A model generated the notes under the pieces. That model saw only the letters and a list, made by a program, of their open reading frames with translations, did not search any database and was not told where the DNA came from. Below are positions 1-64,000 of a DNA stretch of 64,000 nt, piece by piece (position 1 is the first letter of the stretch; each line of letters opens with the position of its first letter). The position numbers and the translations under genes are program-made. The DNA is from Rhodovulum marinum (GTDB lineage: Bacteria; Pseudomonadota; Alphaproteobacteria; Rhodobacterales; Rhodobacteraceae), in contig NZ_SLXP01000008.1 of NCBI RefSeq assembly GCF_004343075.1, positions 124,001 through 188,000 of the forward strand. The letters run 5' to 3'.

Positions 1-30
1 CGGGCCATGACCATCGCCCGGGCCTGGCGA

Positions 31-1659
31 TCAGGCCCCGGCCTCCTCTTCACCCTCGGCGGCGTCTTCGGCCTCGTCTTTCGCCGCTTCATCCTCCAGC
101 TCCGACGGGTCGACCCAGCCCAACAACACACGCGCGGTCATCACCAGGGTCTGCGCCTCTTCCAGCGAGACGTCGAACTTCTCGAGAATGCCCTCGTCCT
201 TGACGCGCTCGCCGTCGACCGTGGTCCAGCCGCCAGCCAGCTCCCAGTCGGCGCAGGTGGCGAAGTCTTCCAGCGTCTTGACGCCATCCTCGGCCAGCGC
301 CTCGATCATTTGGGGCGTCAGACCCTCGAATTCAACCAGGCTGTCCTCGACACCCAGTTCGCGGGCATGTTCCAGGGCCTTGCGGTTCATCTCTTCAAGG
401 CAATCGCGGGCACGCGCCTGAAGTTCGTTCGCGGTGTCCTCGTCCACCCCGTCGATCACCAAAAGCTCGTCGACGTCGACATAGGCGACCTCTTCGAGAT
501 TGGTGAAGCCTTCGGACACCAGCAGCTGGGCGAAGAACTCGTCCAGGTCCAGCGTGTCCATGAACAGCTTGGTGCGTTCCTCGAACTCGGCCTGGCGGCG
601 CGCGCTTTCCTCGGCCTCTGTCATGATGTCGATATCGAGCCCGGTCAACTGGCTGGCCAACCGCACGTTCTGCCCGCGCCGCCCGATTGCCAGAGAAAGC
701 TGATCGTCTGGCACAACCACCTCGATCTTGCCGGCCTCTTCGTCGATGACGACCTTGGACACCTCGGCGGGTTGCAGCGCATTGACCAGGAAGGTGGCCT
801 GATCCTCGTTCCACGGGATGATGTCGATCTTTTCGCCCTGCAGTTCGTTCACCACGGCCTGCACGCGGCTGCCGCGCATGCCGACGCAGGCGCCGACGGG
901 GTCGATCGAATTGTCATAGGAAATGACCCCGATCTTGGCGCGCGAGCCCGGGTCGCGGGCCACGGCCTTGATCTCGATGATGCCGTCGTAGATTTCCGGC
1001 ACTTCCATCTTGAAGAGTTCCGCCATGAACTCGGGCGCGGTGCGCGACAGGAACACCTGCGGGCCGCGCGTCTCGCGGCGGACATCCTTGATATAACAGC
1101 GGATGCGGTCGTTCGGGCGATAGCTTTCGCGGCCGATCTTCTCGTTGCGGCGCAGGATGCCCTCGCCCCGGCCGATATCGACGATGACGTTGCCGTATTC
1201 CTCGCGCTTGACCTGGCCGTTGATGATCGTGCCGACGCGGTCCTTGAATTCCTCGAACTGGCGGTCGCGCTCGGCCTCGCGGACCTTCTGCAGGATCACC
1301 TGCTTGGCCGATTGCGCGGCGATCCGGCCCATCTCGACGGGCGGCACCTCGTCGACGATGGTATCGCCGACCTTGGGTTCGGCCAGATACTGTTTCGCCT
1401 GCTCGACGGTCAGTTCGGCCTGATAGTTTTCCAGTTCGTCATCCGGCACGACCGTGCGCACGCGGGTAAAGGTGGCCCGCCCCGTCTTGCGGTCGATGGA
1501 CACCCGGATGTCCATTTCCGAGCCATAACGCGACTTGGCGGCCCGAGCGAGGGACTCTTCCATCGCCTGCACGACCAGGTCGGGGTCGATCATCTTTTCC
1601 CGCGCCACCGCCTCGGCGGTCTGCAGCAGTTCCAGCTGGTTGGCAGAGGTAATCGCCAT
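31..1659 (-). CDS. nusA: Transcription termination/antitermination factor NusA
   Basis: Cytoplasmic RNA polymerase-associated factor that modulates pausing, intrinsic termination and antitermination. The 542-residue protein has the NusA layout: an N-terminal polymerase-binding domain (about 1-130), an S1 domain (about 135-205), two KH domains (about 230-345, with the GMRGSR and [12 protein letters not shown] signatures), and C-terminal acidic helix-hairpin-helix repeats (about 365-515) ending in a Glu/Ala-rich tail. The length is usual for alphaproteobacteria. The start is three bases after the rimP stop, so the pair is cotranscribed and probably translationally coupled. infB would be expected next downstream but falls outside the window. 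Expression is probably controlled by the leader terminator ahead of rimP. Confidence 0.98.
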
Positions 1660-1662
1660 GTC

Positions 1663-2256
1663 TCAGTCCTCCTGGTCGACGGAACACTCGTCCGTCTCGA
1701 TCTGGTCAAATTCGGTCTCGTCGATCAGGCCCGCATCCTTGCGCGCCTTCAGCATCTCGCGGATCAGCTCGTCGGTCAGCACCAGCTTGGCATCCGACAG
1801 CCAGTCGAAGTCCAGCCCGATGGTGACCGGCTTTCCATCCGGCCCCTCGATCTCGATCAGCACCTCGCCATCCTCGACACCCGCCAGCGCGCCCTTGAAC
1901 CGGCGCCGGCCGTCGATCAGTTCGGTGGTCTCCAGCTTCGCCTCGTGGCCGTTCCAGGTCTCGAAGTCCTTGAGCCGGGTCAAGGGCCGGTCGATGCCCG
2001 GGCTGGACACTTCCAGCGTATAGGCGTCCTCGATCGGATCCTCGACATCCAGAACGGCCGAGATCGCCGTGGAAATCTCGGCGCATTCGTCGACCTCGAT
2101 CCCGCCCTCGGGGCGTTCGGCCATGACCTGCAGCGTCTTGGTCTTGCCACCCATCAGCCGGACGCGCACCAGTTCATAGCCCAGCCCCTCGATCACGGGG
2201 GTCAGGATCTCGGCCAGGCGGCGGTCGATGGCGGTTTTGGCGACAAGGTCGGACAT
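1663..2256 (-). CDS. rimP: Ribosome maturation factor RimP
   Basis: Assists maturation of the 30S ribosomal subunit. The 197-residue protein carries the two-domain RimP fold: an N-terminal alpha/beta domain with the GYELVRVRL region and the [11 protein letters not shown] motif near residue 90, and a C-terminal SH3-like domain. I chose the ATG at 2256 (MSDLVAKTA). A longer in-frame start at 2286 would put the start inside the terminator hairpin upstream and adds ten residues that do not resemble RimP. The Shine-Dalgarno is weak (GGAAC). It is the first gene of the rimP-nusA operon. An intrinsic terminator ends 15 bases before the start codon, so translation or elongation control in the leader probably decides read-through. 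Confidence 0.95.
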
Positions 2257-2271
2257 GGGCGTTCCAGACAC

Positions 2272-2294
2272 AAAAAAACGGGCCAACGGCCCGT
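2272..2294 (-). terminator. Intrinsic terminator/attenuator in the rimP leader
   Basis: On the minus strand a perfect 7-bp stem (ACGGGCC/GGCCCGT, loop GTT) is followed directly by a run of seven T, ending 15 bases before the rimP ATG. The preceding gene on this strand stops at 2401, over 100 bases upstream, so the element sits in the rimP leader rather than at the end of that gene. Comparative work has described a rimP leader attenuator ahead of alphaproteobacterial rimP-nusA operons; this looks like a member. Feedback by NusA or another operon product is inference. Confidence 0.8.
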
Positions 2295-2400
2295 GCGAAA
2301 TTCACCGGTGGAGGCTCGGGGGTGGAGGCCGAACCGCCGCTGTTGAACGCGATATAGGGGGATGCGCCCGAATCTGCAAGGAGATTGTGCCGCGCGCCCG

Positions 2401-3027
2401 TTACTCGCCTTTTCGGGCGATCAGGAACAACGCGGATTTTCCGCCGGATGGCAGCCATTCGTGTTCGATAGTGAATCCGGCGGCCCGGATCTCGGACTTC
2501 AGCCGATCCTCGGTCAGGAAATGGAACAACGGCAACAGGCGCAAGGCATGGCCGGTCTTGAGGATCGCGCGGAACAGCCAGGGCGCCCGCGCCGCGCATG
2601 CCGTCGAGGACACGAAGGCACCGCCCGGCCGCAACATGTCATGGACGCGGGCCAGCGCCGCGTGGCGGTCCCTGAGCAGGTGCAGGACATTATGCGCCAT
2701 CACCATGTCATAAGGGCCGTCCGCCTCGGGCATATCCTCCAGGTTGGCCACGTCGAAACGCACATTGGTCACGCCCTCGGCCGCGGCCTTCTCGCGCGCG
2801 ATCTCGATCATGTTCACGGAACAGTCGATGGCGGTGACGTGCCCCGCGTCGGCGGCATGCCGCAACGCGGTCGTCCCGGTGCCGCAGCCGAATTCGAACA
2901 CCCGCGCATCGGGCGTCAGGTAGTCCTTGGTCAGGCGCAACTTGCGTTCATAGGCCTCGGGGTCGCGCACAGGCATTCGCGAATAGCGCCGTGCGAGGCG
3001 GTCCCAGAAACGAACGTTCACACTCAT
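2401..3027 (-). CDS. Class I SAM-dependent methyltransferase
   Basis: A 208-residue Rossmann-fold methyltransferase of the Methyltransf_11/25 type. Motif I is FEFGCGTGT (near residue 45), the acidic residue that binds the SAM ribose is in TAIDCSVNMI, and the motif IV region reads YDMVMAHNVLHLL. The substrate cannot be read from the sequence; the family includes methylases of quinones, lipids and small molecules. There is no signal peptide, so it is cytosolic. It starts three bases after the proline iminopeptidase stop and is very likely cotranscribed with it. Its own stop lies about 105 bases before the rimP leader terminator. Confidence 0.85.
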   Translation of the reverse strand: MSVNVRFWDRLARRYSRMPVRDPEAYERKLRLTKDYLTPDARVFEFGCGTGTTALRHAADAGHVTAIDCSVNMIEIAREKAAAEGVTNVRFDVANLEDMPEADGPYDMVMAHNVLHLLRDRHAALARVHDMLRPGGAFVSSTACAARAPWLFRAILKTGHALRLLPLFHFLTEDRLKSEIRAAGFTIEHEWLPSGGKSALFLIARKGE

Positions 3028-3030
3028 CTA

Positions 3031-4020
3031 TCACAGCCCCAATGCGCTTGCCTGCCGCTGCACGCCCCGCATGGTGCGCACCAGTTCGGCACTGATCCCC
3101 GGCTCGGACAGGGCGTGCCCGGCCAACGGCACCATCTTCAATTCGGCCCGGCTCCAGCGCTCGGCCAACCGCCACGCCGAGGCGGGCGGACAAACCATGT
3201 CATAGCGGCCCTGCACGATGGTCGCCGGGATATGCGAGATCAGCGGCACGTCCTGCAGGATCTGGCCGTCGCGATCCAGGAAACCCGCGTTCTGGAAATA
3301 GTGGTTTTCCAGCCGTGCAAAGGCGCGGGCATAATCGGCAGGCGCCTCGCCCATCGGGCCATCATGGTCGATCGAGGCCAGCGCGTTTTCCCACGCGGCC
3401 CAGGCGCGGGCATAGCGGGTCTCCAGCATCAGATCGCCCGAGAACAACCGCCGGTGATAAGCCCCGATCATGTCGTGGCGTTCGTCCTGCGGGACCAGGT
3501 CGGCGAACCGGCCCCAGAGATCGGGCCAGAACTGCCCGGCGCCACCGCCATAGAACCAGTCAAGCTCGGCCTGGGTCATCAGGAACACGCCGCGCAACGC
3601 CAGATAGGCCACCCGGTCGGGATGCGCCTGGGCGTAAACCAGCGCCAGAGTCGCGCCCCAGCTGCCACCGAACAGCACCCAGCGGTCGATGCCCAGCGCT
3701 TTGCGGATCAGCTCGATATCGCTGACGAGGTGCCAGGTCGTGTTGGCCGATACGCTGGCATGGGGCCGCGACCGCCCGCAGCCGCGCTGATCGAACAGCA
3801 CCACGCGGAATTCCTCGGGGTCGAAATAGCGCCGCATCGCCGGGCTGCAGCCGCCGCCGGGGCCACCATGCAGCACCACCACGGGGATACCCTTGGGGTG
3901 ACCACATTGTTCGACATAGATCCGGTGGCCATCGCCCACGTCCAGCATCCGCTGGTCAAACGGATCGACCGGCGGGTAAAGAAGTTGCGATGCGCGCTTT
4001 TGGCCTGCGGATTTGTCCAT
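3031..4020 (-). CDS. pip: Proline iminopeptidase (alpha/beta hydrolase, S33 family)
   Basis: Releases N-terminal proline from peptides in the cytosol. The 329-residue protein matches family length. It shows the oxyanion-hole motif HGGPGGG (about 48-54), FDQRGCGRS, the nucleophile elbow GGSWGATLAL with catalytic Ser, then an Asp in the GRYDMVCPP region and His in AGHALSEP. The ATG at 4020 was chosen because a longer start at 4056 would run through the likely promoter. A -10-like TATATA lies only about nine bases before the ATG, so the mRNA may be nearly leaderless. It is followed at three bases by the methyltransferase gene. Confidence 0.93.
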   Translation of the reverse strand: MDKSAGQKRASQLLYPPVDPFDQRMLDVGDGHRIYVEQCGHPKGIPVVVLHGGPGGGCSPAMRRYFDPEEFRVVLFDQRGCGRSRPHASVSANTTWHLVSDIELIRKALGIDRWVLFGGSWGATLALVYAQAHPDRVAYLALRGVFLMTQAELDWFYGGGAGQFWPDLWGRFADLVPQDERHDMIGAYHRRLFSGDLMLETRYARAWAAWENALASIDHDGPMGEAPADYARAFARLENHYFQNAGFLDRDGQILQDVPLISHIPATIVQGRYDMVCPPASAWRLAERWSRAELKMVPLAGHALSEPGISAELVRTMRGVQRQASALGL

Positions 4021-4028
4021 GAGCCGCC

Positions 4029-4056
4029 TATATAACGCGTGAGCGTCACACCCCAA
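4029..4056 (-). promoter_or_regulatory. Candidate sigma-70 promoter for pip
   Basis: Minus-strand TTGGGG (4056-4051), a 16-base spacer and TATATA (4034-4029). The predicted transcription start falls at or just before the ATG at 4020. The evidence is sequence match only. Confidence 0.35.
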
Positions 4057-4091
4057 GGGTGTGCAGACAGAAGACAGGAACGGAGCGCCCG

Positions 4092-4838
4092 ATGCAAGCT
4101 GCCGAGACGACCGTAGACCCTTCCGAAGTGGCGAAATTCGAGGCGATGGCCGCCGAATGGTGGGATCCGAACGGCAAGTTCAAGCCGCTGCACATGCTGA
4201 ACCCGTGCCGCCTGGACTATATCACGCGGCAGATCGCCGCGGAATTCGACCGCGACCTGTCCGACGAAGCACCCTTTGCGGGGCTGCGTTTGCTGGATAT
4301 CGGCTGCGGCGGCGGCTTGCTGGCCGAGCCGATGGCACGGCTTGGCGCCGAAGTGGTCGGCGCGGACGCCGCCCCGCGCAATATTCCCGTGGCCCGCATC
4401 CATGCCGAACAATCGGGTCTGAACATCGATTATCGCCACACCACCGCCGAGGCGCTGGCCGCGGCGGGCGAACAGTTCGACGTCGTGTTGAACATGGAGG
4501 TGGTCGAGCACGTGTCCGACCCGTTGAGCTATCTGACCGCATGCCGCCAGTTGCTGAAACCCGGCGGGCTGCACATCTGTTCGACCATTAACCGCAACGC
4601 CAAAAGCTTTGCCATGGCGATCGTGGGGGCGGAGTACGTGATGCGCTGGCTGCCCAAGGGCACGCATGAATGGTCGAAATTCATCACGCCCGACGAACTG
4701 TGCCACCTGATGGAACAGGCCGGGCTCAAACCGGTGGACCGCACGGGTTTCGTGTTCAACCCGCTGACCTGGGGTTGGTCACTGTCCAGCCGCGATTTGT
4801 CGGTGAACTATGTCACCGCATCGGTGAAGCCCGCCTAG
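4092..4838 (+). CDS. ubiG: Ubiquinone biosynthesis O-methyltransferase UbiG
   Basis: Methylates the two ring hydroxyls during ubiquinone synthesis, at the inner face of the membrane. The 248-residue protein starts with the typical [19 protein letters not shown] segment. Motif I is [20 protein letters not shown] near residue 65, followed by VGADAA, and a later VVEHVSDP. The C-terminal half has [12 protein letters not shown], characteristic of UbiG. I chose the ATG at 4092, preceded by GGAG six bases upstream; a start at 4059 lacks a site and family similarity. The gene is divergent from pip and convergent with the marR gene, sharing a CTAG with its stop codon. Confidence 0.96.
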
Positions 4839-5278
4839 CGGCGGCCCTCCAGCTTTTGCCGCAGCAACCGCAGAACCGGCAGCGCCGCACGCAGCCGGTC
4901 CTCGCCGATATCGGCGACGGCCTCTGCCAGCACCGGGGCGATGGCCTGTATCGCCACCTCGCGCGCCGACCGGCCCGAGGGGCTGATGGAGACCATCTTG
5001 CGCCGCGCATCGTCCCAGTCGGGGCGGATATGCACATGCCCCGCCCAGTCCAGCCGATTCAGCGTGTTGGTCATCGCGCCGCGCGTGACATGGAAGGTCG
5101 CGGCCAGTTGGGCCGGCGTGCGTTCCTCGTTGATCCGCGCCAGATGGTTCAGAACCGAGAAGTGGCTAAGTTCCATTCCCTTGGGCAACGCGCGGGCAAT
5201 CCGGTTTCGCGCCAGCTGATCGGCCATGAAGATCTCGCTGAACAACGTCACGGCCAGGCTGTCGCCGATCTCGGTCAC
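4835..5278 (-). CDS. MarR-family transcriptional regulator
   Basis: A 147-residue winged-helix regulator. The helix-turn-helix region (about 50-80) includes [19 protein letters not shown] and [18 protein letters not shown], then the wing with [15 protein letters not shown], as in MarR proteins; the dimerisation helices are at both ends. The target is unknown. The start is a GTG at 5278 that overlaps the stop of the nitrilase-family gene (GTGA), so it is the last gene of the comF-grxC-nit-marR operon. Its stop overlaps that of ubiG by four bases on the opposite strand. Confidence 0.88.
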
Positions 5279-6108
5279 GTGGGCGGCGCGAAGGGCCGGT
5301 CATGGGTGATCGAAGGCACGCGGGCCCGGGCGCGCGCCACCTCTTCGCGGTCGATGTCGACATAGGTGATGCCGGGGCCGTCGCCGCCATCGGCCAACAC
5401 CTCGCCCCAGGGCGCGATCGCCAACGAATGGCCATGGGTGCGGCGCGGGCGCCCCTCGGTCGCGGGATGCAACCCGCATTGTGCCGGCGCCAGCACGTAA
5501 CAACCGGTTTCGATCGCGCGAGCCCGCAACAGCGTTTCCCAATGCGCCTTTCCCGTAACCGGCGAGAACGCGGCCGGCACGGTCAGGATCTCGGCCCCGG
5601 CATGGGCGAGCGCGCGGTAAAGATGTGGAAACCGCAGGTCATAGCAGATCGAAAGCCCAAGCGTTCCGAACGGCGTGTCAGCCACGACCGCGCGGTCGCC
5701 GGGCCGGTAGCCTTCCGACTCGCGGTAGCTTTCGGTCTCGGTGATCTGGACGTCGAACATGTGGATCTTGTCATAACGCGCCGCGATGGACCCGTCCGGC
5801 GCAACCAGGAACGACCGATTGGCGAACCGCCCGTCCGGGTCGTGGGTTTTTAGCCCCAGCGACCCGATCAACAGCCAGATACGCGCAGTCACCGCCTCTT
5901 GCCGCAGGGCCGACAGCATGGCGTCGTCTTCCTCGTAAGAAAGCAGTTCCTGCTGCCGGGACCGGCTTGAGGACAGGCAATTCGTCACCTCGGGCGTCAG
6001 GATGAACTGCGCTCCGCTCGCCGCCGCCTCGCGCACCATCTCGCAGGCGGGGGCGATATTGTCCGCGGGGGTGTCGCCCGATGTCATCTGGATCAGGGCC
6101 GCGCGCAT
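5275..6108 (-). CDS. Nitrilase-family carbon-nitrogen hydrolase (Nit1-like amidase)
   Basis: A cytosolic amidase, most like the Nit1/YbeM group that hydrolyses deaminated glutathione. The 277-residue protein has the full catalytic triad: Glu in ILTPEVTN (near 40), Lys in RYDKIHMFD (near 112) and Cys in LSICYDLRFPHLYR (near 155). The start ATG lies six bases after the glutaredoxin stop. Its company (glutaredoxin GrxC next door) fits a thiol or glutathione repair role, but substrate preference within this family cannot be decided from sequence alone. Confidence 0.9.
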   Translation of the reverse strand: MRAALIQMTSGDTPADNIAPACEMVREAAASGAQFILTPEVTNCLSSSRSRQQELLSYEEDDAMLSALRQEAVTARIWLLIGSLGLKTHDPDGRFANRSFLVAPDGSIAARYDKIHMFDVQITETESYRESEGYRPGDRAVVADTPFGTLGLSICYDLRFPHLYRALAHAGAEILTVPAAFSPVTGKAHWETLLRARAIETGCYVLAPAQCGLHPATEGRPRRTHGHSLAIAPWGEVLADGGDGPGITYVDIDREEVARARARVPSITHDRPFAPPT

Positions 6109-6114
6109 CGTCCC

Positions 6115-6372
6115 CTAATCCGCCAGCAGGGGATCGAGCTTGCCCGACCGTTCCAACGCATACAATTCGTCGCAGCCGCCGACATGGGTTTCACCGATGA
6201 AGATTTGCGGCACCGTGTGGCGGCCATGGGCGCGCGCCATCATCTGCTGGCGCAATTTCGGCTGCGTCCCGACATCGATTTCCGAATAGCTGACGCCCTT
6301 CTGGTCCAGCAGCCGCTTGGCCGCGTGGCAATAGCCGCAAAAGGGCGATGTATAGATTTCTACCGCTTGCAT
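6115..6372 (-). CDS. grxC: Glutaredoxin 3 (GrxC)
   Basis: A small glutathione-dependent dithiol oxidoreductase of the cytosol. The 85-residue protein has the SPFCGYCHAAK active site (Cys12, Cys15), the cis-proline motif TVPQIFIG and the glutathione-binding GGCDELYALE near the C-terminus. The ATG at 6372 gives the standard GrxC length; an upstream in-frame start only adds nine unrelated residues. It sits between comF and the nitrilase-family gene in a leftward operon. Confidence 0.96.
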   Translation of the reverse strand: MQAVEIYTSPFCGYCHAAKRLLDQKGVSYSEIDVGTQPKLRQQMMARAHGRHTVPQIFIGETHVGGCDELYALERSGKLDPLLAD

Positions 6373-6408
6373 GATCCTTCTTCCTTGGCTCGCGCGCACT
6401 ATAGGCGA

Positions 6409-7134
6409 TCACGACGCTTTCGCAACGCGGGCCAGGACCAGCACGCGCACCTCTTCGGCTCCGGCGGCCAGGCAGGCTTCGGCCGCGGTGGACAGTGTCG
6501 CGCCCGAGGTCATCACGTCGTCGATCAACAGCACCGTCCGGCCCCGCAGCCTTTCGCGATAACGGGCCTGGACGGCGATGGCACCGGCCAGATTGGCAAA
6601 GCGTTCCTCGGGCCCCATGCCGTCCTGCACCTTGGTCTTGCGGATACGCACCAGAAGGTCGGGCCAATGTGCGAAACCCGCGCGTTCCGCCACGCCCTGC
6701 GACAACAGGGCCGACTGGTTGAACCGGCGCGAAACCAGGCGCCAGCGGTGCAGGGGAATCGGCGCGACCACCATGCCCGGCGACAGGATCGGACGGCCCG
6801 CACGCAGCATCCAGTCGGCGGCAGGGCGGGCCAGTTCGGTTCGATCGCCATGTTTGAAGGCCAGCACCATCGAGCGCGCCTTTTCGCGATACAACATCGC
6901 GGCCCGCCCCCGCGCCCAGGGGCGCGGCCTTGCCAGGCAGTCGTCGCAATATTCCGGTTCGCCCGCGTCCTCGCCCGGCAGGGGCGTGCCACAACAATCG
7001 CAGACCAGCCCCGCGATGAAATCCATCTGGCCCCAGCAACTTGCGCAAAGCGCGAAGTCGCGGTCCACCATGTCCCCGCAAGAGACGCAGCGCGGCGGGT
7101 AGATCAAACGCAGCGCGCTTTGAAACATGCCCAT
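6409..7134 (-). CDS. comF: ComF family protein (phosphoribosyltransferase-like)
   Basis: Homologue of the competence-associated ComF. The 241-residue protein has two zinc-ribbon CXXC clusters in the first 60 residues (CVSCGD, CASC, CDCCG, CDDC). A C-terminal phosphoribosyltransferase domain carries the PRPP-binding loop VLLIDDVMTSGAT near residue 200. I placed the start at the ATG 7134 (MGMFQSA); an ATG at 7128 is equally possible, and longer starts would overlap the divergent gene. In Rhodobacteraceae ComF is linked to DNA uptake and gene-transfer-agent acquisition; a role here is inference. It is first in the comF-grxC-nit-marR operon and divergent, with 39 bases between starts, from the methyltransferase-like gene. 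Confidence 0.9.
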   Translation of the reverse strand: MGMFQSALRLIYPPRCVSCGDMVDRDFALCASCWGQMDFIAGLVCDCCGTPLPGEDAGEPEYCDDCLARPRPWARGRAAMLYREKARSMVLAFKHGDRTELARPAADWMLRAGRPILSPGMVVAPIPLHRWRLVSRRFNQSALLSQGVAERAGFAHWPDLLVRIRKTKVQDGMGPEERFANLAGAIAVQARYRERLRGRTVLLIDDVMTSGATLSTAAEACLAAGAEEVRVLVLARVAKAS

Positions 7135-7173
7135 GCACCCCCTACATTGCCCAAGCCAAGTGCCGGAGACCCG

Positions 7174-8016
7174 ATGCAACGCCCACCCGACCTGACCGAC
7201 CGCCCGGCGCTGACGCGCCATCGTGCCCGCGCCCGCCGGGCCCCGGAACCGTTCCTGCACAGGCTGGCGGCGGACGAGATTAAGGAAAGGGTCACCGAGG
7301 TTAACAGAACCTTTACGGCACCCGCCGTGGTCACCGGTTTTCCTGACCCGTGGCGCCAATGCTTTTCGGGCGCAAAGATCGTTGCTGATTCCGAAACATT
7401 GGACCTGGCACCCGGAGCACACGATCTTGTGATCCACGGGCTGTGCCTGCATTGGGCCAACGACCCGGTGGGCCAGTTGGTCCAGTGCCGCCGGGCGCTG
7501 CGCCCCGACGGGCTTTTCCTGGGCGTTCTGTTTGGCGGGCGAAGCCTGCATGAACTGCGCACAGCCCTGGCCGAGGCAGAGGCGGCGTTGACCGGCGGGC
7601 TGTCACCGCGGGTGTTGCCGATGGGCGAGATCCGCGATCTTGGCAGTTTGCTTCAACGCGCCGGATTCGCCCTGCCGGTGGCCGATTCCGTAACCCAGAC
7701 AATCAGCTATCAGACCCCGTTCCACCTGATGCGCGACCTGCGCGCCATGGGCGAGACCAATGCGCTGGCCGCGCGCCATCGCCGCACCCCGCCCCGCGCG
7801 CTTTTTGCCGAGGCAGCGCGGCGCTATGCCGAAAGCCATGCCGGGCCGGATGGCCGCATCCCGGCAACCGCCGAGATGATCTACCTTGCAGGGTGGAGCC
7901 CGTCGGACACGCAACCCAGGGCCCTGCGCCCCGGGTCGGCCCGCACCCGGTTGGCCGAGGCGCTGGGCACAACCGAGCGCGGATTTTCCGACCGAAACGG
8001 TCGGGGAGTTGATTGA
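7174..8016 (+). CDS. Methyltransferase-like protein (BioC/NDUFAF5 type) lacking a clear SAM motif I
   Basis: A 280-residue protein with the second half of a class I methyltransferase: the motif IV-like DLVIHGLCLHWANDP, LRPDGLFLGVLFGG, and LSPRVLPMGEIRDLG, which recur in NDUFAF5/BioC-like proteins. The glycine-rich SAM-binding loop expected near residue 50 is not visible; that stretch reads APAVVTGFPDPW instead. It may be a degenerate or differently binding enzyme. The start ATG at 7174 has GGAG seven bases upstream. The gene is divergent from comF and about 70 bases before hemH on the same strand. Confidence 0.75.
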   Translation: MQRPPDLTDRPALTRHRARARRAPEPFLHRLAADEIKERVTEVNRTFTAPAVVTGFPDPWRQCFSGAKIVADSETLDLAPGAHDLVIHGLCLHWANDPVGQLVQCRRALRPDGLFLGVLFGGRSLHELRTALAEAEAALTGGLSPRVLPMGEIRDLGSLLQRAGFALPVADSVTQTISYQTPFHLMRDLRAMGETNALAARHRRTPPRALFAEAARRYAESHAGPDGRIPATAEMIYLAGWSPSDTQPRALRPGSARTRLAEALGTTERGFSDRNGRGVD

Positions 8017-8089
8017 CCCCCGGCGAAATCTGTTTATGTCCTTGAGGAATTCTAAGTTGCAGTCCGACAGAAACCCCGGAAAAGACGCG

Positions 8090-9181
8090 ATGTTCGACTC
8101 CAATCAAGACGGGAGCAAGGCCGGCTCGTCCCTTGCCGCCGCCCAGCGCCCGGCGCACGCCCCGGACGACCACCCGAAGATTCCGCCCGAACGGGTAGGG
8201 GTTCTGCTTGCCAACCTCGGTACGCCGGACAACTACGACTACTGGTCGATGCGGCGTTACCTGAACGAATTCCTGTCGGACAAGCGGGTGATCGACTATT
8301 CGCCCTGGATCTGGCAACCGATCCTGCAACTCGTGGTGCTGACCAAGCGACCGTTCGCGTCTGGCGAAGCCTACAAGTCGATCTGGAACCACGAGGCGGG
8401 CGAAAGCCCCCTGATGACGATCACGAAGTCGCAGACCGCCAAGATCCGCGAGACTTTGGCCGAGGCGTTCGGCGACCGGGTCGAAGTGGATTTCTGCATG
8501 CGCTACGGCAACCCCTCGACCCAGTCGAAGGTGCGCGAGATGGCGGACAAGGGCTGTCGAAAGATCCTGTTCTTCCCGCTTTATCCGCAATATTCGGGCA
8601 CCACGTCGGCCACGGCAAACGACCACTTCTTCCGCGCCCTGATGGAAGAGAAGTGGCAGCCGCAGGTGCGCACGGTACCCGCCTATTTCGACAACCCGGC
8701 CTATGTCGAGGCGCTGGCCGCCTCGGTCGAGCGCGCCTATGCCGCGATGGAAAACAAACCCGACGTGCTGGTCTGTTCCTACCACGGCGTACCCACGCGC
8801 TATCTGATGGAGGGCGACCCCTATCATTGCCAGTGCGTCAAGACGACCCGACTGTTGAAAGAGAAGCTGGGCTGGGCCGATGACCGGATCACGACCACCT
8901 TCCAGTCGCGGTTCGGCCCCGAGGAATGGCTTCAGCCCTATACGGTGGAAGAGGTCGCCCGTCTTGCCGAACAGGGCATGAAGCGGATTGCGGTGATCGC
9001 CCCCGCATTCTCGGCCGACTGCATCGAGACGCTGGAAGAGATCAACGAGGAAATCCGCGAAAGCTTTGAAGAGGCCGGCGGCGAAGAGTTCACCTATATC
9101 CCCTGCCTCAACGACGACGAAGGCCATATCGGGGCGTTGTGCGACGTGATCCGAACCCATCTCAAGGGGTGGGTGGATTGA
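8090..9181 (+). CDS. hemH: Ferrochelatase
   Basis: Inserts ferrous iron into protoporphyrin IX, the last step of haem synthesis. The 363-residue protein has the early VLLANLGTPDNYDYWSMRRY, the metal-site histidine in VLVCSYHGVPTRY, and the C-terminal APAFSADCIETLEEI with the conserved Glu residues, in the order typical of HemH. I chose the ATG at 8090 (MFDSNQDG), which has a GGAAAAG site; an ATG at 8036 is possible but lacks one. A strong terminator follows at 9211. The leader contains a TTCTAAG half-site (8050-8056) resembling part of Irr-type iron boxes. HemJ and HemW are also encoded in this window. Confidence 0.96.
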   Translation: MFDSNQDGSKAGSSLAAAQRPAHAPDDHPKIPPERVGVLLANLGTPDNYDYWSMRRYLNEFLSDKRVIDYSPWIWQPILQLVVLTKRPFASGEAYKSIWNHEAGESPLMTITKSQTAKIRETLAEAFGDRVEVDFCMRYGNPSTQSKVREMADKGCRKILFFPLYPQYSGTTSATANDHFFRALMEEKWQPQVRTVPAYFDNPAYVEALAASVERAYAAMENKPDVLVCSYHGVPTRYLMEGDPYHCQCVKTTRLLKEKLGWADDRITTTFQSRFGPEEWLQPYTVEEVARLAEQGMKRIAVIAPAFSADCIETLEEINEEIRESFEEAGGEEFTYIPCLNDDEGHIGALCDVIRTHLKGWVD

Positions 9182-9210
9182 CGCCTGCCGACGGGGCACA
9201 TCGACAAAAG

Positions 9211-9240
9211 AAAAAGGCGGTGGGTGACCACCGCCTTTTT
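9211..9240. terminator. Strong bidirectional intrinsic terminator
   Basis: A perfect 13-bp stem (AAAAAGGCGGTGG, loop GTGA, CCACCGCCTTTTT) with terminal T runs on both strands. It lies 30 bases after the hemH stop and 20 bases after the stop of the leftward 59-residue gene, so it can end both converging transcripts. Confidence 0.93.
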
Positions 9241-9260
9241 CGTTTCAAGCCTGTCGAAGC

Positions 9261-9440
9261 TTAGTCCGCAACGGCGGCCGCGATCAGGATCAGCGCCAGG
9301 AGCGGAACGAGGATGCCACCGGCCGAGGACGAGGTGTCTTCGACGATGATTTCCGGCTCCATCATCGGCTCCGAGTAGCCACCGGCGAAAGCGGCGGACG
9401 CGGCGACCGAAACGGCGGCGGCAAGGGCGATCTTCTTCAT
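9261..9440 (-). CDS. Small exported/membrane protein of 59 residues
   Basis: This gene is below the usual length cut-off but well supported. The ATG at 9440 is preceded by a good GGAGAG site, and the frame runs 59 codons to a TAA. The product begins MKKIALAAAVSVAASAAFAGG, a signal peptide with an AFA|GG cleavage site. It then has a short acidic segment (EPMMEPEIIVEDTSSS) and a C-terminal hydrophobic helix VPLLALILIAAAV near the end. The mature protein would be about 40 residues, anchored by one helix. Function is unknown. Similar short proteins next to hemH in roseobacters are, as far as I recall, often misnamed ferrochelatase because of this neighbourhood. It shares the terminator at 9211 with hemH. 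Confidence 0.8.
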   Translation of the reverse strand: MKKIALAAAVSVAASAAFAGGYSEPMMEPEIIVEDTSSSAGGILVPLLALILIAAAVAD

Positions 9441-9580
9441 GTGTCTCTCCTAATAACAGCACGGGACGGATTCTCCCGCCCGTCGCATGCATGTTAAACA
9501 TGTAGTTCCTGTCTAATCCACGATTTCGGAAATTTTCAATCGTGGCGAACGCCTTGCCCCCATCCTGGCGGCAAATGTCG

Positions 9581-10177
9581 TCAAATAAGCAACACCTGCG
9601 CGCCCACTCCGGCAAGGCCATACAGTTCGGCGATATGCTCGTTATAGAGACCGATGCAGCCGTTCGACGACCGCCGCCCGATCTTGCGCGTGTCGTGGGT
9701 GCCGTGGATGCGGTAATAGGTCCAGTCCAGGTAAAGCGCGTGTGTGCCCAGCGGATTGTCCGGCCCCGGCGGCACATAGTCCGGCCATTCGGGGTTGCGC
9801 AGCTTCATCGCGGGCGTCGGCCGCCATTCGGGGCCCTCGACCTTGCGCACCACCGACGTGCGGCCACGCCGGGTCAGGTCCTCGGAAATCGGAACCGAGG
9901 TCGGGTAAAGCTTGTAGACCGATCCGTCCTCGGACCAGAAATGCAGCGCGCGCGAAGTCGTGTCGACAAGGATCGCGCCGCCGCGCAGGTCGGCGAAATA
10001 GGGCTGCCAGTCCAGCGCACGGAAACTGGACATGTTGCGACGCACCATCTGCGAAAGATCGGGTTCGATCTCGACCGTCTGGCCGATCGCGGCCGGCGCG
10101 GCCAGACCGCCGAACGCCAACGCCGATGCGCCGAGGAAATGGCGGCGTGTCAGGGGGCGGGTGGGTCGGGTGCTCAT
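9581..10177 (-). CDS. L,D-transpeptidase (YkuD domain), Tat-type signal
   Basis: A 198-residue exported YkuD-fold protein that probably cross-links peptidoglycan or attaches proteins to it in the periplasm. The N-terminus has a twin-arginine-like RRHFLGASALAFGG followed by AAIGQ, a plausible Tat signal. The catalytic signature is HGTHDTRKIGRRSSNGCIGL, near the C-terminus, with the conserved His, Ser, Cys and Gly in place. I took the ATG at 10177 (MSTRPTRP); a start at 10222 merely adds fifteen residues ahead of the signal. It reads leftward toward the 59-residue gene, with 140 bases between. Confidence 0.9.
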   Translation of the reverse strand: MSTRPTRPLTRRHFLGASALAFGGLAAPAAIGQTVEIEPDLSQMVRRNMSSFRALDWQPYFADLRGGAILVDTTSRALHFWSEDGSVYKLYPTSVPISEDLTRRGRTSVVRKVEGPEWRPTPAMKLRNPEWPDYVPPGPDNPLGTHALYLDWTYYRIHGTHDTRKIGRRSSNGCIGLYNEHIAELYGLAGVGAQVLLI

Positions 10178-10280
10178 CTTGTGATCCGTCTCGTGATGTT
10201 CCAGCCACGTTCGGGCCAACATATACGCAGCGAACCATGCCCCGGCAATTCAAACAGCCGTCAACGGGCGCGGGAAGCGT

Positions 10281-10309
10281 TTGAACCGCCGTGAAACTGC
10301 GGCTAGAGA
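10281..10309 (+). promoter_or_regulatory. Candidate sigma-70 promoter for the CAP lipoprotein gene
   Basis: TTGAAC (10281-10286), a 17-base spacer and TAGAGA (10304-10309), about 28 bases before the ATG at 10337. It lies between divergent genes. The evidence is sequence match only. Confidence 0.4.
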
Positions 10310-10336
10310 GAGGCCGAACTCTCGAAGGACTTGCCC

Positions 10337-10876
10337 ATGAAACGCCTGGTTCCGGCTTTTGCGGTCGCCCTTGTCGCGCTGTCGGCCTGCACCCCGACGA
10401 CCCCGATACGGCTGGGTCCCGACGGCAAGCCCCTGCCGCAGGTCTACCGCATTTCGCAAGCAGATAGCGGCGAGATCCAGTATCGCATGCTGGACGCGGT
10501 GAACGCCCTGCGCCGGGCCCGTGGCACGCAGCCGCTGGACCTTGACGCGCGCCTGAACGCCGCCGCCGCAACCCATTCGCGCGACATGTCGGTGCAGAAC
10601 CGGCCCTGGCATTTCGGTTCGGATGGCTCGTCCCCGCTTGACCGGGTGCAGCGCGCAGGTTTCGAAGGGGCTATGCTGGGCGAAAACATCTCGGAGACCT
10701 ACGAGACCGAGCTTGAAACCCTTGCCGCCTGGATGGACGTGGCCGACACGCGCAGCGTGGTCCTCGACCCGCAGGCGACCCATATGGGCTTTGCCTTCTA
10801 CCAGGAGGAAAACGGAAAAATCTGGTGGACCCTGGTCACCGGGCGGCGCGCCGACCGGGTTGCCTCGGCGTTCTGA
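10337..10876 (+). CDS. CAP/SCP-domain lipoprotein
   Basis: A 179-residue predicted lipoprotein. The signal sequence ends in the lipobox LSAC (Cys18), so it should be lipidated at the inner or outer membrane. The rest is a CAP (cysteine-rich secretory/SCP-like) domain: LDAVNALRRARGTQPL, LNAAAATHSRDM with a conserved His, MLGENIS with the conserved Glu, and HMGFAFY. Bacterial CAP proteins are of unclear biochemical function. It is flanked by two YkuD-type L,D-transpeptidases, which suggests an envelope role. The GC-rich tail ends six bases before the stop of the second transpeptidase on the opposite strand. Confidence 0.87.
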   Translation: MKRLVPAFAVALVALSACTPTTPIRLGPDGKPLPQVYRISQADSGEIQYRMLDAVNALRRARGTQPLDLDARLNAAAATHSRDMSVQNRPWHFGSDGSSPLDRVQRAGFEGAMLGENISETYETELETLAAWMDVADTRSVVLDPQATHMGFAFYQEENGKIWWTLVTGRRADRVASAF

Positions 10877-10882
10877 GGCCGA

Positions 10883-11377
10883 TCACGGAAGGATGTCGAT
10901 CACGGTGCCGTCGCGCACCATGGCGTAGATGTCCTCGATTTCGCGGTCGGAAACCGAGATACAGCCCGCAGTCCAGTCCGGCCCCTTGCCGCGGTTCCTG
11001 CGTGCCCGCCCGTGGATGAAGATGTCGCCCCCCGGCGACCGGCCCATTCCGCGCGCCACCTCGACGTCGCGCGCATTGGGATAGCTGATCCCCAGCGACA
11101 GGTGAAACTCGCTGTTGGGATTGCGCCGGTCGATCCAGTAACGCCCCTCGGGCGTGCGCCCGTCGCCCTCGTGGACCTTGTGGCCGTTCGGTTCGAAACC
11201 AAGGTCGATGCGATAGGCCTTCAGCACCTGGTCATGGTGCAGCAGATACATCTGCCTGCGGCCCTTCATCACGACGACCCGTGTGACCTCGGGGCCGTCA
11301 TAGCTCTTGAATTTGGAACTGCATGCCGACAGCGCAAGGCACGCGCCCGCTGCAACAAACGCCCGTCGTCCGATCAT
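10883..11377 (-). CDS. L,D-transpeptidase-family lipoprotein (YkuD domain)
   Basis: A 164-residue predicted lipoprotein: the signal ends ACLALSAC with the lipidated Cys near residue 19. The YkuD domain fills the rest, beginning with RVVVMKGRRQMYLLHHDQVL. It has the TPEGRYWIDRRNP stretch and the catalytic motif starting IHGRARR and ending DWTAGCISV, with His, Cys and Gly conserved. This subgroup resembles YafK/ErfK-like proteins that act on peptidoglycan in the periplasm. It is convergent with the CAP lipoprotein gene and 30 bases upstream of the sodium-channel stop on the same strand. Confidence 0.88.
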   Translation of the reverse strand: MIGRRAFVAAGACLALSACSSKFKSYDGPEVTRVVVMKGRRQMYLLHHDQVLKAYRIDLGFEPNGHKVHEGDGRTPEGRYWIDRRNPNSEFHLSLGISYPNARDVEVARGMGRSPGGDIFIHGRARRNRGKGPDWTAGCISVSDREIEDIYAMVRDGTVIDILP

Positions 11378-11407
11378 TCTATGGCCTGCTCGTTATCGGT
11401 GTCTTGC

Positions 11408-12235
11408 CTAAGGCCGATCATACGCGATCTTGCGGGCGGTTTCATCCCTGGACAGCGGCTTGGGCGCGTCTTCGCGGGCCACCAACCGGGCCTCGATCGC
11501 CTCGAGCCGGGCCAGAACCTCGTCACGATAGGCATCGGTGCGCTGGACGTCCTCTTCGTGGTGGGCGTCCTGCATGGAATTGACGATCAAACCCACCAAA
11601 AGGTTCACCACCGCGAAGGTCGTCACCATGATGAACGGCACGAAGAACGCCCAGGCGTAGGGATAAACCTCCATCACCGGCCGCACGATGCCCATGGACC
11701 AGCTTTCCAGCGTCATGATCTGGAACAGCGAATAGGCCGACTGGCCGAGCGTGCCGAACCAGTCTGGAAAGCTGTCCCCGAACAGCTTGGTCGCCATCAC
11801 CGCACCGATATAGAAGATCATCCCCATCAGCAGGAATACCGAGCCCATGCCGGGCAGGGCGGTGATGAATCCCTCGACCACCCGGCGCAGCCGCGGCGCG
11901 ACCGAGATCACGCGCAACAGCCGCAGGATACGCAGCGCCCGCAGTACGCTGAGGGTCTGCGCGCCGGGAACCAGCGAGATCCCGACGATCAGGAAATCGA
12001 AGATGTTCCAGCCCGACCGGAAAAAACCGAACCGGTAGGCGATCAGCTTGGCGCCGATCTCGGTCACGAAGATCGCGAGGCACAGCTTGTCCAACGAGAC
12101 GATCACATCGCCCGCCTGCGCCATCAGCCTGTCGGACGTTTCCATCCCCAGCAGAACGGCGTTCACCAGGATGACGCCCATGATCGTGTTGCGTGTCGCG
12201 GCCCGCTCCAGCAGCCGCGCCAGTCTGTCCCTCAT
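11408..12235 (-). CDS. Bacterial voltage-gated sodium channel (BacNav/NaChBac type)
   Basis: A 275-residue, six-transmembrane ion channel subunit that would assemble as a tetramer in the inner membrane. S4 has Arg at every third position (R99, R102, R105, R108), the voltage sensor. The pore helix and selectivity filter read TLESWSM (175-181), the same as in the structurally studied NavAb group, marking sodium selectivity. S6 is followed by a charged, probably coiled-coil tail, as usual. Such channels occur in marine Proteobacteria and are tied to sodium-dependent motility and pH responses in some species. The ATG at 12235 follows 29 bases after the stop of the RNA methyltransferase gene. Confidence 0.93.
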   Translation of the reverse strand: MRDRLARLLERAATRNTIMGVILVNAVLLGMETSDRLMAQAGDVIVSLDKLCLAIFVTEIGAKLIAYRFGFFRSGWNIFDFLIVGISLVPGAQTLSVLRALRILRLLRVISVAPRLRRVVEGFITALPGMGSVFLLMGMIFYIGAVMATKLFGDSFPDWFGTLGQSAYSLFQIMTLESWSMGIVRPVMEVYPYAWAFFVPFIMVTTFAVVNLLVGLIVNSMQDAHHEEDVQRTDAYRDEVLARLEAIEARLVAREDAPKPLSRDETARKIAYDRP

Positions 12236-12264
12236 CGTCCCACCCGTGTTTCCGAACCGGTTCG

Positions 12265-13488
12265 TCAGCCGATATGGGTCCGGCTCAGCACGGCGGCAAG
12301 TTCGACATGGGCCGACCACCGGAACTGGTCCACCACCTCGATCCAATCGAGGCGAAAGCCGGCGGAACAGAGCCGTTTCGCGTCGCGGGCAAAGGTCACG
12401 GGGTTGCACGACACATAGGCAAGGCGCGGAAGGCGCGAATCGGCAATCGCGGCGACCTGGGCCTCTGCCCCCGCACGCGGCGGGTCGATCACCGCGGCGT
12501 CGAACCCAGCCAGATCGTCGGGCCGCAGGGGGCGGCGGAACAGGTCGCGGGCCTCGTGTGTCACCCGTTTCAGCCCCGGCGCGCCGCGCCATCCGGCATC
12601 CAGCGCCGCCACCATCGCGGCGTCGCCCTCGACCGCATGCACCTCGGCGGTTTCGGCCAGGGGCAGGGCAAAGGTACCGCACCCCGCGAACAGGTCGGCC
12701 ACCCGGCGTGACGAGCCAACCGCCTTGCGCACCGCGGCGGTCAGCGCGGCCTGCCCCGCCTCTGTCGCCTGCAGGAACGCACCCGGCGGGGGCACCACCA
12801 GCGCACGGCCCATGCGCTGGCGCGGCGGGCGGCGGGCCGCCACGATCTCTCCATTCCACGACAGCCGCGCCAGGTCGTGATGGTCGGACAGGTCGCCCAG
12901 CGCAGCCCGCAACGCCCCGTCCAGCGGCTTGACCCCGCTGACGGCGACGTCGACCCCATCCTCGGACCGGGTCAGCGCAAGCGCCACCTCGCCCTTGCGC
13001 GAAGCGCCCAGCGCGGTCAGCGCCTCGCAGGCGGGCAGGCAAGCCATTAGGTCGGGATGCAGCAGCCTGCAATCGGCAATCCCCACGATCTGGTCCGAGG
13101 CGCGCGCATGGAAGCCGACCAGAACGCCTTTTTTCGTGCGCCGCCCGGCCAGTGTCGCGCGCCGGCGCGATGCGCCCGGCGAGGTGTGCAGCGCCCGGAT
13201 CGGCGCCTCCAGCCCCTGCGCGGCCAGGGCCCTTTCGACGACCTGCCGCTTCCATGCTGCAACGAAGCCGTCTGCCGCATGTTGCAGCGTGCAGCCGCCG
13301 CAATTCTGAAAATGAGGGCAGGGGGCGCGGACACGGTCCGGCGATGGGGTCAGGATGCGCGGGCGGGCAATCCGGCCCTCGACCGCGTCACCCTCTACCG
13401 TTTCACCGGGTAGCGACAGGGCCACGGTCAACCCGTCCGAGGCGACGCCTTCTCCGCGCAGGTTCAGCCGCTCGATCAGGTGACTCAC
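12265..13488 (-). CDS. RNA 5-methyluridine methyltransferase (TrmA/RlmD family)
   Basis: A 407-residue iron-sulfur methyltransferase of the TrmA/RumA family that makes 5-methyluridine in rRNA or tRNA. It has the cluster-binding CPHFQNCGGC near residue 57 plus a later Cys in ADCRLLHP. SAM motif I is VADLFAGCGTFALPLA. The active site is VIDPPRAG and the catalytic Cys is in YVSCNPVTFARD. Whether the target is 23S rRNA or tRNA cannot be decided here. The GTG start overlaps the ABC transporter stop (GTGA), indicating translational coupling. Confidence 0.9.
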   Translation of the reverse strand: MSHLIERLNLRGEGVASDGLTVALSLPGETVEGDAVEGRIARPRILTPSPDRVRAPCPHFQNCGGCTLQHAADGFVAAWKRQVVERALAAQGLEAPIRALHTSPGASRRRATLAGRRTKKGVLVGFHARASDQIVGIADCRLLHPDLMACLPACEALTALGASRKGEVALALTRSEDGVDVAVSGVKPLDGALRAALGDLSDHHDLARLSWNGEIVAARRPPRQRMGRALVVPPPGAFLQATEAGQAALTAAVRKAVGSSRRVADLFAGCGTFALPLAETAEVHAVEGDAAMVAALDAGWRGAPGLKRVTHEARDLFRRPLRPDDLAGFDAAVIDPPRAGAEAQVAAIADSRLPRLAYVSCNPVTFARDAKRLCSAGFRLDWIEVVDQFRWSAHVELAAVLSRTHIG

Positions 13489-15326
13489 TCGGCCGCCTCC
13501 GTCCCGATGAACCCGCCCGACTGCCGCGCCCAGAACTGGGCATATAGTCCGTTCCGCGCCAAAAGCGCCGCATGTGTTCCTTCCTCGGCGATCCGGCCGT
13601 CATCCAGCACCACGATCCGGTCCATATGCGCGATGGTCGACAAGCGATGCGCGATGGCGATTACCGTCTTGCCCTCCATCACGCCGTATAGGGTCTCCTG
13701 GATCGCCGCCTCGACCTCGGAATCCAGCGCCGAGGTCGCTTCGTCCAGCACGAGAATAGGCGCATCCTTCAGGATCACACGTGCCAGCGCGACCCGCTGG
13801 CGCTGCCCACCCGACAGCTTGACCCCGCGCTCGCCGACCCGCGCGTCATAGCCTGTCAGTCCCTCGGGATCCTGCAGGTCGAGGATGAACTCATGCGCCT
13901 CGGCACGCCTGGCCGCGGCGATCATCTCGGCCTCGCTCGCCTCGGGCCGGCCGTACAGGATGTTCTCGCGCACGGACCGGTGCATCAGGCTGGCATCCTG
14001 GCTTACCATCCCGACATGGCGACGCAGGCTTTCCTGTGTCACGTCCGAGATGTCCTGCCCGTCGATCAGGATGCGTCCGCCCTCGACGTCGTAGAACCGC
14101 AGCAGCAGTTTCACCAATGTCGATTTTCCCGCGCCCGAACGGCCGACAAGCCCCACCTTTTCACCCGGCCGGATCACCAGATCGACGCGGTTCAGGCCGC
14201 CCGATCCACGCCCGTAATGGTGGGAAAGCGACTGAATCGCGATCTCGCCTGCCCGCAATTGCAAAGGTTTGGCGCCCACCGCGTCGGTCAGGGTGATCGG
14301 CTGGGCAATGGTCTCCATCCCCTCGGCGACCACGCCCAGCGAGCGGAAGAAGCTGGACAGCGCCCACATGATCCAGCCGGTCATCGCGTTCAGCCGCAGC
14401 GTCAACGCCGTGGCCGCCGCGACCACACCCACGCTTGCGGTACCTTGCATCCACAACAGGATCGCCCAGCCCACGACGCCGACAATCAGGAACCCGTTCA
14501 GCGCGGTCAGCGCGACGTCCATCTTGGTGAAGATGCGCATTTCGGCCGCGAAGGTCCGGCGCGCCTTGTCGATGGCCTCTTTCGCATAGGCCAGTTCCCG
14601 GTCGTGATGGGCAAAAAGCTTGACCGCGTGGATGTTGGTATAGGCATCGACCACCCGGCCGGTCACCGCGCTGCGGGCATCCGACGCCGCCTTGGATGCC
14701 GGCCCGACACGCTTCATCGTCCAGCGCACCAAGAATCCGTATAGCAGCAGCCACACCACCAGCGGGAGCGCCAGCCGCGGATCGGCATCGCCCAGCAGGA
14801 TCAGCGCCCCGACCGCATAGGCAATGGCAAAGGTGATCGCATCGAAGACCTGGAACACCGCCTCGCCCGCGGCGGGGGGGGTCTGCATGATCCGGTTGGC
14901 GATGCGGCCCGCGAAATCGTTCTCGAACCAGCCGACCGACTGGCGCAGAACCTGGGCATGCGCGCGCCAGCGGATCAGCGTACCGAAATTCGGCATCACC
15001 CCGTTGTTCAGGATTGCCGCATCCAACCCCTGGAGCAGCGACCGGACCACAAGGATAAAGAGCGCAAGACCGATCAACCAAAGACCATGATCCTGCCAGA
15101 CCTGCGCCGGTGTGCCCTTCGACAGGATGTCGACCACCTGGCCCAGCGCATGGATCAGCCAGACCTCGACCGCGGCGACGACGATCTTGAGCAGGATCGC
15201 CGCGACGAAGACCCGCCTGAACGGGCGGGCATAACCCCACAGGAACGGGATGAGCCGTTGCGGCGGCAGGTCGGTCTGCTCGTAGGCCGTGTAGGGGTCG
15301 ACGAGATTTTCGAAGAAACGGAACAC
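13485..15326 (-). CDS. ABC exporter, fused permease and ATPase (MsbA-like half transporter)
   Basis: A 613-residue inner-membrane exporter half that works as a dimer. The N-terminal transmembrane domain (about 30-330) has six predicted helices. The ATPase domain (about 355-600) has Walker A GRSGAGKST, signature LSGGQRQRVALAR, Walker B ILVLDEAT and the switch His in AIAHRLST. The cargo is unknown; the family exports lipids, drugs or peptides. The start is a GTG at 15326 with only a weak ribosome site and no nearby ATG. It is followed by the RNA methyltransferase gene with a four-base overlap. Confidence 0.93.
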   Translation of the reverse strand: MFRFFENLVDPYTAYEQTDLPPQRLIPFLWGYARPFRRVFVAAILLKIVVAAVEVWLIHALGQVVDILSKGTPAQVWQDHGLWLIGLALFILVVRSLLQGLDAAILNNGVMPNFGTLIRWRAHAQVLRQSVGWFENDFAGRIANRIMQTPPAAGEAVFQVFDAITFAIAYAVGALILLGDADPRLALPLVVWLLLYGFLVRWTMKRVGPASKAASDARSAVTGRVVDAYTNIHAVKLFAHHDRELAYAKEAIDKARRTFAAEMRIFTKMDVALTALNGFLIVGVVGWAILLWMQGTASVGVVAAATALTLRLNAMTGWIMWALSSFFRSLGVVAEGMETIAQPITLTDAVGAKPLQLRAGEIAIQSLSHHYGRGSGGLNRVDLVIRPGEKVGLVGRSGAGKSTLVKLLLRFYDVEGGRILIDGQDISDVTQESLRRHVGMVSQDASLMHRSVRENILYGRPEASEAEMIAAARRAEAHEFILDLQDPEGLTGYDARVGERGVKLSGGQRQRVALARVILKDAPILVLDEATSALDSEVEAAIQETLYGVMEGKTVIAIAHRLSTIAHMDRIVVLDDGRIAEEGTHAALLARNGLYAQFWARQSGGFIGTEAAE

Positions 15327-15377
15327 GGGGCGGGGCGCTCTCGGACTGACTGCGGCAGGACTATAGACCGGCGCAGG

Positions 15378-15962
15378 TCACAGGACCACCATCCCCGCCG
15401 AGGCCGCAAGCGCCAGAGCCATGCCGGCCATGAAAATCCGCCAGGCGCGTTCGCTGGTCAGCAAGAAGGTAAGAAGCGACCCGGCATACGACCAGAACAG
15501 ACAGACGAACAGGTTCAGCCCCGCAAAGGCCGTCGCCAGCCGCAGCGCCTCGCCCCACGGGCCCAGCCCCGCGCCATAACCCGAGGCCGCCGCCAGCGCG
15601 ATCGCCCAGACCTTGGGATTGACCCACTGGAACAGCACTGCCTCGACGACGGTGAAAGGACGATGGCCCGCCTCGGTCCGCGGGCGGCGTGCAGCGGTCA
15701 GAAGAGACCAGGCCATCCACAGGATCCAGCCCGCAGCGGCCAGCCGCAACAGCATCGAAAGCGTCGGCTGGGCAAGCAGCAGGGCGCCGACGCCCAACCC
15801 CGTCAGCCCCGACGTGATGCCGACACCGATCACAACACCCGCGACATGGGGCAGGGTCCTGCGAAACCCGAAGCGCGCCCCCGAGGCGGTCAGCAGGATC
15901 ACGTTCGGCCCCGGCGAGAACAGCCCGGCGAACACGAAAAGGTAAAGGGGATCAAGCGTCAT
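15378..15962 (-). CDS. LysE/RhtB-family amino acid exporter
   Basis: A 194-residue inner-membrane protein with about six hydrophobic helices. It begins with the family signature FSPGPNVILLTASGARFG and has QWVNPKVWAIALAA in the middle, both typical of the LysE/RhtB group. Substrates in this family are amino acids or homoserine-like compounds; the specific one is unknown. It lies between cca (33 bases downstream) and the ABC exporter (about 50 bases further on), all leftward. Confidence 0.9.
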   Translation of the reverse strand: MTLDPLYLFVFAGLFSPGPNVILLTASGARFGFRRTLPHVAGVVIGVGITSGLTGLGVGALLLAQPTLSMLLRLAAAGWILWMAWSLLTAARRPRTEAGHRPFTVVEAVLFQWVNPKVWAIALAAASGYGAGLGPWGEALRLATAFAGLNLFVCLFWSYAGSLLTFLLTSERAWRIFMAGMALALAASAGMVVL

Positions 15963-15995
15963 GCGTCTCTGTTCCGGCCCGAAAGGATGCCTTGG

Positions 15996-17147
15996 CTAGC
16001 CAAGCAACTGCTCCCGGGTCAGGCGGAATCCCGACGCGATCCAACGCGCCTCAAGCTCTTTCAACCGGGCGCCAAGCGCCGGGCCAGTATGATCGGGCAT
16101 CAGGTCGCTTGCGGTCAGCGGGAATTCGGCCGCAGCCCCTTCGGCGATCTGGTCGCGTGCATCTTCGGACGGGGGTGCCCCGGTCGCGGTGGCCCGCAAA
16201 AGAACAACGTCGCACGCCGCTTCGGACCCCAGCCGGTAGCCCAGTTCGGCCGCCCCGGCGGATCCCCCCACCGCGTCTCGCAGCCGGTCCAGTTTTCGCG
16301 CCTCCGCCTTGCTGAGGCGCAATCGCTCGGCGTGGTCCTCGCCGCCCAGAGCGGCAAGGCGGCGCATCGGATCAGGCGCCATGCCCCAACCCTTTTCCAG
16401 GTGCACCAGGACCGGCAGCAGGCGCGAGACAGCACCGGGCAGGCTATGGGAAAGAACGCCGCTTTGGTCCATGGCCGCAACGCTCTGACCCGGATCAGGC
16501 GCCGACAGCAGTTTCTTGATTTCGACCCCGACACGTTCCCGCGACAGCTTTTCCAAGCCGCCAACATTCGCCGCGCAGGCGGCCAGCCCCGACGCATCAA
16601 GCCCGCCCTCCGGGTCGCCATACCACGCATGAAACCGGAAAAAGCGCAGGATGCGCAGGTAGTCCTCGCGGATGCGCGCATCGGCATCGTCGATGAACCT
16701 CACCCGCCGCGCGACAAGGTCGGGCAACCCGCCCAAGGGGTCGATCACCTCGCCCCCGGGCGTGGCGTAGAGCGCGTTCATCGTGAAATCACGGCGATGG
16801 GCGTCTTCCTCGGCGGTGTCGGCAAAGGCCACGACCGCGTGGCGGCCGAACGTCTCGACATCGCGCCGGAAGGTGGTCACCTCGTGCGGCAGATGGCCCG
16901 CGACCACGGTCACGGTGCCGTGCTCGAACCCGGTCGGTACCGGCTTCAGCCCGGCCGCCGCGGCAAGGTTCATCACCTGTTCGGGGCGGGCATCGGTCGC
17001 GATGTCGATATCGGTGACCGGCGCCCCCAACAACGCATTGCGCACACATCCGCCCACGAACAACGCCTGGTGGCCGGCGCCAGTCAGCGCCCGGCACACC
17101 GCCTGGGTGTGGTCGGCAAAGAACCAGTCTCCGTGGACGCGCATCAT
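15996..17147 (-). CDS. cca: CCA tRNA nucleotidyltransferase
   Basis: Adds or repairs the 3'-CCA end of tRNAs. The 383-residue class II nucleotidyltransferase has the catalytic GGCVRNALLG and DIDIATDA near residues 30-50, RRDFTMNALY near 115, and the RIREDYLRILRFFRFHAWYG block near 165. A poly(A) polymerase cannot be fully excluded but no other CCA enzyme is visible here. The start could be the GTG at 17150 or the ATG at 17147; I chose the ATG, which gives a TGATG overlap with the upstream NUDIX stop. It belongs to the hslO-NUDIX-cca run. Confidence 0.92.
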   Translation of the reverse strand: MMRVHGDWFFADHTQAVCRALTGAGHQALFVGGCVRNALLGAPVTDIDIATDARPEQVMNLAAAAGLKPVPTGFEHGTVTVVAGHLPHEVTTFRRDVETFGRHAVVAFADTAEEDAHRRDFTMNALYATPGGEVIDPLGGLPDLVARRVRFIDDADARIREDYLRILRFFRFHAWYGDPEGGLDASGLAACAANVGGLEKLSRERVGVEIKKLLSAPDPGQSVAAMDQSGVLSHSLPGAVSRLLPVLVHLEKGWGMAPDPMRRLAALGGEDHAERLRLSKAEARKLDRLRDAVGGSAGAAELGYRLGSEAACDVVLLRATATGAPPSEDARDQIAEGAAAEFPLTASDLMPDHTGPALGARLKELEARWIASGFRLTREQLLG

Positions 17148-17746
17148 CACGCGACCCGGTCGGCCAGCGCGCGCAGGATGCGGGCGGTCGCACCCCAGAT
17201 ATAGTAGGGGCCGTAGGGCACCGTGTAGTAATGCCGCCGCTGGCCGCGCCAGAACCGCGACTGCACGATATAGCGCGTTCGGTTCATCACGTGGTCGAAT
17301 GGTACCTCGAACACCTCGTCCACCTCTCCGGCCTCGGGCACGGGGTCGAACCCGCCCCGAACATGGCCCAGAACCGGGGTCACGGTGAAGCCCGTGACGG
17401 TTTCGTGCGGCGGCATCGTACCAAGGATGTCGACAATCGCGGGCGGAAGCCCGATTTCCTCGTGCGACTCTCGCAGGGCGGCCGCGACGGGGCCATCGTC
17501 GCCGTCATCAAGCTTGCCGCCCGGAAACGCAATCTGCCCGGGGTGATGTTTCAACCGTGAGGACCGCTTGGTCAGGATCACCCGCAGGCCGGTTTCGGCA
17601 ATCCGGATGGGCACCAGGACAGCGGCGGGGCGCAGCACGCGACCCTCGGGCAAAACGAAATCCGGGTTCAGGTCGTGATCCGAGGTTTCCGCCCCCAGCC
17701 GGGTCAGTGCCGCGCGCAACCCGGCCAGCGGATCACGCGTCGGCAT
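17147..17746 (-). CDS. NUDIX hydrolase, CoA pyrophosphatase type
   Basis: A 199-residue NUDIX protein of the group that cleaves coenzyme A and derivatives. The UPF0035-like stretch LTKRSSRLKHHPGQIAFPGG leads into the NUDIX box with LRESHEEIGLP (near 90-100), and VTPVLGHV follows. This layout distinguishes it from nucleotide-cleaving NUDIX enzymes, though substrate is inferred. It overlaps the 3' end of hslO by 14 bases and overlaps cca at its stop, so all three are likely translated from one mRNA. Confidence 0.88.
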   Translation of the reverse strand: MPTRDPLAGLRAALTRLGAETSDHDLNPDFVLPEGRVLRPAAVLVPIRIAETGLRVILTKRSSRLKHHPGQIAFPGGKLDDGDDGPVAAALRESHEEIGLPPAIVDILGTMPPHETVTGFTVTPVLGHVRGGFDPVPEAGEVDEVFEVPFDHVMNRTRYIVQSRFWRGQRRHYYTVPYGPYYIWGATARILRALADRVA

Positions 17747-18734
17747 CGGGGTCCTTCTCGGACTCGAAGCCCAGCGTGGCGGGGTCGAGTTCGTAATGCG
17801 CCCCGCAGAATTGGCAGTCGGCGGTCACGATGCCCTCATCGGTGGTCATGTGGCCGATATCCTTGGCCGAATAGATCGACAGGCTTTGCCGTACGCGATC
17901 CTCGGAACAGGTGCACCCGAATTGAACCGGCTGGGCATCGAAAACGCGCGGCTGTTCTTCGTGGAACAAACGCACCAGCAATTCGGTCGGCTGCACCGAG
18001 GGGCCGATCAGTTCCATGTCCTCGACCGTATCGAGCAGGGTGTTGGCTCGGGTCCAGTCCTCGGCCTCAGCACCCTCGAGGATGTCATCGGCCTGCAGCA
18101 GGCCGTCATCACCGCTGCCGCCCTCGGTGACCGAGGGCGTTGACGCCTCGGGCATCAGCTGCAGCATAACGCCACCCGCACGCCAATGCTCGGCCTGCCC
18201 CGGTACACGGGTGCGCCCGAAGGTAAGCGCGAATCGGGTCGGCAATTGTTCGGACTGGGCGAAATAGGTCTCTGCGCAGGCCGAAAGCGACCCCCCGGCA
18301 AGCGGCGTGATCCCCTGATAGGGCACCATGTCCCGACCCTGGTCGATCAAAAGGGCGAAATATCCCTGCCCGATTTGGCCGAACGGTTCGGCGCCCTGCA
18401 CCAGGCGATCGGCGTCAAAGCTGGCATAGGCGCGGATCAGGGCCGGTGCGCCATCCTCGCCCGGTGCATAGTAATCGGTCGCGATCAACCGCGCCGGACC
18501 GTCACCCCGGATCTGCATCGACAATTTCCAGCGCAGCTTGATCGCCTGGCCGATCAGCGCGGTCAGCAGGGCCGCCTCGGCGACCAGCGCCTCGATCTCG
18601 GGCGGATAGTTGTGCTGCGCCAGGACCTGGTCCAGCACGCCATCCAGGCGTGCGACCCGCCCGCGGACGGCGCTGCGGTCAAGCTGAAAGGGCAGGACGG
18701 TGTCGTCCCAGGCGATCTTCGATCCGAGTGACAT
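17733..18734 (-). CDS. hslO: Redox-regulated chaperone Hsp33
   Basis: A cytosolic holdase chaperone activated by oxidation. The 333-residue protein has the Hsp33 domain (GDGPARLIATDYY, AETYFAQSEQLPTRF) and the C-terminal zinc switch with CTCSEDR and CQFCGAHY. It ends in an acidic tail and is slightly longer than the E. coli protein because of an acidic insert near residues 200-225. The ATG at 18734 is divergent from a NUDIX gene. A heat-shock-like promoter candidate lies just upstream. Confidence 0.95.
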   Translation of the reverse strand: MSLGSKIAWDDTVLPFQLDRSAVRGRVARLDGVLDQVLAQHNYPPEIEALVAEAALLTALIGQAIKLRWKLSMQIRGDGPARLIATDYYAPGEDGAPALIRAYASFDADRLVQGAEPFGQIGQGYFALLIDQGRDMVPYQGITPLAGGSLSACAETYFAQSEQLPTRFALTFGRTRVPGQAEHWRAGGVMLQLMPEASTPSVTEGGSGDDGLLQADDILEGAEAEDWTRANTLLDTVEDMELIGPSVQPTELLVRLFHEEQPRVFDAQPVQFGCTCSEDRVRQSLSIYSAKDIGHMTTDEGIVTADCQFCGAHYELDPATLGFESEKDPDADA

Positions 18735-18772
18735 GGGGTTCCCTTGGCTCTGGGCCTTGGCTCACGCGCCTT

Positions 18773-18798
18773 ATATAGAGGCTGCGTTCCGAGCACAA
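18773..18798 (-). promoter_or_regulatory. Candidate promoter for hslO, possibly sigma-32
   Basis: Minus-strand TTG (18798-18796), a 16-base spacer and TCTATAT (18779-18773), overlapping a TATATA at 18777-18772. It resembles alphaproteobacterial heat-shock promoters imperfectly. The evidence is sequence match only. Confidence 0.35.
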
Positions 18799-18811
18799 AG
18801 GGGGGGTGGTC

Positions 18812-19258
18812 ATGATCAGGCGATTCGGTGAACCGGTCCGCCCGGGCCAACGCTACCGCATCCGGCCCGGGGCATATGCCGTCCTGGAACGCGACGGCGC
18901 GCTGCTGGTCACGCACCAAGCCGAACCGATCCCGGAATACCAGCTGCCGGGCGGCGGGATCGATCGCGGCGAATCGCCCCTGGCCGCATTGCACCGTGAG
19001 GTATTCGAGGAAACCGGCTGGCGGATCGACATTCGGCGCCGGCTGGGGGCGTTTCGCCGGTTCACCTTCATGCCGGAATACGACCTTTGGGCCGAAAAGC
19101 TGTGTACGATCTACCTGGCGCGTCCGGTTCGGGCCCATGGCGATCCGCACGAACCCGGCCATACCGCGCTCTGGTTGCCCGCCGAAGAGGCCGTTCACCG
19201 GCTGGACAATGCCGGCGACCGGCATTTCGTAGCGCGGTTCCTGGGTCTGGCGCGCTAA
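18812..19258 (+). CDS. NUDIX hydrolase (MutT-like)
   Basis: A 148-residue NUDIX protein with a textbook box GGGIDRGESPLAALHREVFEETGW (only its key positions matter: G at the start, the REVFEE core, G near the end), around residues 48-72. Substrate is unknown; a nucleoside diphosphate derivative is typical. I chose the ATG at 18812, which follows a G-rich ribosome site; a GTG six bases earlier is possible. It is divergent from hslO, and its TAA overlaps the stop of the receiver-PP2C gene on the other strand by four bases. Confidence 0.85.
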   Translation: MIRRFGEPVRPGQRYRIRPGAYAVLERDGALLVTHQAEPIPEYQLPGGGIDRGESPLAALHREVFEETGWRIDIRRRLGAFRRFTFMPEYDLWAEKLCTIYLARPVRAHGDPHEPGHTALWLPAEEAVHRLDNAGDRHFVARFLGLAR

Positions 19259-20514
19259 CCGAACTCGAACAGAACGCCCGAAATATCGTCGGGCAGATCC
19301 GGCCCACCGGCAAAGCCGATGACATCGGCCAACAAAGCCTCGAAAAACGCCTCGCCACGAATGGCGGCATTCTTGACCATCAGCTGGCACAGTCCGTCCT
19401 CGCCCAACTGCTCATCCGTTGGCGAGGGGCATTCCGTGATCCCGTCCGAAGCAAGCAGTACCCGGTCACCGGGCGCAAGGCGGGCCGTGCCGGCCTCGAA
19501 GCTGGCACCGGGAATCAGCCCGACCGGCAGCCCCCCCCCGCCCAGGTATTCCACGCTGCCATCGGCGCGCTGGATCGCAGGATAGGGGTGCCCGGCCTGT
19601 ACGAAGCTGATTTCGCCGGTTTCCAGCGTGACCATGGCAAGCAGGATCGTGAAGTAATGTTCGGTCTCCAGCTCTTCCAGGAACAGCCGGTTCAAATGCT
19701 CGACGACCTCCTCGGGCGGGCGGGCGTGGATGCGGCCATCGGAATCTTCCTCAAGCGCAAGGTTCTGTTCCGCCGAGGAAGAAGCCAGAAGCCCGGCAAG
19801 CCGCGCCGTCACCATGGCAGAGCTGATTCCGTGGCCCGAAACGTCGACCGAGAACAGGCCCAGCTTTCCGTCGCCCGCCGGGAAAAAGCCGACCAGATCG
19901 CCGCCGACATGGCCACAGGGACGCAGCAAAAGCGATACCTCGGACGCGCCGAACCGGCGCGAACGTTCACGCACCAGCGATTGTTGCAGCTTGCGCGCCT
20001 CGACCAGGTCGCGGTCGATCGCATCGTACAGCGTGCGCAGTTCGCCCAGCGTCGAACTCAGCAGCCTGTTCTGTTCGCGCAGTTGGTATTCCATGCGCAG
20101 GATACGTTCGCCCGAGGCGATCCGCGCACGCAATTCATTGGCGTTCACCGGCTTGGTCAGGAATTCGTCGGCGCCGACATCGAGACCATGCACCATCTCG
20201 CCGGTTTCCGATTTCGAGGTCAGCAGGATGAAATAGCCGTAGCTGTCACGCGGGAGCGCGCGAAAGGCGCGGCAGAATTCCGGCCCGTTCATTCCGGGCA
20301 TCATCCAGTCGCTGATGATCAGGTCGACCGGGCGATCGCGGCAGATTTCCAGCGCCTCTTCGGCAGAGCCGCATTCCACCACCTCATACCCCCAGCGTTC
20401 CAGCGAAACGCGCAGGATTCGCCTTTGCAGGCGGCTGTCGTCCACCAGCAGGACCAACCGCACCAGGGCGTGTGGTTCGTGCCGGAACTCTGGCTGATCG
20501 GTCTCGACGTTCAC
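19255..20514 (-). CDS. Response regulator fused to PP2C-type serine phosphatase (RsbU/RbaY-like)
   Basis: A 419-residue cytosolic signalling protein. Residues about 18-135 are a receiver domain with an intact acidic pocket (DD25-26), phospho-acceptor D69 in LIISDWMMPGMNG, LLTSKS and K121. A linker helix (about 140-185) leads to a PP2C/SpoIIE phosphatase domain (about 195-415) with FSVDVSGHGISSAM, LLASDGITE and PDDISGVLFEF holding the metal-binding Asp residues. This architecture matches RbaY of Rhodobacter capsulatus, which acts in a partner-switching pathway affecting the gene transfer agent. No RbaV/RbaW-like genes are in the window. I chose the GTG at 20514, which has an AAGGA site; a GTG at 20538 is possible. 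Confidence 0.88.
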   Translation of the reverse strand: MNVETDQPEFRHEPHALVRLVLLVDDSRLQRRILRVSLERWGYEVVECGSAEEALEICRDRPVDLIISDWMMPGMNGPEFCRAFRALPRDSYGYFILLTSKSETGEMVHGLDVGADEFLTKPVNANELRARIASGERILRMEYQLREQNRLLSSTLGELRTLYDAIDRDLVEARKLQQSLVRERSRRFGASEVSLLLRPCGHVGGDLVGFFPAGDGKLGLFSVDVSGHGISSAMVTARLAGLLASSSAEQNLALEEDSDGRIHARPPEEVVEHLNRLFLEELETEHYFTILLAMVTLETGEISFVQAGHPYPAIQRADGSVEYLGGGGLPVGLIPGASFEAGTARLAPGDRVLLASDGITECPSPTDEQLGEDGLCQLMVKNAAIRGEAFFEALLADVIGFAGGPDLPDDISGVLFEFG

Positions 20515-20675
20515 GGGCGTCCTTGCACTTGTCCGCACCCGGCTTAGGCCGGACCGCCTTAACGCCGGGTGAAAGATCGCTTTCGAGCTATTTTGCCCTT
20601 CGGAATTACGTACCGTTAAATCCCCGACCCTAGGGTAGGCGACGAGGTGGGGGCCTGTCAGAGGTGAAAAGTGCG

Positions 20676-21005
20676 ATGATCGACTGGACCAGAGTTGAAG
20701 AGTTGCGCAGCGAAGTTGGCGAAGACGCCTTCGACGAGGTGCTCGACCTGTTCCTGGAAGAGGTGGACGAGGTCATGAACCGGCTGCGCGAAACCCCCGA
20801 TCCGGAATGTCTGCCCGCAGACCTGCATTTCGTGCGCGGCTCGGCGCTGAACCTGGGGCTCAAGGACTTCTGTGCGATCTGCCAGGGGATCGAACACCGG
20901 CTGGCACGTGGCGAATCCGTCGAACTGGGCAAGTTGCTGGATTGCTATGCCGAATCGAAATCGCTGTTGATGGCGCAGGGCCGGGCGGGCACGAAAGTGG
21001 CCTAG
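20676..21005 (+). CDS. Stand-alone histidine phosphotransfer (Hpt) domain protein
   Basis: A 109-residue four-helix phosphotransfer protein. The phosphorylatable histidine is His51 in LHFVRGSALNLGL, matching the H-x-x-[KR]-G-S-A consensus. It has no other domain. It is divergently arranged with the receiver-PP2C gene (162 bases between starts), whose receiver is an obvious candidate phosphate acceptor; that link is inference. The ATG at 20676 follows GAGGTG nine bases upstream. The stop overlaps that of ilvA by four bases on the opposite strand. Confidence 0.85.
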   Translation: MIDWTRVEELRSEVGEDAFDEVLDLFLEEVDEVMNRLRETPDPECLPADLHFVRGSALNLGLKDFCAICQGIEHRLARGESVELGKLLDCYAESKSLLMAQGRAGTKVA

Positions 21006-22249
21006 ATCAGGAATTCCGACAGCACGACGTCATCGGTGATATCGCGGTGGACCAGGCCCTGCGCGTCCATCCGGGCGAACAGCGCGGGGAAGTTGTCCGC
21101 ACGCGACGTCTCGATCCCGATCAGAACGGTGCCGAAGTTGCGCGCCGATTTCTTGAGGTATTCAAAGCGCGCGATGTCGTCATCCGGCCCCAGAAGATCA
21201 AGGAAATCGCGCAACGCCCCCGGCCGCTGGGGCAGGCGCAGGATGAAATATTTCTTCACCCCCGAATAGCGCTGGGCGCGCTCCTTGACCTCGGGCAAGC
21301 GCTCGAAATCGAAATTGCCACCCGAGGTGACGCAGACAACACGCTTGCCCCTTATCTGGTCGGCCAGCACGGGAAGCACGTCGACCGCCAGGGCACCCGC
21401 CGGTTCCAGCACGATACCCTCGACGTTCAGCATCTCCAGCATGGTGGCACAGATCCGATCCTCGGGGGCCGCCAGAACGGACGCGGGGTCGATCCCGGCC
21501 AGCGCGGCGAACGTCTTTTCGCCGATACGGGCCACCGCCGCGCCATCCACGAAACTGTTCACCTTCGGCAGCGTGACCGGCCCACCCGCCGCGACCGCCG
21601 CGGCCAGCGAGGCGCCGCCCGCCGGCTCGACGAAAATCGCCTTCGTTTCGGGCGCGGCAGCCTTAAGGACCGATACGACACCGGCCGCCAGCCCGCCCCC
21701 GCCCACCGGCAGGATCACCATGTCGGGCGGCGCATCCAGGGCATCCATAAATTCCACCGCGACCGAGGCCTGCCCCTCGATCACGTCCGAATCGTCGAAC
21801 GGGGCCAGAAAGTGCCCGCCCGCCTCGGCGCAATAAGCCTGGGCGGAACTGAGCGTATCGTCGAAGTAATCGCCGATCAGCCGGATCTCGATATTGTCAC
21901 CGCCAAAGGTGCGGGTCTTGTCGATCTTCTGGCGCGGCGTCGTTACCGGCATGAACACGACACCATTCACCCCGAAATGACGGCAGACATAGGCCACGCC
22001 CTGGGCATGGTTGCCCGCGCTTGCGCAGACGAACAGACGTTGGTCCGGCCGTTCGGCCAGCACCTTGCGCATGGCGTTGAAGGCACCGCGCAGCTTGTAG
22101 GACCGCACCGGGGTCAAGTCCTCGCGTTTCAGCAGGATGTCTGCGCCGAATCGTTCGGACAGGTGCAGGTTGGACTGCAGCGGGGTCGGCGGGAACAACT
22201 CGCGCAGGGCGGATTCGGCCGCGCGTGCCCTGGAAATAAAGTCTTGCAT
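21002..22249 (-). CDS. ilvA: Threonine ammonia-lyase
   Basis: A PLP enzyme that deaminates threonine to 2-oxobutanoate, the first step toward isoleucine. The 415-residue protein has the PLP-lysine motif in VRSYKLRGAFNAM, CASAGNHAQGVAY, the glycine loop PVGGGGLAAG, and CVTSGGNFD. A single ACT-like regulatory domain occupies the last 80 or so residues (KKYFILRLPQRPGALRDFL). I took the ATG at 22249, which has an AGGAAGTC site, rather than the in-frame start at 22402, whose extra 51 residues are not IlvA-like. It is divergent from the repeat-protein gene and convergent with the Hpt gene. Confidence 0.94.
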   Translation of the reverse strand: MQDFISRARAAESALRELFPPTPLQSNLHLSERFGADILLKREDLTPVRSYKLRGAFNAMRKVLAERPDQRLFVCASAGNHAQGVAYVCRHFGVNGVVFMPVTTPRQKIDKTRTFGGDNIEIRLIGDYFDDTLSSAQAYCAEAGGHFLAPFDDSDVIEGQASVAVEFMDALDAPPDMVILPVGGGGLAAGVVSVLKAAAPETKAIFVEPAGGASLAAAVAAGGPVTLPKVNSFVDGAAVARIGEKTFAALAGIDPASVLAAPEDRICATMLEMLNVEGIVLEPAGALAVDVLPVLADQIRGKRVVCVTSGGNFDFERLPEVKERAQRYSGVKKYFILRLPQRPGALRDFLDLLGPDDDIARFEYLKKSARNFGTVLIGIETSRADNFPALFARMDAQGLVHRDITDDVVLSEFLI

Positions 22250-22422
22250 GACTTCCTGTCGCGCGAAACCCGCCCGGGATGCAAGCTTTTGCGCGCGAAT
22301 GAGGCATGCGGCCCCTATTGTTTCCTTGTCTTTTTTACCTTGCGTCAAAAATTTGCCCCGATGGCCCCCTAGGTTCGAGTTCAAGAAAAGTTGCTGCCCC
22401 ACTGGGACGCACGGAGGTGACC

Positions 22423-23505
22423 ATGAAGAAAGTTCTTACCCATACGTTGTCCGCGCTTGCGATCGCGGCGCTGACGGCCACCCCGCTCTCCCTGGCGATG
22501 GTGACGCTATCGGCCGACCTTGCCTTCGCGAAAAGCGATAATGGTGGCGGCAACGGCGGGGGCAACGGTGGCGGCAACGGCGGGGGCAACGGTGGCGGCA
22601 ACGGTGGCGGCAACGGTGGCGGCAACGGTGGCGGCAACGGAAACGCTGGGGGCAATTCCGGCGGTAACGGCAAGAGCGCCGACAAAGGGAACAACGGCAA
22701 GAGCCATTCCTTCGGTTTGAGCTTCAGCAATGGCAAGGCGCTCGGCAAGGAAAAGGCAGCCGCGAACGGCAAAGCCAACGGCAAGGCCAATCAGAACCGG
22801 GCGACCAAGACGCAAGCCAGACGCGCGGCGCCCAAAGCACCGTCGATCAACTCGGTACTGAAGGGGCTGAATGCCATGCACGCCAGTGCGACGGCCCGTG
22901 CGAACGCTGCGCCTAACAGTCAGGTGGGTCGGATCGAGAACTATCGCGTCACCAGCGTCGCGGCGCAGGCCGCGACCGCCACCCTTACCGAAGCGCAGGC
23001 CGAACTTGAATCGTTTAAGACCGCGAATCCCGATCTCTTCGACATCGAGACCGGCGCCTATCTGGGCGGCACCACCACGGACCTGACCGCCGCGATCGCG
23101 GAACTCGAAGGTACCAGCGCGCTGGCATCGGACTACGAAGCGCTGGCCGACGCCTTGGCCGCGGCCGAACCAGATACGCCGGAGGCGAAGCTCGCGCAGG
23201 CCGACCTGGATTCGTTCAAGGCGGCCAATGCCGATCTCTTCGATGCCGAGACCGGTGCCTATTCCGGGCCGGCGAGCGGCGATATCGCCGGCGAACTGGC
23301 CGAACTCGAAGCCGCGCGCGACGCCGCGGCTGAATACGAGGCCGTGGCCGAAACGGTAACCGCTGCGCAGGCTGAGCTCGCCGAGGCCAAGACCACCCAG
23401 ACGTCGGCCTTCTTCGAAGCCTCGAACGGCCGCGAGATCACCCGTGAGGCGATGGTCGCGTTCCACGAGGCGCTTGACCTGGACCCGCCGGCCGAAGACG
23501 GCTGA
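22423..23505 (+). CDS. Secreted protein with Gly-Gly-Gly-Asn repeats and two tandem C-terminal repeats
   Basis: A 360-residue protein of unknown function. An N-terminal signal peptide ends near ADLAFA|K (about residue 36). It is followed by eight perfect GGGN units, then a Lys/Asn/Gly-rich basic stretch (KANGKANQNRATKTQARRAAPKA, key feature: many Lys and Arg). The second half has two diverged repeats of about 65 residues, each containing the pattern F-K-x-A-N-x-D-L-F-D-x-E-T-G-A-Y, separated by Ala/Glu-rich helices. The basic, low-complexity centre suggests binding to a polyanion or surface polymer, which is inference. The ATG at 22423 has an excellent GGAGGTGA site. It is divergent from ilvA. 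Confidence 0.82.
   Translation: MKKVLTHTLSALAIAALTATPLSLAMVTLSADLAFAKSDNGGGNGGGNGGGNGGGNGGGNGGGNGGGNGGGNGNAGGNSGGNGKSADKGNNGKSHSFGLSFSNGKALGKEKAAANGKANGKANQNRATKTQARRAAPKAPSINSVLKGLNAMHASATARANAAPNSQVGRIENYRVTSVAAQAATATLTEAQAELESFKTANPDLFDIETGAYLGGTTTDLTAAIAELEGTSALASDYEALADALAAAEPDTPEAKLAQADLDSFKAANADLFDAETGAYSGPASGDIAGELAELEAARDAAAEYEAVAETVTAAQAELAEAKTTQTSAFFEASNGREITREAMVAFHEALDLDPPAEDG
22543..22638 (+). repeat. Eight 12-bp tandem repeats encoding GGGN
   Basis: Eight in-frame copies of GGTGGCGGCAAC or its variant GGCGGGGGCAAC run without interruption. The repeat is in phase with codons, so slippage would change the number of GGGN units without breaking the frame. Confidence 0.95.
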
Positions 23506-23533
23506 TCGGGCATCACCCGGCTTTAGGAAACAG

Positions 23534-23561
23534 AAGGGCGGTCCCAGAAGGGGCCGCCCTT
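23534..23561 (+). terminator. Possible terminator after the repeat-protein gene
   Basis: A 12-bp stem (AAGGGCGGTCCC, loop AGAA, GGGGCCGCCCTT, with one G-T wobble) lies 29 bases after the stop. It lacks a long T run (GCTCCTTT follows), so termination may be partial. It also stands 60 bases before argG. Confidence 0.5.
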
Positions 23562-23621
23562 GCTCCTTTGGGCGAAACGAAATAAACGCCGCCGGAAGCC
23601 ACCCAAACCGGAGCGATCCCC

Positions 23622-24842
<1,221 letters not shown>

Positions 24843-24845
24843 GCG

Positions 24846-25568
24846 TCAGAGGACAAGGCGATGCGGATAGAGGCGCTGGTAATAGGCCAGCGCCTTTTCC
24901 GTCATGGCGGCATGTGAACCCGTCAGCACGGGCAATGGCCCCTCGGGTCCGGCGAACCCCGTGCTGCGATGCACCGCCGCGTACCAGACCGGCGCCCATA
25001 CGCCATCCTGCGCGTTCCCGCCCTTGGGCCAGGACAGCATCGCGGGCGTGAACCCGATCCCCAGCGCCGCGCACAGCTTGCGCAGCATACCCTCGGGGTC
25101 GTTGCGGATATCGGCGCTGTCCACCACCACAGGCGCACGGCCCGTGCGCTGCGCCACGCGGTCGAACAATTCGGCCTGCTGGGCAAAACCGATATCGTCC
25201 AGCGTCGGGTTTTCGTATTTCGCGGCGAAACTGGCCAGAACGCGGGCGGGGTGCCGGATCAGGAAGACGTTGGTCACCTGGTCCATCCAGTCCCGCGGGA
25301 TACCGGCGATCATGTGCTGGCACATGTGTTTCTGGTAGAAATGCGTCTTTCCCCCGGGCACCGGCCCTGTCAGCCGCCCCGCGACCTTGTCCGGGTCGAT
25401 CTCGCCCGTGGCGATGATCTGGTCGTGCATCGGATGGGCAAGGCCGGTCATCGCCAGGTAGGCGGCATAGAACGGTTCGTCCCAGACTGCGCAATCGCCC
25501 CGCGCCGCAAAGGCATACATCATCGCCGTCGACAGGTTGCGGGGTCCCGACCACATCGCGATCCGCAT
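24846..25568 (-). CDS. Sulfotransferase-family protein
   Basis: A 240-residue protein of the sulfotransferase superfamily. The 5'-phosphosulfate loop is WSGPRNLSTAMMYAFAARGD-like at residues 5-24 (key residues Arg, Asn, Ser, Thr), and the 3'-phosphate motif is FLIRHPARVLASFAAKYE. The acceptor molecule is unknown, and a non-sulfating role is possible because several roseobacter members are uncharacterised. I took the ATG at 25568 (MRIAMWSGP) rather than the GTG at 25604. It is convergent with argG. Confidence 0.8.
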   Translation of the reverse strand: MRIAMWSGPRNLSTAMMYAFAARGDCAVWDEPFYAAYLAMTGLAHPMHDQIIATGEIDPDKVAGRLTGPVPGGKTHFYQKHMCQHMIAGIPRDWMDQVTNVFLIRHPARVLASFAAKYENPTLDDIGFAQQAELFDRVAQRTGRAPVVVDSADIRNDPEGMLRKLCAALGIGFTPAMLSWPKGGNAQDGVWAPVWYAAVHRSTGFAGPEGPLPVLTGSHAAMTEKALAYYQRLYPHRLVL

Positions 25569-25742
25569 CAGCGGAAGGCTCCGACACCGATGTTGGCATG
25601 GCACATGGTCAGGCTCCTTTCGCCGCCAGCCTATCCGTCGCGGCGGATGTTACAAGCGGTCCCGCCTGCGTGAGGTCACGGGCTTGTGCCTTCCCCACGG
25701 TTTTCGGGCAGGCGTATCTTTGACCGAAAAAGGAAACACGCC

Positions 25743-26408
25743 ATGATGATGTCGCTCAAGAATACCAAGCCGATGCTTCTGGCCATCGCGATCGCCCTGG
25801 GGATCGTCGCGGAATGCGAGCAGGCCCGCGCCGCCGACTTGCAGACCGCGGTGGTCGCCGGGGGATGCTTCTGGTGCGTCGAGGCCGATTTCGAAAAGGT
25901 CAAAGGCGTGCGTGAGGTCGTCTCTGGCTATACCGGCGGAACGGTGGCGAACCCCAGCTACAAACAGGTGGTGCGCGGCGGCACCGGCCATTACGAGGCA
26001 GTGCAGATCACCTATGACGCGGATGTCATAAGCTACGATCAGATCCTCTCGTTGTTTTTCCGATCGGTCGACCCGACCGACGCAGGCGGGCAGTTCTGCG
26101 ACCGGGGCGACAGCTATCGCACCGCGGTTTTCGTCTCTGACCCGGCCGAAAAGCAGGCGGCCGAGGCCGCCAAGGCGCAGGCACAATCGGCACTGGGCCG
26201 CGCGGTGGTCACGCCGGTCCTCCCCGCCAAGCCATTCTACAAGGCCGAGGACTATCACCAGGATTATTACAAGAAGGGCGATCTCGTGATCACCCGCTTC
26301 GGCCCGAAATCGAAGTCCGAAGCCTATAAACGCTACCGCGAGGCCTGCGGGCGCGATGCCCGCGTGCGCCAGCTTTGGGGAGACGCCGCGCCGTTTACCG
26401 GGTCCTAG
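25743..26408 (+). CDS. msrA: Exported peptide methionine sulfoxide reductase MsrA
   Basis: Reduces methionine-S-sulfoxide in damaged proteins. The 221-residue protein carries the catalytic [12 protein letters not shown] (Cys42, Cys45) followed by SGYTGG, and [13 protein letters not shown]. Unlike the usual cytosolic MsrA it begins with a signal peptide ending ARA|AD near residue 30, so it should act in the periplasm. A C-terminal [12 protein letters not shown] adds a resolving-type Cys. It starts at the ATG 25743 and ends with its TAG overlapping the stop of rbsK on the other strand. Confidence 0.93.
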
Positions 26409-27268
26409 GCGCGTTCGGTGAGGAAGGCCCTGACCTCGGCAAGCGTGGGCATGGCGTCTGTCGTGCCCGGCCGGGTCACCTGAATCGCGGCGGCGGCGGT
26501 GGCGTAACGCAGCGCACCGGTACGGTCTTTTCCTAGATCGAGCGCCGCGACCAGCGACCCGATGAAACAATCCCCCGCGCCGGTGGTATCCATGGGTTTC
26601 ACGGGAAAGGCCGGCGCGGCAATACATTGCCCGTCGAAATACCAAGTGGCGCCATTGGCACCGTCGGTCACGATCACCTCGGGTCCTGTAACCTCGCCCA
26701 GGGCAGAACGCATTTGCGCGGCCTCGACCGCGTTCAACACCAACAGCGACAGCCGCGGCAACACCGCGCCCAACGCGACCAGATCGAAAGGCGCCGCCGA
26801 GTAGACCACGTGCATCCCACGCCCGACGGCCAGCGCCGCCGCCTCAGCCTGATGCGATGTCTCGTTCTGCATCAGCAGCGTGTCGCCCGGCCCCGCATCG
26901 GCCAGCGCCGCCTCGATCCGCACCCCATCCTGCCGGGCATTGGCGCCGGGAAAGATCACGATGGCGTTTTCACCGTCCGGGGCAACGTTGATGATGGCGT
27001 GGCCCGTTGGGTGGTCGGATTGCACGACATGCGCGGTGTCGACCCCGAATTCCGCCAGACGATCCACCGCCCAGCGCCCATCGGGACCGACCGCACCGAT
27101 ATGCACGACCCGCGCACCCCCCAGGGCTGCGGCAACCGACTGGTTCGCGCCCTTGCCGCCAAGTCCGCGGAACAGCCCGGTCGCGGCAAGGGTTTCGCCT
27201 GGCGCCGGCAGATGCGGAACCGAATAGACGTTGTCCGCATTGATCGAGCCCAGGCAATAGACGGTCAC
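26405..27268 (-). CDS. rbsK: PfkB-family sugar kinase, ribokinase-like
   Basis: Phosphorylates ribose or a related sugar. The 287-residue PfkB protein has [12 protein letters not shown] near residue 38 and the catalytic [13 protein letters not shown] near 240, with Asp as base. Ribokinase is the best fit, but no ribose transporter is next to it, so another sugar or nucleoside is possible. The GTG start shares one base with the maeB stop (TAGTG), indicating coupled translation in a maeB-rbsK unit. That pairing has no obvious metabolic logic. Confidence 0.82.
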
Positions 27269-29526
27269 TAACCGACCTCGCAGGCCGCAAGCAGCGCCAT
27301 GTTCAGGATGTCGTTGACGGTCGAGACCGTGGAACAGACCTGGATCGGCTTGTCGACGCCGGCGAGGATCGGACCGATGACCGTGGCGCCGGCCATTTCC
27401 TGCATCAGTTTCACCGAGATCGACGCGGAATGACGCGCGGGCACCACCAGGATGTTGGCCGGACCCGACAAACGGCAGAACGGGTATTTCGCCATTGCCG
27501 CGGGGTTCAGGGCGACCTCGACGGTCATCTCGCCGTCATACTCGAAATCCACCCCGCGGCGGTCCAGCACCTGCGGTGCCATGTGCATCTTGGTCGCCCG
27601 TTCCGAGACCGGGTAGCCGAAGGTCGAAAACGACAGGAACGCGACCCGCGGTTCCAGCCCCAGGCTGCGGGCCACGTCCGCCGCGCGCTCGGCGATGGTC
27701 GCCAGGTCCTCGGGTTCCGGCCATTCATGCACCAGCGTATCGGCGATGAATACGATCTTGCCCTTGTGCAGCAGGGCCGTCACGCCGACCGCGCCATCCT
27801 CGGCGCGGGCGTCGAAGACGTGGTTGATCAGTTCCAGCACATGCGCAGATTTCCGTGTTGCGCCCGTCACCAGAGCATCGCCATGGCCGTGCGCCAGCAT
27901 CAGCGACGCGAAGACGTGCCGATCGCGGGTGGCCAGCCGGTGGATATCGTGGGTGTCGTACCCCTTGCGCTGCAACCGCTGGTAGAGGAACGACCGATAG
28001 GCCTCCAGGTGGCGGGTATTGGCGGCGTTCACGATTTCCAGCTCGCGATAGGCGTCGGCCAGCCCGGCCTGTTCCAGCTTTTCCTTCACGTCGGCCTCGC
28101 GGCCCACGACCAGCGCCTTGCCGTAACCCGACCGCTGGTAGCTGACGGCGGCGCGCAGCACGCGCTCGTCATCGCCTTCGGCAAAGATCATCCGGGCCTG
28201 TGCCGCCTTGGCGCGGGCCGCGATACCCGAGAGGACCGAGGCCGTGGGGTCCATCCGTGCCTTCAGGTTGTGGCGGTAGGTGTCCATGTCGACGATCGGC
28301 CGGCGGGCGACGCCGGTATCCATCCCGGCCCGCGCCACGGCAGGCGGAATCGTGTAAATCAACCGCGGATCGAAGGGCGTCGGGATGATATAATCCCGCC
28401 CGAAGCTCAGTTTCTTGCCATAGGCCATGGCGACCTCGTCGGGCACGTCCTCGCGGGCCAGTTCGGCCAACGCCTCGGCACATGCGATCTTCATCTCGTC
28501 GTTGATGGCGCGGGCATGGATATCCAGCGCCCCACGGAAGAGATAGGGAAAACCCAGGACGTTGTTCACCTGGTTGGGATAGTCCGACCGTCCGGTGGCC
28601 ACGATGGCGTCGGGCCGGATCGCGTGGGCCTCTTCCGGCGTGATTTCCGGATCGGGGTTCGCCATCGCGAAGATCACCGGGTTGTCGGCCATGCTGGCGA
28701 CCATCTCGGGCGTAACCGCGCCCTTGACGCTGACGCCCAGGAACACGTCGGCATCCTTCATGGCGTCTTCCAGCGTGCGCGCGTCGGTATTGGCCGCGTG
28801 GGCCGACTTCCACTGGTTCATGCCCTCTGTGCGGCCCTGGTAGATCACGCCCTTGGTGTCGCAAGCGATGCAGTTGTCATGCTTCGCCCCCATCGCCTTG
28901 ATCAGTTCCAGACAGGCGATCCCGGCCGCCCCCGCGCCGTTCAGCACGATCCGGCAATCCTCGATCTTCTTGCCCGAAATGTGCAGGGCGTTGATCAACC
29001 CGGCGGCACAGATCACGGCGGTGCCGTGCTGGTCGTCGTGAAAGACGGGAATGTCCATCTCTTCCTTGAGCCGCTGCTCGATGATGAAACACTCCGGCGC
29101 CTTGATGTCCTCGAGGTTGATCCCACCGAAGGTCGGCCCCATCAGCTTGACCGCCTTGATGATGTCCTCGGGGTCTTCGCTGTCCAGCTCGATGTCGATG
29201 GCGTTCACGTCGGCGAACCGCTTGAACAGCACCGACTTGCCCTCCATCACCGGCTTGGAGGCCAGTGCGCCCAGATTGCCCATGCCCAGGATTGCGGTGC
29301 CGTTCGACACCACCGCCACCATGTTCCCCTTGGTGGTGTAGTCATAGGCCGTCTCGGGCGCATCCGCGATGGCCTGAACCGGCACCGCCACGCCGGGCGA
29401 ATAAGCCAGGCTCAGGTCGCGCTGGGTCGTCATCGGCTTGGTCGCCACGATTTCGTATTTCCCGGGGACGGGGTCGATGTGGTAGCCCAGCGCTTCTTCG
29501 GGGGTGATCTTCGAATTGTCGGCCAT
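27268..29526 (-). CDS. maeB: NADP-type malic enzyme fused to a phosphotransacetylase-like domain
   Basis: Oxidatively decarboxylates malate to pyruvate. The 752-residue protein has the malic enzyme domains (about 1-430) with [18 protein letters not shown], the nucleotide-binding [10 protein letters not shown] and [11 protein letters not shown]-terminal phosphotransacetylase-like domain (about 430-752) with VTGATR and [13 protein letters not shown] follows and is usually regulatory rather than catalytic. The length and domain order are typical of alphaproteobacterial MaeB. It has a strong AGGAGGAG site. The gene is divergent from mutS and followed by rbsK. Confidence 0.95.
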
Positions 29527-29555
29527 GGGGCGGGTCTCCTCCTGCACGAGGTGCC

Positions 29556-29583
29556 TCTTAACCCTACGGCGGGCGGGTCTCAA
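29556..29583 (-). promoter_or_regulatory. Candidate sigma-70 promoter for maeB
   Basis: Minus-strand TTGAGA (29583-29578), a 16-base spacer and TTAAGA (29561-29556), giving a leader of about 25 bases to the ATG at 29526. The evidence is sequence match only. Confidence 0.35.
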
Positions 29584-29655
29584 TACGCTGGATTTGCCGC
29601 TTTTCCGCAGGGGGCGAGGTTTGTAAGGTCCGGGCGCAGGACAGCGGGGGGCAAA

Positions 29656-32313
29656 GTGAACGGGCAGGCCGCATCCGTCACGCCGATGATGGCGCAATAT
29701 CTGGAGATCAAGGAGGCGCATCCCGGCGCGCTCTTGTTCTACCGGATGGGCGATTTCTACGAGATGTTCTTCGAGGACGCGGTCGCAGCCGCCGAGGCGC
29801 TGGACATCGCGCTGACCAAGCGCGGCAAGCATCTGGGCGAGGACATTCCGATGTGCGGCGTGCCGGTGCATTCGGCCGAAGGGTACTTGCTGACCCTGAT
29901 CCGCAAGGGGTTCCGCGTCGCCGTGTGCGAACAACTGGAGGATCCGGCCGAGGCGAAGAAGCGCGGGTCCAAGGCGGTCGTGAAACGCGATGTTGTTCGG
30001 TTGGTGACACCCGGCACCCTGACCGAGGATTCCCTGCTCGAGGCGCGGCGGCACAATTTCCTGGCCGCCTTCGCCGAGGTGCGGGGCGCCGCGGCCTTGG
30101 CCTGGGTCGACATTTCGACCGGCGCGTTTCGCGTGATCGAATGCCCACCCGTCCGGTTGGGTCCCGAACTGGCGCGCCTTGCTCCGCGCGAGGTACTGCT
30201 AAGCGAGGCGACAGAGGCCGGTTGGGCCGGAACAGTCACGGAATCGGGCGCCGCCCTCACGCCGTTGTCGCGCGGCAGTTTCGACAGTACCTCCGCCGAA
30301 AAACGGCTTGCCGGGCTATTCGGTGTCGACACGCTGGACGGGTTCGGCAGCTTTGGCCGGGCCGAACTGTCAGCCATGGGCGCGATCGTCGACTATCTGG
30401 AGATCACGCAGAAAGGCAAACTGCCACTGCTGCGCCCGCCGGTGCGCGAGGCCACCGGCGGCAGCGTCCAGATCGACGCCGCCACCCGGCGCAACCTGGA
30501 ACTGACCGCCGCCCTGTCCGGCGGCCGTGACGGCAGCCTTTTGGCAGCCATCGACCGCACGGTGACCGCACCGGGTGCGCGGCTGCTGGAACGGCGCATT
30601 TCCAGCCCGTCCCGCGACCTCGCCACGATCCACGGTCGTTTGGAGGCGGTGCGCGCGCTGGTCGACGACAGCCGCCTTTGCGACACCCTGCGCGAAGAGC
30701 TGCGCAAATGTCCCGACATGGACCGTGCCCTGTCGCGCCTGGCACTCGACCGCGGCGGGCCGCGCGACCTCGCCGCGATCCGCAATGGTCTCGCCCAGGC
30801 CGGCGCGGTGGCCGAACGGTTTTCGGGCGACCACCCCAAACTGCTGGCCGAGGCGCGGCAGGCGCTGGTCGGCCATCACGCGCTTTGCGGCCTGTTGGAC
30901 GCCGCACTTGTCGCCGAACCGCCGCTTCTGGCGCGAGATGGCGGGTTCATCGCCCCAGGCCACGACGCCGATCTCGACGAGGCGCGCAAGTTGCGCGACG
31001 AGGGGCGCGGCGTCATCGCCGCGATGCAGGCAGAGTTCGTGAAACTGACGGGGATCGGGTCGCTCAAGGTCAAGCACAACAACGTGCTGGGCTATTTCAT
31101 CGAGGTGACCGCGACCCACGCCGACAAGATGCTGTCGCCGCCCCTGTCCGAGCGGTTCATTCACCGGCAGACAACGGCCAATGCGGTTCGGTTCACAACG
31201 GTCGAGCTGTCCGAACTGGAAACCCGTATTCTGAACGCGGGAAACCGGGCGCTTGAAATCGAAAAACGGCTCTATGACAGCCTGAAAGGGGCTGTTCTGG
31301 ATCAGGCCGGCCCCGTGGGACAGGCCGCCGCGGCCCTTGCCGAAATCGACCTGACCGCCGCACTGGCCGACCTGGCCCGGGGCGAAGACTGGTGCGAGCC
31401 CAAGGTCGACGACAGCCGCGCCTTTTCCATCGTCGGTGGCCGCCACCCGGTCGTGGAACGGGCGTTGCGCCGGCAGGGTGGCGCCCCCTTCATAGCCAAT
31501 GATTGCGACCTGTCCGAAGGCGAAGATGGCGCTTCGATCTGGCTGTTGACCGGACCGAACATGGCAGGCAAGTCGACCTTTCTGCGGCAGAATGCGCTGA
31601 TCGCGCTGCTGGCGCAAGCCGGCAGTTTCGTGCCCGCGCGCCGTGCCCATATCGGGCTTGTGTCGCAATTGTTCAGCCGGGTGGGCGCGTCCGACGATCT
31701 GGCACGGGGGCGATCGACCTTCATGGTCGAGATGGTGGAAACCGCGGCGATCCTCAACCAGGCCGATGACCGCGCGCTGGTGATCCTGGATGAGATCGGT
31801 CGCGGCACGGCCACCTATGACGGGCTGTCGATCGCTTGGGCCACGCTTGAACATCTGCACGACGTGAACCGCTGCCGCGCGCTTTTCGCGACCCATTACC
31901 ACGAACTGACCGCACTGGCGCACAAATTGGCGGGGGTCGAGAACGCGACCGTCGCCGTCAAGGAATGGGAAGGCGACGTGATTTTCCTGCACGAGGTCAG
32001 GAAAGGCGCGGCGGACCGGTCCTACGGGGTGCAGGTCGCACGCCTGGCGGGACTGCCCGACGCGGTGGTCGAACGCGCACGCGTCGTGCTGGAGGCGCTG
32101 GAACAGGGCGAACGCGAAGGCGGTCGGCCGCAAAAGACGCTGATCGACGATCTGCCGCTATTCTCGGCGGCGCAGTCCCTCGTGCCGAAGCCAGCGGAAA
32201 AAGGCCCCTCGCCCATCGAGGAAAAGCTCGCCGGGATACATCCCGACGAGCTTACGCCGAAACAGGCTCTGGAACTGGTCTATGCGTTGAAGGCCCTGAC
32301 CCAGCCCGACTAG
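29656..32313 (+). CDS. mutS: DNA mismatch repair protein MutS
   Basis: Recognises base mismatches and starts repair. The 885-residue protein has the mismatch-reading [15 protein letters not shown] near residue 33, the core domain, the ATPase Walker [11 protein letters not shown] near 633, and [14 protein letters not shown]. The C-terminal [24 protein letters not shown] is the family tail. The start is most likely the GTG at 29656 with a G-rich site; an ATG at 29686 would remove ten residues. Its stop overlaps the grpE stop by four bases on the opposite strand. Confidence 0.97.
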
Positions 32314-32864
32314 GAGGCCGGGGTCGAGGATACGCCCACCTGCGCCGGGCGCAGCAACCGGTCATGCAGCATGAAACCGACCGCCATTACCTGGATGATG
32401 TCCCCGGCCTTGGTGTTGGGCACCGGCGCCTCGAACATCGCCTGGTGCAACTGCGGATCGAATGTATCGCCCACCTCGGGCACCACGCGTTCGATCCCGT
32501 GCTTGGCGAAAACGTTCAGCAATTCGCGAAGCGTGAGTTCCACGCCCTCGATAAGCGCCTTGTTCGCCTCGCGCTGTTCGTCGGTCACGACCTCAAGCGC
32601 GCGCGACAGGTTGTCGTAAACCGGCAGCATGTCGCGCGAAAGCTTCGAGCCGCCGTATTGCTCGGCCTCGCGCCGGTCGCGGTCCGCCCGCTTGCGCGAA
32701 TTCTCGGCATCGGCCAACGCCCGCATGAACCTGTCGCGCAGCTCGTCCCGTTCGGCGCGCAGGGCTTTCAGCTCGTCCTCGACGGCGCTTGCCTGGCTTT
32801 CCTCGGCAGGAGCGTCCGCGGGGGCGTCTTCGATCTCGATTTCGGTCTTCTCAGGTTCTGCCAT
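32310..32864 (-). CDS. grpE: Nucleotide exchange factor GrpE
   Basis: Releases ADP from DnaK in the heat-shock chaperone cycle. The 184-residue protein begins with an acidic Ala/Glu stretch, continues with a long helix (about 28-80), and has the C-terminal beta domain with [22 protein letters not shown] (key residues Gly, Phe-Asp-Pro, His-Gln) and [15 protein letters not shown]. It starts three bases after the hrcA stop, so hrcA-grpE is one unit. Confidence 0.97.
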
Positions 32865-32867
32865 GCC

Positions 32868-33938
32868 TTATCCCTTACCCCGGTCGGAGATCAGCTTTCC
32901 GACCAGTTGAGCCGTGTAGTCGACGATGGGCACGATCCGCCCGTAATTCAGTCGGGTCGGCCCGATCACGCCCACGGCGCCAATGATCTTTCGGTCAGCG
33001 TTCATATATGGAGAGACCACCAGAGAGGAACCCGAAAGTGAAAAAAGCTTGTTTTCGGATCCGATGAAGATCCGCACCCCCTCGCCTTCTTCGGCGAGTT
33101 CAAGAAATTCGACGATGTCGCGCTTGCGTTCCAGGTCGTCGAACAGGGTGCGGATGCGGTCCAGCTCCTCGGCCTCGGCGCTGTCGGCCAAAAGGTTCGC
33201 CCTGCCGCGCACGATCAGGCGGGCATGGGGCTCGCCCTCGTTCTCCCAGACTGCCAGCCCGGCCTCGACCATCACGCGCGCGAGCTCGTTCAGCTCCTGT
33301 CGGCGACGCGCGATCTCGACCTGCATCACCTCGCGCAGCTCGCTCAGCGTCTTGCCCGCAGCCAGGGCATTCAGGAAATTGGCGGCCTCTCGCATCGAGG
33401 ACGGGGTCTGCCCCGGTGCGGGCTGGAACAACCGGTTCTCGACATGCCCATCGGCGAAGACCAACACCGTCAGCGCCCGGTCCGGGGCGAGGCTGACGAA
33501 CTCGATATGCTTGATCGGCGCCTCGTGCTTGGGAGCAAGCACCAAACTCGCACCGTGGGTCACACCCGACAGGGCCGACCCGATCCGGTCCAGCATCGCG
33601 CCCACATCGCGTTCGTTGCTGCCCAGCGTGGCGTCGATCTTCTGACGGTCGTCATTCTCAAGCTCGCGCACTTCCAGCAGACCGTCGACGAACATCCGAA
33701 GCCCCAACTGGGTCGGCACGCGGCCGGCGGACACGTGGGGGCTGTCCAGAAGGCCCAGGAATTCCAGGTCCTGCATCACGTTGCGGATCGTCGCCGCGCT
33801 GACCTTCTCGCTCATCGTGCGGGTCAGCGTTCGCGACCCGACCGGGTCTCCGGTTTCCAGATAGCCTTCGACCACGCGGCGAAACACTTCGCGCGAGCGG
33901 TCGTTCATCTCTTCGAGAAGGCTCTGGGTTTCGGTCAC
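32868..33938 (-). CDS. hrcA: Heat-inducible transcription repressor HrcA
   Basis: Repressor of class I heat-shock genes that binds CIRCE elements with help from GroEL. The 356-residue protein has the winged-helix N-terminus with [20 protein letters not shown] and [15 protein letters not shown], the [17 protein letters not shown] motif, and the GAF-like C-terminal domain ending [20 protein letters not shown] chose the GTG at 33938, supported by the promoter 29 bases upstream and by the family N-terminus; an ATG at 33908 is possible. No CIRCE element is visible upstream, so the gene may not repress itself. Confidence 0.95.
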
Positions 33939-33966
33939 CTTGGCATGTCTCCAGCGAAGCGATGCA

Positions 33967-33994
33967 ATTAAAGGACAGCGCGACGGTCCGTCAA
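33967..33994 (-). promoter_or_regulatory. Candidate sigma-70 promoter for hrcA-grpE
   Basis: Minus-strand TTGACG (33994-33989), a 16-base spacer and TTTAAT (33972-33967). The predicted start of transcription is near 33960, 22 bases before the hrcA GTG. It is one of the best sigma-70 matches in the window and lies in the gap facing rph. Confidence 0.6.
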
Positions 33995-34056
33995 TCGGGC
34001 TTGCATCAAGTCCCCTCTCGTGGGAGCAAAGCGCCGAATGCGAGAGAGGATTTGCG

Positions 34057-34773
34057 ATGCGCCCGTCTGGCCGTGATGTAAGTGAAATGCGCCCGGTTTC
34101 AATCGAGACCGGGGTAACGAAACACGCCGAGGGCTCGTGCCTGATCCGGGTGGGCGACACCCATGTGCTGTGCACCGCCTCGCTAGAAGAGAGGGTTCCG
34201 CCATTTCTCAAGAACTCTGGCCTCGGGTGGGTGACGGCCGAATACGGGATGCTGCCGCGGGCCACGACGACGCGCATGCGGCGCGAGGCGTCCGCGGGCA
34301 AACAGGGCGGGCGCACCGTTGAGATCCAGCGGCTGATCGGGCGCAGCCTGCGCGCCGGCGTCGACCGCGTGGCGCTGGGCGAACGCCAGATCACCGTCGA
34401 TTGCGATGTTATCCAGGCCGATGGCGGCACCCGTTGTGCGGCCATTACCGGCGGTTGGGTCGCACTGCGTCTGGCGGTGAACAAGCTGATGAAGACCGGC
34501 GACGTGATCTCGGATCCGATGACCGATCCGGTGGCGGCCGTATCCTGCGGCATCTATGCCGGCCAGCCGGTTCTTGACCTCGATTATCCCGAAGACAGCG
34601 AGGCCGGTGTCGACGGCAACTTCGTGATGACCGGTTCGGGCCGCCTGATCGAGGTTCAGATGTCGGCCGAGGGGTCGACCTTCTCACGCGAACAGATGGA
34701 TCACCTGCTGGGGCTTGCCGACAAGGGCGTGGCCGAACTGGTCGCGGCGCAAAAGGCCGCGGTCGGAGCCTGA
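34057..34773 (+). CDS. rph: Ribonuclease PH
   Basis: Phosphorolytic 3'-5' exonuclease that trims tRNA 3' ends. The 238-residue protein starts [20 protein letters not shown] as in the family. It has [19 protein letters not shown], the [14 protein letters not shown] motif and [20 protein letters not shown], holding the phosphate and metal residues. Length is standard. The ATG at 34057 has a GAGAGGA site. It heads the rph-rdgB-hemW cluster and is divergent from hrcA. Confidence 0.98.
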
Positions 34774-34776
34774 CCC

Positions 34777-35385
34777 ATGCGCCGTTTCACGGGCGACAGG
34801 TTGCTGGTGGCGACGCATAACCGCGGAAAGCTGGAAGAGATCGCGCATCTTCTGGAACCTTACGGGGTTTCCGTCGTCGGCGCAGCAGAGTTGAACCTGC
34901 CAGAACCCGAGGAAACCGAAGATACCTTCGTCGGCAATGCCCGCATCAAGGCACATGCCGCCGCCCGTGCGACCGGCCTGCCGGCACTGGCCGACGACAG
35001 CGGATTGTCGGTGGACGCCTTGGGCGGCGATCCGGGCGTTTACACCGCCGACTGGGCCGAAACAGGGTCTGGTCGCGACTTTGCGATGGCGATGGAAAAG
35101 GTTTGGACCAAGCTCGAGGAGGCGAACGCACCCGAACCGCGCACCGCACGGTTCCGTTGCACCTTCGTGCTGGCCTGGCCGGATGGTCAGGACGAAGTGT
35201 TCGAGGGAGAGATTCCCGGCCGGATCGTCTGGCCGATGCGCGGCGACCAGGGGCATGGCTATGATCCGATCTTTCAGCCCGACGGGTTCGATCTGACCTT
35301 TGCCGAGATGGACCGCTGGGAAAAGAACCGGATCAGCCACCGCGGCCGCGCCTTCGAGAAACTGGTCACAGCCTTTGACCGCTGA
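34777..35385 (+). CDS. rdgB: XTP/dITP diphosphatase (RdgB/HAM1 family)
   Basis: Removes non-canonical purine triphosphates (dITP, XTP) from the nucleotide pool. The 202-residue protein has LLVATHNRGKLEEI at the N-terminus, TFVGNARIKAHAAA, LADDSGLSVDAL, GYDPIFQP, and SHRGRAFEKL at the C-terminus, all family marks. It lies three bases after rph and overlaps the start of hemW by 11 bases, so it is part of one transcript. Confidence 0.97.
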   Translation: MRRFTGDRLLVATHNRGKLEEIAHLLEPYGVSVVGAAELNLPEPEETEDTFVGNARIKAHAAARATGLPALADDSGLSVDALGGDPGVYTADWAETGSGRDFAMAMEKVWTKLEEANAPEPRTARFRCTFVLAWPDGQDEVFEGEIPGRIVWPMRGDQGHGYDPIFQPDGFDLTFAEMDRWEKNRISHRGRAFEKLVTAFDR

Positions 35386-36538
35386 AGACTGGCAAGCAGG
35401 CGGCTTCGGCCTGTATATCCACTGGCCGTTCTGCCTGGCCAAGTGTCCCTATTGCGACTTCAACAGCCATGTCGCGGCGACCTTCGACACGGCTGCCTGG
35501 AAATCGGCTTACCTGTCTGAAATTCAACGGATCGGCCAGGAAACCGGGCCCCGCACTCTGAATACCGTGTTCTTCGGCGGCGGCACACCCAGCCTGATGG
35601 ATCCTGATCTCGTGGCCGCGATTCTCCAGGCGATACGCAAGACGTGGCCCTGCGCCAACGACATGGAGGTCACGCTCGAGGCAAACCCGACGTCTGTCGA
35701 GGCCGGCCGCTTTGCGGGCTTTCGCGATGCCGGCGTGAACCGGGTGTCTCTTGGGGTGCAGGCGCTGAACGACGCGGATCTGCGCAGGCTGGGCCGTTTG
35801 CACGATACCGCCGAGGCCCGCGCGGCCTTTGACATTGCTCGCGCCGCGTTCGACAGGGTCAGCTTCGATCTGATCTATGCCCGGCAAGGTCAGACACCCG
35901 AAGAGTGGCGCGCGGAGCTGGACGAGGCGCTGGCGATGGCCGTCGACCACCTTTCGCTGTATCAGTTGACCATCGAACCGGGGACGGCATTCGGCGACCG
36001 CCATGCCCGTGGTCTGTTGCGGGATTTGCCCGATGACGACCGCGCGGCGGACATGTATGCCTTGACGCAAGAGGTTTGCGCCAAGGCCGGTCTGCCCGCC
36101 TATGAGGTGTCGAACCACGCCCGGCCGGGGGCGGAATCCCGGCACAACCTGATCTATTGGCGATATGGCGATTATGCCGGGATCGGTCCCGGCGCCCATG
36201 GTCGGCTGACCCTTGGCAGGCGGCGCTGGGCGATCGAAACGCCGTTGTCGCCTTCGGACTGGCTGGCCCGTGTCAGCCAGCGGGGCACGGGCGAGACGGA
36301 AAGAACGCCGCTCAGCCCTGCGGATCAATCAACCGAATACCTGTTGATGGGACTGCGCCTTGCCGAGGGGATTTCGCTGACCCGCTATGCCCGTCTTGCA
36401 GGAGCACCTTTAAATCGCAACAATATCAATGCTCTAAAGGATATGAATCTGATTGTTCAGGACGGCGATAGGTTGCGGGCCACGACCACGGGCCGTGCAT
36501 TGCTCAACAGTGTCCTCCGCGAACTTCTGTCCGGCTGA
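35375..36538 (+). CDS. hemW: Haem chaperone HemW (radical SAM, formerly coproporphyrinogen oxidase-like)
   Basis: A radical SAM protein that inserts haem into respiratory enzymes. The 387-residue protein has the 4Fe-4S motif CLAKCPYCDF (CXXXCXXC) near residue 25 in the context YIHWPFC, then FFGGGTPSL and NRVSLGVQALND. It lacks the extra N-terminal residues of genuine HemN, which supports HemW. I placed the start at the TTG 35375 (TAEDWQAGGFGLY follows), which overlaps rdgB; upstream in-frame ATG codons give unrelated residues. It is convergent with parB with six bases between stops. Confidence 0.88.
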   Translation: MTAEDWQAGGFGLYIHWPFCLAKCPYCDFNSHVAATFDTAAWKSAYLSEIQRIGQETGPRTLNTVFFGGGTPSLMDPDLVAAILQAIRKTWPCANDMEVTLEANPTSVEAGRFAGFRDAGVNRVSLGVQALNDADLRRLGRLHDTAEARAAFDIARAAFDRVSFDLIYARQGQTPEEWRAELDEALAMAVDHLSLYQLTIEPGTAFGDRHARGLLRDLPDDDRAADMYALTQEVCAKAGLPAYEVSNHARPGAESRHNLIYWRYGDYAGIGPGAHGRLTLGRRRWAIETPLSPSDWLARVSQRGTGETERTPLSPADQSTEYLLMGLRLAEGISLTRYARLAGAPLNRNNINALKDMNLIVQDGDRLRATTTGRALLNSVLRELLSG

Positions 36539-36544
36539 CGTCGG

Positions 36545-37459
36545 TCAGTCGAATATATTCTCGCGTGCCGAGCTGAGCGCAGCGCACAACGTATCCAGTT
36601 CTTCAAGCGTCTTGTACTCGACGATCAGCCGCCCGGATCCATCAGCCAAATGCTCGATCCCGACTTTCATTCCCAGGTTCGCCGAGAGATCCTGTTCCAA
36701 CGCCCGGGTGTCGGCATCTTTCTCCGGCGATGCCGCGCGTTTGCGCGGCTTGGCATCTGATGCGGACGAACGTTTCGCGAGCTTTTCGGTTTCCCGAACC
36801 GACAACTGCCCCTTGATAACTTCCCGTGCCAACCGCCCCGGTTCGTCGGTCGTGATCAATGCGCGCGCGTGCCCGGCGCTTATCCGGCCTTGCCGAACAT
36901 GGTCCAGTACCTCCTCGGGCAACTGAAGCAACCGCAGCAGGTTCGCGATATGACTGCGGCTTTTGCCCAGCGCCTCGGCCACCTTGTCCTGGGTGTGTCC
37001 GAACCGGTCCATCAGCTGGCGGTAACCCATCGCCTCTTCGACCGCGTTCAGGTCCGCACGCTGGATGTTTTCGATGATCGCGATCTCGAGCACCTCGATA
37101 TCGTCCAATTCGCGAACGATCACCGGCACGTCGTGGCGTTGCGCGATCTGGCAGGCACGCCAGCGACGTTCCCCCGCCACGATTTCGAATCGGCCCGCGC
37201 TGCGCTTGCTTGGCCTCACGATCAGCGGCTGGATGACCCCCTTTTCGCGGATCGACGCCGCCAGTTCCTGCAGCGCCTCGTCCGAAAACTGCCGCCGCGG
37301 CTGGTCCGGGTTCGGTTCGACCAGATCGAGCGGGACCACCTGATCGGCTTTGGTCCGGGGCGCCTCGCCTGCTTCGGGTGCCGGGTCAATCTGCACATCG
37401 GCCATCAAGGCCGAAAGGCCACGGCCCAGACCGCGCTTGGCGGTTTTCTTCGTTGTCAT
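36545..37459 (-). CDS. parB: Chromosome partitioning protein ParB
   Basis: CTP-dependent DNA clamp that loads at parS sites and spreads to form the partition complex. The 304-residue protein has the GRGLSALM start, the CTPase motif IVAGERRWRA, ENIQRADLN, and a helix-turn-helix around TQDKVAEALGKSRSHIANLLRLL. The C-terminal dimerisation domain carries EYKTLEELDTLC. The two parS sites it should bind are at 38853 and 40752, 1.4 and 3.3 kb from its start. It follows parA with 15 bases between and is the last gene of the rho-to-parB leftward cluster. Confidence 0.97.
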   Translation of the reverse strand: MTTKKTAKRGLGRGLSALMADVQIDPAPEAGEAPRTKADQVVPLDLVEPNPDQPRRQFSDEALQELAASIREKGVIQPLIVRPSKRSAGRFEIVAGERRWRACQIAQRHDVPVIVRELDDIEVLEIAIIENIQRADLNAVEEAMGYRQLMDRFGHTQDKVAEALGKSRSHIANLLRLLQLPEEVLDHVRQGRISAGHARALITTDEPGRLAREVIKGQLSVRETEKLAKRSSASDAKPRKRAASPEKDADTRALEQDLSANLGMKVGIEHLADGSGRLIVEYKTLEELDTLCAALSSARENIFD

Positions 37460-37474
37460 CGCCCTACCCCCATA

Positions 37475-38284
37475 TCATGCGGTTTCTGGCGTCATAATAC
37501 CCAACATCTCGCGTGCCAAGGCGCGATAGGCTTGGGCCCCTTTGGAAAGCGGATCATAGTCGAGAACCGGCATCGCGAAAGACGGCGCCTCGCTGACACG
37601 GACGTTGCGCGGAATCACTGTCCGGAAGACCAGGTCACCCAGATAGGCTCGCGCATCGCTTTCGACCTGCTGGGCCAGGTTGTTACGCTTGTCCGACATC
37701 GTCATCACCACACCCTCGATCCGAAGCTCGGGATTGGCGGTCTGACGCAGGTCGCGAATCGTCAACATCAGTTGCGACAGCCCTTCAAGCGCAAAGAATT
37801 CGCTTTGGAGCGGGACAAGAACCGAATGCGCGGCCACCATGGCGTTCACCGTCAAAAGGTTCAGGGACGGCGGACAGTCGATCAGAATGAACTCAAGGCG
37901 ATACCGGTCGATCTCGGGCTGACGCAGCGCATCATGCAGCAGAAAGCTGCGCTTTTCGTTTGACACCATCTCGATATCCGCCGAGCTGAGATCGGTCGTC
38001 GCAGGCGCAATCAAAAGTCCGTCGATCTCAGTCTCCTGGATGATTTCAGACAGCGGCGCCTCATCCAGAAGAAGGTCATATGTTGTCTTGTCTCGCTGCT
38101 CGGCTTCGACGCCCAGCCCCGTCGACGCATTACCCTGCGGGTCGATATCGACGATCAGGACGCGCTTTCCTTCCTCAACCAGGGCGGCGGCAACGTTGAT
38201 CGTCGTGGTCGTTTTTCCGACGCCACCCTTCTGATTCGCCACGGCGATGATCTTGGGCCCCTTGGGGCGCGTGGGGTCAGACAC
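37475..38284 (-). CDS. parA: Chromosome partitioning ATPase ParA
   Basis: Walker-type ATPase that drives segregation of the ParB-parS complex along the nucleoid. The 269-residue protein has the deviant Walker A KGGVGKTTTTINVAAAL near residue 20, IVDIDPQGNASTGLG, and IDCPPSLNLLTVNAM. The start is a GTG at 38284, inside the last codons of rsmG (8-base overlap), so translation is coupled. It forms the classic rsmG-parA-parB order next to the origin. Confidence 0.97.
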   Translation of the reverse strand: MSDPTRPKGPKIIAVANQKGGVGKTTTTINVAAALVEEGKRVLIVDIDPQGNASTGLGVEAEQRDKTTYDLLLDEAPLSEIIQETEIDGLLIAPATTDLSSADIEMVSNEKRSFLLHDALRQPEIDRYRLEFILIDCPPSLNLLTVNAMVAAHSVLVPLQSEFFALEGLSQLMLTIRDLRQTANPELRIEGVVMTMSDKRNNLAQQVESDARAYLGDLVFRTVIPRNVRVSEAPSFAMPVLDYDPLSKGAQAYRALAREMLGIMTPETA

Positions 38285-38897
38285 GGGCGATGCCTCCGAG
38301 TTTCAGGATGACGGCCTGGGGATCGGTCTTGCTGGGAAATTTCTGAACGTCGAATGTCCAGGATGCAAGCGCGTGGTCGAGTTCGCGCACATGCTGGGCA
38401 CCTTTTAGAAACAGGGCGATCCCATCATGGGCAAGATGGCGATACGACAAACCGATAAGCGTATCCAGCGGCGCAAGGGCGCGGGCAGACACGACATCCG
38501 CGCCGCGCGGCGGAACATCCTCGATTCGCTTGGCGAACACGCTAATATTGCCTAATCCCAGCTCGCGTGCGGCGGTCTGCAGGAACGCGGCCTTTCGCTT
38601 GTCGCTTTCAATCAAGTCTACCTCGAGCAGCGGCGCATGCTCGGCCGCTAGAATAGCCACGACGAGTCCCGGAAATCCTCCGCCGCTGCCCAAATCCGTC
38701 CAGCGCCGGGCGCCTTTAGGCGAATGATCGAAAACCTGCATGGAATCAATTACGTGGCGATTCTCAAGATCATCCAGGCTGCCCTTGGACACCAGATTGA
38801 TCGCCGGATTCCATTTGCGAATCAGGTCTTTTAGTCGAGACAGGCGGTCTGATGTTTCACGTGAAACATCGCTCGCTGGCAACGGCGCGACACTCAT
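38277..38897 (-). CDS. rsmG: 16S rRNA m7G527 methyltransferase RsmG (GidB)
   Basis: Methylates G527 of 16S rRNA. The 206-residue protein has the SAM motif [16 protein letters not shown] near residue 68, [20 protein letters not shown], and [11 protein letters not shown]. It overlaps mnmG by ATGA at its start and parA at its end. A perfect parS palindrome lies in its 5' coding part (38853-38868), encoding the VSRET stretch near residues 11-15, so both the protein and the segregation site constrain the same bases. Confidence 0.96.
38853..38868. promoter_or_regulatory. parS site inside rsmG
   Basis: A perfect match to the 16-bp ParB-binding palindrome TGTTTCACGTGAAACA. It lies in the coding sequence of rsmG near its start, about 0.6 kb upstream of the parA start and about 5.1 kb from the putative oriC. 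Confidence 0.97.
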
Positions 38898-40768
38898 GCC
38901 GACTGACGCTCCATCTGGCGAAGCCGCGCCAGGACCAATGTCAGGGCAGCCGGCGTCATCCCGTCGATTCGCGCCGCCTGCGCCAAGGTTTCGGGGCGCG
39001 CAACGGACAGCTTGGATTTCAACTCGTTGGACAACCCCTCTATCCGCTCGTAAGGAAAATCCGATGGAAGGGCCTGCGCCTCGTCGCGGCGCATGGCTTC
39101 CACATCCTGTGCCTGCCGCCTTATGTAGTTGGCATACAAGGCATCGCGTTCGATCTGGGCGCGAATCTCCGGCGCTGTCCGTTCCAACGCGGGATCTAGT
39201 GGAACAAGATCGGCAAAACCCACATCTGGAAAGGCCAGAACATCCAGACCGCTCCGCCGCGCTCCATCCGCATTCACCTTAATACCCGCTTCCGAGATCT
39301 GCTTTGGCGTCAGGGACATCGCCTCGAGGCGGCTTCGCGCCTTATCCATCTGCTCCATCTTGGTGTCGAACACCCTTGCCCGGTCCGGCCCAACACATCC
39401 GATTTCCATCCCCAAAGGCGTCAAACGCTGATCAGCGTTGTCGGCGCGCAGCGAAAGACGGAACTCGGCTCGCGACGTGAACATCCGGTAAGGTTCGCTG
39501 ACCCCCCTCGTCACAAGGTCATCAATCATGACCCCGATATAGCTGTTGGTTCGGGTAAACGGCACAGGCGCGTTCCCTTTGGCCTGGCAAGCGGCGTTCA
39601 GACCGGCGACGAGCCCCTGTGCAGCCGCCTCCTCATATCCGGTCGTTCCATTGATCTGCCCAGCCAGGTAAAGCCCCGGCACATCCCGCAGTTCCAGTGT
39701 CGCGCGCAACGCCCGCGGATCAATGTAATCATACTCGATCGCATAACCCGGCTGCAGAATTCTTGCTTGCTCAAGCCCCAAGATTGACCGGACATAGGCC
39801 TCCTGCACCTCTTCCGGCAAGGACGTCGATATTCCGTTGGGATAAACCGTCGGGTCGTCAAGTCCTTCTGGTTCCAGGAAAATCTGGTGCGAGTCCTTAT
39901 CGGCAAAGCGCACCACCTTGTCCTCGATGGACGGGCAATAGCGGGGCCCCACGCCTTCGATATGGCCCCCATACATCGCGGAACGACCAAGATTTTCGCG
40001 AATGATCTCATGGGTCCGCGCGTTTGTGTGCGTGATTCCGCAAGAAATCTGTGGCACTGCAACCGTCTGCGATAGAAAGGAAAACAAGACCGGTTCATCG
40101 TCACCTGGCTGAGATCCAAGCCGGTGCCAGTCGATGCTACGCCCATCCAGTCGTGGCGGGGTTCCCGTCTTGAGACGACCGAGTGGTAGTCCAAAGGCGT
40201 CGATCCTCTGGGCCAATGGCACCGAAGGGCGATCACCCATTCGTCCGCCGTCCATCCGCCGGTCTCCGATATGGATCACGCCGCGCAGGAACGTTCCCGT
40301 TGTCAGAACAACGGCGTGCGCATGGATTTCGGACGAGTCGGCCAGCCGAACACCGGTGATCCGGCCTCGATCCTCCAGCAAGTCGACCACTTCGCCCTCG
40401 ATGATCGACAGGCATTCGATGCCGGACAACGCGGCCTGCACCGCCTCGCGGTACAATTTCCGGTCGGCCTGGGCCCGGGGGCCTTGCACTGCCGGCCCCT
40501 TGCGGCGGTTGAGCAGGCGAAACTGGATTCCGGCGCGGTCGGCGGCCAAACCCATCACGCCATCCAACGCATCCACTTCCCGCACCAGGTGCCCCTTGCC
40601 CAAGCCACCTATCGCCGGGTTGCAGGACATCACCCCGATTGCGTCGCGCCGCAACGTGACGAGGGCAACGCGAGCGCCCAGGCGCGCGGCGGCATGGGCG
40701 GCCTCGGCCCCTGCATGGCCACCCCCTACGACGATGATATCGAAGTCGAGATGTTTCACGTGAAACAC
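38894..40768 (-). CDS. mnmG: tRNA uridine-34 5-carboxymethylaminomethyl modification enzyme MnmG (GidA)
   Basis: FAD-dependent partner of MnmE that modifies the wobble uridine of certain tRNAs. The 624-residue protein has the FAD-binding [12 protein letters not shown] near residue 10, [19 protein letters not shown] near 49, and the C-terminal helical tRNA-binding domain. It starts with a GTG at 40768. The first six codons (M-F-H-V-K-H) are made of the parS palindrome at 40752-40767. The gene follows mnmE by three bases and overlaps rsmG. Confidence 0.97.
40752..40767. promoter_or_regulatory. parS site covering the mnmG start
   Basis: A second perfect TGTTTCACGTGAAACA. It begins one base inside the GTG start codon and encodes the MFHVKH N-terminus of MnmG, about 3.2 kb from the putative oriC. 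Bound ParB would sit on the translation-initiation region of mnmG and could affect passing RNA polymerase. Confidence 0.97.
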
Positions 40769-40771
40769 TCC

Positions 40772-42061
40772 TTACTTCCCAAGACAGAACCGTGCGAAAA
40801 TCTCGTCCAGCACGTGTTCAACATCGATACGCCCCACAAGCGAATCAAGAGCCCGGATCGCTGTCCGCAACTCCTCGGCGGCAAGTTCCGCGGCCTCCAT
40901 CCCCTCAGATAACCGATTCCCCGCCTCGACGATAGAATTGAGCGCCCGAATCATCGCCAGACGATGCCGTTCCCGTGTCGCCGTCACCGCCCGTGCCGCA
41001 CGACCCTCCAGAATTCCGGTAACACGCGCGACAAGTTCGGCGACACCTTCGCCTGTCTTCCCGGATACGGCGAGGTCAGAACTGCCCCGAAGATCCGCCT
41101 TCCCTTGCACAACGATATCCTCCGGCAAAGGCGCCAGACCCTCGAGTCGGCCTGTCGCATCCAGCAGGAATATCCTCAGATCCGCAGCCCGCGCCCGGGT
41201 AATCGCACGCTCGATTCCGATCGTTTCCACCGTGTCGTCGCTGTCACGCAAACCGGCAGTGTCCAGTATCGTCACCGGCAACCCGTGCAGATCCATCCGC
41301 ACCTCGATCACGTCCCGCGTCGTACCCGCCTTTTCCGACGTTATGGCAGCGTCGCGACCCGCCAAGTAATTCAAAAGAGTGGATTTTCCAGAGTTAGGCG
41401 GCCCCACGATGGCGACCTCGAACCCTTCGCGAATTCGTTCGGCCACCTGAACACCGGCGATTTCCTCGCGAAGCGATCGCGCGACATCGTCCAGCAATCT
41501 CGAAACTTCCGGCGTCACGTCGACAGGCACGTCTTCGTCGGCAAAATCGATCGTCGCTTCCAGCAAGGCCGCCGCGCGGATAAGCGCCGTGCGCCACGAC
41601 TCTGCGCGCTGACCCAAGGCACCTGACAGCACACGCAAAGCCTGACGGCGTTGTGCCTCGGTTTCGGCCTCGAGGAGATCGCCCAAGCCTTCAACCTGGG
41701 CAAGGTCCAGCACACCGTTTTCAAGCGCGCGCCGCGTGAATTCACCCGGTTCGGCCAGCCGCAAACCATCCAGATCACCCAGAACCCGAAGCACCGCAGC
41801 GACCGTGGCGGCACTGCCATGACAGTGGAACTCGACCATGTCTTCGCCGGTAAAACTTGCGCCCTTGTCGAACCGAAGCACAAGGGCCTCGTCAATAAGC
41901 TCGCCATCCGGATCCTTCAGGCGACGCAAACCAGCGTTGCGCGCCGGCGGCAGAGCACCGGCCAAAGCGCGGCCGGCGTCATGGGCGCAGGGCCCCGACA
42001 CCCGGATGACCGCCACACCGGCTTTGCCGCGCGCAGTCGCGAGGGCGAAGATCGTGTCCAC
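40772..42061 (-). CDS. mnmE: tRNA modification GTPase MnmE (TrmE)
   Basis: GTPase that works with MnmG on wobble uridines. The 429-residue protein has the N-terminal THF-binding domain ([20 protein letters not shown]), a central G domain with Walker [14 protein letters not shown] near 218, TTRDVIE and DTAGLRD. It ends in the diagnostic FCLGK with the catalytic Cys. The start is a GTG at 42061 preceded by an excellent AGAGGTGATC site. It sits 22 bases after rho in the leftward cluster. Confidence 0.97.
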
Positions 42062-42083
42062 CGATCACCTCTGGACAGGGCCG

Positions 42084-43355
42084 TCAGGTGTTCATCGAAT
42101 CAAAGAATTCGGAATTGGTCTTGGTCTGCTTGAGCTTGGAAATCAGGAACTCGATCGCATCGGTTGTACCCATCGGGTTCAGGATCCGCCGCAGGACAAA
42201 GGTCTTTTGCAGATCGCCCTTGTCCACAAGAAGGTCCTCTTTCCGGGTGCCCGATTTCAGGATGTCCATCGCCGGGAATACGCGCTTGTCGGCGACCTTG
42301 CGGTCCAGAACGATTTCCGAATTACCGGTACCCTTGAACTCTTCGAAAATAACTTCGTCCATCCGGCTGCCAGTGTCGATCAGCGCGGTCGCGATGATGG
42401 TCAGCGACCCACCCTCTTCGATGTTCCGGGCAGCGCCGAAGAACCGTTTCGGACGTTGCAGCGCGTTGGCATCAACACCACCGGTCAACACTTTGCCCGA
42501 CGATGGCACTACAGTGTTATAGGCCCTACCCAGTCTTGTGATCGAGTCGAGCAGAATAACAACATCTCGCTTATGTTCGACCAGCCGCTTGGCCTTTTCG
42601 ATCACCATCTCGGCCACCGCAACGTGCCGCGTCGCGGGTTCGTCAAAGGTCGAGGAAATCACCTCACCCTTCACGCTACGCTGCATGTCGGTCACCTCTT
42701 CCGGGCGTTCGTCGATCAACAGCACGATCAGATAGCACTCGGGGTGGTTCCGTTCGATCGAATGGGCAATGTTCTGCAGCAGAACCGTCTTGCCGGTCCG
42801 CGGCGGCGCCACGATCAGCGATCGCTGCCCCTTCCCGATCGGCGCCACCAGGTCGATGATCCGGGCCGAGCGGTCCCTGATCGTCGGATCCTCGATCTCC
42901 ATCTTCAGCCGCTCATCAGGGTACAGCGGCGTCAGGTTGTCGAAATTGATCTTGTGCCGGGCCTGCTCCGGATCCTGGAAATTGATCTGCGTCACCTTGG
43001 TGATCGCAAAGTACCGTTCGTTTTCCCGCGGGGCCTGCATCACGCCTTCGACCGTATCCCCGGTGCGCAGGGAATGCTGGCGGATCATGTCGGGCGACAC
43101 GTAGATGTCGTCAGGACCCGGCAGATAGTTTGCCTCGGGCGACCGCAAGAAACCGAACCCGTCCTGCAAAACCTCCAGCACCCCATCCCCGGAGATTTCC
43201 CAGCCTTCCTCGGCCCGCTCCTTGAGGATGGCGAACATCATGTCGCCCTTGCGCATGGTCGAAGCGTTCTCGATCTCCAGCTCCTCGGCCATCGCGAGAA
43301 GGTCCTTGGGGCTTTTTGCCTTGAGATCGGCGAGGTTTAGGCTGTCCTGGGTCAT
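42084..43355 (-). CDS. rho: Transcription termination factor Rho
   Basis: Hexameric RNA helicase that ends transcription at untranslated RNA. The 423-residue protein has the N-terminal RNA-binding cold-shock-like domain with [22 protein letters not shown] and the ATPase Walker [12 protein letters not shown] near 180. The Walker [17 protein letters not shown], the Q-loop [21 protein letters not shown] (key residues only) and R-loop follow. Length is normal. A promoter candidate lies between it and hemJ, and mnmE follows at 22 bases. Confidence 0.98.
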
Positions 43356-43441
43356 GGGAGGATATCGCTGCAGGGGCGCCAGGTAGGGCGCAGCTTGCGT
43401 AAAAAGGGAAGGTGGCGTGGCCGGACGGCCCGCCTGACGCG

Positions 43442-43470
43442 CTCTTAGTCCGCCTGTAGCGCTAAGTCAA
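43442..43470 (-). promoter_or_regulatory. Candidate sigma-70 promoter for rho
   Basis: Minus-strand TTGACT (43470-43465), a 17-base spacer and TAAGAG (43447-43442). It begins just after the hemJ stop and leaves a leader of about 80 bases before rho. The evidence is sequence match only. Confidence 0.5.
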
Positions 43471-43474
43471 TCTC

Positions 43475-43924
43475 TCAGAACTTCAGCACCACAGCGAAGA
43501 CGATCACCAGCATAAGCAGCGTGGGCAGTTCGTTCATCATCCGGTAGGTGCGCCCGGTACGGGTATTGGCCCCTGCCAGGAATTCCTTGCGCCGCGCTCC
43601 CAGCCACATGTGGAACCAGGTCATCGCGATCACTGCCGCGCCCTTGGCATAGGGCCAGACCGACCCCCAATCGACGATCCCCGGCGTGAACACCAGTGCC
43701 AGCCCGAAGATCCAGACCGCGATGATCGACGGGTTCATGATGTAGCGATACAGCTTCATCTCCATGACCTTGAAGATCTCGTCCGTCTCGCTGCCAACGG
43801 TGGCGCGTTCGACATGATAGACGAAGATCCGGGGCAGGTAGAAAATACCTGCCATCCAGGTCAGCACCGCGATGATGTGCAGCGACTTCGTCCAAAGATA
43901 GAAGGACGCGAGGAACTCACCCAT
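43475..43924 (-). CDS. hemJ: Protoporphyrinogen oxidase HemJ
   Basis: Membrane protein that oxidises protoporphyrinogen IX in many Gram-negatives lacking HemG/HemY. The 149-residue product has four predicted helices and the conserved His and Arg residues in KSLHIIAVLTWMAGIFYLPRIFVYH and WFHMWLG. It was long annotated as a CopD- or UPF0093-type protein. I chose the ATG at 43924, with GGAG eight bases upstream; a GTG at 43933 is possible. It is the last leftward gene before the putative oriC. HemE, commonly its neighbour in this position in other alphaproteobacteria, is absent here. Confidence 0.93.
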   Translation of the reverse strand: MGEFLASFYLWTKSLHIIAVLTWMAGIFYLPRIFVYHVERATVGSETDEIFKVMEMKLYRYIMNPSIIAVWIFGLALVFTPGIVDWGSVWPYAKGAAVIAMTWFHMWLGARRKEFLAGANTRTGRTYRMMNELPTLLMLVIVFAVVLKF

Positions 43925-44348
43925 TCTTTCCACTCCAACGCTGGGAACTGCCCGGCCCCTTCTAGAGGAATAAGTAAAGAAAAGAAAAGATGATGATTTT
44001 GTAGGGGCTGTGGGCGATGGGGATTATTGGTCCCTCCCCGGATTAACCCACAGGCAAGGTTCTGTTGAAAAAGATGTTGGTATCTCCTGGATGCGGGCCT
44101 TATCAGATTTTTGTATTTTTATACCAATGGCTTACGCTTCCACGAAATTCGGCTTGCTTGTGGATGTTCGGGGATGATTTGCCGCAGTCCGATTCGCCCA
44201 CAGCGGTGCGCGGGGAAACTCCACCGTGGATGGAAGGACCTGGCCGCTTGACTTTTTCCCGGGTGACCGGCACCCCGGGACCGCGGCGTCGGGTTGTTCC
44301 ATGTCTTGCGACAGTCCTGTCCGCGGTTTTCCACAGGGTTGTGCCCGG
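43925..44348. other. Putative chromosomal replication origin (oriC)
   Basis: The only gap over 300 bases in the window. It is flanked by hemJ-rho-mnmE-mnmG-rsmG-parAB on the left and maf-aroE-coaE-dnaQ on the right, all reading away from it, as at alphaproteobacterial origins. It is AT-rich relative to its surroundings, especially 43968-44000 (purine-rich) and 44101-44128 (TTATCAG followed by T/A runs), good candidates for the unwinding element. DnaA-box-like 9-mers: TTTTCCACA at 44327-44335 (8/9), TAACCCACA at 44044-44052 (7/9) and the reverse complement of TGTGGATGT at 44159-44167 (7/9). Weaker CCCACA cores occur at 44009-44017 and 44194-44202. One GANTC (44191-44195) is present. I see no convincing small gene here. 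Confidence 0.78.
44327..44335 (+). promoter_or_regulatory. Best DnaA-box match in the putative oriC
   Basis: TTTTCCACA, one mismatch from the consensus TTATCCACA, 14 bases before the maf start codon. DnaA binding here could also influence maf transcription, which is inference. Confidence 0.6.
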
Positions 44349-44948
44349 ATGTCTGACCGCGTGATCCTTGCCTCCGGTTCGCCGATCCGGCGACAGCTTC
44401 TTGAACGGGCCGGGCTCGTCTTCGAGGTGATGCCGGCCCCCGTCGACGAAGACGCCATTCGTGACGGCATGATGGCCGATGGCGCGACGCCTGCCGACAT
44501 CGCCGAGACCCTCGCCGCCTTCAAGGCCGAGCGCGTCGCGGGCAAGGCGCCCGAGGCGCTGGTTATCGGCTGCGATCAGGTTCTGGCCCATCGCGGCCTT
44601 GTGCTGGGCAAACCTGCCACGGTCGACGAGGCGCGGGCGCAGTTGCGTAAGATGCGGGGCGGATCGCACCAGTTGATGTCGGCGGTCGTGGTCTATGACG
44701 ACCTGCGCCCGCTTTGGCGCCATGTCGGTACCGTGACCCTGACGATGCGACCGTTTTCAGATGCGTATCTAGACCTGTATCTAGAGCGGAACTGGGAACG
44801 CGTGCGCGATTCGGTGGGGGCCTACAAGCTCGAGGAAGAAGGCATAAGATTGTTCTCGCGCATCGAAGGCGACTATTTCGATGTGTTGGGATTGCCACTT
44901 CTGCCGCTTCTGACCTTTCTGACCACGCGCGGAGCCTTGATGTCATGA
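44349..44948 (+). CDS. maf: Maf-family nucleotide pyrophosphatase
   Basis: Hydrolyses non-canonical or modified nucleoside triphosphates. The 199-residue protein has ILASGSPIRRQLLERAGL at the N-terminus, LVIGCDQVL with the metal-binding Asp, and the later EEEGIRLFSRIEGDYFDVLGLPL. Substrate subclass (dTTP/UTP or m7GTP type) cannot be fixed here. The ATG at 44349 is the first start after the putative oriC and has only a weak ribosome site. It overlaps aroE by ATGA and heads maf-aroE-coaE-dnaQ. Confidence 0.93.
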   Translation: MSDRVILASGSPIRRQLLERAGLVFEVMPAPVDEDAIRDGMMADGATPADIAETLAAFKAERVAGKAPEALVIGCDQVLAHRGLVLGKPATVDEARAQLRKMRGGSHQLMSAVVVYDDLRPLWRHVGTVTLTMRPFSDAYLDLYLERNWERVRDSVGAYKLEEEGIRLFSRIEGDYFDVLGLPLLPLLTFLTTRGALMS

Positions 44949-45778
44949 GTGAAAAGATACCTCTGGCCGGCGTGATCGGATCCCCGGTCGCGCATTCCAA
45001 ATCTCCGATGCTGCACCGCCACTGGCTGGAGCGTTACGGCATCCGTGGCTTCTATATCCCGATGGATGTGTCCCAGACCGATCTGAAAGAGGTACTGGCA
45101 GCCCTGCCCAAGATGGGCTTCGTCGGGGTCAACGTGACGATCCCGCACAAGGAAACAATCCTTGGGCTGGCCGACCTGGTGTCCGACAGGGCGGCGCTGA
45201 TCGGCGCGGCGAATACGCTGATATTTCGCGCCGATGGCAAGGTGCATGCCGACAATACCGACGGGATCGGCTTCATCGAGAACCTGCGTCAGGGCGCGCC
45301 GGGATGGGAGCCGACATCCGGACCGGCGGCGGTTCTGGGGGCGGGCGGTGCGGCACGCGCCGTGGTCACGGCACTTGCCGAACAGGGCGTGCGCGAAATC
45401 CGCGTAAGCAACCGCACCCGCTCGCGCGCCGAGGCGCTGCGCGCCGAGTTCGGGCCCAAGATCGTCGTGCATGACTGGGTACAGGCGGCCAACATGCTTG
45501 ATGGTGCCGCGACCGTGGTGAACACCACGTCGCTGGGTATGGTGGGCAAGTCGGAATTCCGCGTGCCGCTGGATGCGCTGAGCCCCGGCACCGTGGTGTC
45601 CGATCTTGTCTATACACCGCTTGAGACGACTTTCCTGCGCGAGGCGCGGGCGCGCGGCTGTATCGCTGTCGACGGCCTGGGGATGTTGTTGCACCAGGCC
45701 GCCCCGGGCTTCGAACGTTGGTTCGGCCGCCGCCCCGACGTCGACGAGGCCGCTCGGGCGGTCGTTCTGGGCGAATGA
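44945..45778 (+). CDS. aroE: Shikimate dehydrogenase (NADP)
   Basis: Reduces 3-dehydroshikimate to shikimate in aromatic amino acid synthesis. The 277-residue protein has the substrate-binding GVIGSPVAHSKSPMLHR near residue 8, GVNVTIPHKE with the catalytic Lys, ANTL and DNTDGIGF. The NADP-binding AVLGAGGAARAVV and NRT follow. It overlaps maf at its start and coaE at its end, in both cases by ATGA, so the four genes are coupled. Confidence 0.97.
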   Translation: MSEKIPLAGVIGSPVAHSKSPMLHRHWLERYGIRGFYIPMDVSQTDLKEVLAALPKMGFVGVNVTIPHKETILGLADLVSDRAALIGAANTLIFRADGKVHADNTDGIGFIENLRQGAPGWEPTSGPAAVLGAGGAARAVVTALAEQGVREIRVSNRTRSRAEALRAEFGPKIVVHDWVQAANMLDGAATVVNTTSLGMVGKSEFRVPLDALSPGTVVSDLVYTPLETTFLREARARGCIAVDGLGMLLHQAAPGFERWFGRRPDVDEAARAVVLGE

Positions 45779-46374
45779 CGCGACGGCCTTTTCTTCTTGG
45801 GCTGACCGGGTCCATTGGGATGGGGAAATCGACGACCGCCGGGTTCTTTCGGGACTTTGGCGTGCCGGTCTGGGACGCGGACGCCGCCGTTCACCGGCTG
45901 TATGCACCGGGCGCGGCTGCGGTCGCCCCCATCGCCGCGATCTGTCCCGAAGCTGTTTCCAAATCTGGTGTCGACCGAACGGCACTCAAGGCGTGGATTG
46001 CCCGCGACCCCTCTTCACTGACGCGGATCGAGGCGATCGTTCACCCCCTTGTCGCGCAGGACCGGGCGCGTTTCATCGCAGAGCATGCAGACGCGCCGCT
46101 TGTCGTGCTCGACATCCCTCTTCTCTTCGAAACCGGTGCCGAAACGTGGCTGGATGCGGTGTTGGTGGTGACCGCCCCCCCCGAGGTACAGCGAGCCCGC
46201 GTTCTGGCCCGCCCGGGCATGACCGAGGGCCAGTTCGCCGGCATGCTGGCCCGCCAGATGCCCGATGCCGAGAAACGCGCGCGCGCCGATCATGTCATCG
46301 AAACCCGGACCCTTGAACAGACCCGTGCCGAGGTGCATGCCTTGGTCCGGAAACTGGGAGACGCCGATGCGTGA
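45775..46374 (+). CDS. coaE: Dephospho-CoA kinase
   Basis: Last enzyme of coenzyme A synthesis. The 199-residue protein has Walker [19 protein letters not shown] near residue 8, [12 protein letters not shown], and [15 protein letters not shown]. The C-terminal [18 protein letters not shown] is typical. Start by ATGA overlap with aroE; end overlaps dnaQ by eight bases. A longer in-frame start at 45718 adds an Arg-rich stretch and is unlikely. Confidence 0.96.
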
Positions 46375-47065
46375 AATCGTTCTGGATACCGAAACTACCG
46401 GCTTCGAACCGTCCGAAGGTCACCGGATCGTCGAAATCGGCGCGGTGGAACTATGGAACCACCTGCCCACCGGGCAGACCTTTCACGAATACATCAACCC
46501 CGAACGCCCGATGCCGCAAGAGGCGTTCGCCGTGCACGGGCTGGGCGACGATTTCCTGCGCGACAAACCGGTCTTCAAGTTCATTGGACAGAAATTCCTC
46601 GACTTCGTGGGCGACGCGAAACTGGTGATCCACAACGCCGCCTTCGATATGAAATTCCTGAACGCCGAACTCGGCTGGCTGGGTCTGCCACAATTGCCGT
46701 GGGAACAGGCGATCGACACGCTAGCCATGGCGCGGCAGCGGTTCCCCGGTTCTCCGGCAACGCTGGATGCGTTGTGCCGGCGCTTCGGCGTCGACAACTC
46801 GGCCCGCGAAAAGCACGGCGCGCTGCTCGATTCCGAGATCCTGGCCGAGGTTTACCTGGAACTGATCGGCGGGCGGCAGCCCGACCTGGTGCTGGCCACG
46901 GGCCCGAAGGACACCGGCCAACGCCAGGGCGACGCCCAGGTCACCTGGCGACCCCGCCCGCGCCCGAAACCGCTGCCCCCGCGCGTGAGCGAGGCCGAGG
47001 CCGCCGCTCACGAAAAGTTCGTTGCCACCTTGGGCGATGCCGCCCTTTGGAAGCGGTTCGGCTGA
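46367..47065 (+). CDS. dnaQ: DNA polymerase III epsilon subunit (proofreading exonuclease)
   Basis: 3'-5' exonuclease of the replicative polymerase. The 232-residue protein has Exo [12 protein letters not shown] at the start, Exo II in [17 protein letters not shown], and Exo III in the [17 protein letters not shown] segment, with His and Asp. A C-terminal Pro/Arg-rich linker leads to the segment that binds the alpha subunit. The ATG at 46367 is preceded by GGGAG. It overlaps coaE and is convergent with secB, with four bases between stops. Its position beside oriC is typical of alphaproteobacteria. Confidence 0.96.
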
Positions 47066-47069
47066 CGCC

Positions 47070-47570
47070 TCAGGCGTTGCCGACCGGCTGCTGCTGCGCC
47101 TCTTGGGCCCGGCGTGCGATTTCCTGGCGGTAAAGCGCAACGAAATCCACCGGCTCCAGGTTCAGCGGCGGGAATCCACCGTCGCGCGTCATGTCGGACA
47201 CGATGCGCCGCACGAAGGGGAACAGCATCCGCGGACATTCGATCAGCAGGAACGGGTGAAGCTGTTCCTCTGGCACGTTTTCCACGTGGAAGATGCCGGC
47301 ATATTCCAGCTCCAGCAGGAACAGTTGGGCGTTGTCGCTCTTGTTGCGGGAATTGATCGTGAACTTTGTAATGATCTCGTACTGATGATCGGTCGGCCGC
47401 TTGCGCGCATCAAGCGCCACCTGAACCGAGATATCCGGCGTCACCTCGCCCTGCGCGCCCTTGCGCACCAGGATGTTCTCGAACGACAGGTCCCGGATGT
47501 ACTGCCCCAGAATCTGCATCTTGACCTGCGGCGGCTGCGCGGCGGCGCCGTTGCCCTCGGTTTCGCTCAT
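47070..47570 (-). CDS. secB: Protein-export chaperone SecB
   Basis: Tetrameric cytosolic chaperone that keeps precursors unfolded and delivers them to SecA. The 166-residue protein has QILGQYIRDLSFENI, LLELEYAGIFHVENV, and the LLIECPRMLFPFVRRIVSDMTRDGGFPPL block (shown in part: ECPRMLFPFVR). The acidic N-terminal and Gln-rich tail are usual. The ATG at 47570 has an AGGAG site. It reads toward dnaQ, the opposite direction from its neighbours right of the origin. Confidence 0.97.
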   Translation of the reverse strand: MSETEGNGAAAQPPQVKMQILGQYIRDLSFENILVRKGAQGEVTPDISVQVALDARKRPTDHQYEIITKFTINSRNKSDNAQLFLLELEYAGIFHVENVPEEQLHPFLLIECPRMLFPFVRRIVSDMTRDGGFPPLNLEPVDFVALYRQEIARRAQEAQQQPVGNA

Positions 47571-47628
47571 GGCATGCTCCTGCCGATTGTTACGTCGCGA
47601 TGTGAATTAGCAGCTTGACCCGACAGGC

Positions 47629-48108
47629 TCAATGCCGCGTCCAGCCCGAAGGGTGATCGGCATTGCCACGTCCGGGCGAAACCTCTTTGAAATCGCCCTC
47701 GATCACGTCGCCGGGCCCACGTGGATCACGTTGGGGCGCCGTGCCATAGGTCATGGACTGAACCACGATGCGCTTGGACAACCAGCGATAGGCCGCGGCC
47801 CGTACCGGCGGCATCAGCAACGCGAAACCCACCGCATCGGTGAAAAAACCCGGCGTCAGCAAAAGCGCCCCGGAAAACAGGATCATCGCGCCATGGGCCA
47901 GGGGCTCGGCGGGGTCGCGCAATTCCCGGAACGAATTTCGAACCTGTGTCATCGCCAGCGCCCCCTGCTGCCGGATCAGCCAGGTGCCGATCACCGCGGT
48001 CAGGATGACGATCCCCAGCGTCGGCCACAGCCCGATCGCACCGCCCACCTGGATGAACAGCGCGATCTCGATCAGCGGGACCGCCAGGAACAGAAGGAAA
48101 AGCCACAT
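47629..48108 (-). CDS. fxsA: FxsA-family membrane protein
   Basis: A 159-residue cytoplasmic membrane protein of the FxsA family, named for its effect on phage T7 exclusion in E. coli; the cellular role is unclear. It has an N-terminal pair of helices (WLFLLFLAVPLIEIALFIQV, GLWPTLGIVILTAVIGTWL), the conserved RQQG, a third hydrophobic hairpin with LLLTPGFFTDAVGF, and a hydrophilic tail ending DVIEGDFKEVSP. It is divergent from the TIM44-like gene and 58 bases upstream of secB. Confidence 0.9.
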   Translation of the reverse strand: MWLFLLFLAVPLIEIALFIQVGGAIGLWPTLGIVILTAVIGTWLIRQQGALAMTQVRNSFRELRDPAEPLAHGAMILFSGALLLTPGFFTDAVGFALLMPPVRAAAYRWLSKRIVVQSMTYGTAPQRDPRGPGDVIEGDFKEVSPGRGNADHPSGWTRH

Positions 48109-48218
48109 GTTCGAACCTCTTTGCCTTGGGTCGGGCTGGTGGACTTGACCCTAGGCGTGCCTTACATATGTCCGGTATCGCTTCGATACAAACCCTTCCG
48201 GCGTGCTGCGAGGTCTAC

Positions 48219-48887
48219 ATGGGCTCTGCCATCATCCAACTTCTGGTTCTCGCGGGCATCGCCGTGTTCCTTGTTCTGCGGCTGCGCTCGGTCCTTGGGA
48301 CACGAGAAGGCTTCGAGAAACCGCCGCTGTCCATGCCGGACCCGGCGTCGCGCCGTGCGGATGCCCGTCGCGATTTCGAGGTGATCGAGGGTGACGTCGA
48401 TACCGATATCATCGACCATGTCCCCGATGGCAGCGACGCCGCCAAGGCGCTGGCCGCGATGAAAATGGCCGAACCCGGCTTTTCGGTGGGCGAGTTCCTG
48501 CACGGGGCCCGCGGGGCCTATGAAATGATCTTGATGGCGTTCGAACGCGGCGAACTTGAGGATGTTCAGGCCTTTCTTGCGCCCGATGTCTTCGACAGTT
48601 TCGCCGAAGTCGTGAAACTGCGCGAAGATCAGGGCCTGACCGTCGAGGCGAATTTCGTCGGCGTCCGGGAACTGACGCTGAAGGATGCCACTTTCGACCG
48701 CGACACCGCCGAGGCGGAACTGACCGTCAAGTTCGTCGGCGAGCTGACATCGGTCGTGCGGAACAAGGCCGGTGACGTGATCGAGGGCAGCCCGAACGAG
48801 ATCAAGCGCCAGCGCGATGTCTGGACATTCGCGCGCAAGATGGGCGTCGACGATCCCAACTGGCAGCTTGTCGCCACGGGCGAATGA
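48219..48887 (+). CDS. timA: TIM44-like domain protein (TimA type)
   Basis: A 222-residue protein anchored by one N-terminal helix (IIQLLVLAGIAVFLVLRLR) with a C-terminal Tim44-like domain (about 95-222). This is the bacterial relative of the mitochondrial Tim44 import component. In Caulobacter the equivalent TimA is an inner-membrane protein of unclear role. The ATG at 48219 has a GAGG site six bases upstream. Its stop overlaps the mltA start (ATGA), so the two and the following Smr gene form an operon, divergent from fxsA. Confidence 0.88.
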   Translation: MGSAIIQLLVLAGIAVFLVLRLRSVLGTREGFEKPPLSMPDPASRRADARRDFEVIEGDVDTDIIDHVPDGSDAAKALAAMKMAEPGFSVGEFLHGARGAYEMILMAFERGELEDVQAFLAPDVFDSFAEVVKLREDQGLTVEANFVGVRELTLKDATFDRDTAEAELTVKFVGELTSVVRNKAGDVIEGSPNEIKRQRDVWTFARKMGVDDPNWQLVATGE

Positions 48888-49915
48888 TCAATGCGCTCGG
48901 CGCCGCGATCTGCCTGGCCGTGGCAATGAGCGCGGGGCCAGCGCGGGCCGATGCGCCGGTCGAGATACTCGGCTTTGATGACCTCAAGGGCTGGGACCGG
49001 GACGACCACGCCGAGGCGCTGGCAGTATTTCGCGAAACCTGCCCCGATCTGGATGATCCGGCCTGGTCCTCGCTTTGCGCTGTCGCCGAAACGCAGGACA
49101 ACGCGCGGCGTTTCTTCGAAATGTTTTTCCGCCCGGTTCTGATCGGAGGTTCGGAACCCGCGCTGTTCACCGGCTATTACGAACCCGAACTGCACGGCGC
49201 CCGTCAACCGGACGCGCGTTTCCGTTATCCGATCTATCGCAAACCGCCCGAGATGGTTCCGGGGCAACCCTGGTTCTCGCGCCGCGAGATCGAGGAGGGC
49301 GACCTGCTGAAAGGTCGCGGTCTCGAAATCGCCTGGCTCGACGATCCGGTGGACGTGTTTTTCCTTCAGATACAGGGTTCCGGGCGGATCCGGCTGACCG
49401 ACGGCACGGCGATTCGCGTGGGCTATGGCGGCAAGAACGGGCAAGAGTACCGCTCGATCGGGCAGGAACTGGTGCGCCGCGGTATCTACAAGCCGCACCA
49501 GGTTTCGGCCCAGGTGATCCGCGCCTGGGTCCGCCGTAACCCCGAAGAGGGGCAAGAGCTGTTATTGCACAACCCGTCCTTCGTGTTCTTCCGCGAGCTG
49601 AAGCGCGTGCCCGCCGACAAGGGGCCGCTGGGCGCGATGAACCGGTCGATCACGCCGCTGCGGACGGTTGCGGTCGATCCTGACTACGTGCCGCTGGGCG
49701 CGCCCGTCTGGATCGAGAAGGGCGGACGTGCGCCGCTTCATCGGCTGATGGTGGCACAGGATACCGGCTCGGCGATCAAAGGCGCGCAGCGGGCGGATAT
49801 CTTCTATGGTACGGGCGCCGATGCCGGGGATCAGGCCGGCCGTGTGCGTGATCGCGGTCGCCTGGTCGTGCTGTTGCCGATCGATACGGCGCTCGCGATG
49901 TTGCCCGAGGGCTAG
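48884..49915 (+). CDS. mltA: Membrane-bound lytic murein transglycosylase A (MltA)
   Basis: Cleaves peptidoglycan glycan strands with 1,6-anhydro ring formation. The 343-residue protein has a signal peptide ending near AGPARA|DA and no lipobox, so it may be periplasmic or soluble rather than lipid-anchored. It has the MltA domain with FTGYYEPELHGAR, and a C-terminal 3D domain with the catalytic Asp in VAQDTGSAIKGAQRADIFYGTG (key DTG and DIF). It follows timA with ATGA overlap and is three bases before the Smr gene. Confidence 0.93.
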   Translation: MINALGAAICLAVAMSAGPARADAPVEILGFDDLKGWDRDDHAEALAVFRETCPDLDDPAWSSLCAVAETQDNARRFFEMFFRPVLIGGSEPALFTGYYEPELHGARQPDARFRYPIYRKPPEMVPGQPWFSRREIEEGDLLKGRGLEIAWLDDPVDVFFLQIQGSGRIRLTDGTAIRVGYGGKNGQEYRSIGQELVRRGIYKPHQVSAQVIRAWVRRNPEEGQELLLHNPSFVFFRELKRVPADKGPLGAMNRSITPLRTVAVDPDYVPLGAPVWIEKGGRAPLHRLMVAQDTGSAIKGAQRADIFYGTGADAGDQAGRVRDRGRLVVLLPIDTALAMLPEG

Positions 49916-49918
49916 GCG

Positions 49919-50518
49919 ATGGGGCGTCGGCGTACGGGACAGCTTAGCCGCGAGGATCGCGTCTTGTGGGAACAGGTTGCCCGGCGCACGCGGCCCATGC
50001 CGGGCCGATCTTGCCCGCCGGCACCCGCCGCGGCGTCAAAGCACGAAAACACCCGGCCTGACCGCCCACCGACGCCACCCATGCAACTGGAGCCATTTCG
50101 CGTGGGCGCCCGTGCGCCCGACCCGTCCGCGCATGTCGCCGACGGGGCCTCGACGTCCATGCCGGTTCGCATGGATCGGAAGGCTTTTGCCAGGCTGAAG
50201 GGCGGCAAGCTGGCGCCCGAAGCACGGATCGACCTGCATGGCATGACGCTTGCCCAGGCGCATCCCGCGCTGACCGGGTTCATCCTGCGCAACCACGCTG
50301 CGGGCCGGCGGCTGGTTCTGGTCATCACCGGCAAGGGACGCGGCCCCGATGGCGATGGCCCGATCCCCGAACGCCGCGGTGTGCTGAAACGGCAGGTGCC
50401 GCACTGGCTTCACCAGGCACCGCTGGCCGCCGCTGTGTTGCAGGTTACCGAGGCGCATCGCCGCCATGGCGGAGACGGGGCATTCTATGTCTATCTCAGG
50501 CGGCCGCGGTCGGGATAG
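49919..50518 (+). CDS. Smr-domain protein
   Basis: A 199-residue protein with a C-terminal Smr (small MutS-related) domain (about 95-195) carrying DLHGMTLAQAHPALTGF and LVLVITGKGRG, motifs tied to DNA or RNA endonuclease activity in the family. The N-terminal half is Pro/Arg-rich and probably disordered. It is the last gene of timA-mltA-smr and is convergent with the esterase-like lipoprotein gene. Confidence 0.88.
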   Translation: MGRRRTGQLSREDRVLWEQVARRTRPMPGRSCPPAPAAASKHENTRPDRPPTPPMQLEPFRVGARAPDPSAHVADGASTSMPVRMDRKAFARLKGGKLAPEARIDLHGMTLAQAHPALTGFILRNHAAGRRLVLVITGKGRGPDGDGPIPERRGVLKRQVPHWLHQAPLAAAVLQVTEAHRRHGGDGAFYVYLRRPRSG

Positions 50519-50560
50519 CCGGACAGTCTTGCCCGGGAACGGGCCGGCGAGGGTGTGCGC

Positions 50561-51667
50561 CTAGGGTGTCGCGGCAAGTGCGGTCAGCGGCGACAGGATG
50601 ATCTCGGTTGCATTGCGCACCGTGATGACCGTGCCGGGCAGCAGTCCCGGTCGACCGGGCGCGCCAGAGTTGAACGCCCGTTCCAGGTCGGGCACGCCGC
50701 GCAACAGCCGGATCAGGTCGGGCGAACTGCCCGCCGTGAAATGCCCCAGCCCGCGCGAAAACCCGGTCACGTCCAGCACCGTCACCTCCAGGTCGGCCAC
50801 ATCTTCCAGGCTTTCAATATTGCCCAGCCGGTCGCGCTGGCCCGACAGCCGCGCCGAAAGCAGCAAGGCGCGGTCGCGTTGCGAGGTGAAGACCAGAACG
50901 CTGCGCGGCATTCGGCCGATATCGCGCACCTGCGACCGGAACACCTCGACGTCGATATCGGGCGACAACAGCACCAGGCCGTCGATTTCACGCCCCACCC
51001 GGCCCGGGGCCTTCAATGCCATCTGCCGCAGTGTTTCCATGGTCAGAAGGCCACCCATCGAATGCGCGACGATCAGCAATTGTTCGGGCTTCGCCGCGAT
51101 CACGGCATCCAGGAACTCGTCAAACCCCGTGCGGGCGAACAGCGCGCTGTCGCGGTCATGGGCATAGCCGAAGGGGCTGCCGGCGCTGGGCCAGGAATAG
51201 TGCAGCGTCACACCTCCGATCCCGAAATCATGTGCCAGCTGCGCCGACCGATACAGCCCTTCGGCAAAATTGGTGTTGAAGCCGTGGACGAAGATCACTG
51301 CCGTCCGTTCGCCCGGTGGGCGCGTTCGCAGGTTCCGCGACAGCGCGGCGGTAAAGGCCGACGGCCGGTCGAAAAGCTCTGCATCGGTGGTGACGAAATC
51401 CTCGGCCGGGTCGGGCGCGCCATAGGGATAGGCGATCTGCCCCGCCGCCCGCCCGGGCGGGATCGCGACCGTATAGCTGCCCAACGTCAGCGCTTCGGAC
51501 CGCAGGTTCGAGAACTGCCCGCCCGGGTCCGGCGTGCGCGTTGTGCCGATGAACACGGTGCGCTCAACCGCGCCGGGCCCCGGCTCGGGCATAAGGTACA
51601 GTGCCCCGCGCGGTGCGCAGGCCGCCAGCGCGACAAGGCAGAGGACAAGAACGATATGTCGGCGCAC
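50561..51667 (-). CDS. Alpha/beta-hydrolase lipoprotein (DUF900/esterase-like)
   Basis: A 368-residue predicted lipoprotein (signal LVALAAC, Cys16) with an alpha/beta-hydrolase domain. It has FVHGFNTNFAEGLYRSAQL, the nucleophile elbow VAHSMGGLL with catalytic Ser, and LLSPDIDVEVF, the DUF900 pattern. The substrate is unknown; an ester or acyl chain in the envelope is a reasonable guess. The start is a GTG at 51667 with no strong ribosome site. It lies 31 bases after the hslU stop on the same strand. Confidence 0.85.
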   Translation of the reverse strand: MRRHIVLVLCLVALAACAPRGALYLMPEPGPGAVERTVFIGTTRTPDPGGQFSNLRSEALTLGSYTVAIPPGRAAGQIAYPYGAPDPAEDFVTTDAELFDRPSAFTAALSRNLRTRPPGERTAVIFVHGFNTNFAEGLYRSAQLAHDFGIGGVTLHYSWPSAGSPFGYAHDRDSALFARTGFDEFLDAVIAAKPEQLLIVAHSMGGLLTMETLRQMALKAPGRVGREIDGLVLLSPDIDVEVFRSQVRDIGRMPRSVLVFTSQRDRALLLSARLSGQRDRLGNIESLEDVADLEVTVLDVTGFSRGLGHFTAGSSPDLIRLLRGVPDLERAFNSGAPGRPGLLPGTVITVRNATEIILSPLTALAATP

Positions 51668-51698
51668 GGGCGGCCCCCGCCGCAGGTTGCAACAGGAT

Positions 51699-53009
51699 TT
51701 ACAGGATATATCGGGTCATATCGGCAGAGCGCGTCAGTTCACCAAGGTTCTTCTCGACGAAGCCGGCGTTCACCTCGACCGCCTCGCCGCTTCGGTCGGG
51801 CGCGGTAAAGCTGAGTTCCTCGAACACCCGCTCCATGACCGTGTAAAGCCGCCGCGCCCCGATATTCTCGATGCTCTCGTTGACTTCGGCGGCGATCCGC
51901 GCCAGCGCGGCGATCCCGTCATCGGTGAAGGTGACGCTGACCTTCTCGGTCTCCATCAGCGCGGTGTATTGCCGGGTCAGCGCGTTGTCGGTTTCGGTCA
52001 GGATGCGCACGAAATCGGCCTCGGTCAGCGCGCGCAGTTCCACCCGGATCGGCAAACGGCCCTGCAATTCGGGCAGCAGGTCCGAAGGTTTCGCGATGTG
52101 GAACGCGCCGGACGCGATGAACAGGATGTGGTCGGTCTTCACGGGGCCGTATTTCGTCGACACCGTCGTGCCCTCGATCAGCGGCAGCAGGTCGCGCTGC
52201 ACGCCTTCGCGGCTGACATCGCCGCCGCGCATGTCGGTCCGCGCGCAGACCTTGTCGATCTCGTCCAGAAAGACGATCCCGTTCTCCTGCACGGCCTCCA
52301 ACGCGGTGCGCGTCACCGTTTCGTCGTCCAACAGCTTGTCGGCCTCTTCCGAGATCAGGATCTCGTAGCTGTCGCGCACCGTCAGCTTCTTCTTGACCGT
52401 TCGCCCCCCGAAGGCCTTGCCGAACAGATCGCCCAGCGACATCATCCCGCCGCCCTGGCCCGGCGGCATGCCCGGGATCTCCATCATCGGCAGCGGGTTC
52501 GAACTTTCGGTCACCTCCAGTTCGATCACCGTGTCGTCCAGCTCGCCGCGCTTCAGCTTGCCGCGGAACATTTCGCGCGTCTGTTCGCGCGCATCCGTTC
52601 CGGCGATGGCGGCGATCACCCGGTCCTCGGCGGCCTGGTGGGCCGCGGCCTTGACCTCGTCGCGCATCCATTCGCGGGTCTGGGTGATGGCGCTTTCGAC
52701 AAGGTCGCGGATGATCTGCTCCACGTCGCGGCCCACGTAGCCCACCTCGGTGAACTTGGTCGCCTCGACCTTGATGAAGGGCGCGCGGGCCAGCTTGGCC
52801 AAGCGGCGCGAGATCTCGGTCTTGCCGACGCCGGTGGGGCCGATCATCAGGATGTTCTTGGGATAAACCTCTTCGCGCAGGTCATCGCCCAGCTGCTTGC
52901 GCCGCCACCGGTTGCGCAGCGCCACGGCGACGGCGCGCTTGGCGTCCTTTTGCCCGATGATGAAACGATCCAGTTCCGAAACGATCTCGCGGGGGGTCAG
53001 GTCGGTCAT
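51699..53009 (-). CDS. hslU: HslU, ATPase subunit of the HslVU protease
   Basis: AAA+ unfoldase that feeds substrates to HslV. The 436-residue protein starts with [24 protein letters not shown], has Walker [11 protein letters not shown] near residue 60, [17 protein letters not shown], the intermediate domain (about 110-235), Walker [11 protein letters not shown], and ends with the family tail [10 protein letters not shown]. Its start overlaps the hslV stop (ATGA). Confidence 0.98.
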
Positions 53010-53566
53010 TTCGAAATCGTCTCCACCGTCAGGTTGCCGTTCGTGTAGACGCAGATGTCGGCCGCGATCGCCATCGCCTTGCGCGCGATGTCTTCGGCCG
53101 AAAGGTCGGTCTTTTCCATCAGCCCGCGCGCCGCGGCCAGCGCATAGTTCCCGCCAGAGCCAATCGCCGCCACGTCATGTTCGGGTGCCAGAACATCGCC
53201 CGCCCCGGTGATCACGTACATTTCCACCCCGTCGCTGACGATCAGCATCGCCTCCAGCTTTTGCAGGTACTTGTCGGTGCGCCAGTCCTTGGCCAGTTCC
53301 ACCGCAGCGCGCTGCAACTGGCCCGGCGTGGCCTCCAACTTGGCCTCCAGCCGTTCCAGCAGCGTAAAGGCATCGGCCGTCGATCCGGCAAACCCGGCAA
53401 CGACATCATAGCCGCCGGGGGACAGACGGCGCACCTTGCGCGCGGTGCCCTTGATGACCGTCGGGCCCAGGCTGACCTGCCCATCGCCCGCGATCACCAC
53501 TTCGCCGCCGCGCCTGACGCCGACAATCGTCGTGCCGTGCCAGCCGGGAAACTCGTTGTCTGCCAT
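53006..53566 (-). CDS. hslV: HslV, peptidase subunit of the HslVU protease
   Basis: Proteasome-like threonine peptidase. The 186-residue protein carries the short propeptide before HGTTIVGVR, where the first Thr of TTIVGV becomes the active N-terminus after processing. It also has [29 protein letters not shown], and [14 protein letters not shown]. The ATG at 53566 has a GGAGGT site. A heat-shock-type promoter lies about 30 bases upstream, and hslU follows by ATGA. Confidence 0.98.
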
Positions 53567-53594
53567 GAGCGACCTCCGTCTTGCGCTTGGGCCG

Positions 53595-53622
53595 ATATAT
53601 GCGCTCGATGCTGCCCCACAAG
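53595..53622 (-). promoter_or_regulatory. Sigma-32-like promoter for hslVU
   Basis: Minus-strand CTTG (53622-53619), a 17-base spacer and CATATAT (53601-53595), matching the alphaproteobacterial RpoH pattern. The leader to the hslV ATG is about 22 bases. It lies just after the trxA terminator, a consistent arrangement for a separate heat-shock unit. Confidence 0.6.
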
Positions 53623-53633
53623 CCGCGCAACAG

Positions 53634-53657
53634 AAAGGGGCGCCGCAGCGCCCCTTT
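53634..53657 (-). terminator. Intrinsic terminator after trxA
   Basis: A perfect 10-bp stem (AAAGGGGCGC, loop TGCG, GCGCCCCTTT on the minus strand) followed by a short T-rich stretch. It sits 23 bases after the trxA stop and before the hslVU promoter. Confidence 0.7.
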
Positions 53658-53680
53658 GTCTCAGCCAGGGAAAGACCGTG

Positions 53681-54001
53681 TCAGACCGACTCTTCGATCC
53701 AGCCCTTCAGCGCGGCCTTGGGTGCGGCGCCGATCTTGTTCGATACGACCTGCCCGTCCTTGAACAGGAACAGCGCCGGAATGCCGCGAACGCCCATCTG
53801 GGCGGGCGTGTTCGGGTTGTCGTCGACGTTGACCTTGACGATCTTCACCTTGCCTTCGTACTCGTCCGACAGTTCTTCCAGCGCGGGGCCGATCTGCTTG
53901 CAGGGTCCGCACCACTCGGCCCAGAAATCCACCACGACGGGAATGTCGGAATTGCGCACCTCGGCGTCGAAGGTGTCGTCGGTGACGGCGTGGGTCGGCA
54001 T
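53681..54001 (-). CDS. trxA: Thioredoxin
   Basis: General cytosolic disulfide reductase. The 106-residue protein has the active site WAEWCGPCK near residue 30, the cis-proline region [13 protein letters not shown], and the usual length. The ATG at 54001 follows AAGGAGAG; a longer start at 54082 adds unrelated residues. It ends with the terminator at 53634 and lies 58 bases after addA on the same strand. Confidence 0.97.
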
Positions 54002-54059
54002 CTGGTCTCTCCTTGGAACCTGCGATCGCACCGGACAGTAAGTAGCGCGCCGGGGGCCG

Positions 54060-57000
54060 TCAAGGCAGCCGCGCGCGGGCAAGCGCCGCCTCGCGCAAAG
54101 GTGCGGGAACCGTCATCAACCTACCCGTTCGCGTCCAAAGGATCGCGGTTTCGATCCGCTGCCCCGGATGGATTTGCGCTAGTGCATGCCCATAGGCCCC
54201 CAGTTGCCGCAACAGCCCCTCGGGCACGTCCTTGGCCCGGTCGGGCACCAGCGCATTCGTCTTGAAATCCACCGCCAGGATGTGATCCGTCCCGAGAATC
54301 AGCCGGTCTATCGTTCCCCGCAGGGGGCGGCTGTCCAGTTCTGCGGAAAACGCCGCTTCGGCCAGTGTGCCGGGGGCGAAGACATGCGCCAGGTCAGGCT
54401 GCGCCAGAAGTGCCTCGGCCTCGGCGTACAGTATCGCGATCGCGTCGGCCGGCGCCGGCGGATCGCACGTCTCCAGCAGTGCGCGGGCCAATGCCGGACG
54501 ATCCCCGGGCGCGGCGTCGGGCAGATGCTCCAGCAGCAGGTGCAGCCACGTTCCCCGTGCCTTGGCCGCCTCGGCCTCCAACCCGTCGGACTCGCCCGGC
54601 AGGATCTTGGCCCCCCCCAGGTCCGAAGGCAGGATCGGTTGCGGCGGCCGGTCCGGGCGCGCGGCCTCCTGGCGGGTCCAGCCGGGCAGGGCCGTCTCGG
54701 CCGCGGACGGTTCGGCGCCGTCGCGGATTTCGCCGGCCTCCCAATGCCCGGTTTCATAGCGCAGCCCCGGGCCGAAACCGAAATTCATGTCCTCGGCGCC
54801 CAGTCGGCGCAGGCCCGCCCCGATCCGGCTGTACCAGTCGCTGCCATCGTTCGACAGCTTGCCCGCCGCCGCCACGATCAGCCATTGCTCGGCGCGGGTC
54901 ATCGCCACGTAAAGCAGACGCGCGCGTTCCTCTGCCTCGCGCGCCGCCCGGGCCTCGTGCGCCTCGGCCAGGATGGGCGGGCGCGCGTCGGCGGGCGTTT
55001 TCCAGGCGATCTTGCCGTCCGGCAGCGGGTAAAGCTGGTCGCGGATGCGCACCGGACGGTCGGCGGTATCGGGCAGGATCACGATGGGTGATTCCAGACC
55101 CTTGGCGCCATGCACCGTCATCACCCGCAGCCGGTTCCCGCCTGAATCCAGCTGGCGCTTGATCTCGACCTCGTCGCTTTCCAGCCAGGCCAGGAAACCG
55201 GTCAGCGACGGCACCTCGATCCGCTCGTAGGCCAGCGCCTGCGCCAACAGCGCGTCGATGCCATCTTCCGCCTCGTCGCCCAGCCGGGCGATCAGGCGGC
55301 GGCGTCCGTCATGGCGCGTCAGGACCCGTTCGAGAAGATCATAGGGGCGCAGGAAATCGGCCTCGTCCCGCAGGGCGAAAAGGGTCTTTTTCGTCTCTGT
55401 TTTGGCCCAATCGGCGTTGCGCAGCACCTCCCACAGGAATGCCCCGTCACGCTTTGCGGCCAGCCGGTACAGCGCCGCCTCGTCCCACCCGAACAGAGGC
55501 GAGCGCAGCGCGCAGGCCAGCGACAGGTCATCTTCGGGCAGCGCCAGGAACGCCAGCAGCGCGGTCAGGTCACGCACCGCCAGTTCCCCCCCGATCTTTA
55601 GCCGGTCGGCACCCGCCACTTCCAGCTCCTGCGCCTTGCAGGCCCGGATGATCTCGTGGAACAGGTCCGACCGGCGCTGCACCAGGATCAGCACGTCGCC
55701 CTCGCGCACCGTCCGGCGGCTGAACGATCCATCCCGGCCCTTGACCGCGATGGTCGCGCCATCGTCGATCATCGCCCGTACCGACCCGGCCACCCGGCGG
55801 GCCAGCTTTACCGTCGGATGCGTTTCGGACAGGGTGTCCACGGGTTCGGCCCAATGCCCTGTCTCGGGGGTCTCGCCGTCCTCGACCACGGGCCACAGAT
55901 CGACACGCCCGGGCAGGTCGGAATGGAACGCACGGTGCTGCATCTCGATATCCAGCCCCTGCCGCGCGCCATGCGGAAAGGTCATGTCGACGGCGCGCAG
56001 GATCGCCTCGGACGAGCGGAAGGAATAGTCCAGCGTCAGCGGTTCCAGCGACCGGCCGATCCCCCGCAGCCGTTCGCCGAACGCCTGTTTCATCCGGTCG
56101 AATCCGCCCGGATCGGCGCCCTGGAAGGAATAGATCGACTGTTTCTTGTCGCCGACGACAAAGATCGTCCGCTCGACTCCGGCCCGCGCCCCCGCGCCCG
56201 CGGTGAATTCCTGCGCCAGCAGTTCGATCACGTCCCATTGCACGGGGCTGGTATCCTGCGCCTCGTCCACCAGGATGTGATCCAGCCCCCCATCCAGCCG
56301 GAACAGCACCCATTGCGCCACCCCCGGATCGGTCAGCAGCGCGCGCGCCTTCAGGATCAGGTCGTCGAAATCCAGCCAGCCATGGGCCTGCTTGCGCGCG
56401 GCATAGCGGGGCAGGAACACCGCGGCGAACCGGTGCAGCGCCAACGTCCGTTCCGCCGCGTCCAGGGCGATGCGCTGGCGCCGGCCCTCGGCCACCCGGT
56501 CCATCAGGGCGTTCAGCCCGGCCAACGCTGGCCCCAGCGCCTGTTGCGTCGCCTTGGTGGGAAAGGCGCCGATCTTGGCCGAGAAAGGCTCCGCCTTGCT
56601 GACGCCTGCACCGTAAAGGAACGGCCCCTCCAGCGCCTGCAACAGGTCCAGCGAAGATCTGGTGAAATCCAGCCCGCCCAGCAGGTCGGCCGCCTTCGCG
56701 TCGGTCTTGCTGCCCGCATGGAGCACCGGCAACACCTGCGCCATCAAGGCGGGTTCGTCGCCGACAAAGACGCCCCGCAAAAGTGCACTCGCGTCGAAGC
56801 CCGGCGCCAGCCCAAAGAGCCGGAACACCGCGTCTGCGTCGGGGCGGTCGTCGAACCGCGCGCGCTGGCCTGCGATCTCGGCGGTCAGGGCGTCAAGATC
56901 GTCCTCGGTATGAAACCGGGCCAGCCCGGCAAAGGCCGGCGCATCCGGCCCGTCGGCGATCTCTTCGACGATCTCGGCCCGCAACCGCCGTGCCGCGCGG

Positions 57001-57446
57001 TCATCCATCTCGGCGAATTGCGGCGAGACCCCGGCCTCTAGCGGAAACCGCCGCAACAGCGATGCACAGAACGAATGGATGGTCTGGATCTTCAATCCGC
57101 CGGGCGTTTCGATCGCGCGGGCGAACAGCCGCCGCGCCTCGCGCAACAGTGCCGCCTCGATCGGCCCGCCCACGCCCAGTTCGCCCAGCGCCTTGCGCAG
57201 ATCGGTATCGCCCAGCATCGCCCAGGCGCCCAGCCGCTCGAACAGGCGGTTCTGCATCTCGCTGGCCGCGGCCTTGGTATAGGTCAGGCAAAGAATGCGT
57301 TGCGGCGGCACGCGGTTCAGCAACAGCCGCGCCACCCGGTCGGTCAGAACCCGCGTCTTGCCCGACCCCGCATTCGCCGAAAGCCAGGTCGAGTTCGCCG
57401 GATCCGCGGCTTGAACCTGACGTTCAGTGGCCTCGTGCCGGGTCAT
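54060..57446 (-). CDS. addA: Double-strand break repair helicase-nuclease AddA
   Basis: UvrD-type helicase and nuclease subunit of AddAB, the alphaproteobacterial equivalent of RecBCD. The 1128-residue protein has Walker [15 protein letters not shown] near residue 28, helicase motifs ([38 protein letters not shown]), and a C-terminal PD-(D/E)XK nuclease with [13 protein letters not shown]. The start overlaps the addB stop (ATGA), so addB-addA is a translationally coupled unit. Confidence 0.96.
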
Positions 57447-60382
57447 CCGCCCACCTCCAGCCGGACCGCGCCGTCGGTTTCGTCCCATTCGCCATAGCGC
57501 GACAACAGGTCGTAATCGCTGCGATCCGTGCGTTTCTGCAGGCGGCTGCGCGCGGTATAGCCCTGTGCGCGGTCCTGGTAATGCGCGATCAACCGGCCCA
57601 GTTCGGCCCACGTGGCGTCGACAAGCCCGTTTTCCAGCCCGTGGGTGACCGTCTTGGGCGGGTTGCCCAGCCCCAGATAGCTGACATGGTGAACGGGGGC
57701 GGCCGCGATCCCCTCGAAACCGCCGCGCGCCGCGATGCAGGCCTCCAGCAAAAGCTGCTTGTCGAAAAGTTCCATGGATTTCACGCTGGGCGGCGTGCCG
57801 GTCTTGTAGTCGTACAGAACCAGGCTGCCGTCGGGGCGCGCGTCGATCCGGTCGGCCTTGGCCTTCAGGATGAACCCCGAAGCCAGGGCGACCGCGCCGC
57901 GCCGTTCCCGCGCGATGCAGCGGGCCTCGGCCTGACGCGTGGCCTCGCTGCGGACAAAGCTGTCGGCGACCCGCGCAAGACGCGCCCGCCACAGCGTGCG
58001 CGCGGCGGGCCAGGGCGCCTCATCGGCCAGAACCGTATCGGCCAGCGTCAACAACTCGTCCCGCGCCGCAACGGGATCGGGATTCAGCGGCTGGGCCAGG
58101 AACCGTTCCAGCACCCGGTGCAGCACCGTGCCGCGTAACGGCGCATCCGCGGTGTGGATCAGCGGATCCAGAGGGCGCAGCCCGAGAATGCGCTCGGCAT
58201 AGACGGAATAGGGGTCCCGGATCAGCCGCTCGACCGCCGTGACCGACAGTTCGGCCGGGCGGTCCTCGACCGGGGGGCAGGGCGATGGGCGTGGCGCCGC
58301 CGGCAGCATGTGCCGGGGCCGTTCCAGCGCATTGGCCATCTCCAGCCAGCGGTCGCCGCGCGCGCGCATCGCGTCCAGGGCCCGTGGCCCGCCCTGATCG
58401 CCCAGCCCGCCCAGAAGGTTGGTCAACCGGTTCAGCCAGCGCGCGGGCACCGTCTGGGCCTCGGCATCGCGCACGGCGCGTGACAGAACCACCTCGGGCG
58501 CTGCGATCGCCTGTTGAAAGTCATGCGCCGCCAGACCGATCCGCCGTTCCGGCAACAACAGGCCGATCGCGGCGCGCATCTGCCGGTTCAGCCAGGGATC
58601 CGGCGCGGGCGTTTCCGGCCACGACCCCTCGTTCAGCCCGGCCAGGATCACCCGTTCCGCGCCTTGCACCCGTGCCTCTAGCGTGCCCCAGATCATGATG
58701 CCGGGATGTGGTTCGACGGGGCTGCGCACCTCGCGTTCTTGCAACACCCCGTCGAACAGCGCGCTGTAATCGGCGGGCGACATCTCGCCCCCGGCGCCCG
58801 CCTCGGTTCGCAGCGCCTCGCAGGTGACCAGCGCAACCTCGCCCGCCGCTTCCAGCCAAAGCGCGCCGCTGCCGGTCGCACCCGGTCCGGCGGCCAGCGT
58901 TTCCGCCAGTTCCAGGTGGCGCGAGACATGGGCCTCTAAAGAGACTGTTCCGGCCCGATCCAGCCCGCCCAGCGCCCCAGCCAGCCACTCGGCCCAGTCG
59001 GCCCGGCCATCGTCGCGCCGGGTGGCCCATGCCCTTAGCGCCGCAGCATCGGGGAAGGCCGGGCCTTCTCGCCGCAACGCCAGTTCCAGTTCGCGCGTCC
59101 AAAGCAGGTGGCGCGCCCGTACGCCCACGCCCGACGCCGTCAGCGGATGTTTCAGCAGCGCCAGCAGATCCGCCACCGTCAGCCGCCGCCCGAACAACGC
59201 CGCGACCTGGCGCAGGAAACGGCCCGGCGGCGACAGCGGCAGCGGCTGGCCCGCGCTGTCGTCGGGAAGGATCGCCCAGCGGTCCAGCGCGGCGGCCACC
59301 TGCCGGGTCAGCGTCCGGTCGGGGGTGATCAGGGCGGCGGTGCGCCCTGCCTCGACCGCCTCGCGCAGGCACAACGCGATCGCCAATGCCTCGGCCCGGG
59401 GCGAGGGCGCCTCGATCAGCGACAGATCGGCCGTGGCCCCGGCCAGGTCGTCCAGCGCAGGCCCTTCGTCCATCCATTGATCAGTCACCGGCGCGGGCCG
59501 CAGCGCCAGCGACACCAGCCGGTTGCGCGCAGGGCTGGGCGGGGCCGCATCGGGGCACCACGGGCGCACAGCCTCCGGGCCGGCATCCAGCACGTCCAGC
59601 AGCCGGCGGAACCGGTATTGCGGATGATCCTCGGCGGCCAGCGCGTCGTCCAGCGCCGCCCAGGTCTCGGCGGGCATGTCCATGTCGAATCCGGGCAGAA
59701 CGACCGCCCCCTTCGGCAGTTGTGCCACCCCGGCCATGAACACCGCCGTGGCGCCGCGGGATCCCGTGCTGCCCGCAACGATCACCGGGTGGTCGGGCGG
59801 CGTTTCCGCCCAACGCGCGGTCAGGCGCTTGGCGGCCAGCCGCTGCCGCGCCCCCTCGCCGCCCCGCGCGGCCGGATCGGGGTCAAGATAGGTCTGAACC
59901 AGTCCCAGGAACCGCTGCGCCCGCGCCCAATGCGCGGACAGATCGCCGACATCCAGCGACTGCACCGCATCGGGCGCGACCCCCTCCGCCTGCATCTCGT
60001 CCATCAACAGCGCCAGGCTGTCGGCCAGGTCGTAGATCGAACTGCGCGGCGCCAGGTCGGGCTCGAGCTCCAGAAGCCGGCCCACCAGCCTCGCCAGTTC
60101 CAGACGCCGGCGCAGGGCCGAAACCGGGGGCGGAAGATCGGCCAGAATCGGGTGCCGGGCCAGATCCGCGACCAGCCGGATGCGCGGCCAGAGCCGCGGC
60201 GGGCCGGCCTGCAACAACTCTTGCAGCCGCCGTCGCATGCGCTGGGTGTTGACCCAGATCTCGGTCCTTGCCCAATCCTCGGGCCGGGGGCCAAGACGTG
60301 TCTCCAGGCCGGTCAGGAACGCCGCCGGGAAATCCACGCCGGGCGGCAGGCCGAACAGGTTGGGCCGCCCGGCCTCAGTCAT
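57443..60382 (-). CDS. addB: Double-strand break repair protein AddB
   Basis: Partner of AddA in end resection. The 979-residue protein has a helicase-like N-terminal part, a middle region with VILAGLNEGSWPETPAPDPWL, and a C-terminal RecB-like nuclease domain carrying VLYDYKTGTPPS with the catalytic Asp and Lys. The start ATG overlaps the 3' end of the murU-like gene by eight bases. Length is normal for alphaproteobacterial AddB. It stands in a run of overlapping genes from tsaE to addA. Confidence 0.94.
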   Translation of the reverse strand: MTEAGRPNLFGLPPGVDFPAAFLTGLETRLGPRPEDWARTEIWVNTQRMRRRLQELLQAGPPRLWPRIRLVADLARHPILADLPPPVSALRRRLELARLVGRLLELEPDLAPRSSIYDLADSLALLMDEMQAEGVAPDAVQSLDVGDLSAHWARAQRFLGLVQTYLDPDPAARGGEGARQRLAAKRLTARWAETPPDHPVIVAGSTGSRGATAVFMAGVAQLPKGAVVLPGFDMDMPAETWAALDDALAAEDHPQYRFRRLLDVLDAGPEAVRPWCPDAAPPSPARNRLVSLALRPAPVTDQWMDEGPALDDLAGATADLSLIEAPSPRAEALAIALCLREAVEAGRTAALITPDRTLTRQVAAALDRWAILPDDSAGQPLPLSPPGRFLRQVAALFGRRLTVADLLALLKHPLTASGVGVRARHLLWTRELELALRREGPAFPDAAALRAWATRRDDGRADWAEWLAGALGGLDRAGTVSLEAHVSRHLELAETLAAGPGATGSGALWLEAAGEVALVTCEALRTEAGAGGEMSPADYSALFDGVLQEREVRSPVEPHPGIMIWGTLEARVQGAERVILAGLNEGSWPETPAPDPWLNRQMRAAIGLLLPERRIGLAAHDFQQAIAAPEVVLSRAVRDAEAQTVPARWLNRLTNLLGGLGDQGGPRALDAMRARGDRWLEMANALERPRHMLPAAPRPSPCPPVEDRPAELSVTAVERLIRDPYSVYAERILGLRPLDPLIHTADAPLRGTVLHRVLERFLAQPLNPDPVAARDELLTLADTVLADEAPWPAARTLWRARLARVADSFVRSEATRQAEARCIARERRGAVALASGFILKAKADRIDARPDGSLVLYDYKTGTPPSVKSMELFDKQLLLEACIAARGGFEGIAAAPVHHVSYLGLGNPPKTVTHGLENGLVDATWAELGRLIAHYQDRAQGYTARSRLQKRTDRSDYDLLSRYGEWDETDGAVRLEVGG

Positions 60383-61067
60383 CGCGGGCCTCCATCAGCA
60401 TCGCCTCTGCCTCGGCGATCCCGGCCGGATGGCCCACGTCGCACCAGCCCCCCATGTGCAGTAGTCCGAACAGGCGACCTTCGGCCAGCATCCGGTCCCA
60501 GACACGGTTCAGCGAAAACACCGACGCGTCCACTGGGCCCAGGTTGCCTGTCTTCAGGATCTGCGCTCCCGTATAGACGCCCGTCCCCCCACGCGTCAGC
60601 CTGCCTGCATCGTCCATCGTGAAATCGCCTGCGCCGCGATGGCCGCGGGCGCGCGCCGCGGGCACCAGCAGCATCAACCCGTCCATCCGCTCCGGGTCCC
60701 AGGCCGCGGCCAGCCGGTCCAGCGGATTGGGGCCGGTCCAGACCGCATCGCTGTTCAGCGTGAACACCGTGTCCGCGCCCAGCAGCGGCAGCGCATGACG
60801 CAGCCCGCCCCCGGTATCGAGAATGCGCTCGGCCTCATGCGAAAGCGTGACTCCCGCCCGCCCGGCCAGGTGGGCCGCCACCTGCTCGGCCAGGTAATGC
60901 GTATTGACCACGATGCGCGCGATGCCCGCCCCGCCCGCCAAGCCCAGCGCATGGTCGATCAGCGGCCGACCGGCGACGTCGATCAGCGGCTTGGGCCGGT
61001 CGGCGGTCAGCGCCCCCATCCGGGTGCCGAACCCCGCGGCGAACAGCATCAACGCATCGGGCTGCAT
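60375..61067 (-). CDS. murU: Nucleotidyltransferase, MurU-like
   Basis: A 230-residue sugar-nucleotide pyrophosphorylase (NTP-transferase) with LMLFAAGFGTRMGALTADRPKPLI at the N-terminus (GXGTRM and PKP motifs), NTHYLAEQV, and ILDTGGGLRHALPLLG. With the AmgK-like kinase just upstream it fits the anhydromuropeptide recycling route that makes UDP-N-acetylmuramate without de novo synthesis; pairing with amgK supports this over other nucleotidyltransferases. The ATG at 61067 overlaps amgK by 19 bases and addB by eight. Confidence 0.88.
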   Translation of the reverse strand: MQPDALMLFAAGFGTRMGALTADRPKPLIDVAGRPLIDHALGLAGGAGIARIVVNTHYLAEQVAAHLAGRAGVTLSHEAERILDTGGGLRHALPLLGADTVFTLNSDAVWTGPNPLDRLAAAWDPERMDGLMLLVPAARARGHRGAGDFTMDDAGRLTRGGTGVYTGAQILKTGNLGPVDASVFSLNRVWDRMLAEGRLFGLLHMGGWCDVGHPAGIAEAEAMLMEARDD

Positions 61068-62068
61068 CGGCGTGCGATCCGGTCGATCAAATCGGGCTCG
61101 GGCGGCGGCAGCAGCGCAAGGCACCGCGCGCGCAACCCGGCCAGGTCGGGATGGGAGAGGTCGTGCATCAGGTGGTCCCAGACGCGCGGCAGCATCGGAA
61201 GATAGCCGGGCTTGCCGTCGCGCAGGCACAGCCGCGCGAACACGCCGATGATGCGCAGGTTACGCTGCGCCCCCAACAGGGCGTAAGCGCGGGCAAAGGT
61301 GTCGGGATCCTGCTCGGTGGCGGCGACATAGCGTGCGCGCATCCGCGCCTGCAGGTCCCCGGGCACGTCGCGCCGCGCGTCTTCCAGCAGCGAGACAAGG
61401 TCATAGGCCGGGTGTCCGACCCGGGCATCCTGGAAATCCAGCAGGCCGACCCGCGCCGGGCCCTGCCGTTCGGGCAGCCAGATCAGGTTCTCGGCATGGA
61501 AATCGCGCAGGATCAACACCGAAGGGGCGCAGTCCAGGGCAAGATGCATCTCTATTTCGGCCCGAAACGCATCCGTTTCCGCGTCGGGGGCGCCGCCGCC
61601 AAGGCCCGGAAGGTACCACTGGAAGGGCAGGCAGGCGAGGTCCGCCATGGTCCGTGCGTCATAGGCGGCAAGGCCTTCTGGCGGCGCGACGCGGTGCAGT
61701 CCGGCCAGCAGGTCGACAGCGGCGGCGTAAAGCGCATCCTGCCGGGCGGGGTCGCGCGCGGCCACGCGGGCGAACAGGTCGTCGCCCAGATCCTCCAGCA
61801 GCAACAGCCCGGTCTCGGGCGCTTCGGCCAGGATCCGCGGTGCCGACAGGCCAAGACCGGACAGGTAATGCGCGATCCGCAGAAAGGGGCGAACGTCTTC
61901 GCCGGTTTCCGGCGGGGCATCCATCAAGACGGCGCGCGCGGCCTCCGGCCCGCCTGTCAACCGTTCGTACCGGCGGTTCGAGGCATCCCCGGCAAGCGGT
62001 TGCCGCGTGGCTTTGCCCCAGCCCGCGCGGTCCAGAAAGCCGGTGATGACGTCGGCGCGCTCAGGCAT
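61049..62068 (-). CDS. amgK: N-acetylmuramate/N-acetylglucosamine kinase, AmgK-like
   Basis: A 339-residue aminoglycoside-phosphotransferase-fold kinase. It has PLAGDASNRRYERL (ATP loop), LLLLEDLGDDLF, the catalytic LILRDFHAENLIWLPE with HxxN, and VGLLDFQDARVGHPAYDLVSLL with the Asp of the DFG-like motif. In cell-wall recycling it phosphorylates MurNAc at the anomeric position for MurU. I chose the ATG at 62068, overlapping tsaE by eight bases; TTG 62083 and GTG 62074 are possible. Confidence 0.88.
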   Translation of the reverse strand: MPERADVITGFLDRAGWGKATRQPLAGDASNRRYERLTGGPEAARAVLMDAPPETGEDVRPFLRIAHYLSGLGLSAPRILAEAPETGLLLLEDLGDDLFARVAARDPARQDALYAAAVDLLAGLHRVAPPEGLAAYDARTMADLACLPFQWYLPGLGGGAPDAETDAFRAEIEMHLALDCAPSVLILRDFHAENLIWLPERQGPARVGLLDFQDARVGHPAYDLVSLLEDARRDVPGDLQARMRARYVAATEQDPDTFARAYALLGAQRNLRIIGVFARLCLRDGKPGYLPMLPRVWDHLMHDLSHPDLAGLRARCLALLPPPEPDLIDRIARRCSPMR

Positions 62069-62573
62069 CTTCACAGGCGGCAAGCAGCGGCGCGAGGCGC
62101 GCGGACCAGGCCGGATCGTCGGCCGACAGGGTCAGCAGGCGCGCATCCTCCGACGGGCCGGGCGCAAAGGCCAGCCGCAACGCACCGGTCGGCGCCAGGC
62201 TGCCCAGCCGGTCCGGCCATTCGACAAGGCACAACGCCGTGGCAAAGGCCTCGTCCAGCCCCAGTTCGACGGCCTCGTCGGGATGGCTCAGCCGGTACAG
62301 GTCGGCGTGCCATATCTCCAGCGCGCCGGCCTCGTAGACCTGCACCAGCGTGAAGGTCGGCGAGGGCACGTCCTCGGGCGGCAGGCCCGCGCGCGCCTGC
62401 AGGTCATGGATCATTGCGCGCGCAAAGGCGGTCTTGCCGGCGCCGATCGGCCCATCCAGCAACAGGGTGTCGCCCGCGTGCAGCAGCGTGGCCAGACGCC
62501 CGGCAAGGGCGCGGGTCTCTGCCTCGGAGGCGAGCGTCAGTTGGGCGTGAACGGATGGGGCCGGTGGCGACAT
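62061..62573 (-). CDS. tsaE: tRNA threonylcarbamoyladenosine biosynthesis protein TsaE
   Basis: ATPase helper in making t6A at position 37 of tRNAs. The 170-residue protein has Walker A LDGPIGAGKTAFARAM near residue 45, SPTFTLVQVYE, and the HADLYRLSHPDEAVELGLDEA motif. Length is normal for the family. The ATG at 62573 was chosen over a start at 62594. It overlaps amgK and lies 42 bases after the PAS-protein stop. Confidence 0.95.
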   Translation of the reverse strand: MSPPAPSVHAQLTLASEAETRALAGRLATLLHAGDTLLLDGPIGAGKTAFARAMIHDLQARAGLPPEDVPSPTFTLVQVYEAGALEIWHADLYRLSHPDEAVELGLDEAFATALCLVEWPDRLGSLAPTGALRLAFAPGPSEDARLLTLSADDPAWSARLAPLLAACEDA

Positions 62574-62615
62574 GCGCGCAGTTTTACGCCGCAATCGCCC
62601 CCCCGCAAGGCCGGA

Positions 62616-64000
62616 TCAGCCGACGGCGCGGGAAACCTGCGCCTCGGCGCTGCGTTCCTGCCCATCGGGCCGGAACCCGACCAGCACCGCGCCGCCGCCC
62701 ACCGGGCGAAGCCGGCAGGCCAGGCGCCGCCCGTCGCGATGCACCAACGTGCCGGTCCATGCCTTGCGCTGGCGGATCATCCGGCCCATTTCCAGCGCCG
62801 TCCCTGTTTCCTCGGGCAGCGAGTTCTGTTGCCAGCGCGCGGTCGCTCCGGCGATATCGGCCGTGCCCATGACCAGCTGGGGGTCCTCGCCCCACAGCTC
62901 GGAATAAGGGGCATTCGACATCGTCAGCACACCGCCGCTGGAAAACACGGCAATCGCTTCGTCCAGGCTGTCGATCACCGCCTGGCCGGTCTCGATCTCG
63001 CCGCGGAACCGGCGGGTCAGGGACATTTCGGCGCTGATATCCTCGAACAGGAAGGCCACCGCGCCGTCGGGATGCGGCCGCCCCGTCACGCGATAGACCT
63101 GCCCCGAGGGCAGCGTCCAGGTGTCGGAAAAGATCCCGTCCTGGGCATCGCGTTCCAGCCGGACGATCTGTTCGCGCCAGGTGCGGTAATCCTTGGGCTC
63201 GGGCATCATCCGTGTTTCGCGCAACCGGTCCAGCAGGTTGACCAGCGTCGGCCGCCCGGTCAGGAATTCGGGTTCCAGGTTGAACAGGTCCGACATCGCC
63301 GGGTTGAACAGCACCAGCTCGCGCGCGCGGTTGAACACGGCCAGGCCGATGGGCAGTTCCGCAAAGGTCTTGGTCAGCGTCTGCACAAAGTTCCGCAGTG
63401 CCGTCTCGGCGCGCACCGCGGCATCGGCGGGCAGGGCGAAATGCAGCCGCGCCCCCTCGGCCGTGACCGAAACGCAATCGAACCAGCGTTCCTCCTGATC
63501 GCTCAGGTGGATCACCTCGCGCCTGGGCGCGTCCTCGTAGGGTTGCGGCACGAACAGTGGCGGCAGTGGCCAGCTTAGCGGGGTGTCGTCGCCCTGGTGG
63601 GCCCGCACAAGGGCCAGGTAGGCGCTGTTCGCCCAGGCCACCGCGCCGGCCTCGTCCTCTTGCCATGCGGGGGTGGGCATGGCCTCGACCACGTCGCGCA
63701 GGGTGGTCAGTTCGGCCGCCATCGCCGCCAGGCTCTGGGCGTCGGGCAGGCCGCAGGCCAAATCCTTGTCGGGCAGGTGCAGTGCAAGCCGTGCCACGCC
63801 ATCCAGCCAGGTCGCGGCAATCTGGGCCTGCCCGCCCGCCTCGGTCATCAAGGCGCTGCCATCCTGCGCCAGCTGCGCGATCCGATCGCGAAAGCCGGGG
63901 AAGCGCGGCGCGACAAGCGCACAGAACCTTTGCCAGTCGGACAGGCCGGATGGCCCGCTGGCCAGGAACCGCTGGCCTTCGGGGGTAGTGTCGACCAGGT
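62616..64000 (-). CDS. PAS-domain protein, 5' end beyond the window
   Basis: A partial gene: the frame is open from its stop at 62616 to the right edge (461 codons) with no start required inside. At least two and probably three PAS domains are visible: around TLRDVVEAMPTPAWQEDEAG, around ELPIGLAVFNRARELVLFNPAM, and around DSLDEAIAVFSSGGVLTMSN. A short coil (RFRGEIETG) precedes the last. No HisKA or ATPase domain follows, since the protein ends soon after the third PAS. It may be a sensory protein that signals through partners; an N-terminal output domain outside the window cannot be excluded. Confidence 0.8.
   Translation of the reverse strand, partial: LVDTTPEGQRFLASGPSGLSDWQRFCALVAPRFPGFRDRIAQLAQDGSALMTEAGGQAQIAATWLDGVARLALHLPDKDLACGLPDAQSLAAMAAELTTLRDVVEAMPTPAWQEDEAGAVAWANSAYLALVRAHQGDDTPLSWPLPPLFVPQPYEDAPRREVIHLSDQEERWFDCVSVTAEGARLHFALPADAAVRAETALRNFVQTLTKTFAELPIGLAVFNRARELVLFNPAMSDLFNLEPEFLTGRPTLVNLLDRLRETRMMPEPKDYRTWREQIVRLERDAQDGIFSDTWTLPSGQVYRVTGRPHPDGAVAFLFEDISAEMSLTRRFRGEIETGQAVIDSLDEAIAVFSSGGVLTMSNAPYSELWGEDPQLVMGTADIAGATARWQQNSLPEETGTALEMGRMIRQRKAWTGTLVHRDGRRLACRLRPVGGGAVLVGFRPDGQERSAEAQVSRAVG

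Follow-up and report, generated by a model that had tools for sequence, protein, structure and literature searches.

Where does replication of the main chromosome begin in this genome? The stretch of DNA that we have analysed (the window, 64 kb, G000:C8:124001-188000, from a draft assembly in 38 contigs that totals 3,945,381 bases) contains an intergenic gap of 424 nt at 43925-44348, for which an original prediction had put forward the role of a putative chromosomal oriC. From the sequence evidence, we consider it very probable that this gap serves the main chromosome as its oriC. We favour this reading because the gap and its array of DnaA boxes are conserved in relatives, because the only parS sites of the genome adjoin it, because sampled GC-skew minima indicate the same neighbourhood in four relatives whose contigs are of chromosome length, and because a profile of the left module of the gap maps upstream of hemE, a flank of the Caulobacter oriC, in other alphaproteobacteria. 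These lines agree with one another, and the location of oriC at the gap is strongly supported; the functions of the boxes, the IHF-like site and the trios are ones that we infer from sequence. The position of oriC in a Rhodovulum-like genome is an ordinary matter, yet one that is useful for work on skew, copy number and segregation.

The gap separates two divergent genes with start codons at 43924 and 44349, both of which point away from it. On the left is hemJ (43475-43924, minus strand), encoding the protoporphyrinogen oxidase HemJ; the assignment rests on NCBIfam TIGR00701, with E = 1.7e-39 and a score of 135.2 bits that is slightly below the curated cut-off of 138.05, and the nearest named relatives of the protein are those of Rhodovulum species, at an identity of 91% or less. 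On the right is maf (44349-44948, plus strand), encoding a Maf-family nucleotide pyrophosphatase (TIGR00172, 121.4 bits against a cut-off of 117.15). Further out lie rho, mnmE, mnmG, rsmG, parA and parB on the left, and genes including aroE, coaE, dnaQ, fxsA, mltA and an Smr-domain gene on the right, and the gene order given originally (rho-mnmE-mnmG-rsmG-parAB to the left, maf-aroE-coaE-dnaQ to the right) is correct. The accompanying remark that nearly all of the flanking genes read away from the gap applies to the nearest genes, but not farther out, where a crude longest-ORF model gives 8/10 on the left and 6/14 on the right within 10 kb of the gap. This crude model hides the hemJ-maf gap under a spurious antisense ORF, and gives three other gaps of more than 300 nt, where the hemJ-maf gap had been taken to be the only one. 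The gap was also said to be AT-rich in a GC-rich context, and this is so: it has a GC content of 54.7% (43934-44348), lower than that of all 64 of the 64 1-kb windows, for which the minimum is 58.5%. No match to Rfam at gathering thresholds was found within the 64-kb window.

Conservation of the gap and its DnaA boxes

Is the gap a conserved feature? We took as relatives the best 80 loci by HemJ similarity, which are mostly from Rhodobacteraceae or its genera and are not independent of each other. A divergent hemJ/maf gap of 385-455 nt, with a GC content below that of its locus, is present in 79 of the 80; the exception (L016) has no maf match, and its contig ends 93 bases past hemJ. When the gap region served as a DNA query against 16 genomes of the genus, 15 gave a match, that of the window among them, and G004 did not. 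When the gaps of the 79 relatives were aligned together with that of the window, giving a set of 80, the order of the blocks was found to be fixed. On the hemJ side a purine-rich tract is followed by GATGATGATG-GTAGGG. Several TCCACA motifs in both orientations come next, followed by an IHF-like block, and the final conserved block ahead of maf is TTNTCCACAGG.

DnaA boxes were scored by the number of mismatches to TTATCCACA, with the chance expectation taken from dinucleotide shuffles. The boxes are degenerate in the species of the window itself. At one mismatch or fewer its gap contains one box, TTTTCCACA at 44327, with a shuffle P of 0.057 that is weak alone; at two mismatches or fewer it contains five (P = 0.001), in agreement with the original description of several DnaA-box-like 9-mers of which the best is at 44327. 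With these five boxes the gap ranks first in box density among 1944 overlapping 420-nt windows spanning sampled stretches of its own contig and the dnaA and hemE loci, the runner-up elsewhere having four. The box statistics of a single species are weak, and the case was therefore built on the relatives. Over the 80 gaps there are 18 boxes without a mismatch (0.2 in shuffled sequences), 221 with up to one mismatch (8.4 ± 2.7), many of them at aligned places, and 543 with up to two (96.8).

The individual boxes can be followed through the alignment, where the counts below refer to gaps with two mismatches or fewer at the aligned place. Box 1 (TCGCCCACA, 44009-44017, minus strand) has three mismatches in the window (48/80 gaps). 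It is contiguous with box 2 (TAATCCCCA, 44018-44026, minus strand; 47/80), which contains TCCCCA, described as the W-box consensus of Caulobacter (PMC4285127). There follow box 3 (TAACCCACA, 44044-44052, plus strand; 53/80), box 4 (TTTTCAACA, 44063-44071, minus strand; 45/80) and box 5 (ACATCCACA, 44159-44167, minus strand; 46/80). A further degenerate box, again TCGCCCACA with three mismatches in the window, is found at 44194-44202 (plus strand; 24/80), and the box nearest to maf, at 44327-44335 (plus strand; 54/80), is the best match of the gap.

The alignment also contains a candidate site for IHF. The sequence TACCAATGGCTTA (44122-44134, plus strand) differs at one position from WATCAANNNNTTR, which we take to be the IHF consensus and used for scoring. 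A site with no more than one mismatch is present at the aligned place in 40 of the 80 gaps, compared with a shuffled expectation of 0.7%. A GANTC site had been offered as additional support for an origin. One such site is indeed present (GATTC at 44191), but it lends no support, since GANTC is depleted in the 80 aligned gaps (88 occurrences against 136 by chance). CtrA sites (TTAA-N7-TTAA) are found in 3 of the 80 gaps, with a total of 6 that is not above the shuffle maximum of 6. With no excess of CtrA sites and GANTC depleted, both were dropped as origin support. The depletion of GANTC in the 80 gaps is contrary to what is expected under control of the origin by CcrM.

For searches outside this set we constructed a sequence-only profile of the left module (R1; 77 rows, window positions 43966-44075). 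An extra stretch is present in three of the 80 gaps (L073, L076 and L079), and these three are not among the 77 rows of the module alignment and of R1. The profile matches its own genome once, with E = 5e-22.

parS sites, GC skew and linkage to hemE

At one mismatch or fewer the draft genome contains exactly two parS sites, both of them in the window and 3.2-5.1 kb from the gap. Each is a perfect 16-mer, one at 38853-38868 within the 5′ end of rsmG and the other at 40752-40767 at the 5′ end of mnmG. Six relatives likewise have exactly two parS sites each, 3-5 kb from the same gap, and only one of these 12 sites has a mismatch. Both parS sites of the window are inside the 5′ ends of genes; the mnmG frame starts VFHVKH, the translation of the site, and thus a segregation signal and a protein start share the same sequence.

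A minimum of GC skew was expected at the gap. We sampled skew from four relatives whose contigs measure 3.1-4.7 Mb, taking stretches of 20 kb. In three of them the minimum is 2-42 kb away: at 6 kb in G013 (bootstrap range −41 to 34 kb, 33 stretches), at 42 kb in G016 (a wide range of −53 to 172 kb, 20 stretches) and at 2 kb in G017 (also wide, −269 to 582 kb, 20 stretches). In G010, however, it is found 140 kb rightwards of the gap, and zero is outside the bootstrap range of 55 to 303 kb (40 stretches). The skew of G013, G016 and G017 therefore agrees with the gap, and that of G010 indicates a position somewhat to its right. The own contig (C8, 204,199 bases) has negative skew in 19 of 20 10-kb pieces, on both sides of the gap, and over the 36 kb that follow on the right there is no lasting switch of skew; in 1-kb steps the only positive skew near the gap covers 44-46 and 48-50 kb of the window. 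An inversion to the right of the origin is a possible cause of this persistently negative skew. In the four relatives the counts of GGGNAGGG change over from one strand to the other at the gap, but on the own contig nothing clear is seen.

Could the true oriC then lie next to dnaA, or at a distance of 100-200 kb on the right-hand side of the gap, with the hemJ-maf region an old origin? The predominantly negative skew to the right of the gap on the own contig would fit with this, as would G010, where the skew is mostly negative up to 125 kb to the right and the bootstrap range leaves out the gap. Yet the minima of the other three relatives fall close to the gap, no DnaA box with one mismatch or fewer is present in 3.5 kb around dnaA or in 4 kb around hemE, and R1 has its single match in the genome at the gap. 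We regard an origin at either of these places as very improbable.

Profile R1 matches 145 of 385 alphaproteobacterial genomes at E ≤ 0.01, against a chance expectation of about 4 if its rough E-values are accurate. We examined 30 of the loci, comprising that of the window, three from the same family with hemJ/maf flanks, and 26 from outside the family, of which six were top matches taken automatically and 20 were picked by hand from the list. At 23 of these 26 the match immediately precedes hemE, no more than about 115 nt from the matched start of that gene; two are upstream of rho, and one has no matched flank. The two loci with the module upstream of rho (L244 and L248) have no hemE match in the stretch examined, and provide another instance of a rearranged flank. 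The Caulobacter origin has been placed experimentally between hemE and COG1806 (PMC1914354). In the genome of the window hemE is on contig C1 (G000:C1:489843-490850) and not at the origin, and COG1806 (PF03618) was not found. Upstream of this hemE there is merely a GC-rich ladder, with no box of one mismatch or fewer in 4 kb and no R1 match. To judge from these sequences, the origin module has stayed with the gap and not with hemE.

This linkage bears on a more modest interpretation of the gap. Since hemJ and maf are divergent they require promoters within it, and DnaA can regulate transcription. Might the gap be only a shared promoter and regulatory region of hemJ and maf, on which DnaA acts as a transcription factor, while replication starts elsewhere? 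The lack of a lasting skew switch at the gap on the own contig would be in keeping with this. But at 23 of the 26 loci in other alphaproteobacteria the left module is upstream of hemE, and not of hemJ; the module therefore tracks the place and not the gene. Moreover the skew minima of the four relatives and the parS sites indicate the same neighbourhood. A role confined to promoter function is thus very unlikely in our judgement.

We return to the gap as oriC. By its sequence we place it among the alphaproteobacterial oriCs, as one whose flanks have changed. It is intergenic, AT-rich and several hundred bases long, and has a cluster of DnaA boxes above chance expectation. Since its left-module profile maps beside hemE at 23 of 26 loci outside the family, it would be homologous to the hemE/COG1806 region, although its own flanks differ; parS and parAB are nearby; and it contains what is, by sequence, an IHF-like site.

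The unwinding region and a G ladder beside box 1

Where within the gap would the DNA open? The T/A tract at 44101-44128 had been suggested. Of all 30-mers in the window the one that melts most easily (44099-44128) does coincide with it, and the tract overlaps the conserved IHF-like site. Among 50-mers, the one that melts most readily in the whole window spans 43957-44006 on the hemJ side of the gap, narrowly ahead of 36408-36457. A purine-rich tract (43967-43989, plus strand), conserved in both the 80- and the 77-sequence alignments, would be the outer part of a probable unwinding element. The more likely site of unwinding is this tract together with the adjoining G ladder, at 43957-44006.

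The ladder, GATGATGATTTTGTAG (43989-44004, plus strand), has G at a step of three and resembles a series of DnaA-trios. Read away from box 1 it is 3′-GAT GTT TTA GTA GTA-5′, and a GC-rich spacer, GGGGC (44004-44008, plus strand), connects it to the box. G is present at 43989, 43992, 43995, 43998, 44001 and 44004 in 61, 69, 76, 45, 66 and 72 of the 77 rows respectively; the window itself has T, not G, at 43998. In this G phase the middle base is T at trios 2, 3, 4 and 5 in 53, 73, 63 and 64 of the 77 rows, and A at trio 1 in 57 and at trio 6 in 51. The box-proximal trio is TAG (3′-GAT-5′) in 52 of the 77.

The ladder was sought independently of R1 in the 250 nt upstream of hemE, at 30 loci chosen by hemE score alone. 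The own locus and L283 (Rhodobacteraceae), for which the origin is elsewhere, were removed to leave 28. Four or more repeats of G([AT][AT]G) occur in 10 of the 28 hemE upstreams (0.02 in shuffled sequences) and in 14 of the 80 gaps (0.12), with none on the opposite strand in either set. Three or more occur in 14 of the 28 (0.49 shuffled, none on the opposite strand) and in 31 of the 80 (1.25 shuffled, one on the opposite strand). Two or more steps with adenine in the middle are present in 9 of the 28 upstreams (shuffled 1.19) and 4 of the 80 gaps (3.49), and two or more with thymine in 11 (2.84) and 64 (4.98) respectively. Thus A- and T-middle steps are both above chance outside the family, and T-middle steps alone are so in the Rhodobacteraceae gaps. 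Under a looser rule a ladder is found in 19 of the 28 upstreams and none in 9; two of the 19 have three consecutive A-middle trios, and 10 have two consecutive T-middle trios. Some of the ladders are canonical beside the box, such as that of L260, with three TAG followed by TTG, and others, such as that of L284, have a single A. What is conserved in the position of DnaA-trios is thus a ladder, with a function that we infer.

How does the ladder relate to the trios already known? Using a rule of adenine in the middle, trios have been found in 85% of 2070 origins, and deviant trios that lack it have been suspected (PMC8287927). In the G phase not every trio of the ladder has a middle adenine; another phase would provide it. 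The element might comprise normal DnaA-trios, 3′-TAG TAG TAG AAA-5′, with A in the middle and a spacer of 11 from box 1, within the published peak of spacer length at 10-13 bp (PMC8287927). We scored this as at least three 3′-NAN-5′ trios within 16 nt of a box, with local shuffling of the 40 nt beside each box. The window does fit this rule (a run of four, spacer 11) if a box with three mismatches, rather than two, is accepted. For boxes of two mismatches or fewer, however, such runs are found in 44 of the 80 gaps, compared with 60.8 after local shuffling, and in the hemE upstreams in 10 of 28 compared with 13.5. The rule is thus obeyed less often than in local shuffles, and has no discriminating power here. 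In addition the conserved letter is the G at a step of three, and some ladders upstream of hemE, those of L259 and L284 among them, do not have three A-middle trios in a row in the ladder phase. On balance we think normal trios in another phase rather unlikely.

Read in the G phase, the ladder departs from the published middle-adenine trio motif, and we did not find this departure described in the literature searched. The same is true of T-middle trios in alphaproteobacteria, for a search without supplements and most subscription papers, so that an earlier account is possible. What might read such a strand? In B. subtilis DnaA, Asn187 and Glu183 contact the middle adenine and Arg202 and Glu228 contact the G, and a middle T at trios 1-3 impairs the system, initiation being rarer than with C there (PMC10721633). 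The DnaA of the window's genome (L001, G000:C14) was aligned to 8btg. Asn187 corresponds to Tyr190 and Arg202 to Lys205, and Glu183 and Glu228 are kept.

Of 31 alphaproteobacterial genomes (the own and 30 others), 29 have Tyr at the position equivalent to Asn187, one has Phe and one has Asn; Tyr is also present in one further alphaproteobacterial DnaA, from a phylum-wide set. Among 27 DnaAs of the phylum from outside the class, taken from the best-scoring loci in a search of 60 genomes, the position is T in 8, N in 8, A in 7 and Q in 4. Tyr at this position therefore goes with the alphaproteobacterial class. In a single case, G203, which keeps Asn, A or C is in the middle of five consecutive ladder trios. 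The idea of Asn187 as a simple switch is weakened by the range of residues (T, N, A or Q) in the 27 DnaAs and by the unchanged Glu183 of the own DnaA. A tie between Tyr and the T-middle ladder is put forward as a hypothesis only, because the site is variable and the alphaproteobacteria are a single clade.

We tentatively suggest that alphaproteobacteria could use a recoded DnaA-trio, with G at every third base and a middle base that may be T (3′-GT[A/T]-5′), read by a DnaA with Tyr in place of Asn187; this is a real possibility, if not one that we would call probable. The 3′-GT[A/T]-5′ form of the ladder is most uniform in Rhodobacteraceae. If true, this would be a deviant trio lacking the middle adenine, of the sort suspected in PMC8287927.

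Taken together, the elements of the gap suggest the following sequence of events. DnaA would bind the array of boxes, and IHF would bend the DNA at 44122-44134. From the contiguous boxes 1 and 2 (44009-44026), DnaA would cross the GC spacer and extend along the ladder strand at 43989-44004, where the G ladder would take the role of the DnaA-trios, although in most relatives the middle base of trios 2-5 is T rather than A. This DnaA would open the purine tract within 43957-44006; helicase would be loaded there and two forks would depart. The new origins would then be segregated by ParB bound to the two parS sites at a distance of 3-5 kb.

Comparison with known origins

Origins of Rhodobacteraceae, the same family, have been predicted with Ori-Finder using the minimum of GC disparity, a local GC minimum, proximity to parAB and DnaA boxes (PMC6699656). 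These are predictions, with which we found no description of flanks or internal parts, and hemE is absent from the text of that paper. What is added here is a conserved internal map of the origin.

The comparison with Cori, the oriC of Caulobacter crescentus, rests on its published features and on the hemE linkage. Both have an AT-rich tract, DnaA boxes including the TCCCCA W-box type, and one IHF-like site (PMC1914354, PMC4285127), and the R1 module of the gap recurs upstream of hemE in other members of the class, where maf and aroE often lie further out. They differ in that the gap is flanked by hemJ and maf, with hemE on another contig and COG1806 not found, and in that it has no excess of CtrA sites and is depleted in GANTC.

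With the basal unwinding system of B. subtilis the gap shares two contiguous boxes, a short GC spacer and a strand with a periodicity of three bases in which G is mostly kept (PMC8287927, PMC10721633), as well as the box-proximal TAG in most of the 77 rows. It differs in the T-middle trios at positions 2-5, where A is described as required, and in having a DnaA with Tyr at the position of B. subtilis Asn187. The T-middle ladder bears on whether trio recognition by base capture is universal, and on whether it requires an amine-bearing middle base. If the ladder acts as trios, the code would vary among DnaA proteins, and the residue at Tyr190/Asn187 would be a direct candidate for the cause.
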